Assembly (NCBI GenBank): GCA_944325025.1
Contig: CALUYN010000004.1
Span: 23,335-87,334, forward strand
DNA from: Candidatus Gastranaerophilales bacterium
GTDB lineage: Bacteria > Cyanobacteriota > Vampirovibrionia > Gastranaerophilales > Gastranaerophilaceae
DNA: 64,000 bases
Reading direction: 5' to 3'
The first letter of the stretch is position 1; every line of letters begins with the position of its first letter. Positions 1 through 64,000 of the stretch are shown here, one piece after another. The position numbers and the translations under genes were made by a program. The notes beneath the pieces were generated by a model. It searched no databases, had not been told where the DNA came from, and worked only from the letters and a program-made list of their open reading frames with translations.

Positions 1-108
1 TTATGTATAACTTTACATTTGTTTACAATAAAGGCAATTTTTTAACACATATTTTTTTTATATATATACACGGGGAAAATAAAAGAATTATTCATTAAGG
101 GGAAAATT

Positions 109-1437
109 ATGGCTGGAACTGATAATATTCAAGCCCAAAATTTAGTATTGACAAATTGGTTAAATGGAGTCCAAGCGCCGGCGCCTGAAATTACAACAGG
201 GGATAAAATGCAGGCAATGGGCAGTGAATTCTTAGTAGGAACAGCGGGTATTGTCGCATTGCCTCTTGCAGGGAATCTATTCAAAACGCCTTGGCAAAGT
301 TTTAAAGGCATGGGCAAAGACGGCAAAAGCTATTTAGACGTCTGGAGAGAACTTTCAGAACAGTCAAGAGCACAAAAAGCTGCATTGAAAGGCGATAATA
401 TCTGGCAGTCATACTTAAACAGAAGAATGTACGGTCAAATTCAAGGAATTGGAGCTGAAATTCCGACTTTCGATTCTAATACAGATCTTTCAAAATTAAA
501 GCCTAAACAGCTTCTAAAATATCAAAATACAGTAACTAAGAGCGCATACTATAGCGATGCAAAGCGCATTCTTGAAGAAACAAAGCAAATGCTTGAAAAT
601 GCTAAAAAGAATGGAACAACTGTACCCAAAGCAACGTTAAAAGCGCAACTGAACAAACTCAGAGAAGCAGTTCGCCTGGGTGATGCAAAAGTTAATTCAG
701 CAATGCAAAGCGGAATACTTAAACCTACATCGTGGTTTGGGAAAGCAAAACATCAAATAAAACTGAAAACAGGCGGTTATAAAATAAACAATGCTTTATT
801 AAAGACAACCAGAGGAGCTTCTGCACTAAAATGTGCATCTAAATGCGTAAAAGGTGCTGGTTGGATGGCAGCAATTCAGGGAATAATGGAAATACCTGAT
901 ATTATTAACGCATATAAAATAGATAAAGCAGAAAAAGCTGCCGGCAGAGAATCAAACAGAGGGAACAAGCAACTTCTGAAATCCGGAGTAAAAGTAGGAA
1001 CAAGCATACTTGGATATGCCGCCGGTGCGGCAGCCGCAGGGGCAATAGCAGGTACAGTTGTTCCAGGTATAGGCAACGTTGCCGGAGCAGTTGTAGGCTT
1101 TGTAGGCGGCTTGATAGGCGGTTTTGTTGCAAGTTGGGCTGCAGGAAAGGCAATGGATGCAGCAACAGGTGAAAAAGATTCACTTAATAAATCAGAAGCA
1201 GACTTATACGCAGAAGAACAAAATCAAATAGCAGCTAAAGAAGCCGAAGAAGCGGCAAATCTTGCAGCGATGAGCGGAGAATATCAGGATCAAATACTGG
1301 CAGCAGCTGAACAAATGATTGAACAGGGCGACGCGTCGGAAGATGTACTTGAAGCATACGACTATCTGATTAACCACAGAGAAAGCAGAATACTTGATTT
1401 ACTTCAAAATATTCAAAATATGGATTATGCAGCATAA
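109..1437 (+). CDS. Hypothetical glycine-zipper membrane protein (442 aa)
   Basis: Not recognised. The start is fixed by a strong purine-rich site (AAGGGGAAAATT) directly before ATG. The N-terminal 250 residues are mostly helical and lysine-rich, with one hydrophobic patch near residues 40-57. Residues about 300-350 form a long Ala/Gly glycine-zipper segment (AAGAAAAGAIAG, then GAVVGFVGGLIGG), the kind that inserts in or packs on membranes. An acidic Ala/Glu-rich helical tail follows. No signal peptide is visible. It is a single-gene unit closed by a hairpin terminator. A membrane-associated role is inferred from the zipper only. Similar Gly-rich ends occur in other unknown proteins of this window (at 3216 and 11209). 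Confidence 0.75.
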   Translation: MAGTDNIQAQNLVLTNWLNGVQAPAPEITTGDKMQAMGSEFLVGTAGIVALPLAGNLFKTPWQSFKGMGKDGKSYLDVWRELSEQSRAQKAALKGDNIWQSYLNRRMYGQIQGIGAEIPTFDSNTDLSKLKPKQLLKYQNTVTKSAYYSDAKRILEETKQMLENAKKNGTTVPKATLKAQLNKLREAVRLGDAKVNSAMQSGILKPTSWFGKAKHQIKLKTGGYKINNALLKTTRGASALKCASKCVKGAGWMAAIQGIMEIPDIINAYKIDKAEKAAGRESNRGNKQLLKSGVKVGTSILGYAAGAAAAGAIAGTVVPGIGNVAGAVVGFVGGLIGGFVASWAAGKAMDAATGEKDSLNKSEADLYAEEQNQIAAKEAEEAANLAAMSGEYQDQILAAAEQMIEQGDASEDVLEAYDYLINHRESRILDLLQNIQNMDYAA

Positions 1438-1458
1438 GTAAAACTAAATATAAAAAAA

Positions 1459-1489
1459 ACAGAAAGTTAAATTAACTTTCTGTTTTTTT
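1459..1489. terminator. Bidirectional rho-independent terminator
   Basis: A 12-bp perfect stem (ACAGAAAGTTAA with its complement, one-base loop) is followed by seven T on the + strand and preceded by an A run. It lies between two convergent genes and can serve both. Confidence 0.8.
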
Positions 1490-1491
1490 GC

Positions 1492-1665
1492 CTAAATAGA
1501 TGAAATATTAAAATCTCTTTCAGCTCTGCTTGAGGTTGACTCAAATACAGCTTTCAAAAATCGTTCAATAGTCGCTTCCATTGAAGAAATTTCATTTTTC
1601 AAGGCTTTATAGTTTTCTTCTTTAACATCCCTCAGTGCATTTTCAAAAATCTCGTCATGATACAT
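1492..1665 (-). CDS. Small hypothetical protein (57 aa)
   Basis: Reading the minus strand gives a 57-residue frame starting MYHDEIFENALRDVKEEN and ending in DFNISSI. It has a canonical AAAGGAG site 6 nt before the ATG and abuts the shared terminator. The sequence is charged and predicted helical with no membrane segment and no recognised domain. The Shine-Dalgarno sequence, spacing and fit between promoter-bearing intergenic DNA and the terminator support a real gene. Function unknown. Confidence 0.6.
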   Translation of the reverse strand: MYHDEIFENALRDVKEENYKALKNEISSMEATIERFLKAVFESTSSRAERDFNISSI

Positions 1666-1837
1666 ATCAAATCTCCTTTAATAACTTGCAGTTTCCTGCA
1701 AAAACTACTTCACATATTCCCTATAACGGAATTTTTTAAACTTTCTTTAACAAAAAGCATAATATTGTTACAAAATTTATTATTTCTACAAAATAAAATT
1801 ACTTTAATGTAGAATATTAAAATACAGGGGAAAAAGA

Positions 1838-2674
1838 ATGGCTACTGATTTTCTAACAAGTTACGATTATTATTCTAGCAGACGTGATATGGAGGTCATA
1901 TCAAATATTGTAGAGTCTTTAAAAAAAATTCTTGAAGAAGATAAACTGCAAACACAACCGCTTTTTTTAAAAACTTCTGAAAATCTAATATTAAATATTG
2001 CAAGAAAAGTTGTTCAGGAGAAAAAGAAAACTTTTTTAATTGGGATTACCGGAGAAAGTGCTTCCGGTAAAACAGTTTTTGTTGACAACACGATAAAAGC
2101 CTGTGTTAAAGACAAAAAAGAAGGGATTTATACAGTAATCCGCTGTGATGACTACTATAAAGATACATCTAAAGAACTTATAGAAGCAGGCAGTTATGAA
2201 GAATTGTTTAAAACTGGATTTAGCTTTGACACACCTGATGCAATTGATTTGGAATTAATGAAAAAACACCTGATGAAACTAAAAGCAGGCAAGGAAATTG
2301 TTTCACCTAAATACGATTTCGTCACTTGTGTTTCTGACCCTGCAGGCGATGTCAAGAAACCTGCGAAAGTAGTGCTTACAGAAGGTTTATACGTTTTAAA
2401 CGAAGGCATTAGAGATATTATGGACGTGAAAGTTTATGTATACACACCTTTGGAAGTAATCAAAGACAGGTGGTACAAAAGAGCAGCTTTGAGAGGTAAA
2501 ACCGGAGCAGCTGCAGACCTTCAATTTCAGGATGTAAACAAAACAGCGCAACAATACATTCGTCCTGCTTACCAGATATCAGATGCCGTTATTAACGGAA
2601 TGGTTTCCCAAAAATATATTCAGGAAATTACAGACGAAATATTTAATACATTAAAAAATATAGTTGAATATTAA
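1838..2674 (+). CDS. Uridine kinase / phosphoribulokinase-family P-loop kinase
   Basis: P-loop kinase of the uridine kinase (Udk/PRK) family, 278 aa against about 210-230 for typical Udk. The excess is an N-terminal helical extension of about 65 residues. Walker A GESASGKT is at residues 72-79. An IRCDDYYKD motif follows, where Udk binds the nucleoside and Mg, and then VVLTEGLYVL as the Walker B-like strand. Family members phosphorylate uridine/cytidine or related hydroxyls with ATP or GTP. The exact substrate cannot be read here. The start is preceded by CAGGGGAAAAAGA. It is monocistronic with its own terminator. Confidence 0.75.
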   Translation: MATDFLTSYDYYSSRRDMEVISNIVESLKKILEEDKLQTQPLFLKTSENLILNIARKVVQEKKKTFLIGITGESASGKTVFVDNTIKACVKDKKEGIYTVIRCDDYYKDTSKELIEAGSYEELFKTGFSFDTPDAIDLELMKKHLMKLKAGKEIVSPKYDFVTCVSDPAGDVKKPAKVVLTEGLYVLNEGIRDIMDVKVYVYTPLEVIKDRWYKRAALRGKTGAAADLQFQDVNKTAQQYIRPAYQISDAVINGMVSQKYIQEITDEIFNTLKNIVEY

Positions 2675-2680
2675 TAAAAT

Positions 2681-2715
2681 AAAGGAGCCTGAAAAATCAG
2701 GCTCCTTTATTTTTT
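2681..2715. terminator. Rho-independent terminator
   Basis: A 12-bp stem (AAAGGAGCCTGA with its complement, 4-nt loop) is followed by a T-rich run. It ends the kinase gene and overlaps the end of the convergent Cys-rich protein gene. Confidence 0.85.
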
Positions 2716-3073
2716 AGTGATTTATCATACAAGGGCATTTTGGCTCGACAGGCTGTAAATAAATTCTATTACAAGTATCACAGGTTTCATTAAATGTTCT
2801 GGTACATGTCGGACAGGTGTTTAAAGTTACGCGGGTGCACTCATCGCATTTTACTTTTTTAACCTTACACTTATTACAATTTTTAAATCCTGTAAAAGGA
2901 TTAAGGCTAAAATTAGTCTTATTTTCACCTATACCGATATATGGCAGCGGATTAAGATAAGAAATATAAGGCATTGGATTTAATGACTGCATTCCCTGCC
3001 ACGCTGCAAATGCCCCTTGAGTTGAAAATGAAAAAGCACCTATAAGTGCTAAAGTAATACACAAATTTTTCAT
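2714..3073 (-). CDS. Exported cysteine-rich CxxC-repeat protein (119 aa)
   Basis: Not recognised. Residues 1-23 form a classic signal peptide ending AFA. Residues 24-65 are Pro/Tyr/Leu rich. The C-terminal half carries five regularly spaced CxxC-type pairs (CNKC, CDEC, CPTC, CDTC, CPC), separated by about 8-11 residues, in a zinc-ribbon-like pattern. Four closely spaced pairs could bind one or two metal ions, or could form disulfides if the protein is periplasmic. The gene stands alone between two terminators. The pattern is seen; metal binding is inference. Confidence 0.7.
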   Translation of the reverse strand: MKNLCITLALIGAFSFSTQGAFAAWQGMQSLNPMPYISYLNPLPYIGIGENKTNFSLNPFTGFKNCNKCKVKKVKCDECTRVTLNTCPTCTRTFNETCDTCNRIYLQPVEPKCPCMINH

Positions 3074-3157
3074 AAAATACTCCCATAAATTCTGACAGTT
3101 ACAAATCTGTCTACAGATTTATTTTAAACTTTATAATTTATCTTTACTATAGACAAA

Positions 3158-3190
3158 ATAATAAGAGGACTACCCGAAAGTAGTCCTCTT
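3158..3190 (-). terminator. Rho-independent terminator of the SLH gene
   Basis: A 10-bp stem (AAGAGGACTA with its complement) with a short loop is followed on the minus strand by an AT/T-rich tail. It lies just downstream of the SLH-domain gene. Confidence 0.75.
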
Positions 3191-3215
3191 AAAAGTTAAT
3201 TTAAAAATTTATGTA

Positions 3216-4496
3216 TTAAAGAGCCTGCTGAACTCTGCAAATTGAAGCATCATCAAGCAATATTACATAAACTTCTTCACCTGCTTTGGCATGGTATTTC
3301 AAGCCCGGAGTAACAAGACCGGTAATCAAGCCAACAGCAGCACCAACCGGAGTACCGATTGCAATACCAGTACCGATTTTATCAGGGCTAGGAATGAAAG
3401 CGAACCCAACGCCTGCGCCGGTACCGATTGCACCGCCGGTTACTGTGCACAATGCCAATTTACCTGCAGTCATCCAGGGACCTTCTTTTAAAGAATAATC
3501 TTTAGAAAATGGTTTTGCATTGAATGCAAGCTGTTTACCGTTCGGTAAAACAACTTTTGTTAACTGAGGATATACTCTTGCGTTTTTGTTAAACCATCTC
3601 TGGTCTTTAATTTCATTGATTTGCGCAATAAATTTTGTACCTTCAGGAATAACAAGAGTTCCTTCTTTTGTATAGATAGCTTCCGGTGCAACAAAAGTTA
3701 CGATATCGCCTGCTTTGTGTTTTTCAGATTTGAATTTTTCAGTGAAAGCAACAGCAAGAACGTTTCCTTCTGCAATAACACTTTCAACATTATTTACCAT
3801 AACTTCATTGTTAGGAGCGTTTCTTTTAACATCAAGGTGTTCAACTCTTGTTTTGCCCAAGTATTGTTCTTTTACAAGGTCTAATTTTTCTTTTAATCTT
3901 GCTAAAAGAACAGCTGCTTCAGCTCTTGACAAATTGTCATTAGGTCTGAGCTCTCTTGAATCAGGATAGTTTACGTAAATACCATAGTTGATTGTTTTAG
4001 CGTAAACTTTTTTTGCCCATCCAGGAATAGCTGCAGCATCTTTAAACTGATTAAGAACAGAAGTATCAGCATTCATATCTTTTGTAATATGGCTGATAAC
4101 AGACTGAGCCTCAGATCTTAACACTGGTCTGTAAGGCTTAAATGTGTTGTCAGGATAACCATAAACCAAACCTAATTGCTGTGAACGCAAAATATTGCTG
4201 TAATCAGGATTGCTTGATGAAACATCTTTAAATTTGTTTGAAATATTAACGTTAATATTTTCATCAGACAAAACTTTCAACAAAGCATTAACGAATTCGA
4301 CCCTTGTAATAGTTTTTTCAGGATTGAAACGATCTCCTGATAAAGTCATAATATTGTTATCAACAACAATATTAATTTCCTTGCTAGCCCAATAATTCTG
4401 GTTTACATCAGCTATTGATGCAGCAAGGACAGATACGGCATTAAATGCGACCAAGCATAAAGCCATAACTCCTGAAATAATTCTTTTCATTTTCAC
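3216..4496 (-). CDS. SLH-domain exported protein with C-terminal glycine zipper
   Basis: 426 aa. The signal peptide (residues 1-26) ends VLAA. Three S-layer homology modules span about residues 28-205, recognisable from repeats of the type FxP...ITRAEF (FNPEKTITRVEF, FKPYRPVLRSEA, LRPNDNLSRAEA). SLH modules bind wall-linked polysaccharide, in cyanobacteria often from the outer-membrane side. A beta-rich domain of unknown type covers about 215-340. A Gly-rich zipper segment (about 345-395) looks membrane-inserting. Unlike cyanobacterial SLH-OprB porins, no large beta-barrel is evident. Likely an envelope-anchoring protein; the precise role is unknown. Confidence 0.8.
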   Translation of the reverse strand: MKMKRIISGVMALCLVAFNAVSVLAASIADVNQNYWASKEINIVVDNNIMTLSGDRFNPEKTITRVEFVNALLKVLSDENINVNISNKFKDVSSSNPDYSNILRSQQLGLVYGYPDNTFKPYRPVLRSEAQSVISHITKDMNADTSVLNQFKDAAAIPGWAKKVYAKTINYGIYVNYPDSRELRPNDNLSRAEAAVLLARLKEKLDLVKEQYLGKTRVEHLDVKRNAPNNEVMVNNVESVIAEGNVLAVAFTEKFKSEKHKAGDIVTFVAPEAIYTKEGTLVIPEGTKFIAQINEIKDQRWFNKNARVYPQLTKVVLPNGKQLAFNAKPFSKDYSLKEGPWMTAGKLALCTVTGGAIGTGAGVGFAFIPSPDKIGTGIAIGTPVGAAVGLITGLVTPGLKYHAKAGEEVYVILLDDASICRVQQAL

Positions 4497-4609
4497 TTCC
4501 TCATATTTACTAGTAAACCTTTTTCGTGTATGATTATAACGTACATTTATATATTTGTAAACATGTAATTTATAATTTCAATTATTTACCCAATAAAGAA
4601 AGGAAAATT

Positions 4610-6046
4610 ATGGATAGTTACACTATGACGAAAATCGTTGCAACACTTGGACCTGCAACATCAACAAAAGAAAAGATAAGAGCTCTTTTCCACGCCGGTG
4701 TTACCATGTTCAGATTAAATTCTTCTCATGGCGACATTGACATGCACAAAACAAATTTATCTTACATAAGAGAAATTGAAAAAGAAGAAAAAACGTTAAT
4801 TCCTGTACTTTTAGACCTTCAAGGTCCAAAAATCAGAATTGGCAATTTGCCGGAATCTATTGAAATTAAAAAAGGCGAAATTCTTAAATTCCGCCATCAG
4901 CCTGAAGTTACAGGAGATATTCTACCTGTTGATTACAAAGGCATGGCAGATGACGTTACACCGGGCGAAAAAATCATGATTGACGACGGAAAAATTCAGC
5001 TTGAAGTTGTGAAAGTTGAAGACAAAGTTATTTTCGCAAAAGTTTTAACTGACGGACTTTTGAAACAGAGAAAAGGAATTAATATTCCGGGTTCTCAAGG
5101 AAGTTTGGACGTTTTAACAGAAAGAGATATTAAATTTGTTGATTTTGCAGCACACAATGACATTGACTATCTCGGCTTATCATTTGTAAGACAGGCATCG
5201 GACGTTGTTAAATTAAGAGAATTGCTTCACGGACACGGTAACACTACAGCAAAAATTATTTCTAAAATTGAAAAACCGCAGGCCGTTGAAAATATTGACA
5301 GCATTATTGAAGTATCTGACGGTATTATGGTTGCAAGAGGCGATTTAGGTATTGAAATTTCAACTGAAAAAGTTCCTATCGTTCAAAAAACTATCATCAG
5401 AAAAGCCAATGCTAAAAGAAAAGTTGTAATTGTTGCAACACAAATGTTGGACAGCATGATTGAAAATCCAATTCCGACACGTGCTGAAACCTCTGACGTT
5501 GCTAACGCAATTCTTGACGGTACCGATGCAATTATGCTTTCAGGTGAAACAGCTGCAGGTGCATACCCTGTAGAAGCTGTTGCGATGATGAAAAAGATTG
5601 CGGATACTGTTGAAGAATCACCGTTTATGAGAAAAAATAAATTCCCTCGCAAAATGATTGAGGAAGAAAAAGATTCTCAAGCAATGGCAATCGGTATGTC
5701 TATAGCAGATATGGCAAGAAAAATGAATATCAAAGCGGCAATCGCTCTTACTGGAAGCGGATTTACTGCAGCAATGCTTGCTGAAGCAAAATTAAGCGTT
5801 CCTATTTTCGCATGCTGCCCTAACAGACATATCTGCCGTGACGTAAAATTATTCAGAGGTGTTTATCCGATATCTCTTGATTTTAACGGCTCAATTGACA
5901 AAGCATCTATTGCTTTATTAGATGAATTTTTAATTAACAACCTGAAACTTGAAAAAGGCGACTACGTTGTTATCACCGGTTCTGTTCCAGAACTTCTTGT
6001 CGGCGGCACAAACTTTATTAAAATTCACGAAATCGGAAAAAATTAA
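4610..6046 (+). CDS. pyk: Pyruvate kinase
   Basis: Converts phosphoenolpyruvate and ADP to pyruvate and ATP, the last step of glycolysis. The 478 aa match the family length. An upstream in-frame ATG at 4526 would add 28 non-conserved residues; the ATG at 4610 is chosen because AAGAAAGGAAAATT precedes it and MTKIVATLGPA starts the fold. Visible motifs are KIVATLGPAT, LDLQGPKIRIG, the substrate/Mg loop MVARGDLGIE, ATQMLDSMI and the PTRAETSDVANAILDG block. The C-terminal allosteric domain is present. The K+-site motif reads RLNSSHG where most enzymes have RLNFSHG. A terminator follows closely. Confidence 0.97.
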   Translation: MDSYTMTKIVATLGPATSTKEKIRALFHAGVTMFRLNSSHGDIDMHKTNLSYIREIEKEEKTLIPVLLDLQGPKIRIGNLPESIEIKKGEILKFRHQPEVTGDILPVDYKGMADDVTPGEKIMIDDGKIQLEVVKVEDKVIFAKVLTDGLLKQRKGINIPGSQGSLDVLTERDIKFVDFAAHNDIDYLGLSFVRQASDVVKLRELLHGHGNTTAKIISKIEKPQAVENIDSIIEVSDGIMVARGDLGIEISTEKVPIVQKTIIRKANAKRKVVIVATQMLDSMIENPIPTRAETSDVANAILDGTDAIMLSGETAAGAYPVEAVAMMKKIADTVEESPFMRKNKFPRKMIEEEKDSQAMAIGMSIADMARKMNIKAAIALTGSGFTAAMLAEAKLSVPIFACCPNRHICRDVKLFRGVYPISLDFNGSIDKASIALLDEFLINNLKLEKGDYVVITGSVPELLVGGTNFIKIHEIGKN

Positions 6047-6061
6047 AACTAATCAACAAAC

Positions 6062-6093
6062 AAAAAATCCCGAAATTATTTCGGGATTTTTTG
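6062..6093. terminator. Rho-independent terminator
   Basis: The stem AAAAATCCCGAAA / TTTCGGGATTTTT is followed by T residues. It lies between the convergent pyk and YjbQ-family genes and can act on both strands. Confidence 0.88.
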
Positions 6094-6097
6094 TTTA

Positions 6098-6514
6098 CTA
6101 ATAAACAATTTGCACATAAACAGTTCTTGTTCTTGCTTTATTGTCAAAATCTATTAAAACAATCTGCTGCCACTGCCCTAGCTGCAAAGCTCCGTCAATC
6201 AAAGGCACCATAGTGCTGTTACCGACAATTGACGCTCTTACATGCGCATAACCATTGCCATCGTGCCAGGTTTCATCATGATGATATTGAGCTGCCAGAG
6301 GTGCAATTTTTTCAAGAGCTTCCGGCAAATCAACAAGAAGTCCCGGTTCAAATTCAATATTTGTAATAGAAACAGTACTTCCCGCAACATAAACATGAAC
6401 AACAGCAGACTGCAAAGAGTGATTGTAAACAGCATGTTTTACCTTTTGGGTTATATCAATAATATCCGTAAACCCCTGGGTATTAACAGTAAATTTTTCA
6501 TTTATTACAGTCAT
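6098..6514 (-). CDS. YjbQ / UPF0047 family protein
   Basis: 138 aa, the usual length of the UPF0047 (YjbQ) family. The family signature is clear: QYHHDETWHDGNGYAHVRA in the middle and LQLGQWQQIVLIDFD near the end. Histidines of this block form a metal-like site in solved members. Some members show weak thiamin-phosphate synthase activity, but the physiological role is unsettled. It starts 9 nt after obg ends and is probably co-transcribed with it. An ordinary housekeeping hypothetical. Confidence 0.9.
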   Translation of the reverse strand: MTVINEKFTVNTQGFTDIIDITQKVKHAVYNHSLQSAVVHVYVAGSTVSITNIEFEPGLLVDLPEALEKIAPLAAQYHHDETWHDGNGYAHVRASIVGNSTMVPLIDGALQLGQWQQIVLIDFDNKARTRTVYVQIVY

Positions 6515-6523
6515 ATAAACTCC

Positions 6524-7807
6524 TTAGCCGTAAATTTCATCCGAATAAAACGCAAATTCAAGATGATTTATAATAACAGTATCACCGTCTTTTATTCCTT
6601 TTTTCGAAAGTTCATCAAATACTCCCATACCTTTTAAGATATTTTGAAGCCTTATTACCTGTTCTGAATTTCTTTCATCAGTAACAGATGCAAGGCGCGA
6701 AATTTTTCCGCCTTGAACAATGAAAGTATCTTTGGCAACCTTAAATATTTCAAACGAGCTGTCATCGTTGTTATAAGCACCGGTATCTTCATCAACAACA
6801 ATTTCTATCTCAGTTTTTGGAATTTCATCAACTTTTTGAGATATAAAATCAGTAAGTTCTGTCAGATTTTCACCGGTAACAGCAGAAATTTCAAACACAT
6901 CAGATGCTTCCTCCTTGAATTTTTTATACAACTCAATTCGCGTATTTTCATCAACTGCATCAATTTTATTAAGGACTACTACCTGATAGAGTTTTGAAAG
7001 CAGTTCCGAGTATTTTGCAAGCTCTGCATTAATCTTCTTATAGTTGGCTAAAGGATCTGATTCAGTTATATCAATAAGGTGAACAAGAAATCTGCATCTT
7101 TCAACATGGCGTAAAAAATCATGCCCTAATCCTACCCCTTCCGAAGCACCTTCAATAAGTCCCGGAATATCTGCAACAACGTAACCGTCGCCGGAACGTT
7201 TCTTCACAACACCCAAATTCGGGATTAAGGTTGTAAAAGGATAATCGGCAATTTTTGGTTTTGCAGAACTTATGCGGCTGATAAGAGTAGATTTGCCTGC
7301 GTTTGGCATTCCTAAAAGACCAACATCCGCAATAAGCTTTAATTCCAAAAATAATTCGCGTTCAATAGAAGGTTCACCCGGCTCGCAAAACTGCGGGGCA
7401 CGCTTTTGAGCGGTAGCAAATCTTGCATTCCCTCTTCCGCCTCTTCCGCCTTTTGCAACCAAGACTTTTTGTCCGTTTTCCGTTAAATCAGCAATAATTT
7501 TATCTGTTCTTATATCTTTAACAACAGTTCCAACTGGAACTTTTATGTATAAATCTTTTGCACATGCGCCATGCATATTTTTAATCCCGCCGTTTTCACC
7601 GGCTTCTGCTTTAAATACAGATTTATGCTTAAAATCCATCAAAGTAGACATATTTTCGTCGGCAACTAAATATACATCACCGCCTCTGCCGCCGTCACCG
7701 CCTGCAGGTCCGCCTTTATCAACATATTTTTCTCTGCGCCACGCGACCATTCCATTGCCGCCGCGTCCTGATACTACCCTAATCTTGCACTTATCAATAA
7801 ATTTCAT
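6524..7807 (-). CDS. obg: GTPase Obg/CgtA
   Basis: Ribosome-associated GTPase acting in 50S assembly and stress control. The Gly-rich Obg fold occupies residues 1-157 (GGRGGNGMVAWRREKYV, then GGPAGGDGGRGG). The G domain follows with G1 GMPNAGKST, G3 DIPG and G4 NKID. A C-terminal OCT domain occupies about the last 75 residues. ATG 7807 (MKFIDKCKIRV) is chosen because the fold begins there. An in-frame ATG 21 nt upstream would start inside a dispersed palindromic repeat. The gene is divergent from tsaD across a 65-bp gap that holds that repeat. Confidence 0.95.
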   Translation of the reverse strand: MKFIDKCKIRVVSGRGGNGMVAWRREKYVDKGGPAGGDGGRGGDVYLVADENMSTLMDFKHKSVFKAEAGENGGIKNMHGACAKDLYIKVPVGTVVKDIRTDKIIADLTENGQKVLVAKGGRGGRGNARFATAQKRAPQFCEPGEPSIERELFLELKLIADVGLLGMPNAGKSTLISRISSAKPKIADYPFTTLIPNLGVVKKRSGDGYVVADIPGLIEGASEGVGLGHDFLRHVERCRFLVHLIDITESDPLANYKKINAELAKYSELLSKLYQVVVLNKIDAVDENTRIELYKKFKEEASDVFEISAVTGENLTELTDFISQKVDEIPKTEIEIVVDEDTGAYNNDDSSFEIFKVAKDTFIVQGGKISRLASVTDERNSEQVIRLQNILKGMGVFDELSKKGIKDGDTVIINHLEFAFYSDEIYG

Positions 7808-7823
7808 ATTTACACCGGTTTTT

Positions 7824-7849
7824 GTCATTCTGAACTTGTTTCAGAATCT
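7824..7849. repeat. Dispersed palindromic repeat, copy A
   Basis: A 26-bp element with core CTGAACTTGTTTCAG, an imperfect inverted repeat. Close relatives occur at 12806, 17435, 26192 and 45179, with a diverged one at 44973. This copy lies in the obg leader and would supply a spurious upstream start for obg. Confidence 0.75.
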
Positions 7850-7857
7850 CTTTGTAA

Positions 7858-7863
7858 TATAAT
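7858..7863 (+). promoter_or_regulatory. TATAAT -10 box of tsaD (leaderless type)
   Basis: TATAAT preceded by TTTGTAA lies 9 nt before the tsaD ATG with no Shine-Dalgarno between. The expected transcription start is within about 3 nt of the ATG. The same TTTGTAATATAAT string precedes mgtE. Confidence 0.6.
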
Positions 7864-7872
7864 AATACTACT

Positions 7873-8973
7873 ATGAAAAATATAAAAAATAAATTATTCT
7901 CTAAAGAACCTGTAACAATCGGCCCCGAAAGCGGTTATGACAATTATATAATGGCAATAGAATCAAGCTGTGATGAAACAGCCTGTGCAATAGTTAAAAA
8001 CGGGCGTGAAGTTATTGCAAATGTTGTTGCATCTCAAATCAAAACTCATGCGCAATTCGGAGGCGTAATTCCTGAAATTGCGGCAAGAGAACATCTTGAC
8101 TCTATCAACATTGTTATTGATGAGGCTTTTAAACAGGCAAAAGAGAATGCTGACCTTAATCCTGAAGATATAACAGCATTTGCAGGCACTGTAGGCCCCG
8201 GACTTGTCGGCTGCCTTCTTGTCGGATTAAATGCCGCAAAAACACTTGCATTAACGTATGACAAACCGTTTATAGGGGTAAATCACCTCAACGCTCATCT
8301 TTGCGGAAACTATCTTGATACAGACTTAAAACCTCCTTTTATGGCGCTTTTAGTCAGCGGCGGACACACGCAGATTATTGATGTAAAATCTTATTCCGAA
8401 CAGAATATTTTAGGAGAAACCATAGATGATGCTGTGGGTGAAGCTTACGATAAAGTTGCAAGGCTGATAGGACTTCCGTATCCCGGCGGGCCAAAGCTTG
8501 ATAAAATGGCTCAGGAAGGAAATCCACATGCATTCAAACTTCCCGAAGCAAAAGTCGAAGGATATAATTTCAGTTTCAGCGGGCTCAAAACAGCCGTCCT
8601 CCGCCTTGTTAAATCTTTTGAAGGCAAAAACCTCCCTTGTGAAAGGGAGGGGAACCGCATAGCGGTGGAGGGATTTTTGCCCGTAAAAGATATTTGCGCA
8701 AGCTTTCAAGAATGCGTTTCATCAACCCTGTTACATAAATTAAAATCTGCCCTTGAACATTCCGGCTACAAACAGGTTGTAATAGCCGGCGGCGTTGCTG
8801 CAAATTCTGAAATCCGTAAGAAAATATTCGCACTTGAAAATGAGGGGTACAAAGTTTTTGCCCCGCCAATGAAATACTGCACGGATAATGCAGCAATGGT
8901 TGCGTCGTGTGCCTATTTCAATACAAATACATTTGATGACGTTAACACAGAAGTATTTTCAAGAGTTAAGTAA
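7873..8973 (+). CDS. tsaD: tRNA N6-threonylcarbamoyladenosine transferase TsaD, with in-frame repeat insertion
   Basis: Transfers the threonylcarbamoyl group to A37 of ANN-decoding tRNAs, working with TsaB, TsaE and TsaC. Family motifs are IESSCDETACAIV, the metal histidines in HAQFGGVIPEIAAREH and in GVNHLNAHL, SGGHTQ and FSFSGLKTAV. Residues about 252-269 are an extra segment encoded by a palindromic repeat (8626-8681), where homologues go directly from the LKTAV helix to a PVxDIxASFQ helix. The frame is kept. The N-terminus is about 26 residues longer than usual; ATG 7951 (MAIESSCDE) is an alternative start. The C-terminus ends short, at FSRVK. Confidence 0.95.
   Translation: MKNIKNKLFSKEPVTIGPESGYDNYIMAIESSCDETACAIVKNGREVIANVVASQIKTHAQFGGVIPEIAAREHLDSINIVIDEAFKQAKENADLNPEDITAFAGTVGPGLVGCLLVGLNAAKTLALTYDKPFIGVNHLNAHLCGNYLDTDLKPPFMALLVSGGHTQIIDVKSYSEQNILGETIDDAVGEAYDKVARLIGLPYPGGPKLDKMAQEGNPHAFKLPEAKVEGYNFSFSGLKTAVLRLVKSFEGKNLPCEREGNRIAVEGFLPVKDICASFQECVSSTLLHKLKSALEHSGYKQVVIAGGVAANSEIRKKIFALENEGYKVFAPPMKYCTDNAAMVASCAYFNTNTFDDVNTEVFSRVK
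8626..8681. repeat. Palindromic repeat inserted in frame in tsaD
   Basis: Contains CCTCCCTTGTGAAAGGGAGG (hairpin, stem CCTCCCTT/AAGGGAGG) followed by ACCGCATAGCGGT (second hairpin, stem ACCGC/GCGGT) and GGAGGGATTTTT. Its GC-rich composition differs sharply from the surrounding gene, and it codes for residues absent from TsaD homologues. Related purine/pyrimidine hairpins occur in the noncoding patch at 45 kb. Confidence 0.75.
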
Positions 8974-9080
8974 ATTTTAAAAATTGTAAATTTTACACTA
9001 TTTAAATAGCAAAAAAAATTTTGTTACAGATTTAGTAGTATAGTAAAACATCTTGGGAACAACTATACTATGAAATCTTC

Positions 9081-9113
9081 TTGCGGAAATAAAGTATATT
9101 TCCGCATTATTAT
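9081..9113 (+). terminator. Possible terminator of tsaD
   Basis: The hairpin TGCGGAAAT / ATTTCCGCA (9-bp stem, small loop) is followed by an AT-rich TTATTATTA tail. It is weaker than the other terminators in the window because the tail is not a pure T run. Confidence 0.4.
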
Positions 9114-9151
9114 TAGAAGCAAAAAAATTTATTACACGTTTTATAAAAAAT

Positions 9152-10108
9152 ATGATAAATATTTCACGGGGAAACAAGCACCAATATAATCAAAATTTTA
9201 CAAGCGGTATTACACGAAAATTATCAAGGAATTATTATCATAGTGAGCAGGATATTGTAAAAATTTTTGATACTCATCCGCAAAAAAACGGTATTGCAGG
9301 ACAGTTGCCGGTAAGTTGGTTAAAAAACATAGATACAAATGAAAAACGTAAAATCGTCAGTATTATATACACAGAATTTGCAAACAATATAAAACTTGCC
9401 AAAATCAGTTTAAAAACCGCAACAGAAAATCTTAATTACATACTGCACAAATATAAAATATTATCACCAAATCAAAGTTATAATGTAAAAAAAATTGATA
9501 CTTCAGGCTCTGTTTATACTGCAAATGGATACATTTTATCTGGAACCGGAATTGAGAGTTTCTTTATTAAAGAATTTGCTGATCTGAACGATAAAAGTCC
9601 TAGAATGTACAAAATTATGACGGAAAGCAACGGCAAATTCGTAGAAGTTGCGCGTGCTCTATACCTAAATAACAGAATTAAAGACAGACATATTATGCAC
9701 ACTCACTGGGGTGACACTAAAAACGGCTATATGGTTAGCGAATACGTAAAACCAATAAAAAAATATAAATCGCCTATTGAAATAAAAGAAATTTACGATA
9801 CTGAAGAGGAACTTTTTATTGATTTGTATAAAAAATATGGTTTTACACGTAATGAACTAAAAAAATATAACGTTCAGACATCATATGAATATAAAAAAAA
9901 GTTTTACGCATACCCTGAAGATAGAATTATATACAACTATTTTTCAAATATGTTTGAAAAATACGGACTAAGGGATTACGATTTATACTGCAACCCGGAC
10001 AATTACATTATCACATTCGACGGCAACGGCAATCCGCTCTTAAAGCTTATAGATTTTGGAGGAATTACACGACTTAAGAAACATTTGCATAGAGTTTGGA
10101 TAAAATAA
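9152..10108 (+). CDS. Hypothetical protein with kinase-like fold signatures (318 aa)
   Basis: No family recognised by name. Motif order resembles a protein-kinase-type fold: GYILSGTGIES followed by FFIKEFAD (glycine loop and beta-3 lysine), EVARALYLNN (alpha-C glutamate), GYMVSEYV (hinge), then NPDNYII and LKLIDFGG (catalytic asparagine and DFG-like metal loop). The catalytic aspartate position is unclear: DLYCNPDN is two residues longer than the HRDLKPEN pattern. The N-terminal 110 residues are Lys/Asn rich and of unknown type. There is no Shine-Dalgarno sequence at the chosen ATG. The gene end overlaps the convergent gshB by 35 bp. Kinase activity is inference. Confidence 0.6.
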   Translation: MINISRGNKHQYNQNFTSGITRKLSRNYYHSEQDIVKIFDTHPQKNGIAGQLPVSWLKNIDTNEKRKIVSIIYTEFANNIKLAKISLKTATENLNYILHKYKILSPNQSYNVKKIDTSGSVYTANGYILSGTGIESFFIKEFADLNDKSPRMYKIMTESNGKFVEVARALYLNNRIKDRHIMHTHWGDTKNGYMVSEYVKPIKKYKSPIEIKEIYDTEEELFIDLYKKYGFTRNELKKYNVQTSYEYKKKFYAYPEDRIIYNYFSNMFEKYGLRDYDLYCNPDNYIITFDGNGNPLLKLIDFGGITRLKKHLHRVWIK

Positions 10109-11033
10109 ACTCTGTTATTTTCTTTTCTAAAGAACATCCAAAATGATTATTAACTTCTTTTATAAAATAACATGGACTTGTAATATTAATTTCAATAATT
10201 TTTCCGTCAATAACATCCAAACCTGCCATAGGAAGTCCGAGCCTATTTAATTCTTTTGCCACAGGAATAAATTTTTCTTTTTCTTCTTGCGGCAATTCTG
10301 CTTTTACGATATTAGAATCGCAGTGTTCATTAAATTTAAAATCATCGTTAGATGGAAGTTTTTGAACACAAACATCTAGAACTTCATCTCCTAAAAACAT
10401 AACTCTTTTATCGCCAAATTTGGCTTTTGGAATATATTTTTGCACCATAATAAGCTGCTTTTGATTTTTAGTCATTGTATTAATAATAACAGCAGTATTT
10501 TTATCGCCTTTCTTTAAAGTCATAACGCCTGAACCAAAGCAGCCGTTAAGCGGTTTCAAAACAATTTCTTCATGCTGATTTAAAAATTTTATAATATCAG
10601 ATTTAGATGATGTTACGATGTTTTCCGGCATTAGATCTAAAAATTTCAAAGTATGCAGTTTTTCATTGAAATTTCGAATAGATTTCGGGTCATTCAAAAT
10701 TGTTGTTTTATTTCTATCAACAAAATCAAATACATAAGTTGCATTGATATAATCTATATCAACAGGAGGGTCAGGTCTAAACATAACTAGTTTGAAATCT
10801 TCAATCTGTTTTAAAACTTCCGGTTTTTCATAAAAAATATTTTCATCTTGTTCAAACGATTTGAAACAATGAGCATAAGCTTTTCCCGAGATTACCGCAA
10901 AATGATCAATTGTTGTTATATAAACATTATTACTATTTCTTAACAACTCTCTTATTAACCAGAAATTTGTAACAAGGTTATTAAATTCAAAATACTTTAG
11001 CTCCAATCTGTCAATAACAAATAAAATATCCAT
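10074..11033 (-). CDS. gshB: Glutathione synthetase (ATP-grasp)
   Basis: Joins gamma-glutamylcysteine and glycine with ATP. The 319 aa match bacterial GshB (about 316). Visible motifs are FRPDPPVDIDYINATY, LNDPKSIRNFNEKL, the ATP-grasp lysine in IVLKPLNGCFGSGV and the metal site in GLDVIDGKIIEINITSP. Start ATG 11033 (MDILFVID) is chosen over a frame start 40 codons upstream because AAAAGAGGCTATAT precedes it and the fold begins there. No gshA lies nearby. This is the intact copy; a truncated duplicate lies at 15117-15662. Confidence 0.93.
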   Translation of the reverse strand: MDILFVIDRLELKYFEFNNLVTNFWLIRELLRNSNNVYITTIDHFAVISGKAYAHCFKSFEQDENIFYEKPEVLKQIEDFKLVMFRPDPPVDIDYINATYVFDFVDRNKTTILNDPKSIRNFNEKLHTLKFLDLMPENIVTSSKSDIIKFLNQHEEIVLKPLNGCFGSGVMTLKKGDKNTAVIINTMTKNQKQLIMVQKYIPKAKFGDKRVMFLGDEVLDVCVQKLPSNDDFKFNEHCDSNIVKAELPQEEKEKFIPVAKELNRLGLPMAGLDVIDGKIIEINITSPCYFIKEVNNHFGCSLEKKITEFILSKLYANVS

Positions 11034-11208
11034 ATATAGCCTCTTTTCAATAAAATTATAACTATAAAACACATTTTTCAATAAGTAAAAAGAATAAAGT
11101 TTGTAATAATTCTTAATATTTTTACTTAAAAAAGCAAAAAAAATTTCTCTCAAGTGTTATTATAAATATAACGTAGTGTGTGTAATTTTTTAAAGAAAGG
11201 TAGAAATT

Positions 11209-12021
11209 ATGTCAGTAAATGCAGTAAATTCAGCACCAGTTGATGCTCCTAAGAAAAAATCATCATCCTCTGTTGCAGCTCCTACTATTGGTTTAGGTGT
11301 TGTAGGCGCAGGCGCAGGTTATTTAGCAGGCGGCAAAAGACCGTCACTAGAAGAAGTTTTCAAAATGGCTCCTGATACTTTTGAATCTCATGTAAAAGAA
11401 GCTAAAGATGAAGTAAAAACAGAAGCAGACAAAATCGGCGAAGAAATCAAAAAATTAAATGATGAAAACGGAGAATTCGTTCCTGATAAAGCTAAAAAAG
11501 AAGCTTTTGATAGTCAGGTAAACGGCCAAAAACTTGCTGATGATGCTGCAGAAACAAAAGCTTTAGAAAAAGCTAATGAAAACTATGATAAAAAGCTTTT
11601 AGAAGAATTAAACAAAGACAAAAAAGACGGTGAAAAATTAGCAAAAGCAGCAGACGCTTCGGAAGAAGCACGCAAAGCTGCAGCAGAAGCAATAAAAGAC
11701 TCTGATGAAGCAAAAGCCGTAAAAACAGCAGAAGATAATGTACGTGCAGCTAAAGAAAAACTCGTCAGAGAATCTGCTGATGAAAATGTAAAAAAAGTAG
11801 TAAAAGAATTTGATGAAGCTGTACAAGCTGCTACAGAAAATAAAAATAAGAAAATAGCAGAATTAGCAGGTAAAGACGATATGAAAAATGCTTTTGCAAA
11901 AATTAAAAAATTGTTCCCGAAAGAAGGCAAAGGCAAAGCAGCTCTTCTCTGGGGCGGTATTGCAGCAGCAGTAGGTCTTATTGCAGGATTGGTTCTTGGC
12001 GGAAGCAAAAAAGAAGCATAG
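11209..12021 (+). CDS. Hypothetical Ala/Lys/Glu-rich coiled-coil protein with Gly-rich ends (copy 1)
   Basis: 270 aa, not recognised. Residues 20-42 are a Gly/Ala hydrophobic stretch (GLGVVGAGAGYLAGG). Residues 50-235 are highly charged and low in complexity, rich in Ala, Lys, Glu and Asp, and predicted long helix or coiled coil. Residues 243-266 form a glycine-rich transmembrane-like segment (WGGIAAAVGLIAGLVLGG) ending in KKEA. The arrangement suggests a rod tethered to membrane at one or both ends. A good AAGAAAGG site precedes the ATG. A shared terminator follows. The function is unknown. An identical copy is at 15838. Confidence 0.8.
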   Translation: MSVNAVNSAPVDAPKKKSSSSVAAPTIGLGVVGAGAGYLAGGKRPSLEEVFKMAPDTFESHVKEAKDEVKTEADKIGEEIKKLNDENGEFVPDKAKKEAFDSQVNGQKLADDAAETKALEKANENYDKKLLEELNKDKKDGEKLAKAADASEEARKAAAEAIKDSDEAKAVKTAEDNVRAAKEKLVRESADENVKKVVKEFDEAVQAATENKNKKIAELAGKDDMKNAFAKIKKLFPKEGKGKAALLWGGIAAAVGLIAGLVLGGSKKEA

Positions 12022-12050
12022 TTTAAGACATAATACCTTATAATAAACAA

Positions 12051-12082
12051 AAAAAGACCGGATTAAAATCCGGTCTTTTTTA
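12051..12082. terminator. Bidirectional terminator (copy 1)
   Basis: The stem AAAAAGACCGGAT / ATCCGGTCTTTTT has a short A-rich loop. It lies between the convergent coiled-coil and UPF0173 genes. Confidence 0.9.
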
Positions 12083-12095
12083 TATAAAAAGCTAT

Positions 12096-12755
12096 TTAAA
12101 CCTTATCGGGATCAAGAACAACGCAGCGAGAGTTATTCACCTGTAATAACGCAGCAAATTTTTCTAAATCCGCCTTTATTTCAGGGAATGTGTTATAGTG
12201 CATTGGAATAACAGTTTGAGCACTAAGCCAGTCAGCAGCAACAGCCGCATGCTCTATATCCATTGTATAATGGCCGCCGATCGGAAGCATTGCAATATTA
12301 GGGCGGTATAACTCTTTTATTGTTTTCATTTCTGAAGTTAAACCTGTATCGCCTGCATGGTAAATTCTTACATTTTCCACATCAAAAACTATTCCTGCAG
12401 GTTCTCCTGCATATCTGCCGTCTGGCAAAACACTTGTATGAGATGCAGGAACAAAAACAGCTCTGCCCCAATCATAATTAATCCATCCGCCAAAATTTAC
12501 AGAACGGACTTTACAACCCTGTTCTTTACAGTACTGAGCCAGTTCAACAATAGCAGTAATCGTTGCATCTTTTTCTTTTGCAATTTCTATTGCTTGCCCC
12601 AGATGGTCCCCGTGAGCGTGAGTTAAAAATATATCCGTTATATTTGCATTATGCCAATCATATTTAGGATTGATACTCACGTAAGGGTCAACCATTATTG
12701 AGTTATTTTTTAACTTGATTTCAAAAGCGCTGTGGCCGATGTATTTTAAATCCAT
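12096..12755 (-). CDS. UPF0173 metal-dependent hydrolase (MBL fold), copy 1
   Basis: 219 aa of the UPF0173 branch of the metallo-beta-lactamase fold. The zinc motif THAHGDH is at residues 45-51, with further ligands in PASHTS, HAGDTG and IPMHYNTFP. MDLKYIGHSAFEI is the standard start of the family. Physiological substrates are not established. GAGAGGTTTGTT precedes the ATG. The gene is convergent with the coiled-coil protein. An identical second copy is at 16725. Confidence 0.92.
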   Translation of the reverse strand: MDLKYIGHSAFEIKLKNNSIMVDPYVSINPKYDWHNANITDIFLTHAHGDHLGQAIEIAKEKDATITAIVELAQYCKEQGCKVRSVNFGGWINYDWGRAVFVPASHTSVLPDGRYAGEPAGIVFDVENVRIYHAGDTGLTSEMKTIKELYRPNIAMLPIGGHYTMDIEHAAVAADWLSAQTVIPMHYNTFPEIKADLEKFAALLQVNNSRCVVLDPDKV

Positions 12756-12805
12756 AACAAACCTCTCTTTTCACTGCCTTTTATACAATTTCACTTAAAG
12801 CTTAC

Positions 12806-12831
12806 GTCATCCCGAACTTGTTTCGGCATCT
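12806..12831. repeat. Dispersed palindromic repeat, copy B
   Basis: Variant CCCGAACTTGTTTCGG of the element seen at 7824, in the gap upstream of ribD. Confidence 0.7.
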
Positions 12832-12870
12832 ATTATTTTAATATATCAAATTTTATAGTAGAATGCAAAT

Positions 12871-13914
12871 ATGCAATATGAAAAATTAATGGAAAAATGT
12901 ATAGAGCTTGCAAAACAAGCAGAAGGTTTTACCTCTCCCAATCCTCTTGTCGGATGCATAATACTTGATAAAGACGGAAATGAAATTTCAACAGGCTATC
13001 ACCAAAAATACGGGGAAAATCATGCAGAACGCGACGCACTTTTAAAACTCACAAACGGTGAAGAAAAAGGAGGCACGCTTATTGTAAATCTTGAACCATG
13101 TTCGCATTACGGCAAAACCCCTCCATGTGCAGACCTGATTATTGAGCGCGGAATAAAAAAAGTTGTTATCGGAATGCGTGACGTTAACCCGATTGTCGCA
13201 GGAAACGGAATAAGAAAACTTAAAAACGCAGGGATTGAAGTCGTTGAAAATGTGCTTGAACATGAATGTCGAAATTTAAATGAAGTATTTATCAAAAATA
13301 TGACAAAAAATGAAGTTTTTGTTGCACTGAAAACCGCAACAACACTTGACGGGAAAATAGCGACACAAAATGGATCTTCTAAATGGATAACATCAGACAA
13401 GGCACGGGAAGAAGTAAAAAAAATCAGAAACAGATATGATGCAATTCTAACAACATCTTCAACTATTCTTGCAGATAACCCGACAATGACGCATAGAAAA
13501 AAAATTATTCTCGACAGAGAACTTAGAACAAATCTTGAAGCGCCAATATACAAAAATGGTGAGATATACCTCTTTAATGCGACACTGGATATGTTTGAAG
13601 GCGGAATAAATTTTATAAAAACACCTGTTATTAATGAGAAATTAGACATTGAATTTATACTAAAAAAAGTATTTGATTTAGGCATAAAAAGCATTCTAGT
13701 TGAAAGCGGCGGGCATTTAAACGGAGAAATGTTAAAATACACAGACAAAATTTACCATTTTATCGCTCCGAAAATTACAGGCGACAACAGCTCATTATCC
13801 TGTTTTGATTTCAGAAAAATTGACGATATTAATGATAGCTTCAATTTTCAAATTACACAAACAGAGATGTTCGAGCCGGATATTTTATTAACTTACTATC
13901 CTATTTCAAAATAA
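12871..13914 (+). CDS. ribD: Bifunctional riboflavin biosynthesis protein RibD, copy 1
   Basis: Deaminase and reductase steps early in riboflavin synthesis. The N-terminal zinc deaminase has the HAE motif at 51-53 and PCSHYGKTPPC (Cys77, Cys86). The C-terminal reductase domain has VALKTATTLDGKIAT and TILADNPTMTHR. The 347 aa are slightly short for the family (about 360-370), and the reductase end is compact. There is no Shine-Dalgarno sequence; a TATAGT box lies 11 nt before the ATG. No other rib genes are adjacent. Identical copy at 17500. Confidence 0.95.
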   Translation: MQYEKLMEKCIELAKQAEGFTSPNPLVGCIILDKDGNEISTGYHQKYGENHAERDALLKLTNGEEKGGTLIVNLEPCSHYGKTPPCADLIIERGIKKVVIGMRDVNPIVAGNGIRKLKNAGIEVVENVLEHECRNLNEVFIKNMTKNEVFVALKTATTLDGKIATQNGSSKWITSDKAREEVKKIRNRYDAILTTSSTILADNPTMTHRKKIILDRELRTNLEAPIYKNGEIYLFNATLDMFEGGINFIKTPVINEKLDIEFILKKVFDLGIKSILVESGGHLNGEMLKYTDKIYHFIAPKITGDNSSLSCFDFRKIDDINDSFNFQITQTEMFEPDILLTYYPISK

Positions 13915-13925
13915 TAAAAAAGTTG

Positions 13926-13931
13926 TATAAT
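13926..13931 (+). promoter_or_regulatory. TATAAT -10 box of memo gene (copy 1)
   Basis: TATAAT lies 7 nt before the ATG at 13939, with no Shine-Dalgarno in between. Leaderless type. Repeated at 18555 in copy 2. Confidence 0.55.
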
Positions 13932-13938
13932 AAATTTT

Positions 13939-15207
13939 ATGAAGAAAAAAACAGCATCAGCAGGAACTTTTTATCCTGGAGATAAAGAAGAGCTTTCAAA
14001 TTTAATCAGGAGTTTTGAAGTTGAAACTCCTGTATATAAATCGCGTGCTGTGATTGTCCCGCACGCAGGTTATATTTATTCAGGCAGACTCGCTGCAAAC
14101 GGTATTCAACATTTGAAAAAGGAAGCAAAAAATATTTTTATCTTTGCTCCTGCTCACTATGAAAGGATTTTTGGATGTTCTGTCTGTGATTATAATGAAT
14201 TTGAAACACCATTAGGAGATGTGCAGGTAAATAAAGAATTATCTTTAGAACTTGCAAAATTTTGCGACTGCAATATAGCAAACTATGCTTTTGAAAAAGA
14301 ACACTCAATAGAAGTTCTGCTTCCGTTTATAAAATATTTTCTTCCTGAGGCAAAAATCGTACCTGTTCTCTACGGCTGCGAGAATTTTAAAAATTTATGC
14401 GAAACTCTTGAGCATTTCTGGGCGGATGATGATAATGTATTTGTTATATCAAGTGATTTAAGCCATTTTTATCCAGAAAAAGAAGCTGTAAAAATCGACA
14501 ATTACACTGCAAGAATGATTGAAGAAAATAATCTGTCAAATTTTGAACAGGAACAGGCATGCGGCGCTGTTGGAATTTGCGGACTCATTGAGTTTGCAAA
14601 AAAGAAAAATTATTCATTAATAAGAGCAGGGCTCACAAATTCTGCAGCAGCAACGGGCGACAGCTCCCGTGTAGTTGGCTACGGCAGTTGGTATTTATAC
14701 GAAGGAGAAAAAAATAGTTACATAAAAAAATATTATTCTGATTTTGTCAAAAAAGTTTGCAAAGACAGCATTTTATCGGGCTTGCAGCTCGGTCAGGCGA
14801 GAATAGATGATTATGACTGCGTATTTGAAGAATATGGAGCATCGTTTGTGACACTGGAACTAGATGGAATTTTACGGGGATGTATCGGCTCAATTATTGC
14901 GCATAAACCGCTGATTAAAGATTTAATACATAACGCGCATGCTGCAGCATTTTCAGATCCGAGATTTCCTGCACTTACACTAAATGAATACAACAGAATA
15001 ACAATAGGAATTTCGCTTCTTTCAAAACCCGAACGAATAGAGTTTGACACGGAAGAAGAACTTTTAGAGGATTTAGCACCAAATGTTGACGGATTAATTA
15101 TACGCGACGGAAATTATCAGGCAGTATTTTTATCGCCTTTCTTTAAAGTCATAACGCCTGAACCAAAGCAGCCGTTAAGCGGTTTCAAAACAATTTCTTC
15201 ATGCTGA
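13939..15207 (+). pseudogene. AmmeMemoRadiSam B-A fusion truncated at the duplication junction
   Basis: Residues 1-398 are identical to the intact protein at 18568-19893. At 15132 the reading frame passes into antisense gshB sequence and adds 24 unrelated residues ending FKTISSC. The last about 43 native residues of the AMMECR1 domain are missing. The promoter and start are intact, so a chimeric 422-aa protein could still be made. I call it a pseudogene because of the lost C-terminus. Confidence 0.85.
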
Positions 15208-15662
15208 TTTAAAAATTTTATAATATCAGATTTAGATGATGTTACGATGTTTTCCGGCATTAGATCTAAAAATTTCAAAGTATGCAGTTTTTCATTGAAA
15301 TTTCGAATAGATTTCGGGTCATTCAAAATTGTTGTTTTATTTCTATCAACAAAATCAAATACATAAGTTGCATTGATATAATCTATATCAACAGGAGGGT
15401 CAGGTCTAAACATAACTAGTTTGAAATCTTCAATCTGTTTTAAAACTTCCGGTTTTTCATAAAAAATATTTTCATCTTGTTCAAACGATTTGAAACAATG
15501 AGCATAAGCTTTTCCCGAGATTACCGCAAAATGATCAATTGTTGTTATATAAACATTATTACTATTTCTTAACAACTCTCTTATTAACCAGAAATTTGTA
15601 ACAAGGTTATTAAATTCAAAATACTTTAGCTCCAATCTGTCAATAACAAATAAAATATCCAT
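15117..15662 (-). pseudogene. N-terminal fragment of gshB at the duplication junction
   Basis: Identical to the first about 180 residues of GshB (intact at 10074-11033), with the same ribosome-binding site. The frame stops at 15117, just past the junction at 15121. The central ATP-grasp region is cut and the metal-binding C-terminus is missing, so the product cannot be an active synthetase. It overlaps the truncated memo gene on the opposite strand. Confidence 0.88.
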
Positions 15663-15837
15663 ATATAGCCTCTTTTCAATAAAATTATAACTATAAAACA
15701 CATTTTTCAATAAGTAAAAAGAATAAAGTTTGTAATAATTCTTAATATTTTTACTTAAAAAAGCAAAAAAAATTTCTCTCAAGTGTTATTATAAATATAA
15801 CGTAGTGTGTGTAATTTTTTAAAGAAAGGTAGAAATT

Positions 15838-16650
15838 ATGTCAGTAAATGCAGTAAATTCAGCACCAGTTGATGCTCCTAAGAAAAAATCATCATCCTCT
15901 GTTGCAGCTCCTACTATTGGTTTAGGTGTTGTAGGCGCAGGCGCAGGTTATTTAGCAGGCGGCAAAAGACCGTCACTAGAAGAAGTTTTCAAAATGGCTC
16001 CTGATACTTTTGAATCTCATGTAAAAGAAGCTAAAGATGAAGTAAAAACAGAAGCAGACAAAATCGGCGAAGAAATCAAAAAATTAAATGATGAAAACGG
16101 AGAATTCGTTCCTGATAAAGCTAAAAAAGAAGCTTTTGATAGTCAGGTAAACGGCCAAAAACTTGCTGATGATGCTGCAGAAACAAAAGCTTTAGAAAAA
16201 GCTAATGAAAACTATGATAAAAAGCTTTTAGAAGAATTAAACAAAGACAAAAAAGACGGTGAAAAATTAGCAAAAGCAGCAGACGCTTCGGAAGAAGCAC
16301 GCAAAGCTGCAGCAGAAGCAATAAAAGACTCTGATGAAGCAAAAGCCGTAAAAACAGCAGAAGATAATGTACGTGCAGCTAAAGAAAAACTCGTCAGAGA
16401 ATCTGCTGATGAAAATGTAAAAAAAGTAGTAAAAGAATTTGATGAAGCTGTACAAGCTGCTACAGAAAATAAAAATAAGAAAATAGCAGAATTAGCAGGT
16501 AAAGACGATATGAAAAATGCTTTTGCAAAAATTAAAAAATTGTTCCCGAAAGAAGGCAAAGGCAAAGCAGCTCTTCTCTGGGGCGGTATTGCAGCAGCAG
16601 TAGGTCTTATTGCAGGATTGGTTCTTGGCGGAAGCAAAAAAGAAGCATAG
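15838..16650 (+). CDS. Hypothetical coiled-coil protein with Gly-rich ends (copy 2)
   Basis: Identical in protein sequence and upstream region to the gene at 11209-12021: Gly/Ala hydrophobic stretch near the start, long charged helical middle, glycine-rich transmembrane-like end. It has its own copy of the ribosome-binding site and terminator, so it should be expressed like copy 1. Function unknown. Confidence 0.8.
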   Translation: MSVNAVNSAPVDAPKKKSSSSVAAPTIGLGVVGAGAGYLAGGKRPSLEEVFKMAPDTFESHVKEAKDEVKTEADKIGEEIKKLNDENGEFVPDKAKKEAFDSQVNGQKLADDAAETKALEKANENYDKKLLEELNKDKKDGEKLAKAADASEEARKAAAEAIKDSDEAKAVKTAEDNVRAAKEKLVRESADENVKKVVKEFDEAVQAATENKNKKIAELAGKDDMKNAFAKIKKLFPKEGKGKAALLWGGIAAAVGLIAGLVLGGSKKEA

Positions 16651-16679
16651 TTTAAGACATAATACCTTATAATAAACAA

Positions 16680-16711
16680 AAAAAGACCGGATTAAAATCC
16701 GGTCTTTTTTA
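16680..16711. terminator. Bidirectional terminator (copy 2)
   Basis: Duplicate of the GACCGGAT / ATCCGGTC terminator at 12051. Confidence 0.9.
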
Positions 16712-16724
16712 TATAAAAAGCTAT

Positions 16725-17384
16725 TTAAACCTTATCGGGATCAAGAACAACGCAGCGAGAGTTATTCACCTGTAATAACGCAGCAAATTTTTCTAAATCC
16801 GCCTTTATTTCAGGGAATGTGTTATAGTGCATTGGAATAACAGTTTGAGCACTAAGCCAGTCAGCAGCAACAGCCGCATGCTCTATATCCATTGTATAAT
16901 GGCCGCCGATCGGAAGCATTGCAATATTAGGGCGGTATAACTCTTTTATTGTTTTCATTTCTGAAGTTAAACCTGTATCGCCTGCATGGTAAATTCTTAC
17001 ATTTTCCACATCAAAAACTATTCCTGCAGGTTCTCCTGCATATCTGCCGTCTGGCAAAACACTTGTATGAGATGCAGGAACAAAAACAGCTCTGCCCCAA
17101 TCATAATTAATCCATCCGCCAAAATTTACAGAACGGACTTTACAACCCTGTTCTTTACAGTACTGAGCCAGTTCAACAATAGCAGTAATCGTTGCATCTT
17201 TTTCTTTTGCAATTTCTATTGCTTGCCCCAGATGGTCCCCGTGAGCGTGAGTTAAAAATATATCCGTTATATTTGCATTATGCCAATCATATTTAGGATT
17301 GATACTCACGTAAGGGTCAACCATTATTGAGTTATTTTTTAACTTGATTTCAAAAGCGCTGTGGCCGATGTATTTTAAATCCAT
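16725..17384 (-). CDS. UPF0173 metal-dependent hydrolase, copy 2
   Basis: Identical to the protein at 12096-12755, with the zinc motif THAHGDH intact. It retains its own Shine-Dalgarno sequence and upstream region, so nothing suggests loss of function. Confidence 0.92.
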   Translation of the reverse strand: MDLKYIGHSAFEIKLKNNSIMVDPYVSINPKYDWHNANITDIFLTHAHGDHLGQAIEIAKEKDATITAIVELAQYCKEQGCKVRSVNFGGWINYDWGRAVFVPASHTSVLPDGRYAGEPAGIVFDVENVRIYHAGDTGLTSEMKTIKELYRPNIAMLPIGGHYTMDIEHAAVAADWLSAQTVIPMHYNTFPEIKADLEKFAALLQVNNSRCVVLDPDKV

Positions 17385-17434
17385 AACAAACCTCTCTTTT
17401 CACTGCCTTTTATACAATTTCACTTAAAGCTTAC

Positions 17435-17460
17435 GTCATCCCGAACTTGTTTCGGCATCT
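17435..17460. repeat. Dispersed palindromic repeat, copy C
   Basis: Exact duplicate of the element at 12806, produced by the tandem duplication and not by independent insertion. Confidence 0.7.
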
Positions 17461-17499
17461 ATTATTTTAATATATCAAATTTTATAGTAGAATGCAAAT

Positions 17500-18543
17500 A
17501 TGCAATATGAAAAATTAATGGAAAAATGTATAGAGCTTGCAAAACAAGCAGAAGGTTTTACCTCTCCCAATCCTCTTGTCGGATGCATAATACTTGATAA
17601 AGACGGAAATGAAATTTCAACAGGCTATCACCAAAAATACGGGGAAAATCATGCAGAACGCGACGCACTTTTAAAACTCACAAACGGTGAAGAAAAAGGA
17701 GGCACGCTTATTGTAAATCTTGAACCATGTTCGCATTACGGCAAAACCCCTCCATGTGCAGACCTGATTATTGAGCGCGGAATAAAAAAAGTTGTTATCG
17801 GAATGCGTGACGTTAACCCGATTGTCGCAGGAAACGGAATAAGAAAACTTAAAAACGCAGGGATTGAAGTCGTTGAAAATGTGCTTGAACATGAATGTCG
17901 AAATTTAAATGAAGTATTTATCAAAAATATGACAAAAAATGAAGTTTTTGTTGCACTGAAAACCGCAACAACACTTGACGGGAAAATAGCGACACAAAAT
18001 GGATCTTCTAAATGGATAACATCAGACAAGGCACGGGAAGAAGTAAAAAAAATCAGAAACAGATATGATGCAATTCTAACAACATCTTCAACTATTCTTG
18101 CAGATAACCCGACAATGACGCATAGAAAAAAAATTATTCTCGACAGAGAACTTAGAACAAATCTTGAAGCGCCAATATACAAAAATGGTGAGATATACCT
18201 CTTTAATGCGACACTGGATATGTTTGAAGGCGGAATAAATTTTATAAAAACACCTGTTATTAATGAGAAATTAGACATTGAATTTATACTAAAAAAAGTA
18301 TTTGATTTAGGCATAAAAAGCATTCTAGTTGAAAGCGGCGGGCATTTAAACGGAGAAATGTTAAAATACACAGACAAAATTTACCATTTTATCGCTCCGA
18401 AAATTACAGGCGACAACAGCTCATTATCCTGTTTTGATTTCAGAAAAATTGACGATATTAATGATAGCTTCAATTTTCAAATTACACAAACAGAGATGTT
18501 CGAGCCGGATATTTTATTAACTTACTATCCTATTTCAAAATAA
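17500..18543 (+). CDS. ribD: Bifunctional riboflavin biosynthesis protein RibD, copy 2
   Basis: Identical to RibD at 12871-13914 with both zinc-deaminase and reductase domains complete. Two full gene copies would raise dosage of this early riboflavin pathway enzyme if the duplication is real. Confidence 0.95.
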   Translation: MQYEKLMEKCIELAKQAEGFTSPNPLVGCIILDKDGNEISTGYHQKYGENHAERDALLKLTNGEEKGGTLIVNLEPCSHYGKTPPCADLIIERGIKKVVIGMRDVNPIVAGNGIRKLKNAGIEVVENVLEHECRNLNEVFIKNMTKNEVFVALKTATTLDGKIATQNGSSKWITSDKAREEVKKIRNRYDAILTTSSTILADNPTMTHRKKIILDRELRTNLEAPIYKNGEIYLFNATLDMFEGGINFIKTPVINEKLDIEFILKKVFDLGIKSILVESGGHLNGEMLKYTDKIYHFIAPKITGDNSSLSCFDFRKIDDINDSFNFQITQTEMFEPDILLTYYPISK

Positions 18544-18554
18544 TAAAAAAGTTG

Positions 18555-18560
18555 TATAAT
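18555..18560 (+). promoter_or_regulatory. TATAAT -10 box of memo gene (copy 2)
   Basis: TATAAT 7 nt before the ATG of the intact memo gene; no Shine-Dalgarno. Confidence 0.55.
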
Positions 18561-18567
18561 AAATTTT

Positions 18568-19893
18568 ATGAAGAAAAAAACAGCATCAGCAGGAACTTTT
18601 TATCCTGGAGATAAAGAAGAGCTTTCAAATTTAATCAGGAGTTTTGAAGTTGAAACTCCTGTATATAAATCGCGTGCTGTGATTGTCCCGCACGCAGGTT
18701 ATATTTATTCAGGCAGACTCGCTGCAAACGGTATTCAACATTTGAAAAAGGAAGCAAAAAATATTTTTATCTTTGCTCCTGCTCACTATGAAAGGATTTT
18801 TGGATGTTCTGTCTGTGATTATAATGAATTTGAAACACCATTAGGAGATGTGCAGGTAAATAAAGAATTATCTTTAGAACTTGCAAAATTTTGCGACTGC
18901 AATATAGCAAACTATGCTTTTGAAAAAGAACACTCAATAGAAGTTCTGCTTCCGTTTATAAAATATTTTCTTCCTGAGGCAAAAATCGTACCTGTTCTCT
19001 ACGGCTGCGAGAATTTTAAAAATTTATGCGAAACTCTTGAGCATTTCTGGGCGGATGATGATAATGTATTTGTTATATCAAGTGATTTAAGCCATTTTTA
19101 TCCAGAAAAAGAAGCTGTAAAAATCGACAATTACACTGCAAGAATGATTGAAGAAAATAATCTGTCAAATTTTGAACAGGAACAGGCATGCGGCGCTGTT
19201 GGAATTTGCGGACTCATTGAGTTTGCAAAAAAGAAAAATTATTCATTAATAAGAGCAGGGCTCACAAATTCTGCAGCAGCAACGGGCGACAGCTCCCGTG
19301 TAGTTGGCTACGGCAGTTGGTATTTATACGAAGGAGAAAAAAATAGTTACATAAAAAAATATTATTCTGATTTTGTCAAAAAAGTTTGCAAAGACAGCAT
19401 TTTATCGGGCTTGCAGCTCGGTCAGGCGAGAATAGATGATTATGACTGCGTATTTGAAGAATATGGAGCATCGTTTGTGACACTGGAACTAGATGGAATT
19501 TTACGGGGATGTATCGGCTCAATTATTGCGCATAAACCGCTGATTAAAGATTTAATACATAACGCGCATGCTGCAGCATTTTCAGATCCGAGATTTCCTG
19601 CACTTACACTAAATGAATACAACAGAATAACAATAGGAATTTCGCTTCTTTCAAAACCCGAACGAATAGAGTTTGACACGGAAGAAGAACTTTTAGAGGA
19701 TTTAGCACCAAATGTTGACGGATTAATTATACGCGACGGAAATTATCAGGCAGTATTTTTACCCGACGTATGGGAGCAGCTGCCGGATAAAAAAGAATTT
19801 CTTGAACAGCTAAAACTCAAAGCAGGGTTACAGAAAAATTATTTTTCAGAAAATTTTGAAGCGTTTAAATTTAAAACAACAAAAATTCTCTAA
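18568..19893 (+). CDS. AmmeMemoRadiSam system protein B-A fusion (MEMO1 + AMMECR1)
   Basis: 441 aa. Residues 1-260 are a MEMO1-type domain (AGTFYPGD, VPHAGYIYSG, SSDLSHFYP, GAVGICG). Residues about 265-430 are an AMMECR1 domain (LDGILRGCIGSI, AFSDPRFPAL). Both domains are the A and B partners of the AmmeMemoRadiSam system, which normally includes a radical SAM enzyme. No such gene is in this window (the only radical SAM protein, QueE, belongs to another pathway). The chemistry of the system is not established. This is the intact copy. Its stop codon overlaps the stop of the convergent gene at 19890. Confidence 0.9.
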   Translation: MKKKTASAGTFYPGDKEELSNLIRSFEVETPVYKSRAVIVPHAGYIYSGRLAANGIQHLKKEAKNIFIFAPAHYERIFGCSVCDYNEFETPLGDVQVNKELSLELAKFCDCNIANYAFEKEHSIEVLLPFIKYFLPEAKIVPVLYGCENFKNLCETLEHFWADDDNVFVISSDLSHFYPEKEAVKIDNYTARMIEENNLSNFEQEQACGAVGICGLIEFAKKKNYSLIRAGLTNSAAATGDSSRVVGYGSWYLYEGEKNSYIKKYYSDFVKKVCKDSILSGLQLGQARIDDYDCVFEEYGASFVTLELDGILRGCIGSIIAHKPLIKDLIHNAHAAAFSDPRFPALTLNEYNRITIGISLLSKPERIEFDTEEELLEDLAPNVDGLIIRDGNYQAVFLPDVWEQLPDKKEFLEQLKLKAGLQKNYFSENFEAFKFKTTKIL

Positions 19894-20201
19894 ACAATAA
19901 TATCAATTTTATTTTTATCATAAGCATGTTCGAGCTTTGCGACAGCAGCTTCATCAGGCAAATAAGGTTCTGCATCATTAAGCAACACATATTTGAATGC
20001 CCGCTTATTAAAATTCATAACCTTTTGTTGGTTGAAAGAAACTGTTTTAAAATTTTCTTTTTCGTCAATCAGCATATCATATAACACATCAAGCTTATCA
20101 TCCATAGAAAGTTCATAAAAACTTTTTCTTCCTGCAAGAACCGATGAATAACTAGAATTTGCCGAAAAATTTACTGCCCCTTTTATACTGTTAATTTTCA
20201 T
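19890..20201 (-). CDS. Hypothetical protein (103 aa)
   Basis: Not recognised. Begins MKINSIKGAVNFSANSSYSS, a short polar N-terminus, followed by a charged helical region. There is no membrane segment, and no cysteine or histidine pattern. It lies 13 nt downstream of dnaX on the same strand, with GGAGTGATTTAA before its ATG, so it is probably the last gene of the dnaX transcript. Stop codons overlap with the convergent memo gene by 4 nt. Confidence 0.65.
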   Translation of the reverse strand: MKINSIKGAVNFSANSSYSSVLAGRKSFYELSMDDKLDVLYDMLIDEKENFKTVSFNQQKVMNFNKRAFKYVLLNDAEPYLPDEAAVAKLEHAYDKNKIDIIV

Positions 20202-20214
20202 TTAAATCACTCCT

Positions 20215-22116
20215 TTAATCAATAACTTTTCCTTCAAATACCTCTAGAACCATATTTACATTGTCAGAATGCATTGTTGATTCAAATTTTGCTTCTTCTT
20301 TGGGTTTGATTTGTTGAGCCTCATCTTTTAACTGTTCAACTTCCTGCGGTTCAACTTCCGGCTCCATTTGAACAGGCTTCATCACAGGTGACGGCTTCGG
20401 TTTTGGAGCATCTACAGGAGCTTGAGGAGTTAGAACAGCCTTGACCTCTACATCAGAAGGATGCGGAAGTCTGACAACAACATTTGAATTTTTTTGATTA
20501 AAAATTAAATCAACCGCATCAACAATCGCCTGTTTTTTAGAGCCTGCCTGAACCTGATTTAAGAAAATTTCATTTTTCATTGTCAAAATAGTTTCATCAG
20601 GAGCAATTTTAACTGGATTTGCCCACTGTTTTAAAAGAGCACGCGTCGGAGCACTGTGAACACTTTCAAGGAGTTTCCCCCACAATACAGAAATATCTGC
20701 ACCGTCTGAATGTTTTGATTTCGGCATTGGAGAAAAATCATCACTTTTAGCTTCATTCTCTTTTTTAGGAGGAACAACTGGATTTTTTTCGCTTTGCGGC
20801 ATAGATGCCTGACTGTTATTTGCATTCGGCGCTTTTGTCTTGTCGTCATCAATTTTCTGATACAAGATATCCGGCTTAGCATGTTCAGTCCTTTGCATTT
20901 CAGGTTTCAAAACAGGTGTTGGAGCTGTTTTATAAGCTGAAATTCTGACAGGTTCAACTGCTCCGCCTTCCAAACGTGCTATTCTGTTTTGAAGTTCAAC
21001 AAGAGATGTGTTTTCTGTCAAATTCGCAAGATCAATTATTGCAACCTCAAGCCACAAACGCGGATTGTTTGTAAGTTTCAATTCTTTTATATAGTCAGAA
21101 CATTTATCAATTAAAAATACTGTTTGATGTGTTTCTATATTTGCAGACTGTTCTGACAATGCCTTAATCTGGGCATCATTTGCCTGCGTTAATTCAAATG
21201 CAATTTCTTTTCTGCAGTTTTTAACAATTAAAAGATTTTTTAAATAATCCATTAAATTAGTCAAAATCTGCACAGGTTCATTCCCTGAGTTATAAATCTT
21301 TTCTAGCTCCTCAATAGCTTCCTGCGGCTTTGAATTAACGATTTTATCCGCAAGAGAATTCAGCGTGTCAAATGAAAGGCGGCCAAGCAGGTTGTTTATA
21401 TCCTCTGTAGTAATTGCTTCTTCGCCATCGAGAACGCTCAATTGATCTAAAAGTGCAATACTGTCGCGCATTCCGCCTGCTGAATTTTTTGCAATTGTAT
21501 AAAGAGCATCATCTGTTATATTAATCTTTTCATTATCAGAGATATATCTTAAATGTTTAACAATGTCATCTGTCGTAATTCGTTTAAAATCAAATCTCTG
21601 GCAGCGGCTTTTTATAGTATCAAGAACCTTATGGACTTCAGTCGTTGCAAGGATAAATATTACATTCTCCGGCGGTTCTTCAAGAGTTTTCAACAATGCA
21701 TTAAAAGCTGTAGTTGATAGCATATGAACTTCGTCAATAATATAAATCTTATATCTGCTGTTAACAGGTGCATACATGACCTTTTCAAGAATATTTTGAG
21801 CATCTTCAACTTTTCTGTTGCTTGCAGCATCGATTTCTATAACATCCATCGGAGTTGAATTTGTTATATCGACACAGTTTTCGCATACTCCGCAAGGATT
21901 AATTGTCGGACCTTCTTTACAGTTTAAAGATTTTGCAAAAATGCGGGCAGTAGAAGTTTTTCCCGTACCTCTGGGTCCTGTAAAAAGATAGGCATGAGAG
22001 ATTTTATTAAGCTCTATTGCATTTTTTAAAGCTTTTTTTATATGTTCCTGTCCAACGACTTCCTCTAATTTCTGCGGACGGTATTTTCTGTATAAAGGTA
22101 TATATTTTTCGTTCAT
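20215..22116 (-). CDS. dnaX: DNA polymerase III subunits gamma/tau
   Basis: Clamp-loader ATPase of the replisome. Walker A GPRGTGKT is at 47-54, a zinc module uses four cysteines (CKEGPTINPCGVCENC), Walker B is IDEVHML, the sensor-1 region is FILATTE and the arginine-finger region is SRCQRFDF. Domains I-III end near residue 370. A long Pro/Glu/Lys-rich linker and a C-terminal tau-like domain (about 475-560) follow. No frameshift site is obvious. A TATAAT box lies 6 nt before the ATG with no Shine-Dalgarno, so the mRNA is probably leaderless. Confidence 0.96.
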   Translation of the reverse strand: MNEKYIPLYRKYRPQKLEEVVGQEHIKKALKNAIELNKISHAYLFTGPRGTGKTSTARIFAKSLNCKEGPTINPCGVCENCVDITNSTPMDVIEIDAASNRKVEDAQNILEKVMYAPVNSRYKIYIIDEVHMLSTTAFNALLKTLEEPPENVIFILATTEVHKVLDTIKSRCQRFDFKRITTDDIVKHLRYISDNEKINITDDALYTIAKNSAGGMRDSIALLDQLSVLDGEEAITTEDINNLLGRLSFDTLNSLADKIVNSKPQEAIEELEKIYNSGNEPVQILTNLMDYLKNLLIVKNCRKEIAFELTQANDAQIKALSEQSANIETHQTVFLIDKCSDYIKELKLTNNPRLWLEVAIIDLANLTENTSLVELQNRIARLEGGAVEPVRISAYKTAPTPVLKPEMQRTEHAKPDILYQKIDDDKTKAPNANNSQASMPQSEKNPVVPPKKENEAKSDDFSPMPKSKHSDGADISVLWGKLLESVHSAPTRALLKQWANPVKIAPDETILTMKNEIFLNQVQAGSKKQAIVDAVDLIFNQKNSNVVVRLPHPSDVEVKAVLTPQAPVDAPKPKPSPVMKPVQMEPEVEPQEVEQLKDEAQQIKPKEEAKFESTMHSDNVNMVLEVFEGKVID

Positions 22117-22122
22117 GGTAAT

Positions 22123-22128
22123 ATTATA
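22123..22128 (-). promoter_or_regulatory. Extended TATAAT -10 box of dnaX
   Basis: On the minus strand CTGCTATAAT, a TGN-extended -10 box, ends 6 nt before the dnaX ATG. This places the transcription start at about the A of the start codon. Confidence 0.6.
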
Positions 22129-22156
22129 GCAGAGTTATAACGAATTGGGACAGAAT

Positions 22157-22960
22157 ATGAATTTAATTAAACCGCCGTTATTAAAAGAGGGTGACACAAT
22201 AGGAATACTTGCACCGTCAGGCGCAATGGAAGATGATACAAACCTTAAACGTGCCGTTACATTCTTTGAAAGCAAAGGCTACAAAGTTAAATTATCTGAT
22301 AATGTTTATTCAAAAAATAGATATCTTGCAGGAACAGATGAAGAACGAGTTAACGCCATCCATAAAATGTTTGCGGATAGATCTGTTAATGCAATCATTT
22401 GTCTGCGCGGCGGTTACGGAGCAATAAGACTTATAAATAAAATTGACTATGATTTAATCCGGCAAAATCCTAAAATTTTCTGCGGATATTCAGATATTAC
22501 GGCACTAAACGCGATGTTTTTAAAACACGCAGGACTTGCGACATTCTCTGGCCCGATGATTTTAAGCGACTTCGGGCAGGAAAATTTATCCGAATATACA
22601 ATTAACAAGTTTTTTGAAACTGTAATGACAGGCAGATTTGAATATGAAGGAGTATTCTGGGGCGGGAATTTATCAACACTTGTATCGCTTTGCGGCCAGG
22701 ATTTTATACCTGATTTTGAGTTTACGCTCTTTCTAGAGGATTTAAACGAACCGCCATATAAAATTGACAAAATGGTTACACAGTTATTCAATATAGACAA
22801 AATTCGCGAGAATACTAAAGCAATAGCAATTGGCGATTTTTTAGGTGCTGATGACATTTATTATATCTTTGACGATTTAGGATTACCATTGATAAAGAAT
22901 TTTCCGGCATCTCATTCAGATAAAAAAGCTACAATACCATATGGTTTTATAAATAATTAA
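22157..22960 (+). CDS. LD-carboxypeptidase (peptidase family S66)
   Basis: Cleaves the terminal D-alanine of murein tetrapeptides during peptidoglycan recycling; related to MccF. 267 aa from ATG 22157. A TTG start 12 nt upstream is possible but no family residues lie there. Features are GDTIGILAPSGA at the start, LRGGYGAIRL, the nucleophile Ser112 in CGYSDITALN, a Glu in LFLEDLNEPPYKID and a His in PASHSDKK, which complete the Ser-Glu-His triad. No signal peptide, so a cytoplasmic LdcA-like enzyme. The family is normally about 300 aa, so this one is slightly short. Confidence 0.92.
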   Translation: MNLIKPPLLKEGDTIGILAPSGAMEDDTNLKRAVTFFESKGYKVKLSDNVYSKNRYLAGTDEERVNAIHKMFADRSVNAIICLRGGYGAIRLINKIDYDLIRQNPKIFCGYSDITALNAMFLKHAGLATFSGPMILSDFGQENLSEYTINKFFETVMTGRFEYEGVFWGGNLSTLVSLCGQDFIPDFEFTLFLEDLNEPPYKIDKMVTQLFNIDKIRENTKAIAIGDFLGADDIYYIFDDLGLPLIKNFPASHSDKKATIPYGFINN

Positions 22961-23039
22961 TTTTATATTAAGTATGTATTCGCCGAGATGTTTTTGAGCT
23001 AAAATATAATTATGTGTGAGATAAATAAGGATAAAGACT

Positions 23040-23891
23040 ATGTGGGATTACTCAGATAAAGTTATAGATCATTACAGAAACCCCAGAAACGTGGGGAAAA
23101 TTGATAACGCAGATGCTATCGGCGAAGCAGGTTCTTTGGCCTGCGGCGACTCTTTAAAAATATATTTAAAAATTAACAACGGAATTGTAACAGATGCAAA
23201 ATTCCAGACTTTCGGATGCGGTTCGGCTGTTGCAAGCTCAAGTATTCTGACTGAAATGATTATCGGTAAACCGATTGAAGAAGTAAAAAAAATTACAAAC
23301 AAAGATATTGCAGACCAACTAGGCGGACTTCCGCCTGAGAAAATGCACTGCTCTGTTATGGGCTATGAAGCATTGGAAGATGCCCTGAAAAATTATGATG
23401 ACTACACCGACCTTGACGATATCAGAAATGAAGAAGAAGCAAATAAGCAGCGCGAAAAAATTGTCTGCACCTGCTTTGGAATTACTGAAAATGTCATCTG
23501 GGATGCAATCAAAATAAACGGGCTTAAAACTGTTGAAGAAATTACAAACTACACAAAAGCAGGCGGCGCGTGCGGGAAATGCAAAGGCTTAATTCAAGAT
23601 ATAATTGACACTTACTACAAAAAAGAAGAACACGAAGAAAAAACATCTTCAACTCTCAGTCCCGCGCAAAAGATTTTAAAAATAAACAATGTTATAGAAA
23701 ATCAAATTTCACCTGAATTGAGAAAAGACGGCGGAGATATTACTTTAGTCGATATTGACGGCAATAAGGTTATGGTAAAACTTCGCGGGAAATGTTCAGG
23801 CTGCAAAAATTCACATCTTACTCTTAAAGCATTTGTAGAAAAAACTTTGAGAGATACTGTTGATGCTAATATTGAAGTTGTAGAGGTATAA
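23040..23891 (+). CDS. nifU: NifU-type Fe-S cluster scaffold (three domains)
   Basis: 283 aa with the full NifU architecture. An IscU-like scaffold occupies 1-125 (cysteines in SLACGDSLK, FGCGSAVASSS and MHCSVMG). A BFD-like [2Fe-2S] domain spans about 139-185 (CTCFGIT and GGACGKCKG). A C-terminal Nfu domain (215-283) carries GKCSGCKNS. It assembles Fe-S clusters from sulfur supplied by NifS, which follows 2 nt later. No nitrogenase genes are seen, so it probably serves general Fe-S maturation. AATAAGGATAAAG precedes the start. Confidence 0.95.
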   Translation: MWDYSDKVIDHYRNPRNVGKIDNADAIGEAGSLACGDSLKIYLKINNGIVTDAKFQTFGCGSAVASSSILTEMIIGKPIEEVKKITNKDIADQLGGLPPEKMHCSVMGYEALEDALKNYDDYTDLDDIRNEEEANKQREKIVCTCFGITENVIWDAIKINGLKTVEEITNYTKAGGACGKCKGLIQDIIDTYYKKEEHEEKTSSTLSPAQKILKINNVIENQISPELRKDGGDITLVDIDGNKVMVKLRGKCSGCKNSHLTLKAFVEKTLRDTVDANIEVVEV

Positions 23892-23893
23892 AA

Positions 23894-25087
23894 ATGAGTT
23901 TAATATATTTAGATAATAATGCAACAACAAAAGTTGATCCGCAAGTTTTGGAGGCAATGCTTCCATACTTAAAAGAAGAATATGCTAACCCTTCAAGCGT
24001 TTACGAATTTGCAAAACATTCCAACCATGCAGTAAAAGAAGCCCGCGGGGTTATGAAAGACTTTTTTAACGCAAAAGATGAAAAAGAAATCATTTTTACC
24101 TCTTGCGGTTCTGAAAGTGCAAACACAGCAATTCGCGGTGTGCTAAACATGAATAAAAACAAACGCCACATTATAACAACAAAAGTTGAACACCCGTGCG
24201 TTTTGAATTTGTACCAAACACTGGAAAAAGAAGGTTACAGAGTAGACTATATAGGGGTAAATTCTAACGGAGAGCTTGATTTAGCGCAGTTAGAAGAAGC
24301 TATTACAGATGATACGGCGCTTGTTTCAATAATGTACGCCAACAACGAAACCGGTGTAATTTTCCCGATTGAAAAAATATCGGAAATCATCAAATCAAAA
24401 AATAAAGAAACAAAATTTTTCGTAGATGCCGTACAGGTATCAGGCAAAATTCCAATTGATGTTCAAGCGCTCGGTGTTGATTTGATGGGAATTTCAGGTC
24501 ATAAATTCCATGCACCAAAAGGTGTCGGTGCACTTTACGTAAATTCAAAAACACTTATAACCCCTTTGATTATCGGCGGTCATCAGGAACGCGGGAAACG
24601 TGCAGGGACTGAAAATGTTCCTTACATTGTCGGAATGGCAAAAGCAGCTGAACTTGCAACAGACCATTTGAAATATGAGGCAACAGAAGTTAAAAGGCTT
24701 CGCGACAAACTTGAACAAAATATTGTTAAAAACATATTTAACGCAAGATTGAACACGGGAGTAGCAAACAGAGTTCCCAACACAACAAACATCGGTTTTG
24801 AATACATTGAAGGGGAGCTTATTCTTCTTCATTTGAGCGACTTAGGAATTTGCGCAAGTTCGGGAAGCGCCTGTACATCAGGTTCACTTGAGCCATCGCA
24901 CGTGTTAAGAGCGATGAATGTTCCGTTCACGGCAATTCACGGCAGTATAAGATTTTCTTTGAGCAAATTCACCACAGAAGCTGAAATTGATTATGTATGT
25001 GAAAAACTGCCGGGAATTATTGAGAAATTAACCAATTTATCCCCCTTCCAGGATGAACTTGAAGCGTTGAAAAAATTAAGACATTAG
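23894..25087 (+). CDS. nifS: Cysteine desulfurase NifS
   Basis: PLP enzyme that mobilises sulfur from cysteine for the NifU scaffold. 397 aa. YLDNNATTKVDP is the standard start, with HPCVLN, the PLP lysine in GISGHKFHAPKG, RAGTENVPYIVG, and the active-site loop cysteine in SSGSACTSGSLEPSHVL. Translationally coupled to nifU (2-nt gap). A terminator follows at 25116. Confidence 0.96.
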   Translation: MSLIYLDNNATTKVDPQVLEAMLPYLKEEYANPSSVYEFAKHSNHAVKEARGVMKDFFNAKDEKEIIFTSCGSESANTAIRGVLNMNKNKRHIITTKVEHPCVLNLYQTLEKEGYRVDYIGVNSNGELDLAQLEEAITDDTALVSIMYANNETGVIFPIEKISEIIKSKNKETKFFVDAVQVSGKIPIDVQALGVDLMGISGHKFHAPKGVGALYVNSKTLITPLIIGGHQERGKRAGTENVPYIVGMAKAAELATDHLKYEATEVKRLRDKLEQNIVKNIFNARLNTGVANRVPNTTNIGFEYIEGELILLHLSDLGICASSGSACTSGSLEPSHVLRAMNVPFTAIHGSIRFSLSKFTTEAEIDYVCEKLPGIIEKLTNLSPFQDELEALKKLRH

Positions 25088-25115
25088 ACAGTTTTATAAT
25101 ACTTTTTTATAACAT

Positions 25116-25154
25116 ACAAAAAATCGTAGTGCTTAAGTCCTGCGATTTTTTGTG
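25116..25154 (+). terminator. Terminator of nifUS
   Basis: The stem ACAAAAAATCG / CGATTTTTTGT encloses a loop of about 16 nt and ends in a T run. It is 29 nt after the nifS stop. Confidence 0.75.
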
Positions 25155-25239
25155 CATTTTTCAGATTTATCAAATCCCGACCGTGTAGAATAGTTTTAAG
25201 TGAGGTTCAGCCTTATTCTATAGCATAAGGAGTTTTGAT

Positions 25240-26169
25240 ATGAAAAAATTTGTTATTTCCTTATGCATTATATTAAGTATAAACGGCTGCGCAGCAGCCG
25301 GCCAGTACTCACAAATTCTTGATAAAATAGAAAATTCTTTATACGGTTTTACATATACAACATCCGATGACGCATCACGCCTCGACAGAATAGAGCAGAG
25401 CGTCTACGGACAGTCAAGAACAAATCAGGCTGTATCCGAAAGGGTTGCAAAGCTGAATAAAGATATGTCGGCCGAACTTTTAGGACAAGAAATAACACCT
25501 AAAGAAGACACCTTCGCGGAAGAAGATGATTACAGAGAAACTATAGCAGAAGAAAAAATGCCGCCTGCAGGTGCTAACGTTGATTATCCTTCAATAAATG
25601 AACTTGAAAAAAAGGTATTTAAACAAGAATTTAAAAATCAAGACCTTAACAGCAGACTTGCAAAACTGGAAAAACAGACATTCGGACAAACTTATGACAA
25701 TGACGCTTTTTCATCAAGGGTAGAACGTTTACAGGCAAAAATTAAACCTGATTCTTTGATGAACAACAGCATTGCTCAAGATTCTAACGAATATTTTGAA
25801 GGGAACTCTGTACCGCTTGATAAAGACTACAGTTTGTCTGAATACCAGCCGCCGGAATTTGATTATGATGCTTACAATGCAAGAAATCAAAAACCTGTTA
25901 GAATAAATCTTGCATCAGTTGAAAAAACAATATTTAAACAAAGCTTTAACCAGGATTCCATGGACAACAGACTCGCAAGGTTAGAAAGCACCATGTTTGG
26001 AACAACTTTTGACACAGACAGTGAAAGCGACAGGTTAAGACGAATTTCAAGCGCATATAAAGCATTAAAAACTGCAAGTAAATATGATTCAAATAAATTT
26101 TCTCAAAATATGGCAACTGCAATGCAGATAGGGACATTATTGCTTATGATACTTGCATGTGTATTATAA
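25240..26169 (+). CDS. Exported repeat protein, possible lipoprotein
   Basis: 309 aa, not recognised. An N-terminal signal segment (1-20) ends SINGCAAAG, compatible with a lipobox though the -2 position is unusual. The body has three double repeats of about 45-50 residues, each with the pattern [IL]E..[IV]FxQ.F......SRLxxLExxxFGxxYDxD....R[VL]xR[LI] (about residues 24-75, 128-178 and 228-278), joined by acidic linkers. The C-terminus is a hydrophobic helix (TAMQIGTLLLMILACVL). AAGGAGTTTTGAT precedes the start. Role unknown; the envelope location is inferred from the ends. Confidence 0.75.
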   Translation: MKKFVISLCIILSINGCAAAGQYSQILDKIENSLYGFTYTTSDDASRLDRIEQSVYGQSRTNQAVSERVAKLNKDMSAELLGQEITPKEDTFAEEDDYRETIAEEKMPPAGANVDYPSINELEKKVFKQEFKNQDLNSRLAKLEKQTFGQTYDNDAFSSRVERLQAKIKPDSLMNNSIAQDSNEYFEGNSVPLDKDYSLSEYQPPEFDYDAYNARNQKPVRINLASVEKTIFKQSFNQDSMDNRLARLESTMFGTTFDTDSESDRLRRISSAYKALKTASKYDSNKFSQNMATAMQIGTLLLMILACVL

Positions 26170-26191
26170 AAAACAACGTCTTTGCTAATTT

Positions 26192-26217
26192 GTCATCCTG
26201 AACTTGTTTCAGAATCT
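26192..26217. repeat. Dispersed palindromic repeat, copy D
   Basis: CCTGAACTTGTTTCAG core, closest to copy A at 7824. Lies in the gap between the convergent lipoprotein and rpsU genes. Confidence 0.75.
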
Positions 26218-26257
26218 ACAATAACAAAGACATTGTTTTAAATATATTTAAATCTGA

Positions 26258-26431
26258 TTAAACTTTTCTTTTTCTAGCTGCTTCAGATTTGCGTTTTCTT
26301 TTTACGCTAGGTTTTTCATATCTTTCACGTTTTTTAACTTCTGAAAGAATACCGGCTTTTTGAATTTTTTTCTTGAAACGTCTTAAAGCGCTTTCAATTG
26401 ATTCGTTTTCGCCAACTTTAACTTCTGCCAT
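26258..26431 (-). CDS. rpsU: 30S ribosomal protein S21
   Basis: 57 aa, read directly from the minus strand: [19 protein letters not shown], followed by [23 protein letters not shown] and a highly basic tail ([14 protein letters not shown]). This is the full S21 family pattern and length. S21 sits at the 30S platform and helps initiation. AAAGGTGGTG precedes the ATG. It is a stand-alone gene. Confidence 0.95.
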
Positions 26432-26522
26432 TTATATTTTCACCACCTTTATGGTCAATTTAGTTTGTTACACAATTAGTATAATGCGATTATACTCGAA
26501 ATCAAAAAATTTTTCAAGTATA

Positions 26523-29495
26523 TTAAGCTGTCAGAGTAAATATCTGATAAATTTCTTCATCTGAAAGCTCAGTAATAATTTTTTCGCCTTCATAAACTGC
26601 AAGGTCTGCAAGCTCTTTTTTGGATTTTAGCATTTCATCAATTTTTTCTTCAAAAGTGCCAAGCGTAATCATACGGTGAACCATTACGTTTTTATCCTGT
26701 CCGATACGATAAGTTCTATCTGTTGCCTGATCTTCAACAGCAGGATTCCACCACAAATCATAGTGAATAACATTTGTAGCACTTGTAAGGTTCAAACCTG
26801 TTCCGCCTGCTTTTAATGACAAGACCATAATTTTTGCGTCATCGTCGTTTTGGAATCGGTGAATTAAATCTTCTCTTTGCGGAACAGTCAAAGACCCGTG
26901 GAAAAATAACGGCTCTGTGTTACATTCATCAGGAATGACCTTGCATAAAATATCGCCCATTTCTTTATACTGAGTAAAAATAAGAGTTTTTTCATTGTTA
27001 TCAAGAATGCTCTGCACTGTTGAAATACATTTGTCCATTTTCCCCGACAATTCTTTACTCATTTCTCCGCCTTTTAAGAACTGATAAGGATGGTTACAAA
27101 TCTGTTTCAGAGCCGTTATGAGTTTGAAGATATTGCCGCGTCTATTAATGCCGGTAAATCCTGAAATTTTATCCATCATTTCATTAAGAGTTTTTTCATA
27201 AAGAACAGCCTGAGGTTTAGAAAGATAACAGTAATCGTTGATAACCATTTTTTCAGGCAGGTCTGTAATAACGTGCTTATCAGTTTTCAGACGTCTTAGA
27301 ACAAAGGGAGATACAGACATTTTTAATTTTGCCGCACGCGAATTTTCCTTAAAACGCTCAATAGGTATTGCATAACTTTTTTGGAATTCTCTCAATGTAC
27401 CAAGATACCCCTGGTTAATAAAATCAAATATAGACCACAATTCAGTTAATCTGTTTTCTACAGGCGTACCTGTCATTGCTATTTTTATATCAGATTTAAG
27501 CATTTTTACTGCCAGAGTCTGCGCTGTATCAGGGTTTTTGATATTTTGAGCTTCGTCAACAATTATCATACCCCATTCATTTTTCTTTAATTCTTCAACA
27601 TCAATTCGCATAATAGCATATGTTGTAAGAATTACATCGTGTTTTAAATCAAGTTTTCTTTCTGCCCCGTGGTATATAACAGCATCTAAAGAAGGAGCGA
27701 ACATCTGCAATTCTTTCATCCAGTTACCCATCAACGTTGTGGGACAAATAACAAGAACTGGTTTATCAAGTTTATTTTCTTCCTTCAGTTTTAAGATTAA
27801 ACTAATAACCTGAATTGTTTTACCTAACCCCATATCATCTGCCATACAGGCGCCAAAACCCTTTGATATATTTGTCCAGAGCCACTTCAACCCTGTTTGC
27901 TGATACGGCCTTAGTTCACCGTTCAAAGATTTAGGAACAGAAACTTCTACAGGCTTATTAAAGTCTTGTATAACCTTAGCAAATGCTTCATCGTAATCAA
28001 AATCATACTGAGCCAATTGACCAGACATTGAAGCGTGGATAAGCTCCATTCTTGTCATTGATTTTAGATTAGCCTTTGCAATCTGCTCAAATAATTTTTT
28101 AGTATCTTCTTTATCAACAAGAACATATTTATTTTTATATTTAATAAGCCCGTTTTGCCCTTCAACAAGTTTATTAAATTCTTCTACAGATAATTTATCA
28201 TTTCCGATAGCAATTTCGTAAGAAAAGTCTAAAATATCGTCAAGAGATATTTTCGAAGAAGAATTGTTGTTGAAAATATCAGCAAGTTCTTTAGAACGTG
28301 AAGTTTTTACTTTAGCATTTATTGATGCTCTTGGAACAACAATATTTGTCAGCTCTTTTGGCAATATAACTTCAATTTGAGCCTTTTGAAGATAATAAGC
28401 AGTCTTTGTTATAATTTGATAAACCTGGTTTAAGTCTAAATCAAGATATAATTTATCTTCATCTTCAAATAAATCTTCAAGCTCAGGCATATATCTTATT
28501 GCATAATTAAGCTGTTTTTCCACAATTCTCGCGATATCAGATGAATTTGCGCCAAAAACTTCTTCATCAGTGTATAATCTGTCAACAAGGACATCTTCAC
28601 CGGTTTTTCTGTTTTTAATATGCACTTTTAGCCTGAAAAGCTCCTGATCTTCAAGTTTATCAATCTTGAAGAAAGGAATCACATCATATTTACCGAGATA
28701 AAGTTCGTCAAACCACTGAGCAAAGCTTTCTGCAATATCATGTCCCTTCATTACGGCACGCTGCTCAAGGTCTTTTATCATATAAGTACCGGACTTTACG
28801 TCCTTAAACTTATATGCTTTTATCCCCAAAAATTTATAAATCACATAGTTTAAATAATTATAAATAAAATCATTGATAAAGTTTTTAGGTTTTTCCCCTT
28901 TTATAAATAAATCGTCAGGGATATTTTCTTCAAACATATTTATAATACGCGCAAGCTGCTGAGAATTGATAATAGGCTCATATACAATTCTGAACATTGT
29001 ACCGTGTTTTTTGATTGTCGGGATAAAATACAGTTTTTCAATAAGCTTCATCACAAAATATGTAAGCTTATTGAGATAAATAAATGTCGGAGTTAGAGCT
29101 TCTAAATCAACTACATTGCCAAAACCGCCGAAATAATCCATAACAAGATCTAAATTCATTGAATATCCGACCTTGTCGTCCATAACCTCTGATCTGAAGC
29201 GGAAAAGTGAACCTTTTGATTTCAGGTAATACTGGAAATTATTTGTCGGAGTAACAAAAAACGAAAGCTTGTCATTATTGTTAATAAGATAAAAATTTGT
29301 ATTCCTTGCAGGCGCATTAGGACTTAAAAACACTCCTGCAAACTCATCTTCTACAGTCTGATATATCAAACTCAGAGTATAGCGAAAATCCTTATTCTTA
29401 AAACCGTCAGGGTTTTCCGAAAGATTAAAAAATAATTCATCTACATTATTCTTTTTAAATGAAAAATCTATATCCAAGTTATTTATATCAGCCAT
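26523..29495 (-). CDS. SNF2-family helicase (HepA/RapA-like)
   Basis: 990 aa superfamily 2 DNA translocase. The first about 520 residues are a lineage-type N-terminal region with SNF2-associated character and no SWIM zinc motif. The motor follows: DDMGLGKTIQ (motif I), TYAIMR (Ib), VDEAQNIKN (II, DEAQ), MTGTPVENR (III), TLIFTQYKEM (IV), LSLKAGGTGLNLTSA (V) and DQATDRTYRIGQ (VI). Such proteins remodel nucleic acid-protein complexes, for example RNA polymerase recycling. The specific partner is unknown. Single gene, 61 bp downstream of gpmI on the same strand. Confidence 0.93.
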   Translation of the reverse strand: MADINNLDIDFSFKKNNVDELFFNLSENPDGFKNKDFRYTLSLIYQTVEDEFAGVFLSPNAPARNTNFYLINNNDKLSFFVTPTNNFQYYLKSKGSLFRFRSEVMDDKVGYSMNLDLVMDYFGGFGNVVDLEALTPTFIYLNKLTYFVMKLIEKLYFIPTIKKHGTMFRIVYEPIINSQQLARIINMFEENIPDDLFIKGEKPKNFINDFIYNYLNYVIYKFLGIKAYKFKDVKSGTYMIKDLEQRAVMKGHDIAESFAQWFDELYLGKYDVIPFFKIDKLEDQELFRLKVHIKNRKTGEDVLVDRLYTDEEVFGANSSDIARIVEKQLNYAIRYMPELEDLFEDEDKLYLDLDLNQVYQIITKTAYYLQKAQIEVILPKELTNIVVPRASINAKVKTSRSKELADIFNNNSSSKISLDDILDFSYEIAIGNDKLSVEEFNKLVEGQNGLIKYKNKYVLVDKEDTKKLFEQIAKANLKSMTRMELIHASMSGQLAQYDFDYDEAFAKVIQDFNKPVEVSVPKSLNGELRPYQQTGLKWLWTNISKGFGACMADDMGLGKTIQVISLILKLKEENKLDKPVLVICPTTLMGNWMKELQMFAPSLDAVIYHGAERKLDLKHDVILTTYAIMRIDVEELKKNEWGMIIVDEAQNIKNPDTAQTLAVKMLKSDIKIAMTGTPVENRLTELWSIFDFINQGYLGTLREFQKSYAIPIERFKENSRAAKLKMSVSPFVLRRLKTDKHVITDLPEKMVINDYCYLSKPQAVLYEKTLNEMMDKISGFTGINRRGNIFKLITALKQICNHPYQFLKGGEMSKELSGKMDKCISTVQSILDNNEKTLIFTQYKEMGDILCKVIPDECNTEPLFFHGSLTVPQREDLIHRFQNDDDAKIMVLSLKAGGTGLNLTSATNVIHYDLWWNPAVEDQATDRTYRIGQDKNVMVHRMITLGTFEEKIDEMLKSKKELADLAVYEGEKIITELSDEEIYQIFTLTA

Positions 29496-29556
29496 ATATT
29501 TCCAATCTAATTTATTTTATTAATTGGCAGATGCCAAACGACATCTGCCAAACTAT

Positions 29557-31083
29557 CTATTTAATCAAAGAATCGCAATCCATTTCAGCAGGCTTTGGAA
29601 TGCCCATAAGCTCTAAAACAGTAGGAGCAATATTGCATAAAGCGCCGTCATCTTTTAACTGCAAACTTTTGGGAGCATTTATAAGAACAAACGGAACTTT
29701 GTTAGTAGTATGGGCAGTCTGTGGTTTTCCTGTATCAGGGTTTACCATAACTTCCGAATTACCATGGTCAGCTGTCAAAAGCATTACAATATTATTTTTA
29801 ATGCATGCATCTGCAATTTTACCAACACACTCATCAACGACATGGCATGCTTTCTCAGCAGCTTCCAGAACGCCTGTATGACCAACCATATCAGGGTTTG
29901 CAAAGTTTACTAAGATAAATCCGTATTCAGGATTTTCAATTGCTTTTAACACGTTTTCGCAAACTTCCGGCGCGCTCATCTCTGGCTGCATATCGTATGT
30001 TGGAACCTTTGGAGAAGGGACAAGCACACGTGTTTCATGCGGCTGAGGCTCATCAATTCCGCCGTTAAAGAAGAATGTAACGTGTGCATATTTTTCTGTT
30101 TCTGCGGTTCTGAATTGTTTTACGCCGTTAGCTTCTAAGACATCGCCTAAAATATTTACAAGATGTTCTTTCGGGAAAGCAACAGGGAAAGTAAAGTCCT
30201 CATTATAGCTTGTCATTGTAACATAACACAGGTTTTTAAGAACTTTCTTTCTTTCAAATCCGTCAAAATCTGTAAAATTAAGAGCCTTAGAAATTTCTCT
30301 TGCCCTGTCAGGTCTGTAGTTAAAGAAAATAATAGCATCATTGTCATGAATTCTAGATTCTTCACCGCCAATAACTGTCGGAAGAACAAATTCATCATTG
30401 TCGCCGCGGGCATAAGAAGCTTTAACCCCCTCGCAAGCAGTAGGAGCTTTTTCACCTTCACCTAACAGCAATGCATTGTAACCTTTTTCTACCCTGTCCC
30501 AACGATTATCTCTGTCCATTATATAATAACGGCCTATAATTGTTGCAACAGGAGGTAATCCGTATTTTTTCAACTCATCTTCAACAGGCTGAATAAATGT
30601 GCAGGCACTTTGAGGAGGTGTGTCACGACCGTCCAAAAATGCGTGTACATAAACTTTTTTCAATCCATTATCTGCCGCCATTTTTATTAAGGCCAACAAA
30701 TGGTCTAAAGAAGAATGAACACCGCCTGTTGAAACAAGACCGAAAATATGCAAAGCTGAATTATTTTCTTTAGCGTGGTTTATAGCCATCATAAAGCGTT
30801 CATTTTTAAAGAATGAGCCGTCTTTTATTGCTCTGTTAATTCTTGATAAATCCTGATGAACAACACGTCCTGCACCTAAGTTCAAGTGTCCGACTTCGCT
30901 GTTGCCCATCTGGCCTTCCGGCAGTCCAACATACTGACCGTCAGCATGAATTGATATTGTCGGATATTCTTTTTCCAACCTGTCAACGTGAATAGGGTGA
31001 GCAAGCTTTGTTGCATCATATTCGGGGTGATTTTTACTTATTCCCCAACCATCCATAATACATAATAATACTCTCTGTGTCAT
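29557..31083 (-). CDS. gpmI: 2,3-bisphosphoglycerate-independent phosphoglycerate mutase
   Basis: Interconverts 3- and 2-phosphoglycerate in glycolysis using two Mn ions. 508 aa, family length. The phosphorylated serine is Ser62 in GQMGNSEVGHLN. Metal motifs are CIMDGWG near the start, ADNGLKK, HAFLDGRDTPP, NYRPDRARE and LTADHGNSEVM. GAGGACTAAGATT precedes the ATG. A probable 6S RNA gene lies just upstream on the same strand. Confidence 0.97.
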   Translation of the reverse strand: MTQRVLLCIMDGWGISKNHPEYDATKLAHPIHVDRLEKEYPTISIHADGQYVGLPEGQMGNSEVGHLNLGAGRVVHQDLSRINRAIKDGSFFKNERFMMAINHAKENNSALHIFGLVSTGGVHSSLDHLLALIKMAADNGLKKVYVHAFLDGRDTPPQSACTFIQPVEDELKKYGLPPVATIIGRYYIMDRDNRWDRVEKGYNALLLGEGEKAPTACEGVKASYARGDNDEFVLPTVIGGEESRIHDNDAIIFFNYRPDRAREISKALNFTDFDGFERKKVLKNLCYVTMTSYNEDFTFPVAFPKEHLVNILGDVLEANGVKQFRTAETEKYAHVTFFFNGGIDEPQPHETRVLVPSPKVPTYDMQPEMSAPEVCENVLKAIENPEYGFILVNFANPDMVGHTGVLEAAEKACHVVDECVGKIADACIKNNIVMLLTADHGNSEVMVNPDTGKPQTAHTTNKVPFVLINAPKSLQLKDDGALCNIAPTVLELMGIPKPAEMDCDSLIK

Positions 31084-31173
31084 AATCTTAGTCCTCTATT
31101 TATATTTCCTTTTAAAAGGATATTAACAAGAACATAAAGCAATTACAAGAGAAAAAATTATAAACAAACAAAT

Positions 31174-31351
31174 AAAAAAGCCCTGCACGAATGTGATTTT
31201 GTTGCCTGCGTGGTCTCGCAGGTGGGTGAACGCCCCGGATTATCCGTTTCCCGCTGGCGATTTGTAATCGGCGGGTATACTTCACATCCTGTCGGAGTCA
31301 ATTCTCCCTTTTAAAATAAATGTAGGAACAAAATGAGCATCCGTACAGAGC
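31174..31351 (-). ncRNA. ssrS: Probable 6S RNA
   Basis: A noncoding, unusually GC-rich and structured stretch. The predicted transcript starts at 31351, exactly 7 nt after a consensus -10 box. Its first 14 nt (GCTCTGTACGGATG) pair along their whole length with the last 14 nt before a T run (CATTCGTGCAGGGC), with all differences being G-U wobbles. This gives a closing stem, then a large asymmetric bubble and internal hairpins (CGATT/AATCG inside CCCGC/GCGGG; CGGA/TCCG; CCTGCG/CGCAGG). Length of about 175 nt and overall shape fit 6S RNA, which sequesters RNA polymerase. A gpmI leader element is the alternative. Confidence 0.6.
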
Positions 31352-31357
31352 TAATAC

Positions 31358-31386
31358 ATTATAACATGTATATATTATTAATTCAA
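31358..31386 (-). promoter_or_regulatory. Sigma70-type promoter of the 6S-like RNA
   Basis: On the minus strand TTGAAT (31386-31381) and TATAAT (31363-31358) are separated by 17 bp, with a TGT extension directly before TATAAT. It is the best-formed promoter in the window. Confidence 0.75.
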
Positions 31387-31401
31387 TATTATTCTAATGG
31401 C

Positions 31402-32094
31402 TTATTTTGAATATTTATTTGCACCAAAATAAAAACCGATATAGAGTGATAAAAGAATAATTGCAATCGGATTAAATATAATCAAATTAGCATTATCAGG
31501 ATAAAATACGTTTAATAAAGCTGTAAAAACAGCCAGAGCTAACGCTGTAACAGTAAATTTTAATGTACTTTTTTTCATTTTTACGACCTTTACATTATGA
31601 GATATATTTACATCCCGCATAGAATCAACATTTGAAAGACTCATTGCTTTATCATAAATTGTTTGAGAAATTTGACCATTTTCAAGCAGATGTTTGCATG
31701 ACCTTTCATAAGCTTTGTTAAGCTGCACTTCTACAAGTTGTAACATCCTGTCTTCAGAAAGATTGCTTAAAGCAGCCTCTCTAGTCATTTCAAAAGCTAC
31801 AAAAGCAAGTTTCTGCAATATTGTTTCATGATAATTTTCAGGTATCCCCGAGCGCAGCAAATCAACATATTTGTGGAAAGTCCATTCAGAAATTATCTGG
31901 GTAAGCATCTTTGCAGTATCAGAGTTTTCAATGGTATCATCTTTTGAAAAAGCTTCTCCCGCGATATAAGTAAAATTATAAATTTTATCAAGAAATTCTT
32001 TCTTATGCTTTAATGCAATATCTTCCGGCATAACACCTTCAGCCTGTTTAGTCAAATCTTTAGCAAAGCCTTTATAATCAAATGTAGCTACCAT
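31402..32094 (-). CDS. Hypothetical protein with C-terminal membrane hairpin (230 aa)
   Basis: Not recognised. Residues 1-170 are soluble, helical and mixed charge. Two closely spaced hydrophobic segments (about 178-196 and 203-222) form a membrane hairpin near the end, followed by a short basic tail (GANKYSK). No signal peptide, so the large N-terminal part would face the cytoplasm. AAAGGAGGG precedes the ATG, an excellent site. It follows the 723-aa membrane protein gene by 56 bp on the same strand and may share its transcript. Confidence 0.7.
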   Translation of the reverse strand: MVATFDYKGFAKDLTKQAEGVMPEDIALKHKKEFLDKIYNFTYIAGEAFSKDDTIENSDTAKMLTQIISEWTFHKYVDLLRSGIPENYHETILQKLAFVAFEMTREAALSNLSEDRMLQLVEVQLNKAYERSCKHLLENGQISQTIYDKAMSLSNVDSMRDVNISHNVKVVKMKKSTLKFTVTALALAVFTALLNVFYPDNANLIIFNPIAIILLSLYIGFYFGANKYSK

Positions 32095-32150
32095 AAAACC
32101 CTCCTTTAACTATTATACCATGCCGTTTATTTATAGGCAAGCTTTAAACA

Positions 32151-34322
32151 TTAATTCATTTTCAAAGTTTGCATAGCAAGTTTTGCGGCACTGTCAGCCC
32201 TCAGCATTGCCTGATCAGCGGCAGATGTATCTTCCTGCTGATTTACAATTTGAACGCCTACTGGTGAAGGAATATATGTCCTAACAGGTTCCGGCGGAAT
32301 ATTATTATTTGAATTAACAGTTTGAGTTGTCGAAGATGTTGTTGTCGTGCTGTTTTTATATTTGTTCAGTAAATTTGTATTACTCTGACCCTGTTGTGAC
32401 GCAGTTGTAGTAGTCCGGGTTGTTGTAGTCTGCTGAAGAGGCTGTTGGGGCTGCTGCTGTAACTGCGGAGGCAGTTGAGTTTGCTGAGGCTGCTGTTCCT
32501 GAGGTTTTTCTTTACCTTCATCAAGCAGTGAGTTTTTAGGTTTACCGAATATTAAATGCGAGCCTTTCACGGCAAGTTTACTTAAGAACGGCAGAATAAT
32601 CATCATACCGAGAACAATTCTCATCGGATAACCTGCCATTTGCTTAATACCGAATTTCGGATGATGCCATAAATCTTTTAGCTTGTTCCAAACACCCTTA
32701 CGGTAAGTTTTTACACCGTCTTTCATTACACCGATATCTTTTTTATCATAAGGTCTGATTTGTTCAAGTCCGACTGTTACTATGCGGCCTATTTTTTTGA
32801 ACAGTTTTGTAATCGGATTTTTAACACCTGCATTCAATTCTTTTTGCAGAGCTTTTTTGCTTGCTTTCCATTCAGCCTTATTTGCAAATCCGCCTGACAT
32901 AGCTTTCATATTATGAGCTTTTAAATGTGCACGATAAGCTTCAACCTGCTGTTTTGTCATCCCTGCATACTGAAGTCCGCCTACACTGTGCATCAACTTA
33001 ATCGCCATCGGCATAGCAACGAAGAAAGCGATCATTTCAGTGAAACGTTCTGCAAATGACTTCATTTTTTCGCTGGCACCTTCTGCTTTCATACTCTTAT
33101 AAAGAACATCTGCAAAGTAAAATGCCTGCATTAAGGCTACGAGCTTGCCGCCTGCAACTCTGTTTGTTGCACCTTCCAGAATAATATTTGTATATTTATT
33201 CAAAAATCTGCCAAGAGCTGACTTTGGAATTTTATTCAGCAAACCTGCTTTTTGCAGCGCCTGTTTATATTCAGGATGTGCATTCAAATCCATATTGCCT
33301 ATTGAAGCTGCCATTTTATTAGTAAATTCAGATCCATAAACATCACGGTTTAAAAACTTTCGCTGTAACCAGTTTAGCACACCTTTTTTATGAAGATATG
33401 CGCGTGAGAGCATCTTTGGATTAGCTTGAGAAGAAACTTCAATTATTTTGGCCGGATTATTGTGAATGTTTGCTTTTATTTTTTCAAGGTCTTTAAAATC
33501 AACACAGCCCCACTCAAATGCTTTCATATCATTTAATTTTGCAATCCGGTCTTTTGCACTGAGTTTTGCAAAATCATCAATTGCTTTATTTAGAGCACTG
33601 CCATTTAATTGAGTGCCTCTGCTGTATTTTGACAAACATTCAAATTCGGCTTTTTGTAAAATTAATTCACGAGCTTCTTTTGTTGTTGCACTATCAAAAG
33701 CTTTCTTAAATTTTGTAATATCATCAGCTTCTGCACCATAACGGACTAAATCATCCAGAGAAGAAGACTGTTTTAAAAAGCTTTCTGCTACCTGCGGGTA
33801 ATCACCGCCAAAAAATCCTAGCATACCGTCTGCCTGAGTTAATACCATCGAATTTTCAGGTCTAGATGGAGTATATGCCATAGCACGCGTAATTTTAAAT
33901 CTATCTATAATATTTTTTCTAAAAAATGATTTAAAACTCTTAAATCCATTATTAATTGATTGCCCGAAACTAGACTTTCCAAATGCACTATTTTTTACGC
34001 GGCTTGTAACATCATCCCCGAACTGCCCTATTTTGTGATAAATAGTCTTATCATAATCCCCTCTTGTTTTTTCAGCAAACTTATCCATACCTTTTGCTAT
34101 GGCAAACCAGGAAGGTATAGCAAGCAATCCTGTATACATCATACCTTTAGGGTCGTCTGTAGTTTCTGTCACCCTGCTGCTGACATAGCTGTCCTGAACA
34201 TTTTGCTTTAATAATTCAGGATTAACAGCCTGCATAGGCACCTGTCCGCCCTGTGCGGACGTAGGATTTACCGCCTGAAACTGCAGATTTTGCTGTGGAT
34301 TGTTTACATTGTTTTCGAGCAT
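32151..34322 (-). CDS. Large hypothetical membrane protein with Gln/Thr-rich tail (723 aa)
   Basis: Not recognised. The open frame extends 72 codons further up, but that part reads as AT-rich intergenic sequence. ATG 34322 (MLENNVNNPQQ) follows GGGGAAAATAGGAATATT and is preferred. The N-terminus is Gln/Asn rich. A hydrophobic patch lies near residues 60-72, the middle is basic and helical with membrane-like segments (about 405-435 and 570-590), and the last 110 residues are low-complexity Gln/Pro/Thr/Ser repeats. The extreme C-terminus has an Ala-rich helix. No enzyme motif was found. A surface or membrane scaffold role is only a guess. Confidence 0.7.
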   Translation of the reverse strand: MLENNVNNPQQNLQFQAVNPTSAQGGQVPMQAVNPELLKQNVQDSYVSSRVTETTDDPKGMMYTGLLAIPSWFAIAKGMDKFAEKTRGDYDKTIYHKIGQFGDDVTSRVKNSAFGKSSFGQSINNGFKSFKSFFRKNIIDRFKITRAMAYTPSRPENSMVLTQADGMLGFFGGDYPQVAESFLKQSSSLDDLVRYGAEADDITKFKKAFDSATTKEARELILQKAEFECLSKYSRGTQLNGSALNKAIDDFAKLSAKDRIAKLNDMKAFEWGCVDFKDLEKIKANIHNNPAKIIEVSSQANPKMLSRAYLHKKGVLNWLQRKFLNRDVYGSEFTNKMAASIGNMDLNAHPEYKQALQKAGLLNKIPKSALGRFLNKYTNIILEGATNRVAGGKLVALMQAFYFADVLYKSMKAEGASEKMKSFAERFTEMIAFFVAMPMAIKLMHSVGGLQYAGMTKQQVEAYRAHLKAHNMKAMSGGFANKAEWKASKKALQKELNAGVKNPITKLFKKIGRIVTVGLEQIRPYDKKDIGVMKDGVKTYRKGVWNKLKDLWHHPKFGIKQMAGYPMRIVLGMMIILPFLSKLAVKGSHLIFGKPKNSLLDEGKEKPQEQQPQQTQLPPQLQQQPQQPLQQTTTTRTTTTASQQGQSNTNLLNKYKNSTTTTSSTTQTVNSNNNIPPEPVRTYIPSPVGVQIVNQQEDTSAADQAMLRADSAAKLAMQTLKMN

Positions 34323-34491
34323 AATATTCCTATTTTCCCCTATATAAATATAAAAACAAAATTTAGAAATTAATTGCCTTAAAAAAATATATGTAAAGAA
34401 ATGTAACAAGTTTAGCTGTTTGTGAAATTCAATACTTTTTATATACTTTATATATACATCAGAAGTAAATAAGAAGAATGAGAGGCATAAA

Positions 34492-34656
34492 ATGGCAGTT
34501 GCAAATTTGAAAAAAATTGATGACAAATTAAAAAGCATTTATGAAAATGAAGTAACAGTCAACAATAATCAGCCGTTTGAAGATCGTTCAGAATTATTAT
34601 TTGCACAGATGAATTTCATCGCAATGGCAAACAAACAAGCTTTACATTTAATCTAA
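34492..34656 (+). CDS. Small hypothetical protein (54 aa)
   Basis: Frame MAVANLKKIDDKLKSIYEN... ending NKQALHLI, with GAGAGGCATAAA before the ATG and a hairpin terminator 40 nt after the stop. A TATATA-rich region upstream could hold promoters for this gene and for the divergent 723-aa protein. Charged and helical, no membrane segment. No family recognised. Confidence 0.6.
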   Translation: MAVANLKKIDDKLKSIYENEVTVNNNQPFEDRSELLFAQMNFIAMANKQALHLI

Positions 34657-34696
34657 TAATTTAACTCCAATTAATTTTTCCCCTACAAATTTTTCA

Positions 34697-34728
34697 CCTG
34701 ATTTCATTCCCGAAATCAGGTTTTCTTT
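34697..34728 (+). terminator. Rho-independent terminator
   Basis: The stem CCTGATTTC / GAAATCAGG with a 6-nt loop is followed by TTTTCTTT. It ends the 54-aa gene before the nadD promoter. Confidence 0.8.
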
Positions 34729-34734
34729 ATGTGA

Positions 34735-34740
34735 TATAAT
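34735..34740 (+). promoter_or_regulatory. Extended TATAAT -10 box of nadD
   Basis: TGATATAAT (TGN-extended -10) ends 6 nt before the nadD ATG with no Shine-Dalgarno, so a leaderless mRNA is expected. Confidence 0.6.
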
Positions 34741-34746
34741 TCGGAT

Positions 34747-35331
34747 ATGAAACTTTGCATATTTTCAGGCACATTTAATCCCATACATATTGCACACCTT
34801 AAAATGGCAGAATATGTATTAAACAATTTCGGATTTGATAAAATACTTTTTATTCCGGCCTATAAACCTCCGCATAAAAACTATAATCCTGATATGAGTG
34901 TACACCGCTACAATATGGTTAAGCTTGCAATTAAAGATAATCCGCATTTCGAAATATCAGATATAGAATTTAAGCGTGAGGGCAAGTCATATACATACGA
35001 TACAATTCTTGAACTTTATAAAAAATATAATCCTGAAGGCAAAATTAATCTCATTATAGGCACGGACGCCTTCAAGCAGATTGAAACCTGGTATGAAGCT
35101 GAAAAATTAAAAAAACTTGTTGATTTTATTGTTTTTGTACGGGAAAATGATAAAGTGGATTTGTCGGAGCTGAAATTGAAAGGTTACAATTTCCGATTTG
35201 CAAAAATGGAATTTATTGATATTTCATCAACCGCACTAAGAGATAGAATTAAAAACAATAAACCGCTAGCAGATTTTGTTGTTAAGGAAGTTGAGGATTA
35301 CATAAAAGAAAATGGATTATACAGAAATTAA
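34747..35331 (+). CDS. nadD: Nicotinate-nucleotide adenylyltransferase
   Basis: Joins ATP and nicotinate mononucleotide to deamido-NAD. 194 aa, family length. The nucleotidyltransferase motif GTFNPIHIAH is at residues 8-17, PAYKPPHK follows, IGTDAFKQIETWYEAEKL is the substrate region, and ISSTALRDRI is the second ATP-binding motif (ISST.[IL]R). It overlaps yqeK by 20 bp, a common NAD/nucleotide pairing. Confidence 0.95.
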   Translation: MKLCIFSGTFNPIHIAHLKMAEYVLNNFGFDKILFIPAYKPPHKNYNPDMSVHRYNMVKLAIKDNPHFEISDIEFKREGKSYTYDTILELYKKYNPEGKINLIIGTDAFKQIETWYEAEKLKKLVDFIVFVRENDKVDLSELKLKGYNFRFAKMEFIDISSTALRDRIKNNKPLADFVVKEVEDYIKENGLYRN

Positions 35332-35887
35332 AAAATGGCTTAAAGAGAATTTAAATGAAGAAAGATATTTGCATACATTAGGAACAGCTGATTGCGCAAA
35401 AAAACTTGCAAAAAAATATAATCTTGATGAAGAAAAAGCGTATCTTGCAGGTCTGCTCCATGACTGTGCAAAGTGTTTTTCTAAAGAAAAGCTTTTAGAT
35501 ATTATAAAAAAACATCTTAATGTAGAAGAAAGCGAAATGCTAAACTACAAGACTCTTCATGCCCCAGTAAGCGCATATATAGCAGAAACTGAATTCGGGA
35601 TCACTGATAAAGAAATATTATCCTCAATCCGCTGGCATACATTAGGCAGGCTTGAAATGAGCGACTTTGAAAAAATTGTTTTTCTTGCGGATAAAATTGA
35701 GCCAAATACAAGGGACAAAGAATATTCTCAAAAAATTATTACAATACTTAACGAAGAAAACGGATTGAATAAAGCTCTTTTAATTTGCTACAAAGAAACC
35801 CTTAAAAGTCTTGTAAAACGGGATTTGAAAATATGTCTGCTCACCGTTGAAATCTACAACAAACTTCAAGATTTAGTACAAAATTAG
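35312..35887 (+). CDS. yqeK: YqeK-type HD-domain hydrolase
   Basis: 191 aa. HD-domain metal motifs are HTLGTADCAKKLA, then LLHDCAKCF (HD pair) and IRWHTLGR. The helix ending KIVFLADKIEPNTRD carries a further conserved Asp. Family members hydrolyse diadenosine tetraphosphate symmetrically. The gene is fused by overlap to nadD, the usual partner. The third gene usually found here, rsfS, is absent; a HerA-like protein follows instead. Confidence 0.93.
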   Translation: MDYTEIKKWLKENLNEERYLHTLGTADCAKKLAKKYNLDEEKAYLAGLLHDCAKCFSKEKLLDIIKKHLNVEESEMLNYKTLHAPVSAYIAETEFGITDKEILSSIRWHTLGRLEMSDFEKIVFLADKIEPNTRDKEYSQKIITILNEENGLNKALLICYKETLKSLVKRDLKICLLTVEIYNKLQDLVQN

Positions 35888-35928
35888 CATGTTTATGGTA
35901 AAATATTAAACAAAGTGAGGGAGTTCAG

Positions 35929-38097
35929 ATGAAAGTATTGGAAATTAAGAATAATTTAGTAAAGATTGCTTATGATGTACAAGACAATCTTACTTTGTCA
36001 GGTTTTGTTGTAATACAAGATGCCAATACTCCTTATGTAGCTCAGGTAATGAATTTAAAAGCCGATGTTACATCAAATTTCGCCATCGTTAAATTACTAT
36101 TTACATTTAATGAAGAAGGTATATTAAAAAATTACAATGGGACAATACCTTCCCTAAAATCAACTGTTACTAAACTTCCGGCAAATGAACTTCTTGATAT
36201 AATTCCAATTGATAAACCTTTAAGCATTGGTACTCTGGCTGAACAGGATACTGTTTTAAAAGTTGATAAATCAATACTTGATAATAATTTGCTAGTCTGC
36301 TCTAACAATACTGAGAACACCAAAAGACTCATAAATAATATTGTTTCTCAGCTCAGTGAAAAAGTTGTTATTTTTGATACGGACGGAACTCTTGAATTAA
36401 AAAATAAAATTACATTTGGCAAGGATTTTAAATTACCGCTAAATTATGACACAATAAATTTTATATATGACAATGATTTAGAAGATGTTGATGCAACAAG
36501 CAGAGCTATAATTCAAGACATATTTTTAGAAGTGCAAGAATACACTAAAACTCTGCCTGAAGGGTATTTACCTTTTGATACATTTTTAAACGTTGTAGAT
36601 CAACAATATAAAGAAACACAGATTACGCAGCTAGTGCTTCTTAAAAATAAATTATTAAAATATAAAGAATTAAATGTTTTTGCTCAGGAACTTAAAGATA
36701 TTCTAAATTTAAGTATCAATATTGAAAAATCAGATATTATAACTATTGATATATCTGAAATGCCTGCAAATTTACAAAAAGAAATAATTATTTATGCATA
36801 CAGCATCCTTTCAGGCTTAAAAGATAGAATTTATTCTTTTGTAAAACTAGATAATTCAATATCAAATAAAAAACTCCTCAGAACTTTGCTTCAAAAAGAT
36901 GGTGTATCTACAATAACTATATGCCCGCACGAATATAAATATATAAATATTCTTAAAGAAAATGCTCAAAATATGATTTTATTTACTCCGCTCACACTTC
37001 AGCACGATTTTGCAAGCTATAATACATTTTTAAACAAGCTAAATCCTGATGAATTTATAATATATGGCGCGCATACACAGAATATTCCTTTAATTGTACT
37101 GCTAGAAGACAGTTTCAACAATAATGCATCAGAAACAGCGCAAAAAATAGAAGAAACTGAAGCTTTAAATGAAAAATCAGTATCTGAACCTGCTCTAGAG
37201 GATGTAACACCTGTTTTAGCACAAGAAGAAGATATTGTTGAAAAAGGCTCTCCAGAACCTGATACAGCTTCTGATTTAATAGAAGAAGAACAACAGCAAG
37301 AGGAAGTTTCTGAAAATAATTATCCTCAAGATATTGTTTATCCTGATATTACAATAGAAGAACAACCTGTTGAAATTTCTGAAAACACTCCAGAACCAGA
37401 AATTCTGGAAGAAGAAAAAGAAGAAGAAATTCAAGAAAATATCCCTAACATATTGGCAGATGAGCCCGAAGAAGACACCATTATAGATGAAACTGTTACT
37501 CAAGACGGTCAGGATACTCAAATAGATGATATAAAAGTTGAACCATTATACGATGAAGCATCAATTGATGAATTAGCAGACGCTGATGATAATATCATAT
37601 TTGGAGAACCTCAGGCTGATTATTCAGTTGAAGACTTATCGCCTGAACAGGCTCTAGATACAGTGGAATCTGGAGAAAATGACGAAGATGATATAATTCA
37701 GCAGGTTGCAAAAGATGTTGATAAAGCATTGTATGAAAAAATTGATACGGATGAAAACATTTCTTTTGATAATATTGAAACAGATGAGTTAACTGAAGAT
37801 GATTTAAATCTGATTGACGATATAAATTCAGACAATAACGACGATAATACTATTGAAATTACGGATTACTCTGAGGAAAACCCGCCTGTACTGCCGATTT
37901 ATCCGGGCGAAGATATAGAAACTGAAGAAGTTCAAAAACTTGAACCTGGTGATAGAGTTTCAACCCCGAAATACGGCGAAGGCGTTGTTGAAAAAATGAT
38001 AAAATACGGCAACAAAATGCTCTGCTCCATTGAATTCCCAAACATAGGAAGAAGACTTCTTGATCCTGCAATGAGCGATATTACAAAATTATCTTAA
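35929..38097 (+). CDS. HerA-like degenerate ATPase with acidic tail and Tudor-like end
   Basis: 722 aa. Residues 1-95 resemble the HAS-barrel of HerA/FtsK-type ATPases (short beta strands, VQDNLTLSGFVVIQD). Residues about 105-400 look like a RecA-like core, but the P-loop position reads VCSNNTENTKRL with no GKT, and the Walker B-like strand reads VVIFDTDGT. Residues 400-665 are extremely acidic and low in complexity (runs of EEE, DDI, DNN). Residues 670-722 (PGDRVSTPKYGEGVVEKM...SIEFPNIGRR) resemble the C-terminal Tudor-like domain of PcrA/UvrD helicases. AGTGAGGGAGTTCAG precedes the ATG. ATPase activity is doubtful. Confidence 0.6.
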   Translation: MKVLEIKNNLVKIAYDVQDNLTLSGFVVIQDANTPYVAQVMNLKADVTSNFAIVKLLFTFNEEGILKNYNGTIPSLKSTVTKLPANELLDIIPIDKPLSIGTLAEQDTVLKVDKSILDNNLLVCSNNTENTKRLINNIVSQLSEKVVIFDTDGTLELKNKITFGKDFKLPLNYDTINFIYDNDLEDVDATSRAIIQDIFLEVQEYTKTLPEGYLPFDTFLNVVDQQYKETQITQLVLLKNKLLKYKELNVFAQELKDILNLSINIEKSDIITIDISEMPANLQKEIIIYAYSILSGLKDRIYSFVKLDNSISNKKLLRTLLQKDGVSTITICPHEYKYINILKENAQNMILFTPLTLQHDFASYNTFLNKLNPDEFIIYGAHTQNIPLIVLLEDSFNNNASETAQKIEETEALNEKSVSEPALEDVTPVLAQEEDIVEKGSPEPDTASDLIEEEQQQEEVSENNYPQDIVYPDITIEEQPVEISENTPEPEILEEEKEEEIQENIPNILADEPEEDTIIDETVTQDGQDTQIDDIKVEPLYDEASIDELADADDNIIFGEPQADYSVEDLSPEQALDTVESGENDEDDIIQQVAKDVDKALYEKIDTDENISFDNIETDELTEDDLNLIDDINSDNNDDNTIEITDYSEENPPVLPIYPGEDIETEEVQKLEPGDRVSTPKYGEGVVEKMIKYGNKMLCSIEFPNIGRRLLDPAMSDITKLS

Positions 38098-38436
38098 CTT
38101 TTGTGCTTCTTTTAAATAAACAAACTTTGGAACAAAATCTTCGCTGCAATTCAAGACAATAAGCACACGCAGACACATAGGCAAAGATGCTGGCACATCA
38201 AGTTCATGAAAGCACATCATTGCAACGTTTTTCCAACCGAAATCAAGCCTTGCAAATTTTGCAGGAAACGCCGCATTTAAATCATCTGTTAGAGTAAAAA
38301 TAACATGAGATATCATATTTTGCTCAATATTATTTGCTTTCACCATTTCTGAAAGCAGTTCTAAAGTCGCGTTTTTAATTTCATAATCAGTATTTGAACT
38401 AACTGTAATTGCGCCTCTTATACCTTTTGTAATCAT
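38089..38436 (-). CDS. aroH: Chorismate mutase, AroH class
   Basis: 115 aa of the trimeric Bacillus-type AroH fold, converting chorismate to prephenate for Phe/Tyr synthesis. GIRGAITVSSNTDYEI at the start carries the catalytic Arg. IEQNMISHVIFTLTDDLNAAFPAKFAR is the signature block (catalytic Glu/Arg region), and MCFHELDVPASLPMCLRVLI contains the active-site Arg near the end. Overlaps the end of the convergent HerA-like gene by 9 bp. It lies 9 bp downstream of fmt on the same strand, so it is probably in that operon. Confidence 0.95.
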   Translation of the reverse strand: MITKGIRGAITVSSNTDYEIKNATLELLSEMVKANNIEQNMISHVIFTLTDDLNAAFPAKFARLDFGWKNVAMMCFHELDVPASLPMCLRVLIVLNCSEDFVPKFVYLKEAQKLR

Positions 38437-38445
38437 TATTGCTCC

Positions 38446-39357
38446 TTATTTATGCAGACCATTTGCCCAATCCCGTGCGAGCATTTCACCTTTTCCTTCA
38501 GGCTTTACTTTAACTAGAAGAATAGAACCTTTGCCGCATCCAACTTCTATCCCTTCTTTTGAAAATCTTATAAATTCTCCGCAATTGCCTGAGCCGTTTA
38601 AGACACGAGTTTCCAAAACCTTTATAATTTTCCCGTTATGAATAAAATAAGCAGATGGAAATTTATAAATACCGCGCACAAGATTATGAATATCTTTGGC
38701 AGACTTTGACCAATCAATCAAAGCTTCTTCTTTGGCAAGTTTATTTGCCATACAAACACCATCCTCACATTGTTTCTGAGGGGTTATTGTTTTATTTACA
38801 AGACCTGTAAGCGTCTGTTCAAGAAGTTTTGGGGACTTTTCACTTATTACTTCAAACAAATCAACACAAGTCATATCATCAGGAATATCAATAACTTCTT
38901 TTAAGCAGACATCGCCGCAGTCAAGACCTAATTCAGTTATCATGGTACAGATGCCGGTTTGCTTATCGCCGTTAATTATTGCGCGCTGAATAGGATTAGC
39001 CCCTCTGTATTTTGGAAGCAGCGAGGCATGGAGATTAATAGTTTCGTATTTTGGAATATCCAAAACCTCCTGCGATAAAATTTGCCCGAAAGCAAAAGTA
39101 ACAAAAAAGTCAGGATTTAGTTTTTTTAGTTCTTGCTGAATATCTTGTTCTTTTCTTATTGATTTCGGCTGAAAAACAGGAAGCCCCTTTCCAAGAGCAA
39201 ACTCCTTTATCGGCGACATAGTCAATTTATGCCCTCTGCCTGCAGGTTTGTCAGGCTGTGTAACAACAGCAAGCACATTAATTTCTTTAGAATTATACAA
39301 ATATTCCAAAGATTTTAGGGCAATTTTAGGAGTTCCAAAAAATATAATATTAATCAT
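38446..39357 (-). CDS. fmt: Methionyl-tRNA formyltransferase
   Basis: Formylates initiator Met-tRNA using 10-formyl-THF. 303 aa from ATG 39357 (MINIIFFGTP), which overlaps the end of def by 8 bp. An earlier in-frame ATG would add 12 residues before the fold. Motifs are FFGTPKIALKSLEYL, QPDKPAGRGHKL, NLHASLLPKYRGANPIQRAI (catalytic Asn/His region) and GLDCGDVCL. The C-terminal tRNA-binding domain is present. Confidence 0.96.
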   Translation of the reverse strand: MINIIFFGTPKIALKSLEYLYNSKEINVLAVVTQPDKPAGRGHKLTMSPIKEFALGKGLPVFQPKSIRKEQDIQQELKKLNPDFFVTFAFGQILSQEVLDIPKYETINLHASLLPKYRGANPIQRAIINGDKQTGICTMITELGLDCGDVCLKEVIDIPDDMTCVDLFEVISEKSPKLLEQTLTGLVNKTITPQKQCEDGVCMANKLAKEEALIDWSKSAKDIHNLVRGIYKFPSAYFIHNGKIIKVLETRVLNGSGNCGEFIRFSKEGIEVGCGKGSILLVKVKPEGKGEMLARDWANGLHK

Positions 39358-39919
39358 GTTTCTTTTCAAGTTCCTCGTCAATATCCGGCTCATTTACAAG
39401 TTTGTCAGGTTCAACAGGAGGCAGATGGTGTTTAGCAAGAATTTCATCTGTTTCAAACCTGTTTACGCAATGATCAATAAATAAAATACCATCAAGATGG
39501 TCATTTTCATGCTGAATTGCGCGGGCAAGCAAGCAGCCATCTTTAGCTTCCATAACAAAAGGGCGGCCGTGAATATCGAGAGCTTTCACCATAATATTTT
39601 TATAGCGTTTTACATCCGTATAAGCCTCTGGAAAGCTAATACAGCCTTCCTGTGCAATAATAGCGCCTGATTTTTTAATTATTTTAGGGTTTATAAACAC
39701 AAGCGGATTTAGCGGTTCATCATTTTTTGAAACATCAACAACAAACACTCTGTAATTGACGCCTATTTGAGGGGCAGCCATTCCAACACCGTTTTTTGCA
39801 TACATTGTATCAAGCAGATCCTGCACCAAATCCTGAATTTTTTTAGAAACTTTATGAACCTCTTTTGAAGGCTCTCTCAAACTCTTTTCGCCATATTGTA
39901 ATACTTTTTTTACAGCCAT
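39350..39919 (-). CDS. def: Peptide deformylase
   Basis: Removes the formyl group from nascent proteins; works after Fmt and is coupled to it by overlap. 189 aa from ATG 39919 (MAVKKVLQYG), chosen because AAAGGATATTAAA precedes it. Three metal motifs are present: GVGMAAPQIG, EGCISFPE (Cys ligand) and QHENDHLDGILF (HExxH; the usual residue after HE is F or M, here N). The C-terminal tail is long and acidic/basic (VNEPDIDEELEKKHD). Confidence 0.95.
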   Translation of the reverse strand: MAVKKVLQYGEKSLREPSKEVHKVSKKIQDLVQDLLDTMYAKNGVGMAAPQIGVNYRVFVVDVSKNDEPLNPLVFINPKIIKKSGAIIAQEGCISFPEAYTDVKRYKNIMVKALDIHGRPFVMEAKDGCLLARAIQHENDHLDGILFIDHCVNRFETDEILAKHHLPPVEPDKLVNEPDIDEELEKKHD

Positions 39920-39969
39920 TTTAATATCCTTTACCCACTTTCTCAAACAATATTATACAATAAAAAAAG

Positions 39970-40638
39970 TCATCTTACATTCAAAAATTTATGAACCTGC
40001 GGGATTAACCTCACATTATCGTATTTTTCAAGAAATTTATCAAGAACCTCTGCGCAGAAATCAGAAGAAACAGCCATGGCATCTTCTTTCATTTCAGGCT
40101 GAAGTATAAGCTCAATACCATATTTATTGCCTAGCTTACAGCAATTTGAGATTTCATCATCAGTTATTCTGTCGTTAAAAACTATTTTGGCAAAAGTTTC
40201 AACTCCTTTGCAAGCTTCAAAAAACTTGTCATGGAATTTATATGAGTTCTTTATGCCTGTTGCACTTTCAAGTTTTATATCAGCAGAAACAATGTCAATA
40301 AAAGGTTTTACCTCCAAAAACTTATCAGCAAGAGTAGCGTTTGTTTCAAGGTAAATTTTTTTATTAACTCTCGGAAGAAATTCTTTTAAAAACTCAACGG
40401 ACAAAAGCGGTTCACCGCCGGTCAGAGAAATCGAATGAATATTTTCACAGACGTTTGCAATATCTGCAAGCTCACAAGGGTCATATTCAATAAAATCAGA
40501 CACTTCTGAAAATTCAGTATCGCAAAAATTACACTTCAAATTGCAATTACAAAATCTTATAAATAACTGTTTATACCCGACATAAGGGCCTTCACCCTGA
40601 ATTGATTGAAAAGCTTCTTTAATTTTAACTTTATTCAT
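39970..40638 (-). CDS. queE: 7-carboxy-7-deazaguanine synthase
   Basis: Radical SAM enzyme of queuosine biosynthesis, making CDG from carboxy-tetrahydropterin. 222 aa. The start MNKVKIKEAFQSIQGEGPYVG is typical. The cluster motif CNLKCNFC (Cx3Cx2C) is followed by DTEFSE. LTGGEPLL is the glycine-rich SAM motif. Overlaps the DnaJ-like gene upstream by 8 bp. No other queuosine gene is in the window. Confidence 0.94.
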   Translation of the reverse strand: MNKVKIKEAFQSIQGEGPYVGYKQLFIRFCNCNLKCNFCDTEFSEVSDFIEYDPCELADIANVCENIHSISLTGGEPLLSVEFLKEFLPRVNKKIYLETNATLADKFLEVKPFIDIVSADIKLESATGIKNSYKFHDKFFEACKGVETFAKIVFNDRITDDEISNCCKLGNKYGIELILQPEMKEDAMAVSSDFCAEVLDKFLEKYDNVRLIPQVHKFLNVR

Positions 40639-41632
40639 TTAACAAATTCTCTCTGATATTTTGTGCGGACAATTTTTTAAGCTTTTCATAAAGCCTGATT
40701 TCATCATCCGACAAAGAACACGGAATTTCAATATGCACTACGACAATCATATCTCCAATTTTACCGTTTTGTTTTAAACCCTGTCCTGCAAGACGGAATT
40801 TCTGTCCGGAATGAGTTTTTGAAGGAATTTTTAAAGACAAATTTCCTTCAAATGCCGGAACTGAAATGTTTCCGCCTAATACTGCTTCAAAAGGGGTAAT
40901 AGGAACATTATAAATTACATTGTTGCCTTCAAAATTCATCCTTGAATTTGGCTCGATTTTTATTTTTATATATAAGTCGCCGTTTTTTCCGCCGTTTTCG
41001 CCAAAATTTCCCTCGCCCTGAATACGAAGTTTAGCATTATTTTTAACATTTTTTGGAATTTTAACGGTAATTTTTCTGTGCTCGTTTTTTTCACCTGAAC
41101 CGCCGCAAACAGGGCAGGCTGAACCGTTAATAAATTTTCTGCCCTTACATTTAGGGCACTGTGTTGTATGCATAACATTTACAACACGCTGAGCACCTCT
41201 AATGGCGTCTTTTAACGGAATAGAAATTTCCTCATATATATCATCACCTTTTTGGGGGGATAATTTTTCTTTTTTAGGTTTCGGTTTTGCAAATTCCTCA
41301 AAAATATCATTAATTTTTTTGGAAAATTCAGCTTTTGATTTAGTATCGCTTGAAGAAGTCTGCTTTTGATATTCTGCTTGAGCTTGTTTCGGGGAAGTAT
41401 GCTGTTTTTCTTCCTGTTTAGATGATTTAAAAAATCCGTTTATAGTGTCGTATTGCAGGCGTTTTTTATAGTCAGAAAGAGTGTCATAAGCCTCTGAAAT
41501 ATCTTTAAACATCTCAGCACCTGCAGGATTAACATCAGGGTGAAATTTACGCGCCAAACGTCTGTATGCCGCCTTAATTTCGGCATCAGAACTGTCAGGT
41601 GTAACTCCAAGAATAGAATAATAATTCTTCAT
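40631..41632 (-). CDS. DnaJ-type co-chaperone with half zinc finger
   Basis: 333 aa. J domain is residues 1-66 with HPD in KFHPDVNPAG. A Lys/Glu/Gln-rich linker replaces the Gly/Phe region. The zinc region has only two CxxCxG motifs (CPKCKGRKF and CPVCGGSG), so one zinc site where canonical DnaJ has two. The C-terminal substrate-binding domains follow (ITVKIPKNVKNNAKLRIQGEGNFG, and GNISVPAFEGNLSLKIP). Stimulates Hsp70 and binds clients by family knowledge. No dnaK or grpE lies here, so it is probably a specialised paralogue. TATATA lies 5 nt before the ATG and there is no Shine-Dalgarno. Confidence 0.88.
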   Translation of the reverse strand: MKNYYSILGVTPDSSDAEIKAAYRRLARKFHPDVNPAGAEMFKDISEAYDTLSDYKKRLQYDTINGFFKSSKQEEKQHTSPKQAQAEYQKQTSSSDTKSKAEFSKKINDIFEEFAKPKPKKEKLSPQKGDDIYEEISIPLKDAIRGAQRVVNVMHTTQCPKCKGRKFINGSACPVCGGSGEKNEHRKITVKIPKNVKNNAKLRIQGEGNFGENGGKNGDLYIKIKIEPNSRMNFEGNNVIYNVPITPFEAVLGGNISVPAFEGNLSLKIPSKTHSGQKFRLAGQGLKQNGKIGDMIVVVHIEIPCSLSDDEIRLYEKLKKLSAQNIRENLLNE

Positions 41633-41653
41633 ACACTTATATATAATGAAGAT

Positions 41654-42901
41654 TTAAAAATTTTCAACCTGCATGCAAATATCAGTACGGTATTTTTTTG
41701 TATCAAAATCTACAAGTTCAATATCTTCATATAAATAGTTTCTTGCTCTTGAAAGTGTTTTTGCTGTTTTTGTAAGAACAAGAGTCTTACCTGCTATTGT
41801 TTCATACTCTAGATATTCATTTTTTCTTACAGGAAAATGAGTAATATCGCAGTCAATCAAATCAAGACCTTTTATAATATTTCCGGCCGTTCTAGAAGAA
41901 AGCACGCAGGAAACCGAGGCGTTGTCCGAAACATTTATACTTTGATAATCATCTGCAAATGAGCCTATGGCACATGCCTTAAATAAAGTAATTAAATTTT
42001 CATCAACAAGGTTTAAAACAGCTTCGCAGTCATGATTTGATAGAAACGGCTTAAAGTCTAATACAACATAGGTGCCGTCATCTTTTAAAACACAATTTAC
42101 ACCGAGAATACCCAGATAAGGCGTATCTTTCTTTTGCAGCGCGGCTAAAACACTATCGACGACATCGAACATAACTGCGCATTCTATGTCTTTAGAAACT
42201 TTATAATCAGGAGTAAAAGCGCCAATTCCGTCAGTCAGAATTCCGCCGTCCCCGTTTTCCATAAATTTGTAGTTTGCAACAACAGCCAGAGGCAGAGCAT
42301 GATACCCGTCAGTCACAACATAAACAGTAAATTCATGTCCGTAAACATAATCTTCCAGAACAACTTTTTTTTCATTTCTTGAAAACAAGTCATCCACAAA
42401 TGTTTTAGCTGAAATAAAAGTTGTACAAACAAGTCTGTCCTGTCCTGATGAGTTTTCATCAGTTCTGATAACCTGCGGCATAGCAGCATTTTTTAAATAG
42501 TCAAAAGCCAGTTGCGGTTTGTCAAACACTGCAAAGCGCGGTGTTGGAATTCGCAATTTGTATAAAAACTTTTTAGCTGCTGATCTGCTCAGAGCGAATT
42601 CAGCGCTTTTTGCTGACGGCGCAAAAATAAGCTGCTCATTTGCTTGAAAGAGTTCAGCAATATTATTTTTTATAGCAATCTCTGAAGAAACAACTGTTAA
42701 GTCAACAGAATTTTGCACAGCAAATGCAAGAAGCTCATCAACATTATCTTCTCTTATATCTATGCATTGAGCAATTTCTCCGATAACAGAATTTCCTGGA
42801 GCAACAAAAATTTCACAGCCATAATTTTTAATTTTTTTGACCAGAGCATACTCTTTTGCTGATGCACCGACTATTAAAATCTTTTTCACATTATCAGTCA
42901 T
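41654..42901 (-). CDS. Divergent PurD-like ATP-grasp protein
   Basis: 415 aa with the overall layout of phosphoribosylamine-glycine ligase: N-domain ILIVGASAKEYALVKKI, the APSAKSAEFALSRSAAKKFLYK block, and NGDGGILTDGIGAFTPD. Key positions differ. The VKADGLAAGKGV loop reads VIRTDENSSGQDR, and the Mg-binding EFNxRFGDPE reads DFKPFLSNHD. Either a fast-evolving PurD or a paralogue with altered activity. ATG 42901 is chosen because a TATAAT box lies 6 nt upstream. The frame could begin 6 codons earlier. Confidence 0.65.
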   Translation of the reverse strand: MTDNVKKILIVGASAKEYALVKKIKNYGCEIFVAPGNSVIGEIAQCIDIREDNVDELLAFAVQNSVDLTVVSSEIAIKNNIAELFQANEQLIFAPSAKSAEFALSRSAAKKFLYKLRIPTPRFAVFDKPQLAFDYLKNAAMPQVIRTDENSSGQDRLVCTTFISAKTFVDDLFSRNEKKVVLEDYVYGHEFTVYVVTDGYHALPLAVVANYKFMENGDGGILTDGIGAFTPDYKVSKDIECAVMFDVVDSVLAALQKKDTPYLGILGVNCVLKDDGTYVVLDFKPFLSNHDCEAVLNLVDENLITLFKACAIGSFADDYQSINVSDNASVSCVLSSRTAGNIIKGLDLIDCDITHFPVRKNEYLEYETIAGKTLVLTKTAKTLSRARNYLYEDIELVDFDTKKYRTDICMQVENF

Positions 42902-42907
42902 AAAAAT

Positions 42908-42913
42908 ATTATA
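42908..42913 (-). promoter_or_regulatory. TATAAT -10 box of the PurD-like gene
   Basis: TTTGTTATATAAT on the minus strand ends 6 nt before the ATG at 42901, leaderless type. Confidence 0.5.
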
Positions 42914-42963
42914 TAACAAAAAGTTATAATATTTTCATTTATAGCTGTTTTAGTAAAATTGCA

Positions 42964-43020
42964 ACAAAATTTATTATTGATAACAGCTTTGCCTCTATGC
43001 ATCTTTGCGTCTTTGCATCT
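42964..43020 (+). repeat. 57-bp direct repeat, left copy
   Basis: Contains AAAATTTATTATTGATAA and GCCTCTATGCATCTTTGC. It matches 45115-45171 in the same orientation with two mismatches. The inner part has short ATCTTTG/TCTTTGC tandem units. The two copies bracket three genes. Confidence 0.85.
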
Positions 43021-43141
43021 CATTATCATACTTATATATGATTTTGTTAAGAAAAATTAAAATTTATTATAAATTGTGATATAATAATGACAAAATTAAA
43101 ATAATAATTAAATTTACCTTAGAAAGTGAGGTTATGTAGAA

Positions 43142-43369
43142 ATGGCAGGTATTGCAAATTTATTATCACAAATGTTTATCCCGCAGTCAACACAAGTGGC
43201 TGCTCCAATAAGAAGTAACAACCCATACAGCAACAATCCTTTTGTAAGCTATAATGGAAATAGTTTAAATAATTATGCAAAAAATTCTCCTGTCAGAGGC
43301 GGCTATTTTGCAGGTTACTATAACGGCAAACAAAATATAGTCGGACAGCGGCTGTTTATTGAGGTTTAG
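43142..43369 (+). CDS. Small Asn/Tyr/Gly-rich hypothetical protein (75 aa)
   Basis: Starts MAGIANLLSQMFIPQ and is rich in Asn, Ser, Tyr and Gly (NNPYSNNPFVSYNGNSLNNY, then GGYFAGYYNGKQN). No signal peptide, cysteines or domain recognised. AGTGAGGTTATGTAGAA precedes the ATG. It lies between a direct repeat and the prepilin-like genes on the same strand. Low complexity suggests a disordered or structural role; unknown. Confidence 0.6.
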   Translation: MAGIANLLSQMFIPQSTQVAAPIRSNNPYSNNPFVSYNGNSLNNYAKNSPVRGGYFAGYYNGKQNIVGQRLFIEV

Positions 43370-43440
43370 CCCCATAACAATTGACTTTTTCAGGGAAAAA
43401 GGTTATAATAAAAATAGTTATTTTAGGGAATAATTTTTTT

Positions 43441-44160
43441 ATGAAAAATAGAGCTTACTTTGGATTTACCATTTCGGAATTGATGATAGCAATGGCAATA
43501 GTCGGTATAATCGCTGCAGTAACTATACCTGCTGTTGTGTCGAGGTATCAGCAGCAGTCAATGCTAGCTTTGCTCAAAAAAAATTACGTTGAACTGCAAG
43601 AGAACTTATTATTATTGTATGCAGAAAATTTTAGGACAAATTTCTTTAATTCAACATTAGCTAAAAACACTGGTAATATAAGAAATTTCTTTAATACTTA
43701 TTATACTATATCTAATATAGGTTTATGCGGGGAAGATGCACAGCCTTGTTTTGCGGATTCATACCGTTCTATTAATTCTGCGGCAAGAACCGCTTTTTCC
43801 TGTAATGACGGCTACAGTGTCCTATTAAAAAGCGGAGGTTCAATGTGCATTATACCGGCACAGGCAGCTATTGCAGAGGACGCAGAAGCCGGAGTAGAAG
43901 CCGAAGCTGCAAAACCTGCTCATGTTTTTCTCGATGTTAACGGCTCTGATAAACCAAATATTGGCGGCAGAGATATGTTTTCATTCTACATTTATGACTA
44001 CCATACAATTGACGATTTAGGCGAAGACATTGAAGAGATAGGTGATGATGCAAATAAACCCGCTTTAAGAGCACAACAAGCTGCCGGATGTAATTCTTCA
44101 TCAACCGGCGCCGGCTGCTTTGCAAGAATATTTAATGATGACTGGAAAATGAACTATTAG
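43441..44160 (+). CDS. Prepilin-like protein 1 (type IV pilin / pseudopilin class)
   Basis: 239 aa from ATG 43441; an upstream ATG in the frame lies in leader sequence. N-terminal prepilin motif FGFTISELMIAMAIVGIIAA: cleavage after Gly8, Phe+1, Glu+5 and a long hydrophobic helix. The C-terminal globular part has cysteine pairs (GLCGEDAQPCFADSYRS, SCNDGYS, MCI) and ends GCFARIFNDDWKMNY. An Ala/Glu-rich insert (EDAEAGVEAEAAKPA) sits before a conserved block (VFLDVNGSDKPNIGGRDMFSFYIY). It is followed 19 nt later by a paralogue. No pilus assembly gene is nearby, so it needs machinery encoded elsewhere. Confidence 0.85.
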   Translation: MKNRAYFGFTISELMIAMAIVGIIAAVTIPAVVSRYQQQSMLALLKKNYVELQENLLLLYAENFRTNFFNSTLAKNTGNIRNFFNTYYTISNIGLCGEDAQPCFADSYRSINSAARTAFSCNDGYSVLLKSGGSMCIIPAQAAIAEDAEAGVEAEAAKPAHVFLDVNGSDKPNIGGRDMFSFYIYDYHTIDDLGEDIEEIGDDANKPALRAQQAAGCNSSSTGAGCFARIFNDDWKMNY

Positions 44161-44179
44161 GAATAAAAGGGGATAAATT

Positions 44180-44884
44180 ATGACTAAAAAATTCGGATTT
44201 ACGCTAACGGAAGTACTGATTACACTGAGTATTGTCGGTGTCATATCAGCAATGACTGTTCCGACCTTGATGAATAAATACCAGAAAGAAGCTCAGGCAG
44301 TACAAATCAGAAAAGCATCTCAAGAATTTGCCAATGCCATTGATATGTACATAACCACAGAAGGGAAAACAACTCTTGCTGCGACAGGTATATTTGATGA
44401 TGTTGATGAGTTTATTGAAGACAATTTCAAAACTACTAATACTTGTGAGGCGAATGATACCTCTTGTTTTGCAGCTAACTACAGATCAATAGACAATTCA
44501 AAAAACTCTGGAGTAGGATGTGGAGGGAAATCATACACATTGGCAAATTCTGCTTCAATTTGTGTAACAGCTTTCAAACAAAATCAACCTTCTGTTCCTG
44601 GAGGGCCGATATTACAACTTATGGGAAGACCTTACTTAAGAGTTGTTATGGACACAAATGGCTCGGAAAAACCTAATATCGGCGGCCGTGATATCTTTAC
44701 GTTTTATATTAATAAACAAGGAGAGATACAAGGAAACAGTCCGGCTCCACAGCCTATTCTTTGTCAGACAATACCAAATCCGGATGGGACATTTACTACA
44801 AAATGTCCGGGCTGTGAGCAATCTCCACTTGGAGACGGCTGCTATACAACATTAAAACAGAATAACTGGAAAATGAATTATTAG
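44180..44884 (+). CDS. Prepilin-like protein 2
   Basis: 234 aa, paralogue of the preceding gene. Prepilin motif FGFTLTEVLITLSIVGVISA (cleavage after Gly6, Glu+5). Shares SCFAANYRSID, VVMDTNGSEKPNIGGRDIFTFYI and the final GCYTTLKQNNWKMNY with protein 1 and lacks its Ala/Glu insert. AAAAGGGGATAAATT precedes the ATG. The conserved DxNGxxKPNIGGRD block is the hallmark of the pair. Likely exported to the inner membrane and assembled in a pilus or type II-like pseudopilus; the assignment to one system is open. Confidence 0.87.
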   Translation: MTKKFGFTLTEVLITLSIVGVISAMTVPTLMNKYQKEAQAVQIRKASQEFANAIDMYITTEGKTTLAATGIFDDVDEFIEDNFKTTNTCEANDTSCFAANYRSIDNSKNSGVGCGGKSYTLANSASICVTAFKQNQPSVPGGPILQLMGRPYLRVVMDTNGSEKPNIGGRDIFTFYINKQGEIQGNSPAPQPILCQTIPNPDGTFTTKCPGCEQSPLGDGCYTTLKQNNWKMNY

Positions 44885-44972
44885 GCCTTGAACTCAGTTT
44901 GTAGATCAGATTTACAAATCTGGGAAATTGAATTTGACATAGTAATGCCAACCTAATGCTTATAATGATTAG

Positions 44973-44996
44973 GTTCCGAAAGAAGTTCGGGATGAC
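44973..44996. repeat. Dispersed palindromic repeat, diverged copy
   Basis: TTCCGAAAGAAGTTCGGGATGAC, inverted and decayed relative to copy B at 12806. Confidence 0.5.
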
Positions 44997-45114
44997 AGAA
45001 TTTCCCTCCCTGATTAGGGGAGGGATGGGTAACTTTCGGAAGACCAGAAGACCAGAAGTTCGGAGGGCAGGAGGGCAGCCTAGTATCATTTATAGATATT
45101 TAGGTAAAACTGTG

Positions 45115-45171
45115 ACAAAATTTATTATTGATAATAGCTTTGCCTCTATGCATCTTTGCTTCTTTGCATCT
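45115..45171 (+). repeat. 57-bp direct repeat, right copy
   Basis: Matches 42964-43020 with two substitutions (C to T, G to T). Located 231 bp after the second prepilin gene. Confidence 0.85.
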
Positions 45172-45178
45172 TATGAAG

Positions 45179-45204
45179 AGATGCTGAAACAAGTTCAGCA
45201 TGAC
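45179..45204. repeat. Dispersed palindromic repeat, copy E (inverted)
   Basis: CTGAAACAAGTTCAG core, the reverse complement of the element at 7824 and 26192. Begins 7 bp after the right direct repeat. Confidence 0.75.
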
Positions 45205-45399
45205 AATTGCATATATTTCTCCCCTCTACTTGTAAAGGAGAGGGGTAGGGGTGAGGTTCTTTTTCACCCTCTCCCTTAATCCATCTCCCGAGAGATGGAA
45301 AGATTTACGATACTGAAACTCATATTGACTTTTTGAAATTATTGGATTATAATACAATAAATTATTGGATTATAGTGTTATATTTTTAACAGAGGCATT

Positions 45400-46638
45400 A
45401 TGACATTTATTAAAAGAAATATTCTAAAACAACTGGAAGAAAGTATTAAAACAAGACCTTTGACATATATGAACGGAGGCAGGCAAGTAGGAAAATCCAC
45501 CCTTTGTGCACATTTGTCAGAAAAAGCAAACCATATAACATTTGATTCTCCGCTTGTACTTGTATCTGCCAAATCAGAGCCTGAAACATTTATAAATTCG
45601 CTTCCTGATGATACTTTGAATGTTATTGATGAAGTTCAGTTTGCACCTGAAATATTCCCGTATCTGAAAATGCAGATTGACAAAAACAGGCTTGAAGGCA
45701 ATACAAAACAACGTTTTTTACTGACAGGTTCTGCTAATATTATGGCTATACCAAAATTATCAGAATCACTTGTCGGCAGAATGTCAATTATAACTCTATA
45801 CCCTTTTTCCGCATGTGAATATTTTGAATCAGATATTTCATTAACAGACAGGTTATTTAATGAAGATTTAAGAATAAAAAAATATGATAACTATAATATT
45901 TTAGATGTTATAAAAAGTGCAACATATCCGGAAATTGCACTTGACAGGTCAATTGACCGTATAAAATGGTTTGACAGCTATTTAACAACTATTTTAAACA
46001 GAGATATAAAATCATTATCCGATCTTAGAAATCCTGATTTAATGGTTTCATTGCTTTCTATGTTGTCAATAAGAACAGGCGGCTTGCTGAATAATACTGA
46101 AATAGCAAAAGAAGTCAGGATTGATTACAGAACTTATGAAAAAATGCTGTCATTTGCGATAAACAGTTTTATGGTATTTGAAGTCAAGCCATGGGCAAGA
46201 CCGAATAAATTGAATAAAAGATTTGTAAAGTCGCCTAAACTTTATTTTACGGACTGCAATTTTTTATCTTATATAATGAAAAGAAGTTTGGACGAATTAT
46301 ATTCTAACGACAAAATTACATTTGGACATGTTTTTGAAAATTTTGTGGCATCAGAACTTGTAAAAATTTCAAAATTCAATAACATAGAATTGTCTCATTA
46401 TCGAACTCAATCAGGCAAAGAAGCAGATTTTGTACTTGAAAATATGAATGGCGATATTGTTGGTATAGAGGTAAAATCTTCAACCCAAATAGATAAAAAA
46501 TACATATCAGGACTTCTTGAATTAAAAGAAATTTGCAAGGATAAGTTCAAAAAAGGTATAGTTTTATATACAGGGAATGATATTATCCCGTTATCCGATA
46601 AAATATGGGCTGTACCTGTTTGTTACCTTTGGAGCTAG
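45400..46638 (+). CDS. AAA_14 / DUF4143-type ATPase
   Basis: 412 aa. P-loop GGRQVGKST is at residues 26-34, followed by VIDEVQFAPEIF (Walker B) and LLTGSANI (sensor). The C-terminal DUF4143-type part is nuclease-like: ELSHYRTQSGKEADFVLE then IVGIEVKSS, matching the ExK pattern of that fold. The family is widespread, patchily distributed and often mobile. Its function is unknown, with archaeal relatives and toxin or defence links proposed. AGAGGCATT precedes the ATG. Its position next to repeats suggests acquisition. Confidence 0.9.
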   Translation: MTFIKRNILKQLEESIKTRPLTYMNGGRQVGKSTLCAHLSEKANHITFDSPLVLVSAKSEPETFINSLPDDTLNVIDEVQFAPEIFPYLKMQIDKNRLEGNTKQRFLLTGSANIMAIPKLSESLVGRMSIITLYPFSACEYFESDISLTDRLFNEDLRIKKYDNYNILDVIKSATYPEIALDRSIDRIKWFDSYLTTILNRDIKSLSDLRNPDLMVSLLSMLSIRTGGLLNNTEIAKEVRIDYRTYEKMLSFAINSFMVFEVKPWARPNKLNKRFVKSPKLYFTDCNFLSYIMKRSLDELYSNDKITFGHVFENFVASELVKISKFNNIELSHYRTQSGKEADFVLENMNGDIVGIEVKSSTQIDKKYISGLLELKEICKDKFKKGIVLYTGNDIIPLSDKIWAVPVCYLWS

Positions 46639-46718
46639 TTACTCATTATTCGATGCTGTTGAGCATTTAATATTGCCTTATATTTTTTTTTATAATATCA
46701 TCATAAACAAGAGAGTAT

Positions 46719-47846
46719 ATGATGATTTATAATAAAAACTTAATTGCAGGCTGCGGGCTGTCAGGTGCTGTTATAGCACGGTTACTTGCAGATATAGGAG
46801 AAAAAGTTATTGTAATTGACAGAAAAAATCATATTGCAGGAAATATTTACGACTATAAAGACGAAAACGGAATATACATCCACAAATACGGTTCACATAT
46901 TTTTCACACCAACAATGAAAAAGTTTGGGAATTTTTAAACCGTTTTACATCGTTCAATACTTATATGCACAAAGTTATTGCCCTAATCGACGGCATTGAA
47001 ACAACAATTCCGTTTAATATAAATACTCTCTATGACGTTTTCCCGAAATCTCTTGCCAAAAGACTTGAAGAAAAACTCCTTAATAAATTTGAGTACAACA
47101 CAAAAGTTCCTATCCTTGAATTCCAAAAACAGGATGACAATGATTTGAAGTTTCTGGCAGACTACATATATGAAAAAGTGTTTCTTCACTATACAGCAAA
47201 ACAGTGGGGTAAAAATCCAGACGAAATAGCTTCTGCCGTCACTGCACGCGTTCCTGTTCACGTAAGCAAAGATGACAGGTATTTTCAGGACAAATATCAA
47301 GGAATTCCCTTGAACGGTTACACTAAAATGGTTGAAAATATACTAAATCACCCGAATATAGAAGTGAAATTAAACACTGATTTTAAAGAATTCGCCTCTG
47401 ACAACCAGGAAGAACTCAAAAATTTCAGAATATTTTACACAGGCTCGATTGATGAATTTTTTGACTACAAATACGGTGAGCTTCCATACAGAAGCGTTCA
47501 TTTCAAATTTGAGACACACAATAGAGAATTTTATCAATCTAATGCAGTAGTAAATTATCCCTGCAATTACGACTTTACAAGAATACACGAATACAAATAC
47601 TATCTTAATGACGAATCAGATAAAACTGTGATTGCAAAAGAGTATTCTGAATATTTTGAAAACGGTAAAAATGAAAGGTATTACCCGATTTGTAATGATG
47701 ATAATAAAAATCTCTATGAAAAATACCTGTCACAAACACCAGACAATTTATATTTTTTAGGGAGATTAGGTGATTACAAGTATTACGATATGGATAAGGC
47801 CGTTGAAAGAGCAATAAATTTATTTGAGGAGATTAAAAATGGCTAA
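46719..47846 (+). CDS. glf: UDP-galactopyranose mutase
   Basis: FAD enzyme interconverting UDP-galactopyranose and UDP-galactofuranose for surface glycans. 375 aa. FAD motif AGCGLSGAVIARLLAD is near the start, with ENGIYIHKYGSHIFHTNNEKVWEFLNRF, YTAKQWGKNPDEI and the C-terminal YFLGRLGDYKYYDMDKAVERA. First gene of a glycan cluster. ATGATG gives two possible starts. It overlaps the following GT gene by 8 bp. Confidence 0.95.
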   Translation: MMIYNKNLIAGCGLSGAVIARLLADIGEKVIVIDRKNHIAGNIYDYKDENGIYIHKYGSHIFHTNNEKVWEFLNRFTSFNTYMHKVIALIDGIETTIPFNINTLYDVFPKSLAKRLEEKLLNKFEYNTKVPILEFQKQDDNDLKFLADYIYEKVFLHYTAKQWGKNPDEIASAVTARVPVHVSKDDRYFQDKYQGIPLNGYTKMVENILNHPNIEVKLNTDFKEFASDNQEELKNFRIFYTGSIDEFFDYKYGELPYRSVHFKFETHNREFYQSNAVVNYPCNYDFTRIHEYKYYLNDESDKTVIAKEYSEYFENGKNERYYPICNDDNKNLYEKYLSQTPDNLYFLGRLGDYKYYDMDKAVERAINLFEEIKNG

Positions 47847-48906
47847 AGTCAGCGTTGTTGTACCTGTTTGCAATGTCGAAAAATACCTGTGCGAATGTCT
47901 TGACAGCATAATCAACCAAACTCTTGATGATATTGAAATAATCTGCGTTAACGACGGTTCAACAGATTCTTCGCTTGAAATTCTGAATAGTTACGCACAA
48001 AAAGACAAACGTATGATTGTTATAAACAAAGCCAATTCAGGCTACGGTCATACAATGAATACAGGCATAAACACTGCCACCGGTGAATACATCGGAATTA
48101 TTGAATCCGATGATTTTGCAGACAAACACATGTTTGAGGATTTATATAATATCGCAAAAGAGAACGATGCTGATATTGCTAAAGGCGACTGGTATCATTA
48201 TTGGAGTAAAAATAAATTTTCAAGAAAAAACAACAGGATTTCTCCTGCAAAAGCCTTTAAACTTACAAATTCAAAACAGGATAAAAGTCTTTTGCGCATT
48301 GATCCTTCAGTTTGGAGCGCTATTTATAAAAGAGATTTTCTAAATAAATACAACATCAGATTTCTAGAAACTCCCGGCGCAAGCTATCAGGATCTAGCTT
48401 TTTCATTTAAGGTTTTTGCACTGGCAGAACGTGTAATCCTAACAGACAAGGCTTATCTTTACTACAGGCAGGATAACATGAATTCTTCCGTTAAAAGTAA
48501 AACAAAAGTCTACTGCGTCTGTGATGAATATGACGAAATCGACAGATTTTTAGATGAATATCCGCAGTTAAAATTTGAATACAAAGTTCAGGAAGAAATT
48601 AACCGCTACAATGGCTACGTAAGCTCTGTTTTAAGAATTGACGATTCAGTTAAACCTGAATTTGTAAAAGTATTTTCTAAACATTTTAAAGAAGAATACA
48701 ATACCGGACTTTTAGGAGATGAATTCTTTAAGAAAATAAAGAAAAAAGAATTTATGACGCTGATAAACAGTCCGGAAAAATATCTAAAAGTGCTGAAAAA
48801 TATAGAAAGACGCCGTAAATTTAATAAAATAAGAAAAAATATACTCTCAATTCATTTCAGAAACGGCAGACTTAATCTCACAATATTTGGTAAAGAGGTC
48901 ATATAA
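47839..48906 (+). CDS. Family 2 glycosyltransferase
   Basis: 355 aa from ATG 47839, preceded by the ideal GAGGAGATTAAAA. GT-A fold: VSVVVPVCNVEKYLCECLDS, IEIICVNDGSTDSS, NSGYGHTMNTGINTATGEYIGIIESDD (DxD-like ESDD). The C-terminal 100 residues are basic and helical. Adds a sugar from a nucleotide donor; specificity cannot be read. Sits between glf and a GT2-RgpF fusion, so it is probably in the same polymer pathway. Confidence 0.9.
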   Translation: MAKVSVVVPVCNVEKYLCECLDSIINQTLDDIEIICVNDGSTDSSLEILNSYAQKDKRMIVINKANSGYGHTMNTGINTATGEYIGIIESDDFADKHMFEDLYNIAKENDADIAKGDWYHYWSKNKFSRKNNRISPAKAFKLTNSKQDKSLLRIDPSVWSAIYKRDFLNKYNIRFLETPGASYQDLAFSFKVFALAERVILTDKAYLYYRQDNMNSSVKSKTKVYCVCDEYDEIDRFLDEYPQLKFEYKVQEEINRYNGYVSSVLRIDDSVKPEFVKVFSKHFKEEYNTGLLGDEFFKKIKKKEFMTLINSPEKYLKVLKNIERRRKFNKIRKNILSIHFRNGRLNLTIFGKEVI

Positions 48907-50757
48907 ATGCCAAAAATATCTGTAATTGTTCCTGTTTATAACTCTGAAAAATATTTGCCTAAATGTCTCGACAGTCTAATAAACCAAACTTTCAATGATA
49001 TTGAAATAATATGCGTTAATGACGGCTCTACGGATTCATCAGCAGAAATTTTAAATCATTATGCAGAAAAATATGATAAAATTAAAATTATAACCCAGAG
49101 AAATCAGGGATTATCCAGTGCAAGAAATAAAGGGATAGAAGCAGCATGCGGAGAATACATATCCTTTGTCGACAGCGATGACTTTGTTAACGAAAAATTA
49201 TTTGAAAATCTTATAAAATATCTCCCGCAAGAGATGATATGCTTTGAAGGACAGGTTTATCCACCTGATAAAAATAACCCGCTTAAAAAATTAATTTCAA
49301 ACAAAAGAAAAGGTGTGCATAAAGTAACGGATAAAATTATAAAGGACACAAATGTTTATGTATGGAATAAACTCTTCCAAACTTCTATTATAAAAGATAA
49401 TAACCTTAAATTCGCAGAAGGTTTACTATTTGAAGATTTTCCTTTTGTTATGGAATATATGTTTAGTATAAAAAACATCTGCTATATAAATGGGAAATAT
49501 TATTTTTACAGACAGCATGGTTCATCTATTATGAAAAAATGCTCAGATAAATCAATCCACCATCTATATGTCTGGCATTTTTTATATGAAAGATTGAAAC
49601 AAAAAAATATTCTTGCCGAACACATAAAGATTATAAAATATCTTTTTCATAAATATTGTATACTTGCCTATAAATTCTCAAGTGATGCTCAAAAAGCAAT
49701 AATTATCAAGACATCAAAACAGTATGCAAAAGAAATTAATTACACAGATATTGATAAACTTATAAACATTCTTATAAACAATAAAATTATCTATGCAAAC
49801 AGATTTGAACAAATTTTTTCATTAAAAAATATAAAAAAAGCTCATCTAAAATACAAAGTTATAACAATAGCAGGACAATCTTTTGTTATAAATAAAAGTG
49901 TATTGAAAAATAACAAACCGCGTGTACTTGTACACCTGCATTTATATTATCAGAACCAGCTGAAATATATGATTAATAAATTAAAAAATATTAATAGCTG
50001 CAATTGGGATTTATATGTAACTTTAGTTGAAAATAATCCCGATATTATTAATCAAATAAAACAATTTAAACCAGATGCAAAAATTATCATAATCCAAAAC
50101 AAAGGATATGATATATGGCCGTTTATACAAATATTAAATTTGGTTAATCTTGAAGATTACGATTTTATCCTAAAATGTCATACAAAAAACTACAGACGGA
50201 CAAAAAAATTCTACGGGAAAGGGTACAGATGGCGGAATTACCTTATCAATGCACTACTCAAAAATAAAAAAACTTTTAAGAATAATCTTATAACAATGCT
50301 TGAAAATCCTGAAATAGGCCTGATTGGCTCTAAAGTTACACTTGCAACAATGGGTTCTAAAGAAGCTGAAGATACAGACCTTTTTGAAAAACTTTGCGAG
50401 AAATACAACTTTCCGGTAAACAAAGGAAAATTTATTGCAGGAACAATATTCCTTGCAAGGGCAAAATGCTATGAAAGAATTAAAAATATGAAGCTTACAT
50501 CTGAAGATTTTAATGAAACTCTCCATACCAACAGCGGAGCATCAATGTCGCATGCAATGGAAAGATTATTAACAAGAATAATTGAAATGCAGAATTACAA
50601 AATTTATGCGGTAAACAGCAAAAGGTATACCATAAAAAAATTTATTGAAACTGTACTTCAATTTATTTTTGCTTTAAAGAATTATAATAATAATGGTATA
50701 AAATCAAAAAAGATAACTTTATTTGGACTAAATTTTTTAATAAAGGGAAAAGAATAA
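48907..50757 (+). CDS. Bifunctional glycosyltransferase: GT2 fused to RgpF-like domain
   Basis: 616 aa. Residues 1-230 are a GT2 domain (ISVIVPVYNSEKYLPKCLDS, VNDGSTDSS, YISFVDSDDF). Residues about 335-570 match the rhamnan synthesis F family (RVLVHLHLYYQNQLKYM, NKGYDIWPFIQIL, FILKCHTKNY, MGSKEAEDTDLFEKL, FIAGTIFLARAKCY). RgpF proteins transfer side or backbone rhamnose in streptococcal rhamnan. The start codon directly abuts the previous stop. The stop overlaps the cutA start (TAATG). Probable galactofuranose/deoxysugar polymer assembly; sugar identity is inferred. Confidence 0.88.
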   Translation: MPKISVIVPVYNSEKYLPKCLDSLINQTFNDIEIICVNDGSTDSSAEILNHYAEKYDKIKIITQRNQGLSSARNKGIEAACGEYISFVDSDDFVNEKLFENLIKYLPQEMICFEGQVYPPDKNNPLKKLISNKRKGVHKVTDKIIKDTNVYVWNKLFQTSIIKDNNLKFAEGLLFEDFPFVMEYMFSIKNICYINGKYYFYRQHGSSIMKKCSDKSIHHLYVWHFLYERLKQKNILAEHIKIIKYLFHKYCILAYKFSSDAQKAIIIKTSKQYAKEINYTDIDKLINILINNKIIYANRFEQIFSLKNIKKAHLKYKVITIAGQSFVINKSVLKNNKPRVLVHLHLYYQNQLKYMINKLKNINSCNWDLYVTLVENNPDIINQIKQFKPDAKIIIIQNKGYDIWPFIQILNLVNLEDYDFILKCHTKNYRRTKKFYGKGYRWRNYLINALLKNKKTFKNNLITMLENPEIGLIGSKVTLATMGSKEAEDTDLFEKLCEKYNFPVNKGKFIAGTIFLARAKCYERIKNMKLTSEDFNETLHTNSGASMSHAMERLLTRIIEMQNYKIYAVNSKRYTIKKFIETVLQFIFALKNYNNNGIKSKKITLFGLNFLIKGKE

Positions 50758-51071
50758 TGACATACTGCCTAATATTAAGTAATACCAACAGCATTGAAAA
50801 TGCAAAACTTATTGCAAATACTCTCATTAAAGATAAACTTGCAGCCTGTGTAAATATTGTTCCTCAAATTAAATCTATATACTACTGGAACAATGAAATA
50901 ACTGAAGATGATGAATACATGATGCTTATTAAAACAAAAACCGAATTATTTTCTGAAGTAAAAGAAAAAATTACGCAGCTGCATCCTTATGAAGTTCCTG
51001 AAATAATATCTGTCAATATATCAGAAGGATCTGACAATTATCTTCAATGGATTAATAACTGCACCAAGTAA
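50757..51071 (+). CDS. cutA: CutA1 divalent-cation tolerance protein
   Basis: 104 aa, the size of the trimeric CutA1 family. Visible signature: KDKLAACVNIVPQIKSIYYWNNEI and LHPYEVPEIISVNISEGSDNYLQWI. Its biochemical role is not firmly known. Overlaps the upstream GT gene by one base and so is translationally coupled to the glycan cluster. It is convergent with the 995-aa protease, with stops adjacent. Confidence 0.95.
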   Translation: MTYCLILSNTNSIENAKLIANTLIKDKLAACVNIVPQIKSIYYWNNEITEDDEYMMLIKTKTELFSEVKEKITQLHPYEVPEIISVNISEGSDNYLQWINNCTK

Positions 51072-54059
51072 TTAATTTTCTTTTCTAACTGCAATACCTT
51101 TTTTAGTTGCATCAATAATTTTTAAAACAGCTTCATCACAAAGCTTTAATTTTGCCTGCATTTCAGGGTTCTGTTCTGATTTCCACTTGTTTAACACGTT
51201 TCTAAAATCATCACCGTCAAGTATACATTCACCTGTTCCGACAAGAGGTGCATATTTTTTGCTGAACTGCTTATTAAAATCAGAATAAATTTCTGTTATC
51301 AAATCAGAAGCTATTTTAGCATTATTAATAATTATTCTTTCGTCTTTTTCAATCATTGTTTTTAAATTTTCAGACAGATCATCATCAGAATTTATAACCA
51401 TTTTCCCTGTATTAACGCCCATACCCAAACTTTTTACCATTAAGTCAGTATACCTTCTTACTGAATCCATATCAGCACTTATACCATACGAACCGTCCAT
51501 ACCGTAAAATAATTTTTCTGCAGAATTTCCGCCAAATGAACAGACAATATCAGCAAACAGATTTTCAAATGACATTTCAGAATTCTTATCTTGTCCATGG
51601 TATACTGCTCCGCCGTAATACCCGCGAGGATCAAGAGTTATAAAATTAACTTTATTTGGAATATGCCATGGTTTTCCTAAGGTTTTTGCAATATTATTCA
51701 TTACCTCGAGATTTACTGCATGCCCGCATTCATGAGATGCCACAACACGTTTTTCATGGTCTTCTATATGATTTACAGCAGGCCGGCCCGTTGTTATTTG
51801 CAGATAAGCCTCAGTAAAATCAGCCTTTGTCAAGGCTTTATGTCCGCGTTCCATAGCAACAGTTTTTGCTTTTTTAACAAGGTTTTTTAAATATATATAC
51901 GGGAAACCGTTAGCTATGTTTGCAGCTGATTCTATAGTATTTTCACGTGTTTTACTGTCTCCTGCAAGTTTAATTTTTTCATCTTTCAAAGTTTGCCTGA
52001 TAATTTCAGCTCTTTCACCTTTATTATATGCTGGTGATGATACTTCTATATTATCAACAAATTTAAAAGATTTCATAGCAGCTTCCCCGATAAGAGAAGG
52101 ATTGGACACAGAGCCGACTACAAGAATATTCAGCCCTGATTTTTCAGCCTTATCCATTTCCCTCAAAAGCTGTGCCATAGCTTTCTGGTGATAATTTGAA
52201 ACCAGTTCGCCTACTGAAAAATACTCAAAATTTTCAATAAATAATACAGCAGATTTATTTGGATTTGCTTCTGCCTGAGTATTTACTATTGAAAACAATT
52301 TTTTCATAGATGCTTCCGGAGAAAGCGCCCCCCCCCCGAAAATATCAACATCTTTTGTACCGAAATCCATTGTATTAATTTCTATATAAGGGACTCTGGC
52401 TTCTCCTGCAATAGCTTTTGCAGTATACCTTCTGCCGCTGCCGGGTGAACCGTCTTGAGAATAGATTATAATACCTTTTGTTCCCATTTTTTTTGATTTA
52501 ATTTGCTTAACTAGCGATGCAGCCTCTTTTTTAGTTGAATTTTTACCAACAAGGTCATTTAGTTTTTTCCCAGTATCAAAAAATATTTCAATTGAGCTGT
52601 CATCACCGGCTTTTTTTAAGAGATTAGTTGCCTCTTTCAAGTAATTAGAAACATCTGCTTCATTTATTTCTTTTTTATCAATATAATAACTTACAATTTT
52701 TTTCATAAGGTTTATTGTTTTAGACGGGAAAACACCATCAAGTTGAGCAGATGCCTCTACAACTTTCTCCAAAGCATTCTTTGAAAATTGTTTTTGAACA
52801 TTATTCATTAAAACAGGATTTTCTTTAAATGATTTTATCATTTGCGCTGTTGACAATCCAGGCAAAGTAACTTCCTCAAAATCCGGAAAAAGATTTGAAC
52901 TGACAGCAAAGTTATAATAATTATTTTTTGTTGAATAAAATAAATATTTAACATTAGCCGGCGGATTAGCAATAGTTTCTAAAAAGTCTTTTGGGATATT
53001 AATAGATGCTTTGCCGTTTTCGTCAACTTCCATTTGTTTTGATATTAGAATATTTACCGGATCTGCAATAATTATATGTTCTTTTGATTTATCCTTCCCT
53101 AATCTGCTTACAACCTTATTAAAATAATCAGGAGATGTCACTTCATTAAATTCTGTAATTGAATAATTCTTTCCGCTGTTTTTAATAGCCTTACGCACTG
53201 TATCTATAAAAGGCTGCGGAATTTCCTTAGACGCATCAAAAGTCAGAAAAATATTTGTACCTAGCGAAAGATTTTTCAAGACATTTTCTGCTTTCTTGTC
53301 ATAAACGCTAAAAGGAACTCTATTGCTTTCAGGAGTATGATTTTGCATTGAAATCTCAGAAATTTCGTTGAATAAATCTTCTACAAAATCTGACGTAATT
53401 TCATCAGGGCTGTTAACAGCCCCTAATATAAATGTTGTAACATCAATAGCTTCATCTTCTTTTCTGTTACCCCAGACAGCATCTGTCAAATCCTCAGTAA
53501 GCCCGACGTCTTCAACATTTGTTGCACTATCTTTTTTATAATAATCTAACATTGCATCAAGAGTTATTATGTTATTTTTAACAATTTTTTTCAAAGATTT
53601 TCTTAAATTAGGGTCACTCAAAATATTTGAAGAAGTTTCTGCAATAATAATATCTGCCATATCTGGATGATCTTCTGAACTGTTAAAATCTTCTTTTCCA
53701 GAATCTAATTTCTCAATATAATCAAAGAGTTCGTTAAGCGAATATTTTATAACATGCAATGTAGTAACAGCAGAAAAGCCGCTGTTTAAAGCATCATTTT
53801 TTAGATTATAAATTAATTTCTTTGTTGGCGTGTCCGAGTAGTACATAATATTTTCCAGTTTTGAATTTTTAGCATTTACTGATTTGGACTCAGACGATGT
53901 TTTGCCAAGGAAAGGCACAAAATAGTTCAAACTTAAGGCTGCAGGAACAGTAGTATAATCTTTATTTGACTTATTACAATCAGTCTTATTATTAGAAAAT
54001 ACGAAATTTTTAGAATAGTATACCTTATCAAAACCCGCAGTAATTTTATTTATCATCAT
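51072..54059 (-). CDS. Double-AAA protein: degenerate Clp-like module + FtsH-like AAA + M41 metallopeptidase
   Basis: 995 aa, much longer than FtsH (about 610-650) and without its N-terminal membrane helices. Residues about 60-490 resemble a Clp/Hsp100 D1-type region without a functional P-loop; the end VFPSKTINLMKKIVSYY aligns with the LPDKAIDLIDEA helix of ClpB. Residues 525-740 are an FtsH-like AAA module with altered catalytic motifs: Walker A GSPGSGRRY (Lys to Arg) and Walker B LFIENFE (DE to EN). M41 zinc site HECGH is at 776-780, with the third ligand in SADMDSVRRY about 87 residues later. A run of ten G (52328-52337) encodes Gly residues in the FGGGA pore-loop position. Single gene; ATG ATG at the start. 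Confidence 0.8.
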   Translation of the reverse strand: MMINKITAGFDKVYYSKNFVFSNNKTDCNKSNKDYTTVPAALSLNYFVPFLGKTSSESKSVNAKNSKLENIMYYSDTPTKKLIYNLKNDALNSGFSAVTTLHVIKYSLNELFDYIEKLDSGKEDFNSSEDHPDMADIIIAETSSNILSDPNLRKSLKKIVKNNIITLDAMLDYYKKDSATNVEDVGLTEDLTDAVWGNRKEDEAIDVTTFILGAVNSPDEITSDFVEDLFNEISEISMQNHTPESNRVPFSVYDKKAENVLKNLSLGTNIFLTFDASKEIPQPFIDTVRKAIKNSGKNYSITEFNEVTSPDYFNKVVSRLGKDKSKEHIIIADPVNILISKQMEVDENGKASINIPKDFLETIANPPANVKYLFYSTKNNYYNFAVSSNLFPDFEEVTLPGLSTAQMIKSFKENPVLMNNVQKQFSKNALEKVVEASAQLDGVFPSKTINLMKKIVSYYIDKKEINEADVSNYLKEATNLLKKAGDDSSIEIFFDTGKKLNDLVGKNSTKKEAASLVKQIKSKKMGTKGIIIYSQDGSPGSGRRYTAKAIAGEARVPYIEINTMDFGTKDVDIFGGGALSPEASMKKLFSIVNTQAEANPNKSAVLFIENFEYFSVGELVSNYHQKAMAQLLREMDKAEKSGLNILVVGSVSNPSLIGEAAMKSFKFVDNIEVSSPAYNKGERAEIIRQTLKDEKIKLAGDSKTRENTIESAANIANGFPYIYLKNLVKKAKTVAMERGHKALTKADFTEAYLQITTGRPAVNHIEDHEKRVVASHECGHAVNLEVMNNIAKTLGKPWHIPNKVNFITLDPRGYYGGAVYHGQDKNSEMSFENLFADIVCSFGGNSAEKLFYGMDGSYGISADMDSVRRYTDLMVKSLGMGVNTGKMVINSDDDLSENLKTMIEKDERIIINNAKIASDLITEIYSDFNKQFSKKYAPLVGTGECILDGDDFRNVLNKWKSEQNPEMQAKLKLCDEAVLKIIDATKKGIAVRKEN

Positions 54060-54131
54060 ACTTCTCCTGAAAGATATGAAACACTAAAATAAAAAATTTT
54101 GCTATAAATTAATAAAAATTTACAAATAATA

Positions 54132-54608
54132 TCAGGTTTCTTTAATATTACACACATCAACCCAAGCTTCACTTTTTGATATCAAAAATAATTCATCACA
54201 AGTCATTTCAATAGCAGAATTAGGAGTTCCGCAGGCCGGAAAAATTGTATCAAATCTACGCAATGAACTGTCACAGTAAGTTTTAATATCGTCACGCTTT
54301 AATGCAAACGGGCAAACTCCACCGACAGGATGACCTGTTAAATTCGCAACTTCATCTGCATTTAACATTTTTGCTTTAATTCCAAACATTTGTTTGAATT
54401 TTTTATTATCGATTTTTGTATCACCTGCTGTCACAACAAGAATGCAGGTATCATCTTTGCTGAATGACAAAGTTTTAGCTATACGGGCAGGAATAACATT
54501 GAGAGCAGCCGCTGCTAAATCAACTGTCGCACTCGACGAATTGAGCACTATAATTTCCTTATCTTTTCCATATAAACTTAAATATTTTTTAACGCTCTCT
54601 ATTGACAT
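54132..54608 (-). CDS. YbaK/EbsC-type aminoacyl-tRNA deacylase
   Basis: 158 aa from ATG 54608 (MSIESVKKYL), preceded by AGAGGGTATACT; the longer frame runs into the tRNA gene. YbaK/ProX fold: ARIAKTLSF (Lys), VVTAGDTKIDNKKF, LTGHPVGGVCPFALK with the GGVCPF signature, and PACGTPNSAIEM. Family members hydrolyse mischarged tRNAs, for example Cys-tRNAPro. It lies just downstream of tRNA-Phe on the same strand and may be on the same transcript. Confidence 0.9.
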   Translation of the reverse strand: MSIESVKKYLSLYGKDKEIIVLNSSSATVDLAAAALNVIPARIAKTLSFSKDDTCILVVTAGDTKIDNKKFKQMFGIKAKMLNADEVANLTGHPVGGVCPFALKRDDIKTYCDSSLRRFDTIFPACGTPNSAIEMTCDELFLISKSEAWVDVCNIKET

Positions 54609-54635
54609 AGTATACCCTCTGATATAAACAAAAAA

Positions 54636-54708
54636 TGCCGCGTCTCGGAATCGAACCAAGGACACAGGGATTTTCAGTCCCTTGCTCTACCAACTGAGCT
54701 AACGCGGC
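54636..54708 (-). tRNA. tRNA-Phe (GAA)
   Basis: 73 nt cloverleaf on the minus strand: acceptor GCCGCGT / ACGCGGC, D arm GCTCAGTTGGTAGAGC, anticodon loop CTGAAAA with anticodon GAA, T arm GGTTCGATTCC, discriminator A. The CCA end is not encoded. Confidence 0.97.
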
Positions 54709-54809
54709 ATTTTTTATATTTAATTATCAAATTTTACTTTTAAAAGGTTGAGGCAAAAAAATATTCTTTTGGGATAAATGGTTGTAAATATTTAATTGCC
54801 ACGTTTTTT

Positions 54810-54837
54810 ATTATACCGGCTGAAAATTTTCAGTCAA
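54810..54837 (-). promoter_or_regulatory. Probable promoter of tRNA-Phe
   Basis: On the minus strand TTGACT (54837-54832) and TATAAT (54815-54810) are separated by 16 bp. The spacer contains the perfect palindrome CTGAAAATTTTCAG, which could also act as part of the infC terminator. The tRNA begins about 95 nt after the expected start. Confidence 0.55.
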
Positions 54838-54848
54838 GAACTTTTTTA

Positions 54849-55385
54849 TTAAGACTGCGGAGCCAGATACAAAGTAACATTTCTTCCTTCAAGCTGCGGC
54901 TTTTTCTCCACAACAACAGGCAAATGCTCCATATCTGCTACAAAACGGTTTGCAAGATCAAATGCCAAATTTGAATGCTGCATCTCGCGGCCTCTCAGCA
55001 TAACAACTATTTTTACCTTGTTACCTTGTGCAATAAATTTTTCAATACTTTTTATACGAACCTGATAATCATGGGTATCTATTTTATATCTTATTTTAAT
55101 TTCTTTAACTTCTACGGTATGCTGTTTTTTCTTGGCTTCTTTTGCTCGTTTTTCCTGTTCATATTTATATTTACCGTAATTTAAAATTTTTGCTACCGGC
55201 GGTTCCTGATTGGGATTTATTAAAACTAAATCTAAATCTGCATCATAAGCCATTTGTAATGCCTTAGATGTCTGGATTATACCGTGATTTTGACCATCTT
55301 GATCAATTAATCTTACTTCTTTTGAGCGGATACGCTCATTCATTATTGCTTGATTTTTATTGTTTCTGTTGTCGTTGGGTGCTAT
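54849..55385 (-). CDS. infC: Translation initiation factor IF-3, probable AUA start
   Basis: 178 aa when started at the AUA codon (55385-55383). IF-3 prevents premature subunit joining and checks the initiator codon. N domain: NERIRSKEVRLIDQDG; linker: NYGKYKYEQEKRAKEAKKKQ; C domain: VKEIKIRYKIDTHDYQVR and MLRGREMQHSNLAFDLA. No ATG gives a good fit. The only strong site, AGGAGATAAAACA, points at AUA, and the resulting length and 14-residue leader match E. coli IF-3. An ATG at 55343 would leave only MNERIR, without a Shine-Dalgarno. Rare start codons are a known autoregulatory feature of infC. The usual rpmI-rplT partners do not follow. Confidence 0.9.
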   Translation of the reverse strand: MAPNDNRNNKNQAIMNERIRSKEVRLIDQDGQNHGIIQTSKALQMAYDADLDLVLINPNQEPPVAKILNYGKYKYEQEKRAKEAKKKQHTVEVKEIKIRYKIDTHDYQVRIKSIEKFIAQGNKVKIVVMLRGREMQHSNLAFDLANRFVADMEHLPVVVEKKPQLEGRNVTLYLAPQS

Positions 55386-55626
55386 TGTTTTATCTCCTAT
55401 GTTGTACTCACAAGTGTCATGGTAGCACAAAATTCCATTTTTTCCATATTTATTAAGGATTTTTTTTTGTAACAAAATGTAAAGTTAGAAAAAATTAAGG
55501 CTTTAATAATGAACTATTGGATGTTTTAGCCTATTTTAAGTAAAAAAACTATTAAAGTTTTAGCAAATTTTACCGATATTAATATTACAAAGAAAAATTT
55601 TAATAAAAATATAAGGAGTCTAATTT

Positions 55627-55773
55627 ATGGAACAGCCAATGGTCGAAACAAAAGAGCCGGAAGTTTTTATTGACTTAAACAACGGAGAATATCTGCAATT
55701 TGATATGACACTCCCTATTCAAATTTTATTTGATGATGTTATGACTTTTGTATCAAAGACAGATTTTGAGTAA
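55627..55773 (+). CDS. Small acidic hypothetical protein (48 aa)
   Basis: Frame MEQPMVETKEPEVFIDLNNG... ending VSKTDFE, with AAGGAGTCTAATTT before the ATG and a strong terminator just after the stop. Acidic, with no membrane segment. The ribosome-binding site and terminator make it a credible small gene. Function unknown. Confidence 0.65.
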   Translation: MEQPMVETKEPEVFIDLNNGEYLQFDMTLPIQILFDDVMTFVSKTDFE

Positions 55774-55794
55774 TTTAAAATTTTTTGTATGTTA

Positions 55795-55831
55795 GTAAAA
55801 AAAGAAGACTTGAATAAAGTCTTCTTTTTTT
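55795..55831 (+). terminator. Rho-independent terminator
   Basis: The stem AGAAGACTT / AAGTCTTCT, with A and T runs at either side, follows the 48-aa gene. Confidence 0.88.
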
Positions 55832-55907
55832 GTTACGAAATATAGTAAAATGTCGATGTTCATGCAATAATAAATTTATTAAAATTGTTGTGATGAGGGA
55901 TTGGTAT

Positions 55908-58025
55908 ATGAATAAATTTTTTAAATTATTATGCTTAATTACTATAACAGCAAGCATTGCACTACCTGCTTGTGCAGATTTTAAAGAGCATTTTGATCTT
56001 GGGCAGCAATATTTGTCTAACTACCAATATTCAGGCGCAATAACAGAGTTTAAAAGTGCTCTGAGAATAAACTATCTTGACAACTCGGCTAGAATTGGAC
56101 TTATAAATTCCTATCTTGCACGCGGAACGTATTATGCAAATACTGACAAGGATTATGCAAAAGCAGCAGATGACTACCGCGCCGCGCTTTTCTACCTGCT
56201 TTATTACCCTAATGCCAATCAGGTCAGAAATTCATCACAGGCAATCGTACAGGTTACATCTAATCTTAATAAATGCCTGAACGAAATTAATTTCAACACA
56301 ACAGCGGAAAATAGATTTAATACGGCAAAACAACTAAGAGCTGAAGGAAATTTTGCTGCTGCAGCTTATGAATTTAATCAATCACTCTCCGACAAAAGCC
56401 TCATTAAAGACAGTTTTGAACAGACAGGCGATATCATGAAACTTCTTGGTAATGATCAAAAAGCTGCCGAGTATTACAAAAAAGCAGTTGCGGTTGCGCC
56501 TTCTGATATTGATTTGAGGCTTTCATACGCAAAAATACTCGATAAATTAGGTTTCGAAGACGAAGCTGTTAATGAATATAACTATATACTTTCAAAAACA
56601 GAGGATAACAAAGACATACTTTATTCTTTAGAGCGGATTTATAAAAGAAAATTGGAAGACTCCCCGCAAGATGCATCAATTACCGCTAACCTTGGAGCAA
56701 TTATGCAAAAAGAAGGCAATCTTGATGAAGCTTTAAGATACTATTCAAAAGCTGAATACCTAGATCCGTCAAATGTTAATACAAGAATTAATGTCGGGAC
56801 TTTATACCAGCAAAAAGGCGACTTTAAAACAGCAATAACTGCCTATGATTCTGTTCTGACAATTTATCCTGATAATGTACTTGCCAACCTTTATAAAGCT
56901 CAATCTCTTGCAGCAATTGGGGATGATAAAAAAGCGACGGAACTTTATAAAAAAGTTCTGACACTCGACCCTGGAAACAAAACCGCTCAGAACGAAATGA
57001 TAAATATGGTTCGCGGAACAATGACAACAGCACAATTTGTTGACTACATAAAGAAAAACAATCCGCAAAATGCATCGGATATTTTATATAACTATGCACT
57101 TGACCTGCACAAACAAAACAAACTTGATGATTCAATTGCAATTTACAATGAAGTTATTAAGCTTACCCCTTCTAACCCTGAAGTATATGTAAACCTTGCA
57201 ATTGCTCAGGGACAGAATAAAAATTATGACAGTGCGCTTGCAACGTTGAACACAGCGAATACAAAATTCCCTAACAATTCACAGGTAAAAGATGCTCTAA
57301 AATCAATTCAGGCGCAATCTACAGACGAAAAACTCGCGTCAGCCGCTGAATATTACAATAATAAAGATTACCAGAATGCAGTTAATGAATACTTAAAAAT
57401 TCAGCCGCCTACATCTGATTCAATGCTCGGAGCAGCTTCTGCTTATCAGAATATGAATGATATTGATAATGCAATTGTTTATTATAAAAAAGCACTCAAT
57501 CTCTCTCCGAAAAATTCTGATATTGCATACTATATAGGCGCGCTTTACGCAGATAAAGAGGATTATACAAATGCTAAAACATATACTGATAAAGCCTTAG
57601 TACTAAATAAAGACAACAAACAGGCGCAAGAATTACTTGAAAGCTTAAATGCACAGCTTGCATCTCAGGATTTGGAAAAAGCCATTAATCTATTTGAAAG
57701 TGAACAATACAGCGAAAGTCTTGTGCTGCTAAATAAAATACTTTCTATTGAGCCTAATGACGCTTACGCACTCTATTACAGAGGAATGATATACGACACC
57801 CAGAAAAAATACAACGAAGCTATAGCGGATTACAAAAAAGCAATAGATATAAGTCCTGAGCTGACCATAGTAAATTACCTTATTGCAGTTGACTATGACA
57901 CGTTAGGGCAGTATAAAAATGCGCTGCCATATTACAAAACTTTCACTGACAAATACACAGAACAGGATGAATATTTGAAATACGCACAAACAAGGGCAGG
58001 TGAACTGGAAAACAATGGCAAATAA
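55908..58025 (+). CDS. Exported TPR-repeat protein
   Basis: 705 aa from ATG 55908 (GAGGGATTGGTAT precedes); upstream codons in the frame overlap a terminator. Residues 1-23 are a signal peptide ending PACA. The rest is a chain of about 15 tetratricopeptide repeats (motif A.xY..AL.LDP; for example AEYYKKAVAVAPSD, ALRYYSKAEYLDPSN, AITAYDSVLTIYPDN, AIVYYKKALNLSPKN, AIADYKKAIDISPE). TPR solenoids bind partners. A periplasmic assembly role is inferred from export. Overlaps dus by 11 bp. Confidence 0.88.
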   Translation: MNKFFKLLCLITITASIALPACADFKEHFDLGQQYLSNYQYSGAITEFKSALRINYLDNSARIGLINSYLARGTYYANTDKDYAKAADDYRAALFYLLYYPNANQVRNSSQAIVQVTSNLNKCLNEINFNTTAENRFNTAKQLRAEGNFAAAAYEFNQSLSDKSLIKDSFEQTGDIMKLLGNDQKAAEYYKKAVAVAPSDIDLRLSYAKILDKLGFEDEAVNEYNYILSKTEDNKDILYSLERIYKRKLEDSPQDASITANLGAIMQKEGNLDEALRYYSKAEYLDPSNVNTRINVGTLYQQKGDFKTAITAYDSVLTIYPDNVLANLYKAQSLAAIGDDKKATELYKKVLTLDPGNKTAQNEMINMVRGTMTTAQFVDYIKKNNPQNASDILYNYALDLHKQNKLDDSIAIYNEVIKLTPSNPEVYVNLAIAQGQNKNYDSALATLNTANTKFPNNSQVKDALKSIQAQSTDEKLASAAEYYNNKDYQNAVNEYLKIQPPTSDSMLGAASAYQNMNDIDNAIVYYKKALNLSPKNSDIAYYIGALYADKEDYTNAKTYTDKALVLNKDNKQAQELLESLNAQLASQDLEKAINLFESEQYSESLVLLNKILSIEPNDAYALYYRGMIYDTQKKYNEAIADYKKAIDISPELTIVNYLIAVDYDTLGQYKNALPYYKTFTDKYTEQDEYLKYAQTRAGELENNGK

Positions 58026-58989
58026 AGCATTACCCCTTATACAAAGCCGAGTATCGCTTGCTCCGATGGCAGGGATAACTGATTATGTTTTAAGAAGTTT
58101 GGTTCGCAAATATTCAAAAAGTTGTCTTTTAACAACAGAAATGATTAGTTCTGAATACTTAGCCCAAACTCTTAACGGAAGGAGCGGAACTGAAATCTTA
58201 AAAAGAGATGAAAACCATTCCCCGATATCTTATCAGATAAGCGGGCACAAACCCTATTTAATGCGTCAGGCAGCGGAATTTCTAAACAATTATGCGGATA
58301 TGATTGATATTAATATGGGATGTCCCGTAAAAAAAGTAGTAGGCGGGCAGGACGGCTGTGCATTAATGAGAAATCCTGAACTTGCATCAGATCTTGTTAA
58401 AGCGGTAAAAGACGGAACCGATAAACCTGTAAGCGTCAAATTCAGACTCGGCTACACGGCAGATGAGATGAATTACGTTGAATTCGGACAAAAAATGCAG
58501 GAGGCAGGCGCAGAATTTATTACAATCCACGGGCGTACACGCTCACAGATGTATTCAGGCAAAGCTGACTGGGAAAAAATCAGAAAATTAAAAGAAAACG
58601 TTGATGTTCCTGTGTTTGCAAACGGCGATATTACATCAATTGAAAAAGCAATAGAATGTCTTGAACTTTCAGGCGCTGACGGGATTGCAATCGGGCGCGG
58701 GGCACTTGGAGATCCGACGCTTATCGGAAGAATAGAACATTACCTGCACACCGGCGAAAAGCATCCGATTCCGCCGCTAGATGAACGTATTGAAATGTTA
58801 AAATGGCATCTTGATGAAGAGATAAAACTGCGCGGAGAAAATGTCGCGATAAAATTCATGCGGAAATTTTATCCATACTATTTATCGGGTTTTGAAAACG
58901 CAAAAGTGCTCCGTTCAAAGCTTGTATTGGAAGAAGATTACAACAAAATTATAAAACTTCTGACTACTGCAATCAGCTATTCTAATTAA
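58015..58989 (+). CDS. dus: tRNA-dihydrouridine synthase (DusB-like)
   Basis: 324 aa from ATG 58015. FMN enzyme reducing uridines in tRNA D loops. Motifs: VSLAPMAGITDYVLR, INMGCPVKKVVGGQDGCALM (catalytic Cys), SVKFRLGY, ITIHGRTRSQMYSGKADW, PVFANGDI, DGIAIGRGALGDP. The KVVG.G..ALM pattern is DusB-like. The start lies inside the end of the TPR gene, so the two are co-transcribed. Its stop overlaps the stop of the convergent TonB-like gene. Confidence 0.94.
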   Translation: MANKALPLIQSRVSLAPMAGITDYVLRSLVRKYSKSCLLTTEMISSEYLAQTLNGRSGTEILKRDENHSPISYQISGHKPYLMRQAAEFLNNYADMIDINMGCPVKKVVGGQDGCALMRNPELASDLVKAVKDGTDKPVSVKFRLGYTADEMNYVEFGQKMQEAGAEFITIHGRTRSQMYSGKADWEKIRKLKENVDVPVFANGDITSIEKAIECLELSGADGIAIGRGALGDPTLIGRIEHYLHTGEKHPIPPLDERIEMLKWHLDEEIKLRGENVAIKFMRKFYPYYLSGFENAKVLRSKLVLEEDYNKIIKLLTTAISYSN

Positions 58990-59387
58990 TACCCAAATGT
59001 TATTTGAATATCTACACTTTCACCTTTATATTCATCAGGTAAAGGTCGAAAAGGGGCAGTTACTTCAACAGCTTTCATTGCAGCTTTATCAGCACGCGGT
59101 TCCCTTGAAGTTTTATATATTTTGCAATCAAGTAATTTACCATTTTTGTCAACCTTTACACTAACTGTTACAGGCAGATATTCACAACCTTTAGGCGGCT
59201 CCCAATTCATCTTGCACCGCCTCATAAATTCTCTCATCCATGGTCCAAAATCAACATCATTCCCTTTAGTTGTTGAACTTTGCCACATCGGCAAGACATT
59301 TGAATTATATTCATCCAAATGAAAAGTTTCTGCACTAACAGGCAGCATAAAAAGAAGTAATAAAGCTAATATCAGAATATGCGGCAC
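58986..59387 (-). CDS. Exported TonB C-terminal-domain protein (133 aa)
   Basis: Residues 1-18 are a signal peptide ending VSA. The remainder resembles a TonB/TolA C-terminal domain: VTVSVKVDKNGKLLDCKIYKTSREPRADKAAMKAV, then APFRPLPDEYKGESVDIQITFGY. It lacks the N-terminal membrane anchor and Pro-rich spacer of real TonB, so it is a stand-alone periplasmic domain, a common type in cyanobacteria. It lies 3 nt after the argS stop on the same strand. Confidence 0.8.
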   Translation of the reverse strand: MPHILILALLLLFMLPVSAETFHLDEYNSNVLPMWQSSTTKGNDVDFGPWMREFMRRCKMNWEPPKGCEYLPVTVSVKVDKNGKLLDCKIYKTSREPRADKAAMKAVEVTAPFRPLPDEYKGESVDIQITFGY

Positions 59388-59389
59388 GC

Positions 59390-61105
59390 TTACATCCTCT
59401 CAGGTGCACTAACCGCAAGTATGTCTTCCAATGCGTTATGAAGAACAGTTTTTACAGTCCAGACAAGTGCAATTCTGGCTTTCATCATTTCTTTATCATC
59501 AGATATTACACGGTTTGCGTTGTAGAATGAATGAAATTCAGACGCAAGTTCCTGAACATATCTGCAAATTGTATAAACCTGACGGGTTTCTGCAGAATTT
59601 TTAATAACAGATTTATATTCTTCAAGCTTCAATATAAGATGTCTTGCACTGTCAATTGTCGGTAAAACCATATCTGCTTTAAACCCATTAATAAGTTCAT
59701 TTAATTCAGCTTCACTCATCGGAGCAGCAGATTTTTCGCCTGTTTCAGTATCTAATTTTTCAGCAATAACATTTCTCAAAATCGAACAGGCTCTAGCATG
59801 CGCATATTGAACATAGAAAACAGGGTTTTCGTCAGTATTTTTCTTTGCAAGTTCAATATCAAAATCAAGAGTTGTATCAATATTTCTCATTGACATCCAG
59901 AAACGCGTTGCATCAACCCCCACTTCGTCAATCAAATCTTCAAGCGTAACCATATTTTTACGTTTGCCCATTCTGACTTCGTTGCCGTCAACAACAAGAT
60001 TAACAAGCTGACCTAAAAGCACTTCCAATTTATTCGGATCATATCCTAAAGCCTCAATTGATGCCTTTACACGTGCAACATAACCGTGATGGTCAGCGCC
60101 CCAGATGTTAATCATTCTGTCAAAGCCGCGTTCTAATTTGTCTATATGATAAGCTATATCTGCCGTTAAATAAGTATTTGAGCCGTCTGCTTTTTTAATT
60201 ACACGGTCTTGATCATCACCGTAGTCAGATGATTTAAACCAGTCAGCGCCGTCTTTTTTATAAATTTTACCGCTTGCTTTCAACTTATTAACGCATTCTT
60301 CAACTTTTCCAGATTTATGCAGAGATAATTCAGAATAAAAATTATCAAAATGAACTTTAAATTTATCCAACAAATCACGCTGCACTTTTTCTTCATATTC
60401 TTTTGCAAAGTCACAGAGTTCTTGAATATCATCAGGCAAACCTTTATGATTTTTCAAATATTCTTTGGCAACAGGAATTAAGTAATCCCCCGGGTAATAA
60501 TTTTTTCTTTCAACTTCATCTGTCGGGAAATCAATATCTTCACCAAGCTCCTGACGAATTCTAATTGCAAGAGAATTTCCGAGTTTTTGAATTTGTGAGC
60601 CTGCATCGTTTATATAAAATTCCTGATACACCTCATGTCCGTAGAATTTTAAAAGATTAGCAAGAACAGATCCCATAGCAGCCCAACGACCATGTCCGAT
60701 ATGGAAAGGACCTGTCGGGTTTGCTGATACATATTCTAATATTATTTTTTCTGTTTCAACATTTTCAGGTTTACCAAAGTTTTGCTTAGCTTCAAAAATT
60801 TCTTCAACAAGGTTAGAGAGAATTTTTTTACCTGCTTTGAAATTTATAAAACCGCCGATAACAGTATATTCGTTGTCATCTTTTTCAATATATTCTAAGA
60901 TAGTGTTTGCAATCTGAGGGGGAGCAATTTTGGCAAATCTTGCAAGCTGCGAAACATTAACCGCATAGTCGCCAAAATCAACATTTTTAGGGCGCTCAGG
61001 CTTTAAAGTTCCCCTTTCATATTCGGTCATTGCACCTAACTTATTATCTTTTACTGCTTTTTCAACAGCGTTTTCTATCTCATTTATAAAATAATCTTTT
61101 ATCAT
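59390..61105 (-). CDS. argS: Arginyl-tRNA synthetase
   Basis: 571 aa from ATG 61105 (MIKDYFINEI), preceded by TATGGAGAGAAAAAT. Class I synthetase. N-terminal additional domain, HIGH motif in GPFHIGHGRW, nucleotide-binding region TYLTADIAYHIDKLERGFDRMINIWGADHHGYV, KMSKS-like position RMGKRKNMV, and a C-terminal anticodon-binding helical domain ending LAVSAPERM. ArgRS commonly lacks a canonical KMSKS, so this is not a defect. Confidence 0.96.
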   Translation of the reverse strand: MIKDYFINEIENAVEKAVKDNKLGAMTEYERGTLKPERPKNVDFGDYAVNVSQLARFAKIAPPQIANTILEYIEKDDNEYTVIGGFINFKAGKKILSNLVEEIFEAKQNFGKPENVETEKIILEYVSANPTGPFHIGHGRWAAMGSVLANLLKFYGHEVYQEFYINDAGSQIQKLGNSLAIRIRQELGEDIDFPTDEVERKNYYPGDYLIPVAKEYLKNHKGLPDDIQELCDFAKEYEEKVQRDLLDKFKVHFDNFYSELSLHKSGKVEECVNKLKASGKIYKKDGADWFKSSDYGDDQDRVIKKADGSNTYLTADIAYHIDKLERGFDRMINIWGADHHGYVARVKASIEALGYDPNKLEVLLGQLVNLVVDGNEVRMGKRKNMVTLEDLIDEVGVDATRFWMSMRNIDTTLDFDIELAKKNTDENPVFYVQYAHARACSILRNVIAEKLDTETGEKSAAPMSEAELNELINGFKADMVLPTIDSARHLILKLEEYKSVIKNSAETRQVYTICRYVQELASEFHSFYNANRVISDDKEMMKARIALVWTVKTVLHNALEDILAVSAPERM

Positions 61106-61179
61106 ATTTTTCTCTCCATAAAATTTATCCGTGAAATAATTATACAATAAACAAACTATATGAAATCAGATGTTTGTAA

Positions 61180-61185
61180 TATAAT
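61180..61185 (+). promoter_or_regulatory. TATAAT -10 box of mgtE (leaderless type)
   Basis: TTTGTAATATAAT ends 6 nt before ATGATG of mgtE. Same string as upstream of tsaD. Confidence 0.6.
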
Positions 61186-61191
61186 ATTAAT

Positions 61192-62559
61192 ATGATGAAC
61201 GTTCAAAACATAATCGACAGAATACGCGAAATCATGAGCGATGAAACTGTTATTCAGCTAAAAGATGAGTTGAACAGCTATCACGTTGCGGATTTGGCTG
61301 ATATTTTTCAGGAGTTGAAGCCCGAAGAAAGATTACAGTGCTTCAAGCTTCTTGAAATTGAAAAAGCAGCCGATTTAATGGAATATTTACCCCCTCAAAT
61401 GCAGGTTGAACTTTTAAGCGATATTGATGAAAACCTTGCCTCACAAATTTTAACACAGTTACCGCATGACGCTGCTGCTGACGTTCTCGGCGACATGGAG
61501 GAAGATGAAAGTGAAACTTACTTAGACAAACTTCCGCACAAATTCTCAGAAGAAGTCCGGGAACTCTTAACATACAATGAAGACACCGCAGGCGGTATTA
61601 TGAACCCTGTTGTTTTGACGGTTAATTCTGACATGAGCGTACAGGATGTTTTAAACCACATCAGAATTAAGGCAGAACAAGATAATATGGAGCTTTACTA
61701 CGTCTATGTCGTAGATAAACAAAATCACCTCTTAGGCGTTGTTTCATTGAGAAAACTTTTGACATCTCCAATAAATCAAAAAGTCGAAGATATAATGATT
61801 TCAGATATAGTTAAGCTTCACGTTGATGATTACAGCGACTATATTATTGATGAATTTATGAAATACCAGTACAACGCACTTCCTGTTGTTGATCTTTATA
61901 ACAGGCTAAAAGGAATGATTACCTGGGATGACGTTCATGATTTGTTTGAAGAAGAAACAACCGAAGAAATCTACCAGTCATCAGGTATTTCAACTGAAAT
62001 CGTTGATGAAGACGAAATTTTAACCGGTAATGTTTTAAATGCTATAAGAGCACGAACACCGTGGCTTTTCATAACTTTAATCGGAGAATTTGTTGCTGTT
62101 AATGTGGGGCACCATTTTGACCATACATTACAGGCACTGCCGATTATTGCAATATTTATGCCGCTACTTGCAGGTCTTGGCGGGAATATCGGAACACAGA
62201 GCATTACTCTTATGGTACGCGGGCTTTCAACCGGTCAGGTTACCCTAAATTCTGCCATGCACCATATTTTAAGAGAAACTTTTATAGGTTTTGTAATAGG
62301 TTCTATATTCGGACTTCTTGTAACACTGGTTACATGGGGCTGGCAGCACAGTATAGAACTCGGCGCCATAGTCGGAATTGCAATGGCAATCAATATGACT
62401 ATGGCAACAATTATCGGAACGTTTACACCGTTTGCCCTCAAAGCAATGAAAGTAGACCCTGCCGTCGCATCAGGTCCTGTTATTGCGACAACTATTGATG
62501 TTTTAGGGTTGGCAATATACTTTACCCTTGTGTCAACTTATTTAATTAAAGTTATGTAA
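61192..62559 (+). CDS. mgtE: Magnesium transporter MgtE
   Basis: 455 aa Mg2+ channel/transporter of the inner membrane. N-terminal MgtE superhelical domain (1-130; DAAADVLGDMEEDESETYL), two CBS domains (about 135-265; MNPVVLTVNSDMSVQDVL and VDDYSDYIIDEFM) that sense Mg2+, and a C-terminal five-helix membrane domain (about 285-455) with GLGGNIGTQSITLMVRGLS and the Asp-containing pore segment near DPAVASGPVIATTIDV. Stands on its own leaderless promoter; the LCP gene follows 15 nt later. Confidence 0.96.
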   Translation: MMNVQNIIDRIREIMSDETVIQLKDELNSYHVADLADIFQELKPEERLQCFKLLEIEKAADLMEYLPPQMQVELLSDIDENLASQILTQLPHDAAADVLGDMEEDESETYLDKLPHKFSEEVRELLTYNEDTAGGIMNPVVLTVNSDMSVQDVLNHIRIKAEQDNMELYYVYVVDKQNHLLGVVSLRKLLTSPINQKVEDIMISDIVKLHVDDYSDYIIDEFMKYQYNALPVVDLYNRLKGMITWDDVHDLFEEETTEEIYQSSGISTEIVDEDEILTGNVLNAIRARTPWLFITLIGEFVAVNVGHHFDHTLQALPIIAIFMPLLAGLGGNIGTQSITLMVRGLSTGQVTLNSAMHHILRETFIGFVIGSIFGLLVTLVTWGWQHSIELGAIVGIAMAINMTMATIIGTFTPFALKAMKVDPAVASGPVIATTIDVLGLAIYFTLVSTYLIKVM

Positions 62560-62574
62560 AAAAGGTACAATAAT

Positions 62575-63915
62575 ATGACAAATCAAATTCAAAGAAACAG
62601 AAATAATAATTACGATAGAGATGAAAGAGCTGAAAATTTTGTAAGACACGCAAAGGAAGTTAGAGAAGAAAGATCATCTTTTGCAAAAGTTTTAATTGGA
62701 ATGATAATTGTATTTATCGGCGTATTACTAGGAATGTTTGTGCTTGGCAACGAGAATTTTATTGAAGACCATTTTGGAGAAGATTCCATAATAACAAAGA
62801 TTTTCCAAAAATTAACCGTAAGCAACGCAAATAAAGAACACGCAGATTTTGCACTTCCGTTTGGTCTAAGACGCCAGAATATTCTATTTCTTGGAGTTGA
62901 TGCAAGCGGGAATCCTAATGATTTGTGGACAGGAACAAGAACTGATACAATCATTCTTGTAAATATAGACCCGCGCACAAAATCTATTAATGCACTTTCA
63001 ATACCGCGCGACAGTAAAGTTTATCTGCCCGGCGATAACGGAGTAAATAAAATTAATGCAGCACACGCAATCGGCGGCATTGAAATGACTAAAAAAACAA
63101 TTGAAGACACACTGGGTGTTCATATCGACAGATATATTATGGTTCACGACAGCGCAGTAAAAGAAATTGTTGATGCAATGGGCGGAATTGATATTTATAT
63201 TGAAAAACCTATGCATTACAATGATTATTCTGGCAACCTGCACATAAACTTTACTAAAGGCGACCACCACCTTGACGGGCAGAAAGCTGTTGAATATTTA
63301 AGATTTAGGCACGATGCACTCGGCGATATCGGAAGAACCCAAAGGCAGCAATGGCTTTTAAGAAGTCTTATGAATAAATTAAAACAGCCTGAAACTATTA
63401 CGAAAATCCCTGATATCATCTCAGTTGCAAAAAAATACGTTAAAACAGATATGTCGTTCTATGAAATGTCGCAATATGCAGCGCTTGCAAAACATATCGA
63501 TATGGATAAAATTGAAGTAGCAATGCTTCCCGGAGCACCAAACCAAAAAGGTTACATCAGCTACTGGATTTTAGACCCTGAAAAAACTCAGGAAGTAGTA
63601 AATCGAGTAATATATCGCGACAAAGTCGCTATTGATGAAACAGCTCAGATGAGTGCAGGAGTTATGGCATCTAGTTCTGCTAGAGCAGAACAAATGGCAG
63701 AAGCGCTCAAAGCTGCAAATATTGATGTAAAATGCACCGGCATCACAACAAGAGCGCACTCTCAATTCGTTGCGCATTCTGCAAATGTCACAAACGATTA
63801 TTACAACTGGCTAAAGAAGAAAAACGAAGCGTTTGGCGGACTTCAATTTGTTTATGATCCTGTAAATTATCAGTGCGGAGAAACAGACTTTACAATTATA
63901 TTATCAGGGAATTAA
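62575..63915 (+). CDS. LytR-CpsA-Psr (LCP) family protein
   Basis: 446 aa. One N-terminal transmembrane helix (about 38-59). LCP domain about 95-270: NILFLGVDASGNP, TRTDTIILVNIDP, ALSIPRDSKVYLP, INAAHAIGG, DAMGGIDIYIEKPMHY, LDGQKAVEYLRFRHDALGDIGRTQRQQWLL. Catalytic Arg/Asp motifs are retained. A LytR_C-type domain (about 370-446) ends the protein. LCP proteins attach polymers from undecaprenyl-linked donors to peptidoglycan, which fits the glycan cluster at 46.7-50.8 kb. The final codons overlap the palindrome CAGGGAATTAATTCCCTG (63905-63922). Confidence 0.93.
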   Translation: MTNQIQRNRNNNYDRDERAENFVRHAKEVREERSSFAKVLIGMIIVFIGVLLGMFVLGNENFIEDHFGEDSIITKIFQKLTVSNANKEHADFALPFGLRRQNILFLGVDASGNPNDLWTGTRTDTIILVNIDPRTKSINALSIPRDSKVYLPGDNGVNKINAAHAIGGIEMTKKTIEDTLGVHIDRYIMVHDSAVKEIVDAMGGIDIYIEKPMHYNDYSGNLHINFTKGDHHLDGQKAVEYLRFRHDALGDIGRTQRQQWLLRSLMNKLKQPETITKIPDIISVAKKYVKTDMSFYEMSQYAALAKHIDMDKIEVAMLPGAPNQKGYISYWILDPEKTQEVVNRVIYRDKVAIDETAQMSAGVMASSSARAEQMAEALKAANIDVKCTGITTRAHSQFVAHSANVTNDYYNWLKKKNEAFGGLQFVYDPVNYQCGETDFTIILSGN

Positions 63916-63928
63916 TTCCCTGGGTAAT

Positions 63929-64000
63929 GTGCCTGTAGCTCAGTTGGATAGAGCGTTTCCCTCCGAAGGAAAAGGTCGTGCGTTCGAATCGCATCAGGCA
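63929..64000 (+). tRNA. tRNA-Arg (CCG), cut by window end
   Basis: Acceptor 5' strand GTGCCTG, D arm GCTCAGTTGGATAGAGC, anticodon loop CTCCGAA with anticodon CCG, T arm GTGCG TTCGAAT CGCAT and 3' acceptor CAGGCA. The last acceptor base and discriminator lie beyond position 64000. Confidence 0.93.

Follow-up and report, generated by a model that had tools for sequence, protein, structure and literature searches.

The gene and its surroundings

The window (the whole stretch of 64,000 nt that was analyzed) comes from a Candidatus Gastranaerophilales genome of 1.76 Mb in 43 contigs, which also encodes an ordinary membrane FtsH (L002). At 51072-54059, the position given in a preliminary description of this DNA, lies an open reading frame on the minus strand (the strand was not named there) that begins with ATG, encodes 995 aa, and ends in a stop, with an AGGAG a few bases 5′ of the ATG. 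Its features are as follows; family and relatives are defined in the next section.

51072..54059, minus strand: whole gene, HSP100-N / pseudo-D1 / pseudo-FtsH-AAA / M41 protein (995 aa ORF)
53865..54059, minus strand: residues 1-65, low-confidence tail (pLDDT <50), probably disordered
53910-53912, minus strand: invariant Phe F50 in the tail (same residue in 33/33 aligned rows)
53340..53864, minus strand: residues 66-240, predicted helical domain resembling the Clp/HSP100 N-domain, about eight helices (AF2, VIA rows)
52614..53321, minus strand: residues 247-482, degenerate Clp/Hsp104 D1-like AAA module without P-loop, with lid
51789..52568, minus strand: residues 498-757, FtsH-type AAA module with altered motifs (large part 498-675, lid 676-757)
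52425..52451, minus strand: altered Walker A GSPGSGRRY, residues 537-545, R543 for Lys (Arg in 71/71 family rows)
52230..52247, minus strand: altered Walker B VLFIEN, residues 605-610, N610 for the catalytic Glu (Asn 69, His 2; n = 71)
52053..52079, minus strand: SRH arginine-finger region, here AMKSFKFVD, residues 661-669 (by alignment with FtsH rows)
51180..51788, minus strand: M41 zinc metalloprotease domain, residues 758-960 (Pfam Peptidase_M41, 1.8e-15)
51720..51734, minus strand: zinc site HECGH, residues 776-780 (H, E, H in 70/70 untruncated rows)
51471..51473, minus strand: third zinc ligand Asp D863 (Asp in 70/70 untruncated rows and 28/28 relatives)

Pfam recognizes AAA (7.8e-13, residues 537-667) and Peptidase_M41 (1.8e-15, residues 765-910), and the FtsH-type AAA and M41 parts together span residues 498-960. 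The NCBIfam FtsH model TIGR01241 scores 116.5 bits against a curated cut-off of 600, far short of the threshold for FtsH membership. By 19-residue hydropathy there is no transmembrane helix in the 995-aa protein: its best value is 1.12, vs. 2.71 in the FtsH of the same genome, and the maximum for the 71 family rows is 1.46 when read from the start Met. Stop-to-stop readings reach 1.94 in some family rows; these stretches precede the start codon. The lack of FtsH membrane helices, remarked on in the preliminary description, is therefore real.

Upstream on the same strand are what we take, from their sequences, to be a YbaK-like gene (54132-54665) and infC (54849-55475). A match to the infC frame occurs near 6 of 32 loci of the family (L034-L039), which are among the closest relatives; farther out the neighbors differ, and synteny with window genes is mainly confined to close relatives. 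When four genes on each side were compared, no neighbor group occurred at more than 9 of the 32 loci, so there is no constant partner gene and an obligatory partner defined by gene order can be rejected. The group found at nine loci is presumably glycosyltransferase-like (named by eye). Scans for promoters and terminators were near chance (22 promoter-like sequences vs. 22.9 expected; 4 terminator-like vs. 2.2 expected).

The possibility that F50 marks an N-terminal FxG-type targeting motif led nowhere. In 303 ORFs from the window and the flanks of its relatives (family included), a loose form of the pattern occurred 31 times at residues 10-80 and 13 times at 80-150, and a strict form 11 and 3 times, many of these being the family itself. 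In a sample of ORFs from the protein's own genome there was no enrichment, with 12 loose matches in 231 ORFs at residues 12-80 vs. 10 and 6 further in, and 2 strict matches vs. 5 and 1.

Active-site motifs in the family and its relatives

Ninety-nine distinct rows, window included, were aligned. Seventy-one of them make up the family, defined as the window protein or any row scoring >500 bits (lowest 585) against profile A1, which was itself built from 33 rows of the family. The remaining 28, at 104-284 bits, are lower-scoring relatives: 7 in a group with a D1-like N-terminus (six that carry it and L022, which groups with them), 10 of a second soluble type, which differs at the N-terminus, and 11 membrane FtsH proteins.

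The preliminary description reported an HECGH zinc motif with a downstream Asp, a Walker A with Arg in place of Lys, and a Walker B ending in EN in place of DE, and proposed that the Arg and EN positions be checked in homologs. All three are present as described, and they recur across the family. The position of the Walker A Lys is Arg in 71/71 family rows and Lys in 28/28 relatives, while the P-loop glycines at 540 and 542 are kept in all 71 family rows. At the adjoining position, usually a Mg-binding Ser or Thr, the family has Arg (41 rows), Lys (23), Leu (2), or one each of Thr, His, Met, Phe, and Tyr; that is, a basic residue in 64 of 71. In Walker B the Asp position is Glu in 57 rows, Asn in 7, Asp in 4, Ser in 2, and Lys in 1; that of the catalytic Glu is Asn in 69 and His in 2, with Glu in none. 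Both SRH positions, Arg in 11/11 FtsH rows, are mostly Lys in the family (position 663: Lys 62/71, Arg 2/71; position 666: Lys 54/71, Arg 4/71). The set of residues that marks a functional FtsH motor (Walker A GK[ST], Walker B DE, and the SRH arginines) is thus not found in the family. The protease signature of FtsH M41 domains (HExxH plus a third Asp ligand) is retained in full: H, E, H and D863 are unbroken in 70 of 70 rows, one further row being truncated.

Only 45 of 71 rows have Phe at residue 574, which aligns near the FtsH pore loop in a gapped part of the alignment and lies in a variable segment; this fits a non-translocating ring. Had homologs with a normal Walker A turned up, sequence errors might have been suspected here; none of the 71 family rows has one. 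Lys-bearing distant relatives do exist, yet fall in groups apart from the family. Among the 7 relatives of the D1-like group, the Walker B Glu position is Glu in 4 and Asp in 3, and the Asp position is Asp in 6 and Asn in 1.

The N-terminal half

The preliminary description held that a region of some 490 N-terminal residues resembles Clp D1 without a P-loop, and named structure prediction and a profile search as checks, a predicted structure lacking any Clp-like fold being the outcome that would count against it. The predicted fold of residues 66-482 (AF2, fold comparison) is that of an HSP100/Clp N-domain followed by a D1 AAA module without a P-loop, with VIA rows of the fold comparison covering the N-domain plus D1 of ClpC, ClpA, ClpB, and Hsp104; the predicted C-terminal half matches FtsH AAA-M41. 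The full-length model (pTM 0.45) leaves the arrangement of the domains relative to one another unset.

The profile search gave a divided answer. Compared directly with ClpC from the same bacterial order, the N-terminal half gave nothing significant: the highest probabilities were 2.1% (whole half), 5.4% (N-domain), and 2.2% (D1-like part). Neither Clp_N nor any other Clp domain was among the Pfam families listed (25 of 27) for 33 members. The connection can be made in two steps, by way of relatives that keep the Walker A Lys: six of these have N-termini to which the D1-like part can be matched (probability 98.1, E 1.3e-13), and these N-termini in turn match ClpC 263-409 (probability 89.9, E 1.7e-6), which is D1 from after Walker A through the lid. 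These E-values come from one-to-one comparisons of shallow profiles and are not database E-values. The Pfam lid family AAA_lid_9 was found above its cut-off of 22.8 bits in L021 (28.4) and below it in L023 (16.2), and was not listed for the other four (for L132, among matches at E <= 1e-5). A profile built from four of the six N-termini had matches at E <= 1e-6 in 19 of 292 genomes. Eight match places fell in frames as long as family members (1013-1037 aa; E 5.1e-18 to 8.9e-7) and twelve in frames measuring 497-893 aa (E 7.5e-12 to 8.9e-7); the three of these twelve scanned with Pfam all had Clp_N and AAA_lid_9, and are Clp proteins.

The likeness to Clp D1 is thus borne out by the predicted fold and the profile bridge. 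D1 ancestry of residues 247-482 is well supported; Clp-N ancestry of residues 66-240 is suggested mainly by the predicted fold. The anatomy of D1-like, AAA, and M41 modules is almost certainly correct, and the Clp-N assignment very probably so.

Distribution and origin

Full-length family members were found only in the order Gastranaerophilales among the genomes and records searched. With the A1 profile, 88 of 287 genomes of the order had a match at E <= 4.2e-150; two of these genomes belong to host family f7 and all the others to f1. A phylum-wide draw that overlaps this set gave a match at E <= 1e-35 in 63 of 386 genomes, and all 63 were Gastranaerophilales; one (G106) has the second soluble type only. 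Some match was present in 58 of 59 near genomes, many with ordinary FtsH only. A contig scan for close relatives yielded 33 loci, of which 32 belong to the family. Of 33 related contig records, 25 are titled Candidatus Gastranaerophilales, and the others uncultured bacterium, Cyanobacteria, Clostridiaceae, Acinetobacter, and one archaeon; the last is an AAA match alone, and the Clostridiaceae and Acinetobacter titles probably belong to mislabeled MAGs.

A phage origin was considered and rejected: of the 26 matching phage records none reaches 80% coverage of the query, and the best 20 of the 26 cover 38-47%, from about residue 490 onward, which is the AAA-M41 part. A scan of IMG/VR with A1 found 35 stretches fitting a pattern, with no relative among them.

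In a tree of the M41 domain (98 of the 99 rows, the truncated L017 being left out; midpoint root, for drawing only), the family with the altered motor forms a single clade of 70 rows (support 100/99, and present in 100% of 200 bootstrap trees), so that the altered motor takes one change on the tree. The 7 D1-like relatives (88/92, 90%) adjoin it, with 96/83 at the joining node; further out are the 10 rows of the second soluble type (100/99), and then FtsH. The tree program flags some long branches as possibly joined falsely, among them the branches of L117 and L118, which are family members, to L020 and others, and that of the second type to FtsH. Six of the adjoining soluble relatives (L020, L021, L023, L024, L131, and L132) resemble the family in having a degenerate D1, an FtsH-type AAA, and M41 in one soluble chain, but keep the Walker A Lys, with Walker B varying in L024, L131, and L132; the profile comparison aligned their D1-like part only, and no Clp-N-like part. 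The simplest account is that this order saw the origin of a soluble protein in which a dead Clp D1 half is fused to a live FtsH AAA-M41, and that the second motor was later lost a single time, in one lineage, with new residues becoming fixed in its place.

Selection on the altered AAA module

Conservation was measured, in 32 rows of A1 (L062, which is truncated, was excluded), as the mean fraction of rows that carry the majority residue. The large part of the AAA module, in which the motifs are lost, is the most conserved domain of the family (0.81), followed by M41 (0.67), the AAA lid (0.65), the D1-like module (0.55), the Clp-N-like domain (0.42), and the tail (0.30). For six chosen pairs among seven close rows, dN/dS was 0.035-0.078 in AAA and 0.046-0.125 in M41, AAA being below M41 in five of the six; for the whole gene it was 0.116-0.142, and in the tail up to 1.07 in one pair. 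These ratios are rough, since dS exceeded 1 in all six whole-gene comparisons. Together, the conservation and the low dN/dS indicate that the inactivated motor is being maintained rather than decaying. By these sequence measures, domain order and motif loss are held by purifying selection across the family.

Comparison with known systems

The order Clp-N-like domain, D1 without P-loop, FtsH AAA with fixed motif loss, and intact M41 is shown at the level of sequence and predicted fold. By the tests applied, the protein is a member of neither FtsH nor HSP100. It shares with FtsH the order and fold of AAA-M41, HExxH, and the third Asp, and differs in having no membrane helices, an added HSP100-like half, and replaced Walker A and B residues throughout the family (SRH residues in most rows). 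With the HSP100 proteins ClpC, ClpA, ClpB, and Hsp104 it shares the predicted D1 fold with a Clp-type lid, preceded, as in those proteins, by what is probably an N-domain-like fold; there, however, D1 has a functional P-loop and is followed by an HSP100-type D2, whereas here the P-loop is missing and the place of D2 is taken by an FtsH-type AAA to which the protease is covalently joined.

The plant FtsHi pseudo-proteases are also derived from FtsH, have lost one activity, and are kept by selection, and FtsHi motor complexes such as 8xks are among the fold-search matches. Their loss is the opposite one: according to the part of PMC8197885 used here, they are membrane-bound and have lost the zinc site, while the present protein is soluble and has kept the zinc site (70/70) and lost the motor.

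Nearer in kind is LonC, a Lon-like protease of Meiothermus taiwanensis, described in sections of PMC3391209 as a hexamer with six bound nucleotides that lacks ATPase activity and breaks down unfolded substrates independently of ATP; it keeps a Walker A-like motif with Lys, GPPSLGKHE (same source and sections). In both, a protease with its active site intact is joined to an AAA module that has lost catalytic motifs, the state of the motifs here being read from sequence, and ATP-independent breakdown of unfolded chains, reported for LonC, is proposed here by analogy. The differences are an M41 protease in place of the Lon-type serine protease by which LonC is defined, and the presence of a second dead AAA layer and a Clp-N-like domain. 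The family is perhaps best read as the M41 counterpart of LonC. This would extend to the M41/FtsH lineage the principle of a protease that keeps an AAA ring without a motor, and would add an HSP100-FtsH fusion, with relatives whose motors are intact or partly altered preserved in one bacterial order, so that dead D1 with live motor can be compared with dead D1 with dead motor and the role of a non-hydrolyzing AAA ring tested. The hosts are gut bacteria related to cyanobacteria.

No description of this architecture appeared among the best-ranked papers of the full-text literature searched, whose coverage leaves out most subscription journals. This, together with the FtsH score of 116.5 against 600, agrees with the statement in the preliminary description that no described family is known to have this order.

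Possible modes of action

A soluble, self-compartmentalized M41 metalloprotease independent of ATP hydrolysis is the best explanation, and one that we consider modestly probable; the preliminary suggestion of an ATP-independent or regulatory machine likewise seems the most likely functional reading. As in FtsH, the AAA and M41 layers would assemble into a hexameric ring that encloses the zinc sites. Without ATPase activity, folded proteins could not be pulled in; the frozen D1 and AAA layers would instead act as a scaffold and as a passive pore and filter, letting unfolded or flexible chains through, and the fast-changing Clp-N-like domain might recruit clients or adaptors. More speculatively, the Gly-rich loop, with its Arg followed by Arg or Lys, may hold an anionic ligand, probably a nucleotide, as a signal for assembly or gating and not as fuel. 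Lys-to-Arg changes at this position often, though not always, leave ATP binding without hydrolysis, and some impair binding (PMC6254361, in part); RecA K72R (excerpts of PMC5663514) and RAD51 K133R (excerpts of PMC3155514) are examples of binding without hydrolysis. Ordinary Mg-ATP binding is disfavored here, since 70 of 71 rows have another residue for the Mg-binding Ser/Thr, and 67 have one for the Walker B Asp.

The strictness with which the pseudo-P-loop is conserved, beyond the needs of a mere scaffold, could mean a regulatory role with proteolysis as its output. A new class of ligand-gated protease can tentatively be imagined, whose AAA fold would serve no longer as a motor but as a static sensor. 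In its pseudo-P-loop, Arg plus Arg/Lys would stand in for the Walker lysine and Mg, and a nucleotide or other anion held there unhydrolyzed would control whether the M41 chamber, two-layered, covalently linked, and entered by way of an HSP100-like vestibule, assembles or opens. We consider this improbable as a whole; that the second basic residue stands in for Mg is an idea of the present analysis. Should dead-motor AAA modules prove more constrained than the enzymes attached to them, they would be a good place to seek new kinds of ligand sensing by P-loop folds.

A related reading, which we think rather unlikely, is a site-specific processing protease whose Arg-rich pseudo-P-loop would respond to a nucleotide or another anion and thereby control the limited cleavage of specific clients held on the Clp-N-like domain. 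The invariance of Gly 540, Gly 542, and the Arg (71/71 each), the second basic residue at the Mg-binding Ser/Thr position (64/71), and the lower dN/dS of AAA than of M41 in five of six pairs are all consistent with this, but such conservation may serve ring contacts instead.

Alternatively, the dead rings might dock, through the Clp-like half, on an active AAA+ partner (ClpC, ClpB, or another ATPase) that unfolds substrates for the M41 chamber. Two Clp-type layers are retained before the protease, the same genome encodes an HSP100 with Clp_N (L147, frame of 831 aa) and ClpP, and in some genomes an M41 paralog with an intact motor co-occurs. However, no partner gene is constantly adjacent among the loci compared; soluble paralogs with intact motors were not found in the window's genome, and hence are not obligatory, its third extra match (L004) having two AAA domains and no M41. 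We regard such feeding by a separate motor as distinctly unlikely.

It is very improbable that the protein is an active ATPase after all, using Arg for Lys together with another catalytic residue: the AAA fold and Gly-rich loop are retained, but the Lys and the catalytic Glu are changed in 71/71 rows, the Mg-binding Ser/Thr in 70/71, and the Walker B Asp in 67/71, and the SRH arginines remain in only 2/71 and 4/71. Finally, a degenerating gene or a sequencing or assembly artifact, to which the gene's scattered occurrence (88 of 287 genomes of the order at E <= 4.2e-150) might point, is scarcely credible, sequencing error, pseudogene, and chance all being refuted by the recurrence of identical motifs in 71 distinct rows from many assemblies, the whole-gene dN/dS of 0.116-0.142 in six pairs, and the Pfam matches.

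Relatives and possible component parts

Among the soluble relatives nearest to the family of the window protein, two genomes each encode a pair of paralogues (L021 and L131 in G047; L022 and L132 in G056), and within each pair the AAA motifs are intact in one member and Walker B is partly altered in the other. The altered motif reads IDDFD; a further relative, L024, has INDFD. The paralogues with partly altered Walker B motifs are possibly intermediate stages, or possibly partners in hetero-oligomers.

Two short reading frames carry Clp_N matches:

G000:C10:43342-44640, Clp_N-bearing frame, 454 aa, at least three Clp_N matches
L197:1226-2716, minus strand, frame with Clp_N and D1-lid matches, 497 aa (genome G317)

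The first lacks the length of a complete Clp ATPase, and Clp_N-matching frames of similar length are found in many relatives. The second comes from a different family of the same phylum, and its AAA match, at 26.8 bits, is weak. Possibly it is a Clp N+D1 half that stands alone and has perhaps degenerated; if so, it would be the kind of piece from which the fusion could derive.

A second type of soluble M41 protein (L120-L129; frames of 742-782 aa), also without FtsH membrane helices, has intact Walker motifs and an N-terminus different from that of the dead-motor family; some genomes carry both.

N-terminal tail and downstream neighbor

One residue of the otherwise low-confidence N-terminal tail is invariant:

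53910-53912, minus strand, Phe F50

In the tails of relatives (A3), whose architecture differs, LKAN and F55 are invariant, and a stretch reading NLKANYLTF resembles the F50 region. Such a stretch is perhaps a docking or targeting motif; when part of the proteome was sampled, the F50-type motif was not enriched.

At 7 of the 32 family loci compared (L046-L050, L052, and L064), the next gene downstream, on the same strand, encodes an acidic protein of 70-71 aa, a possible adaptor.
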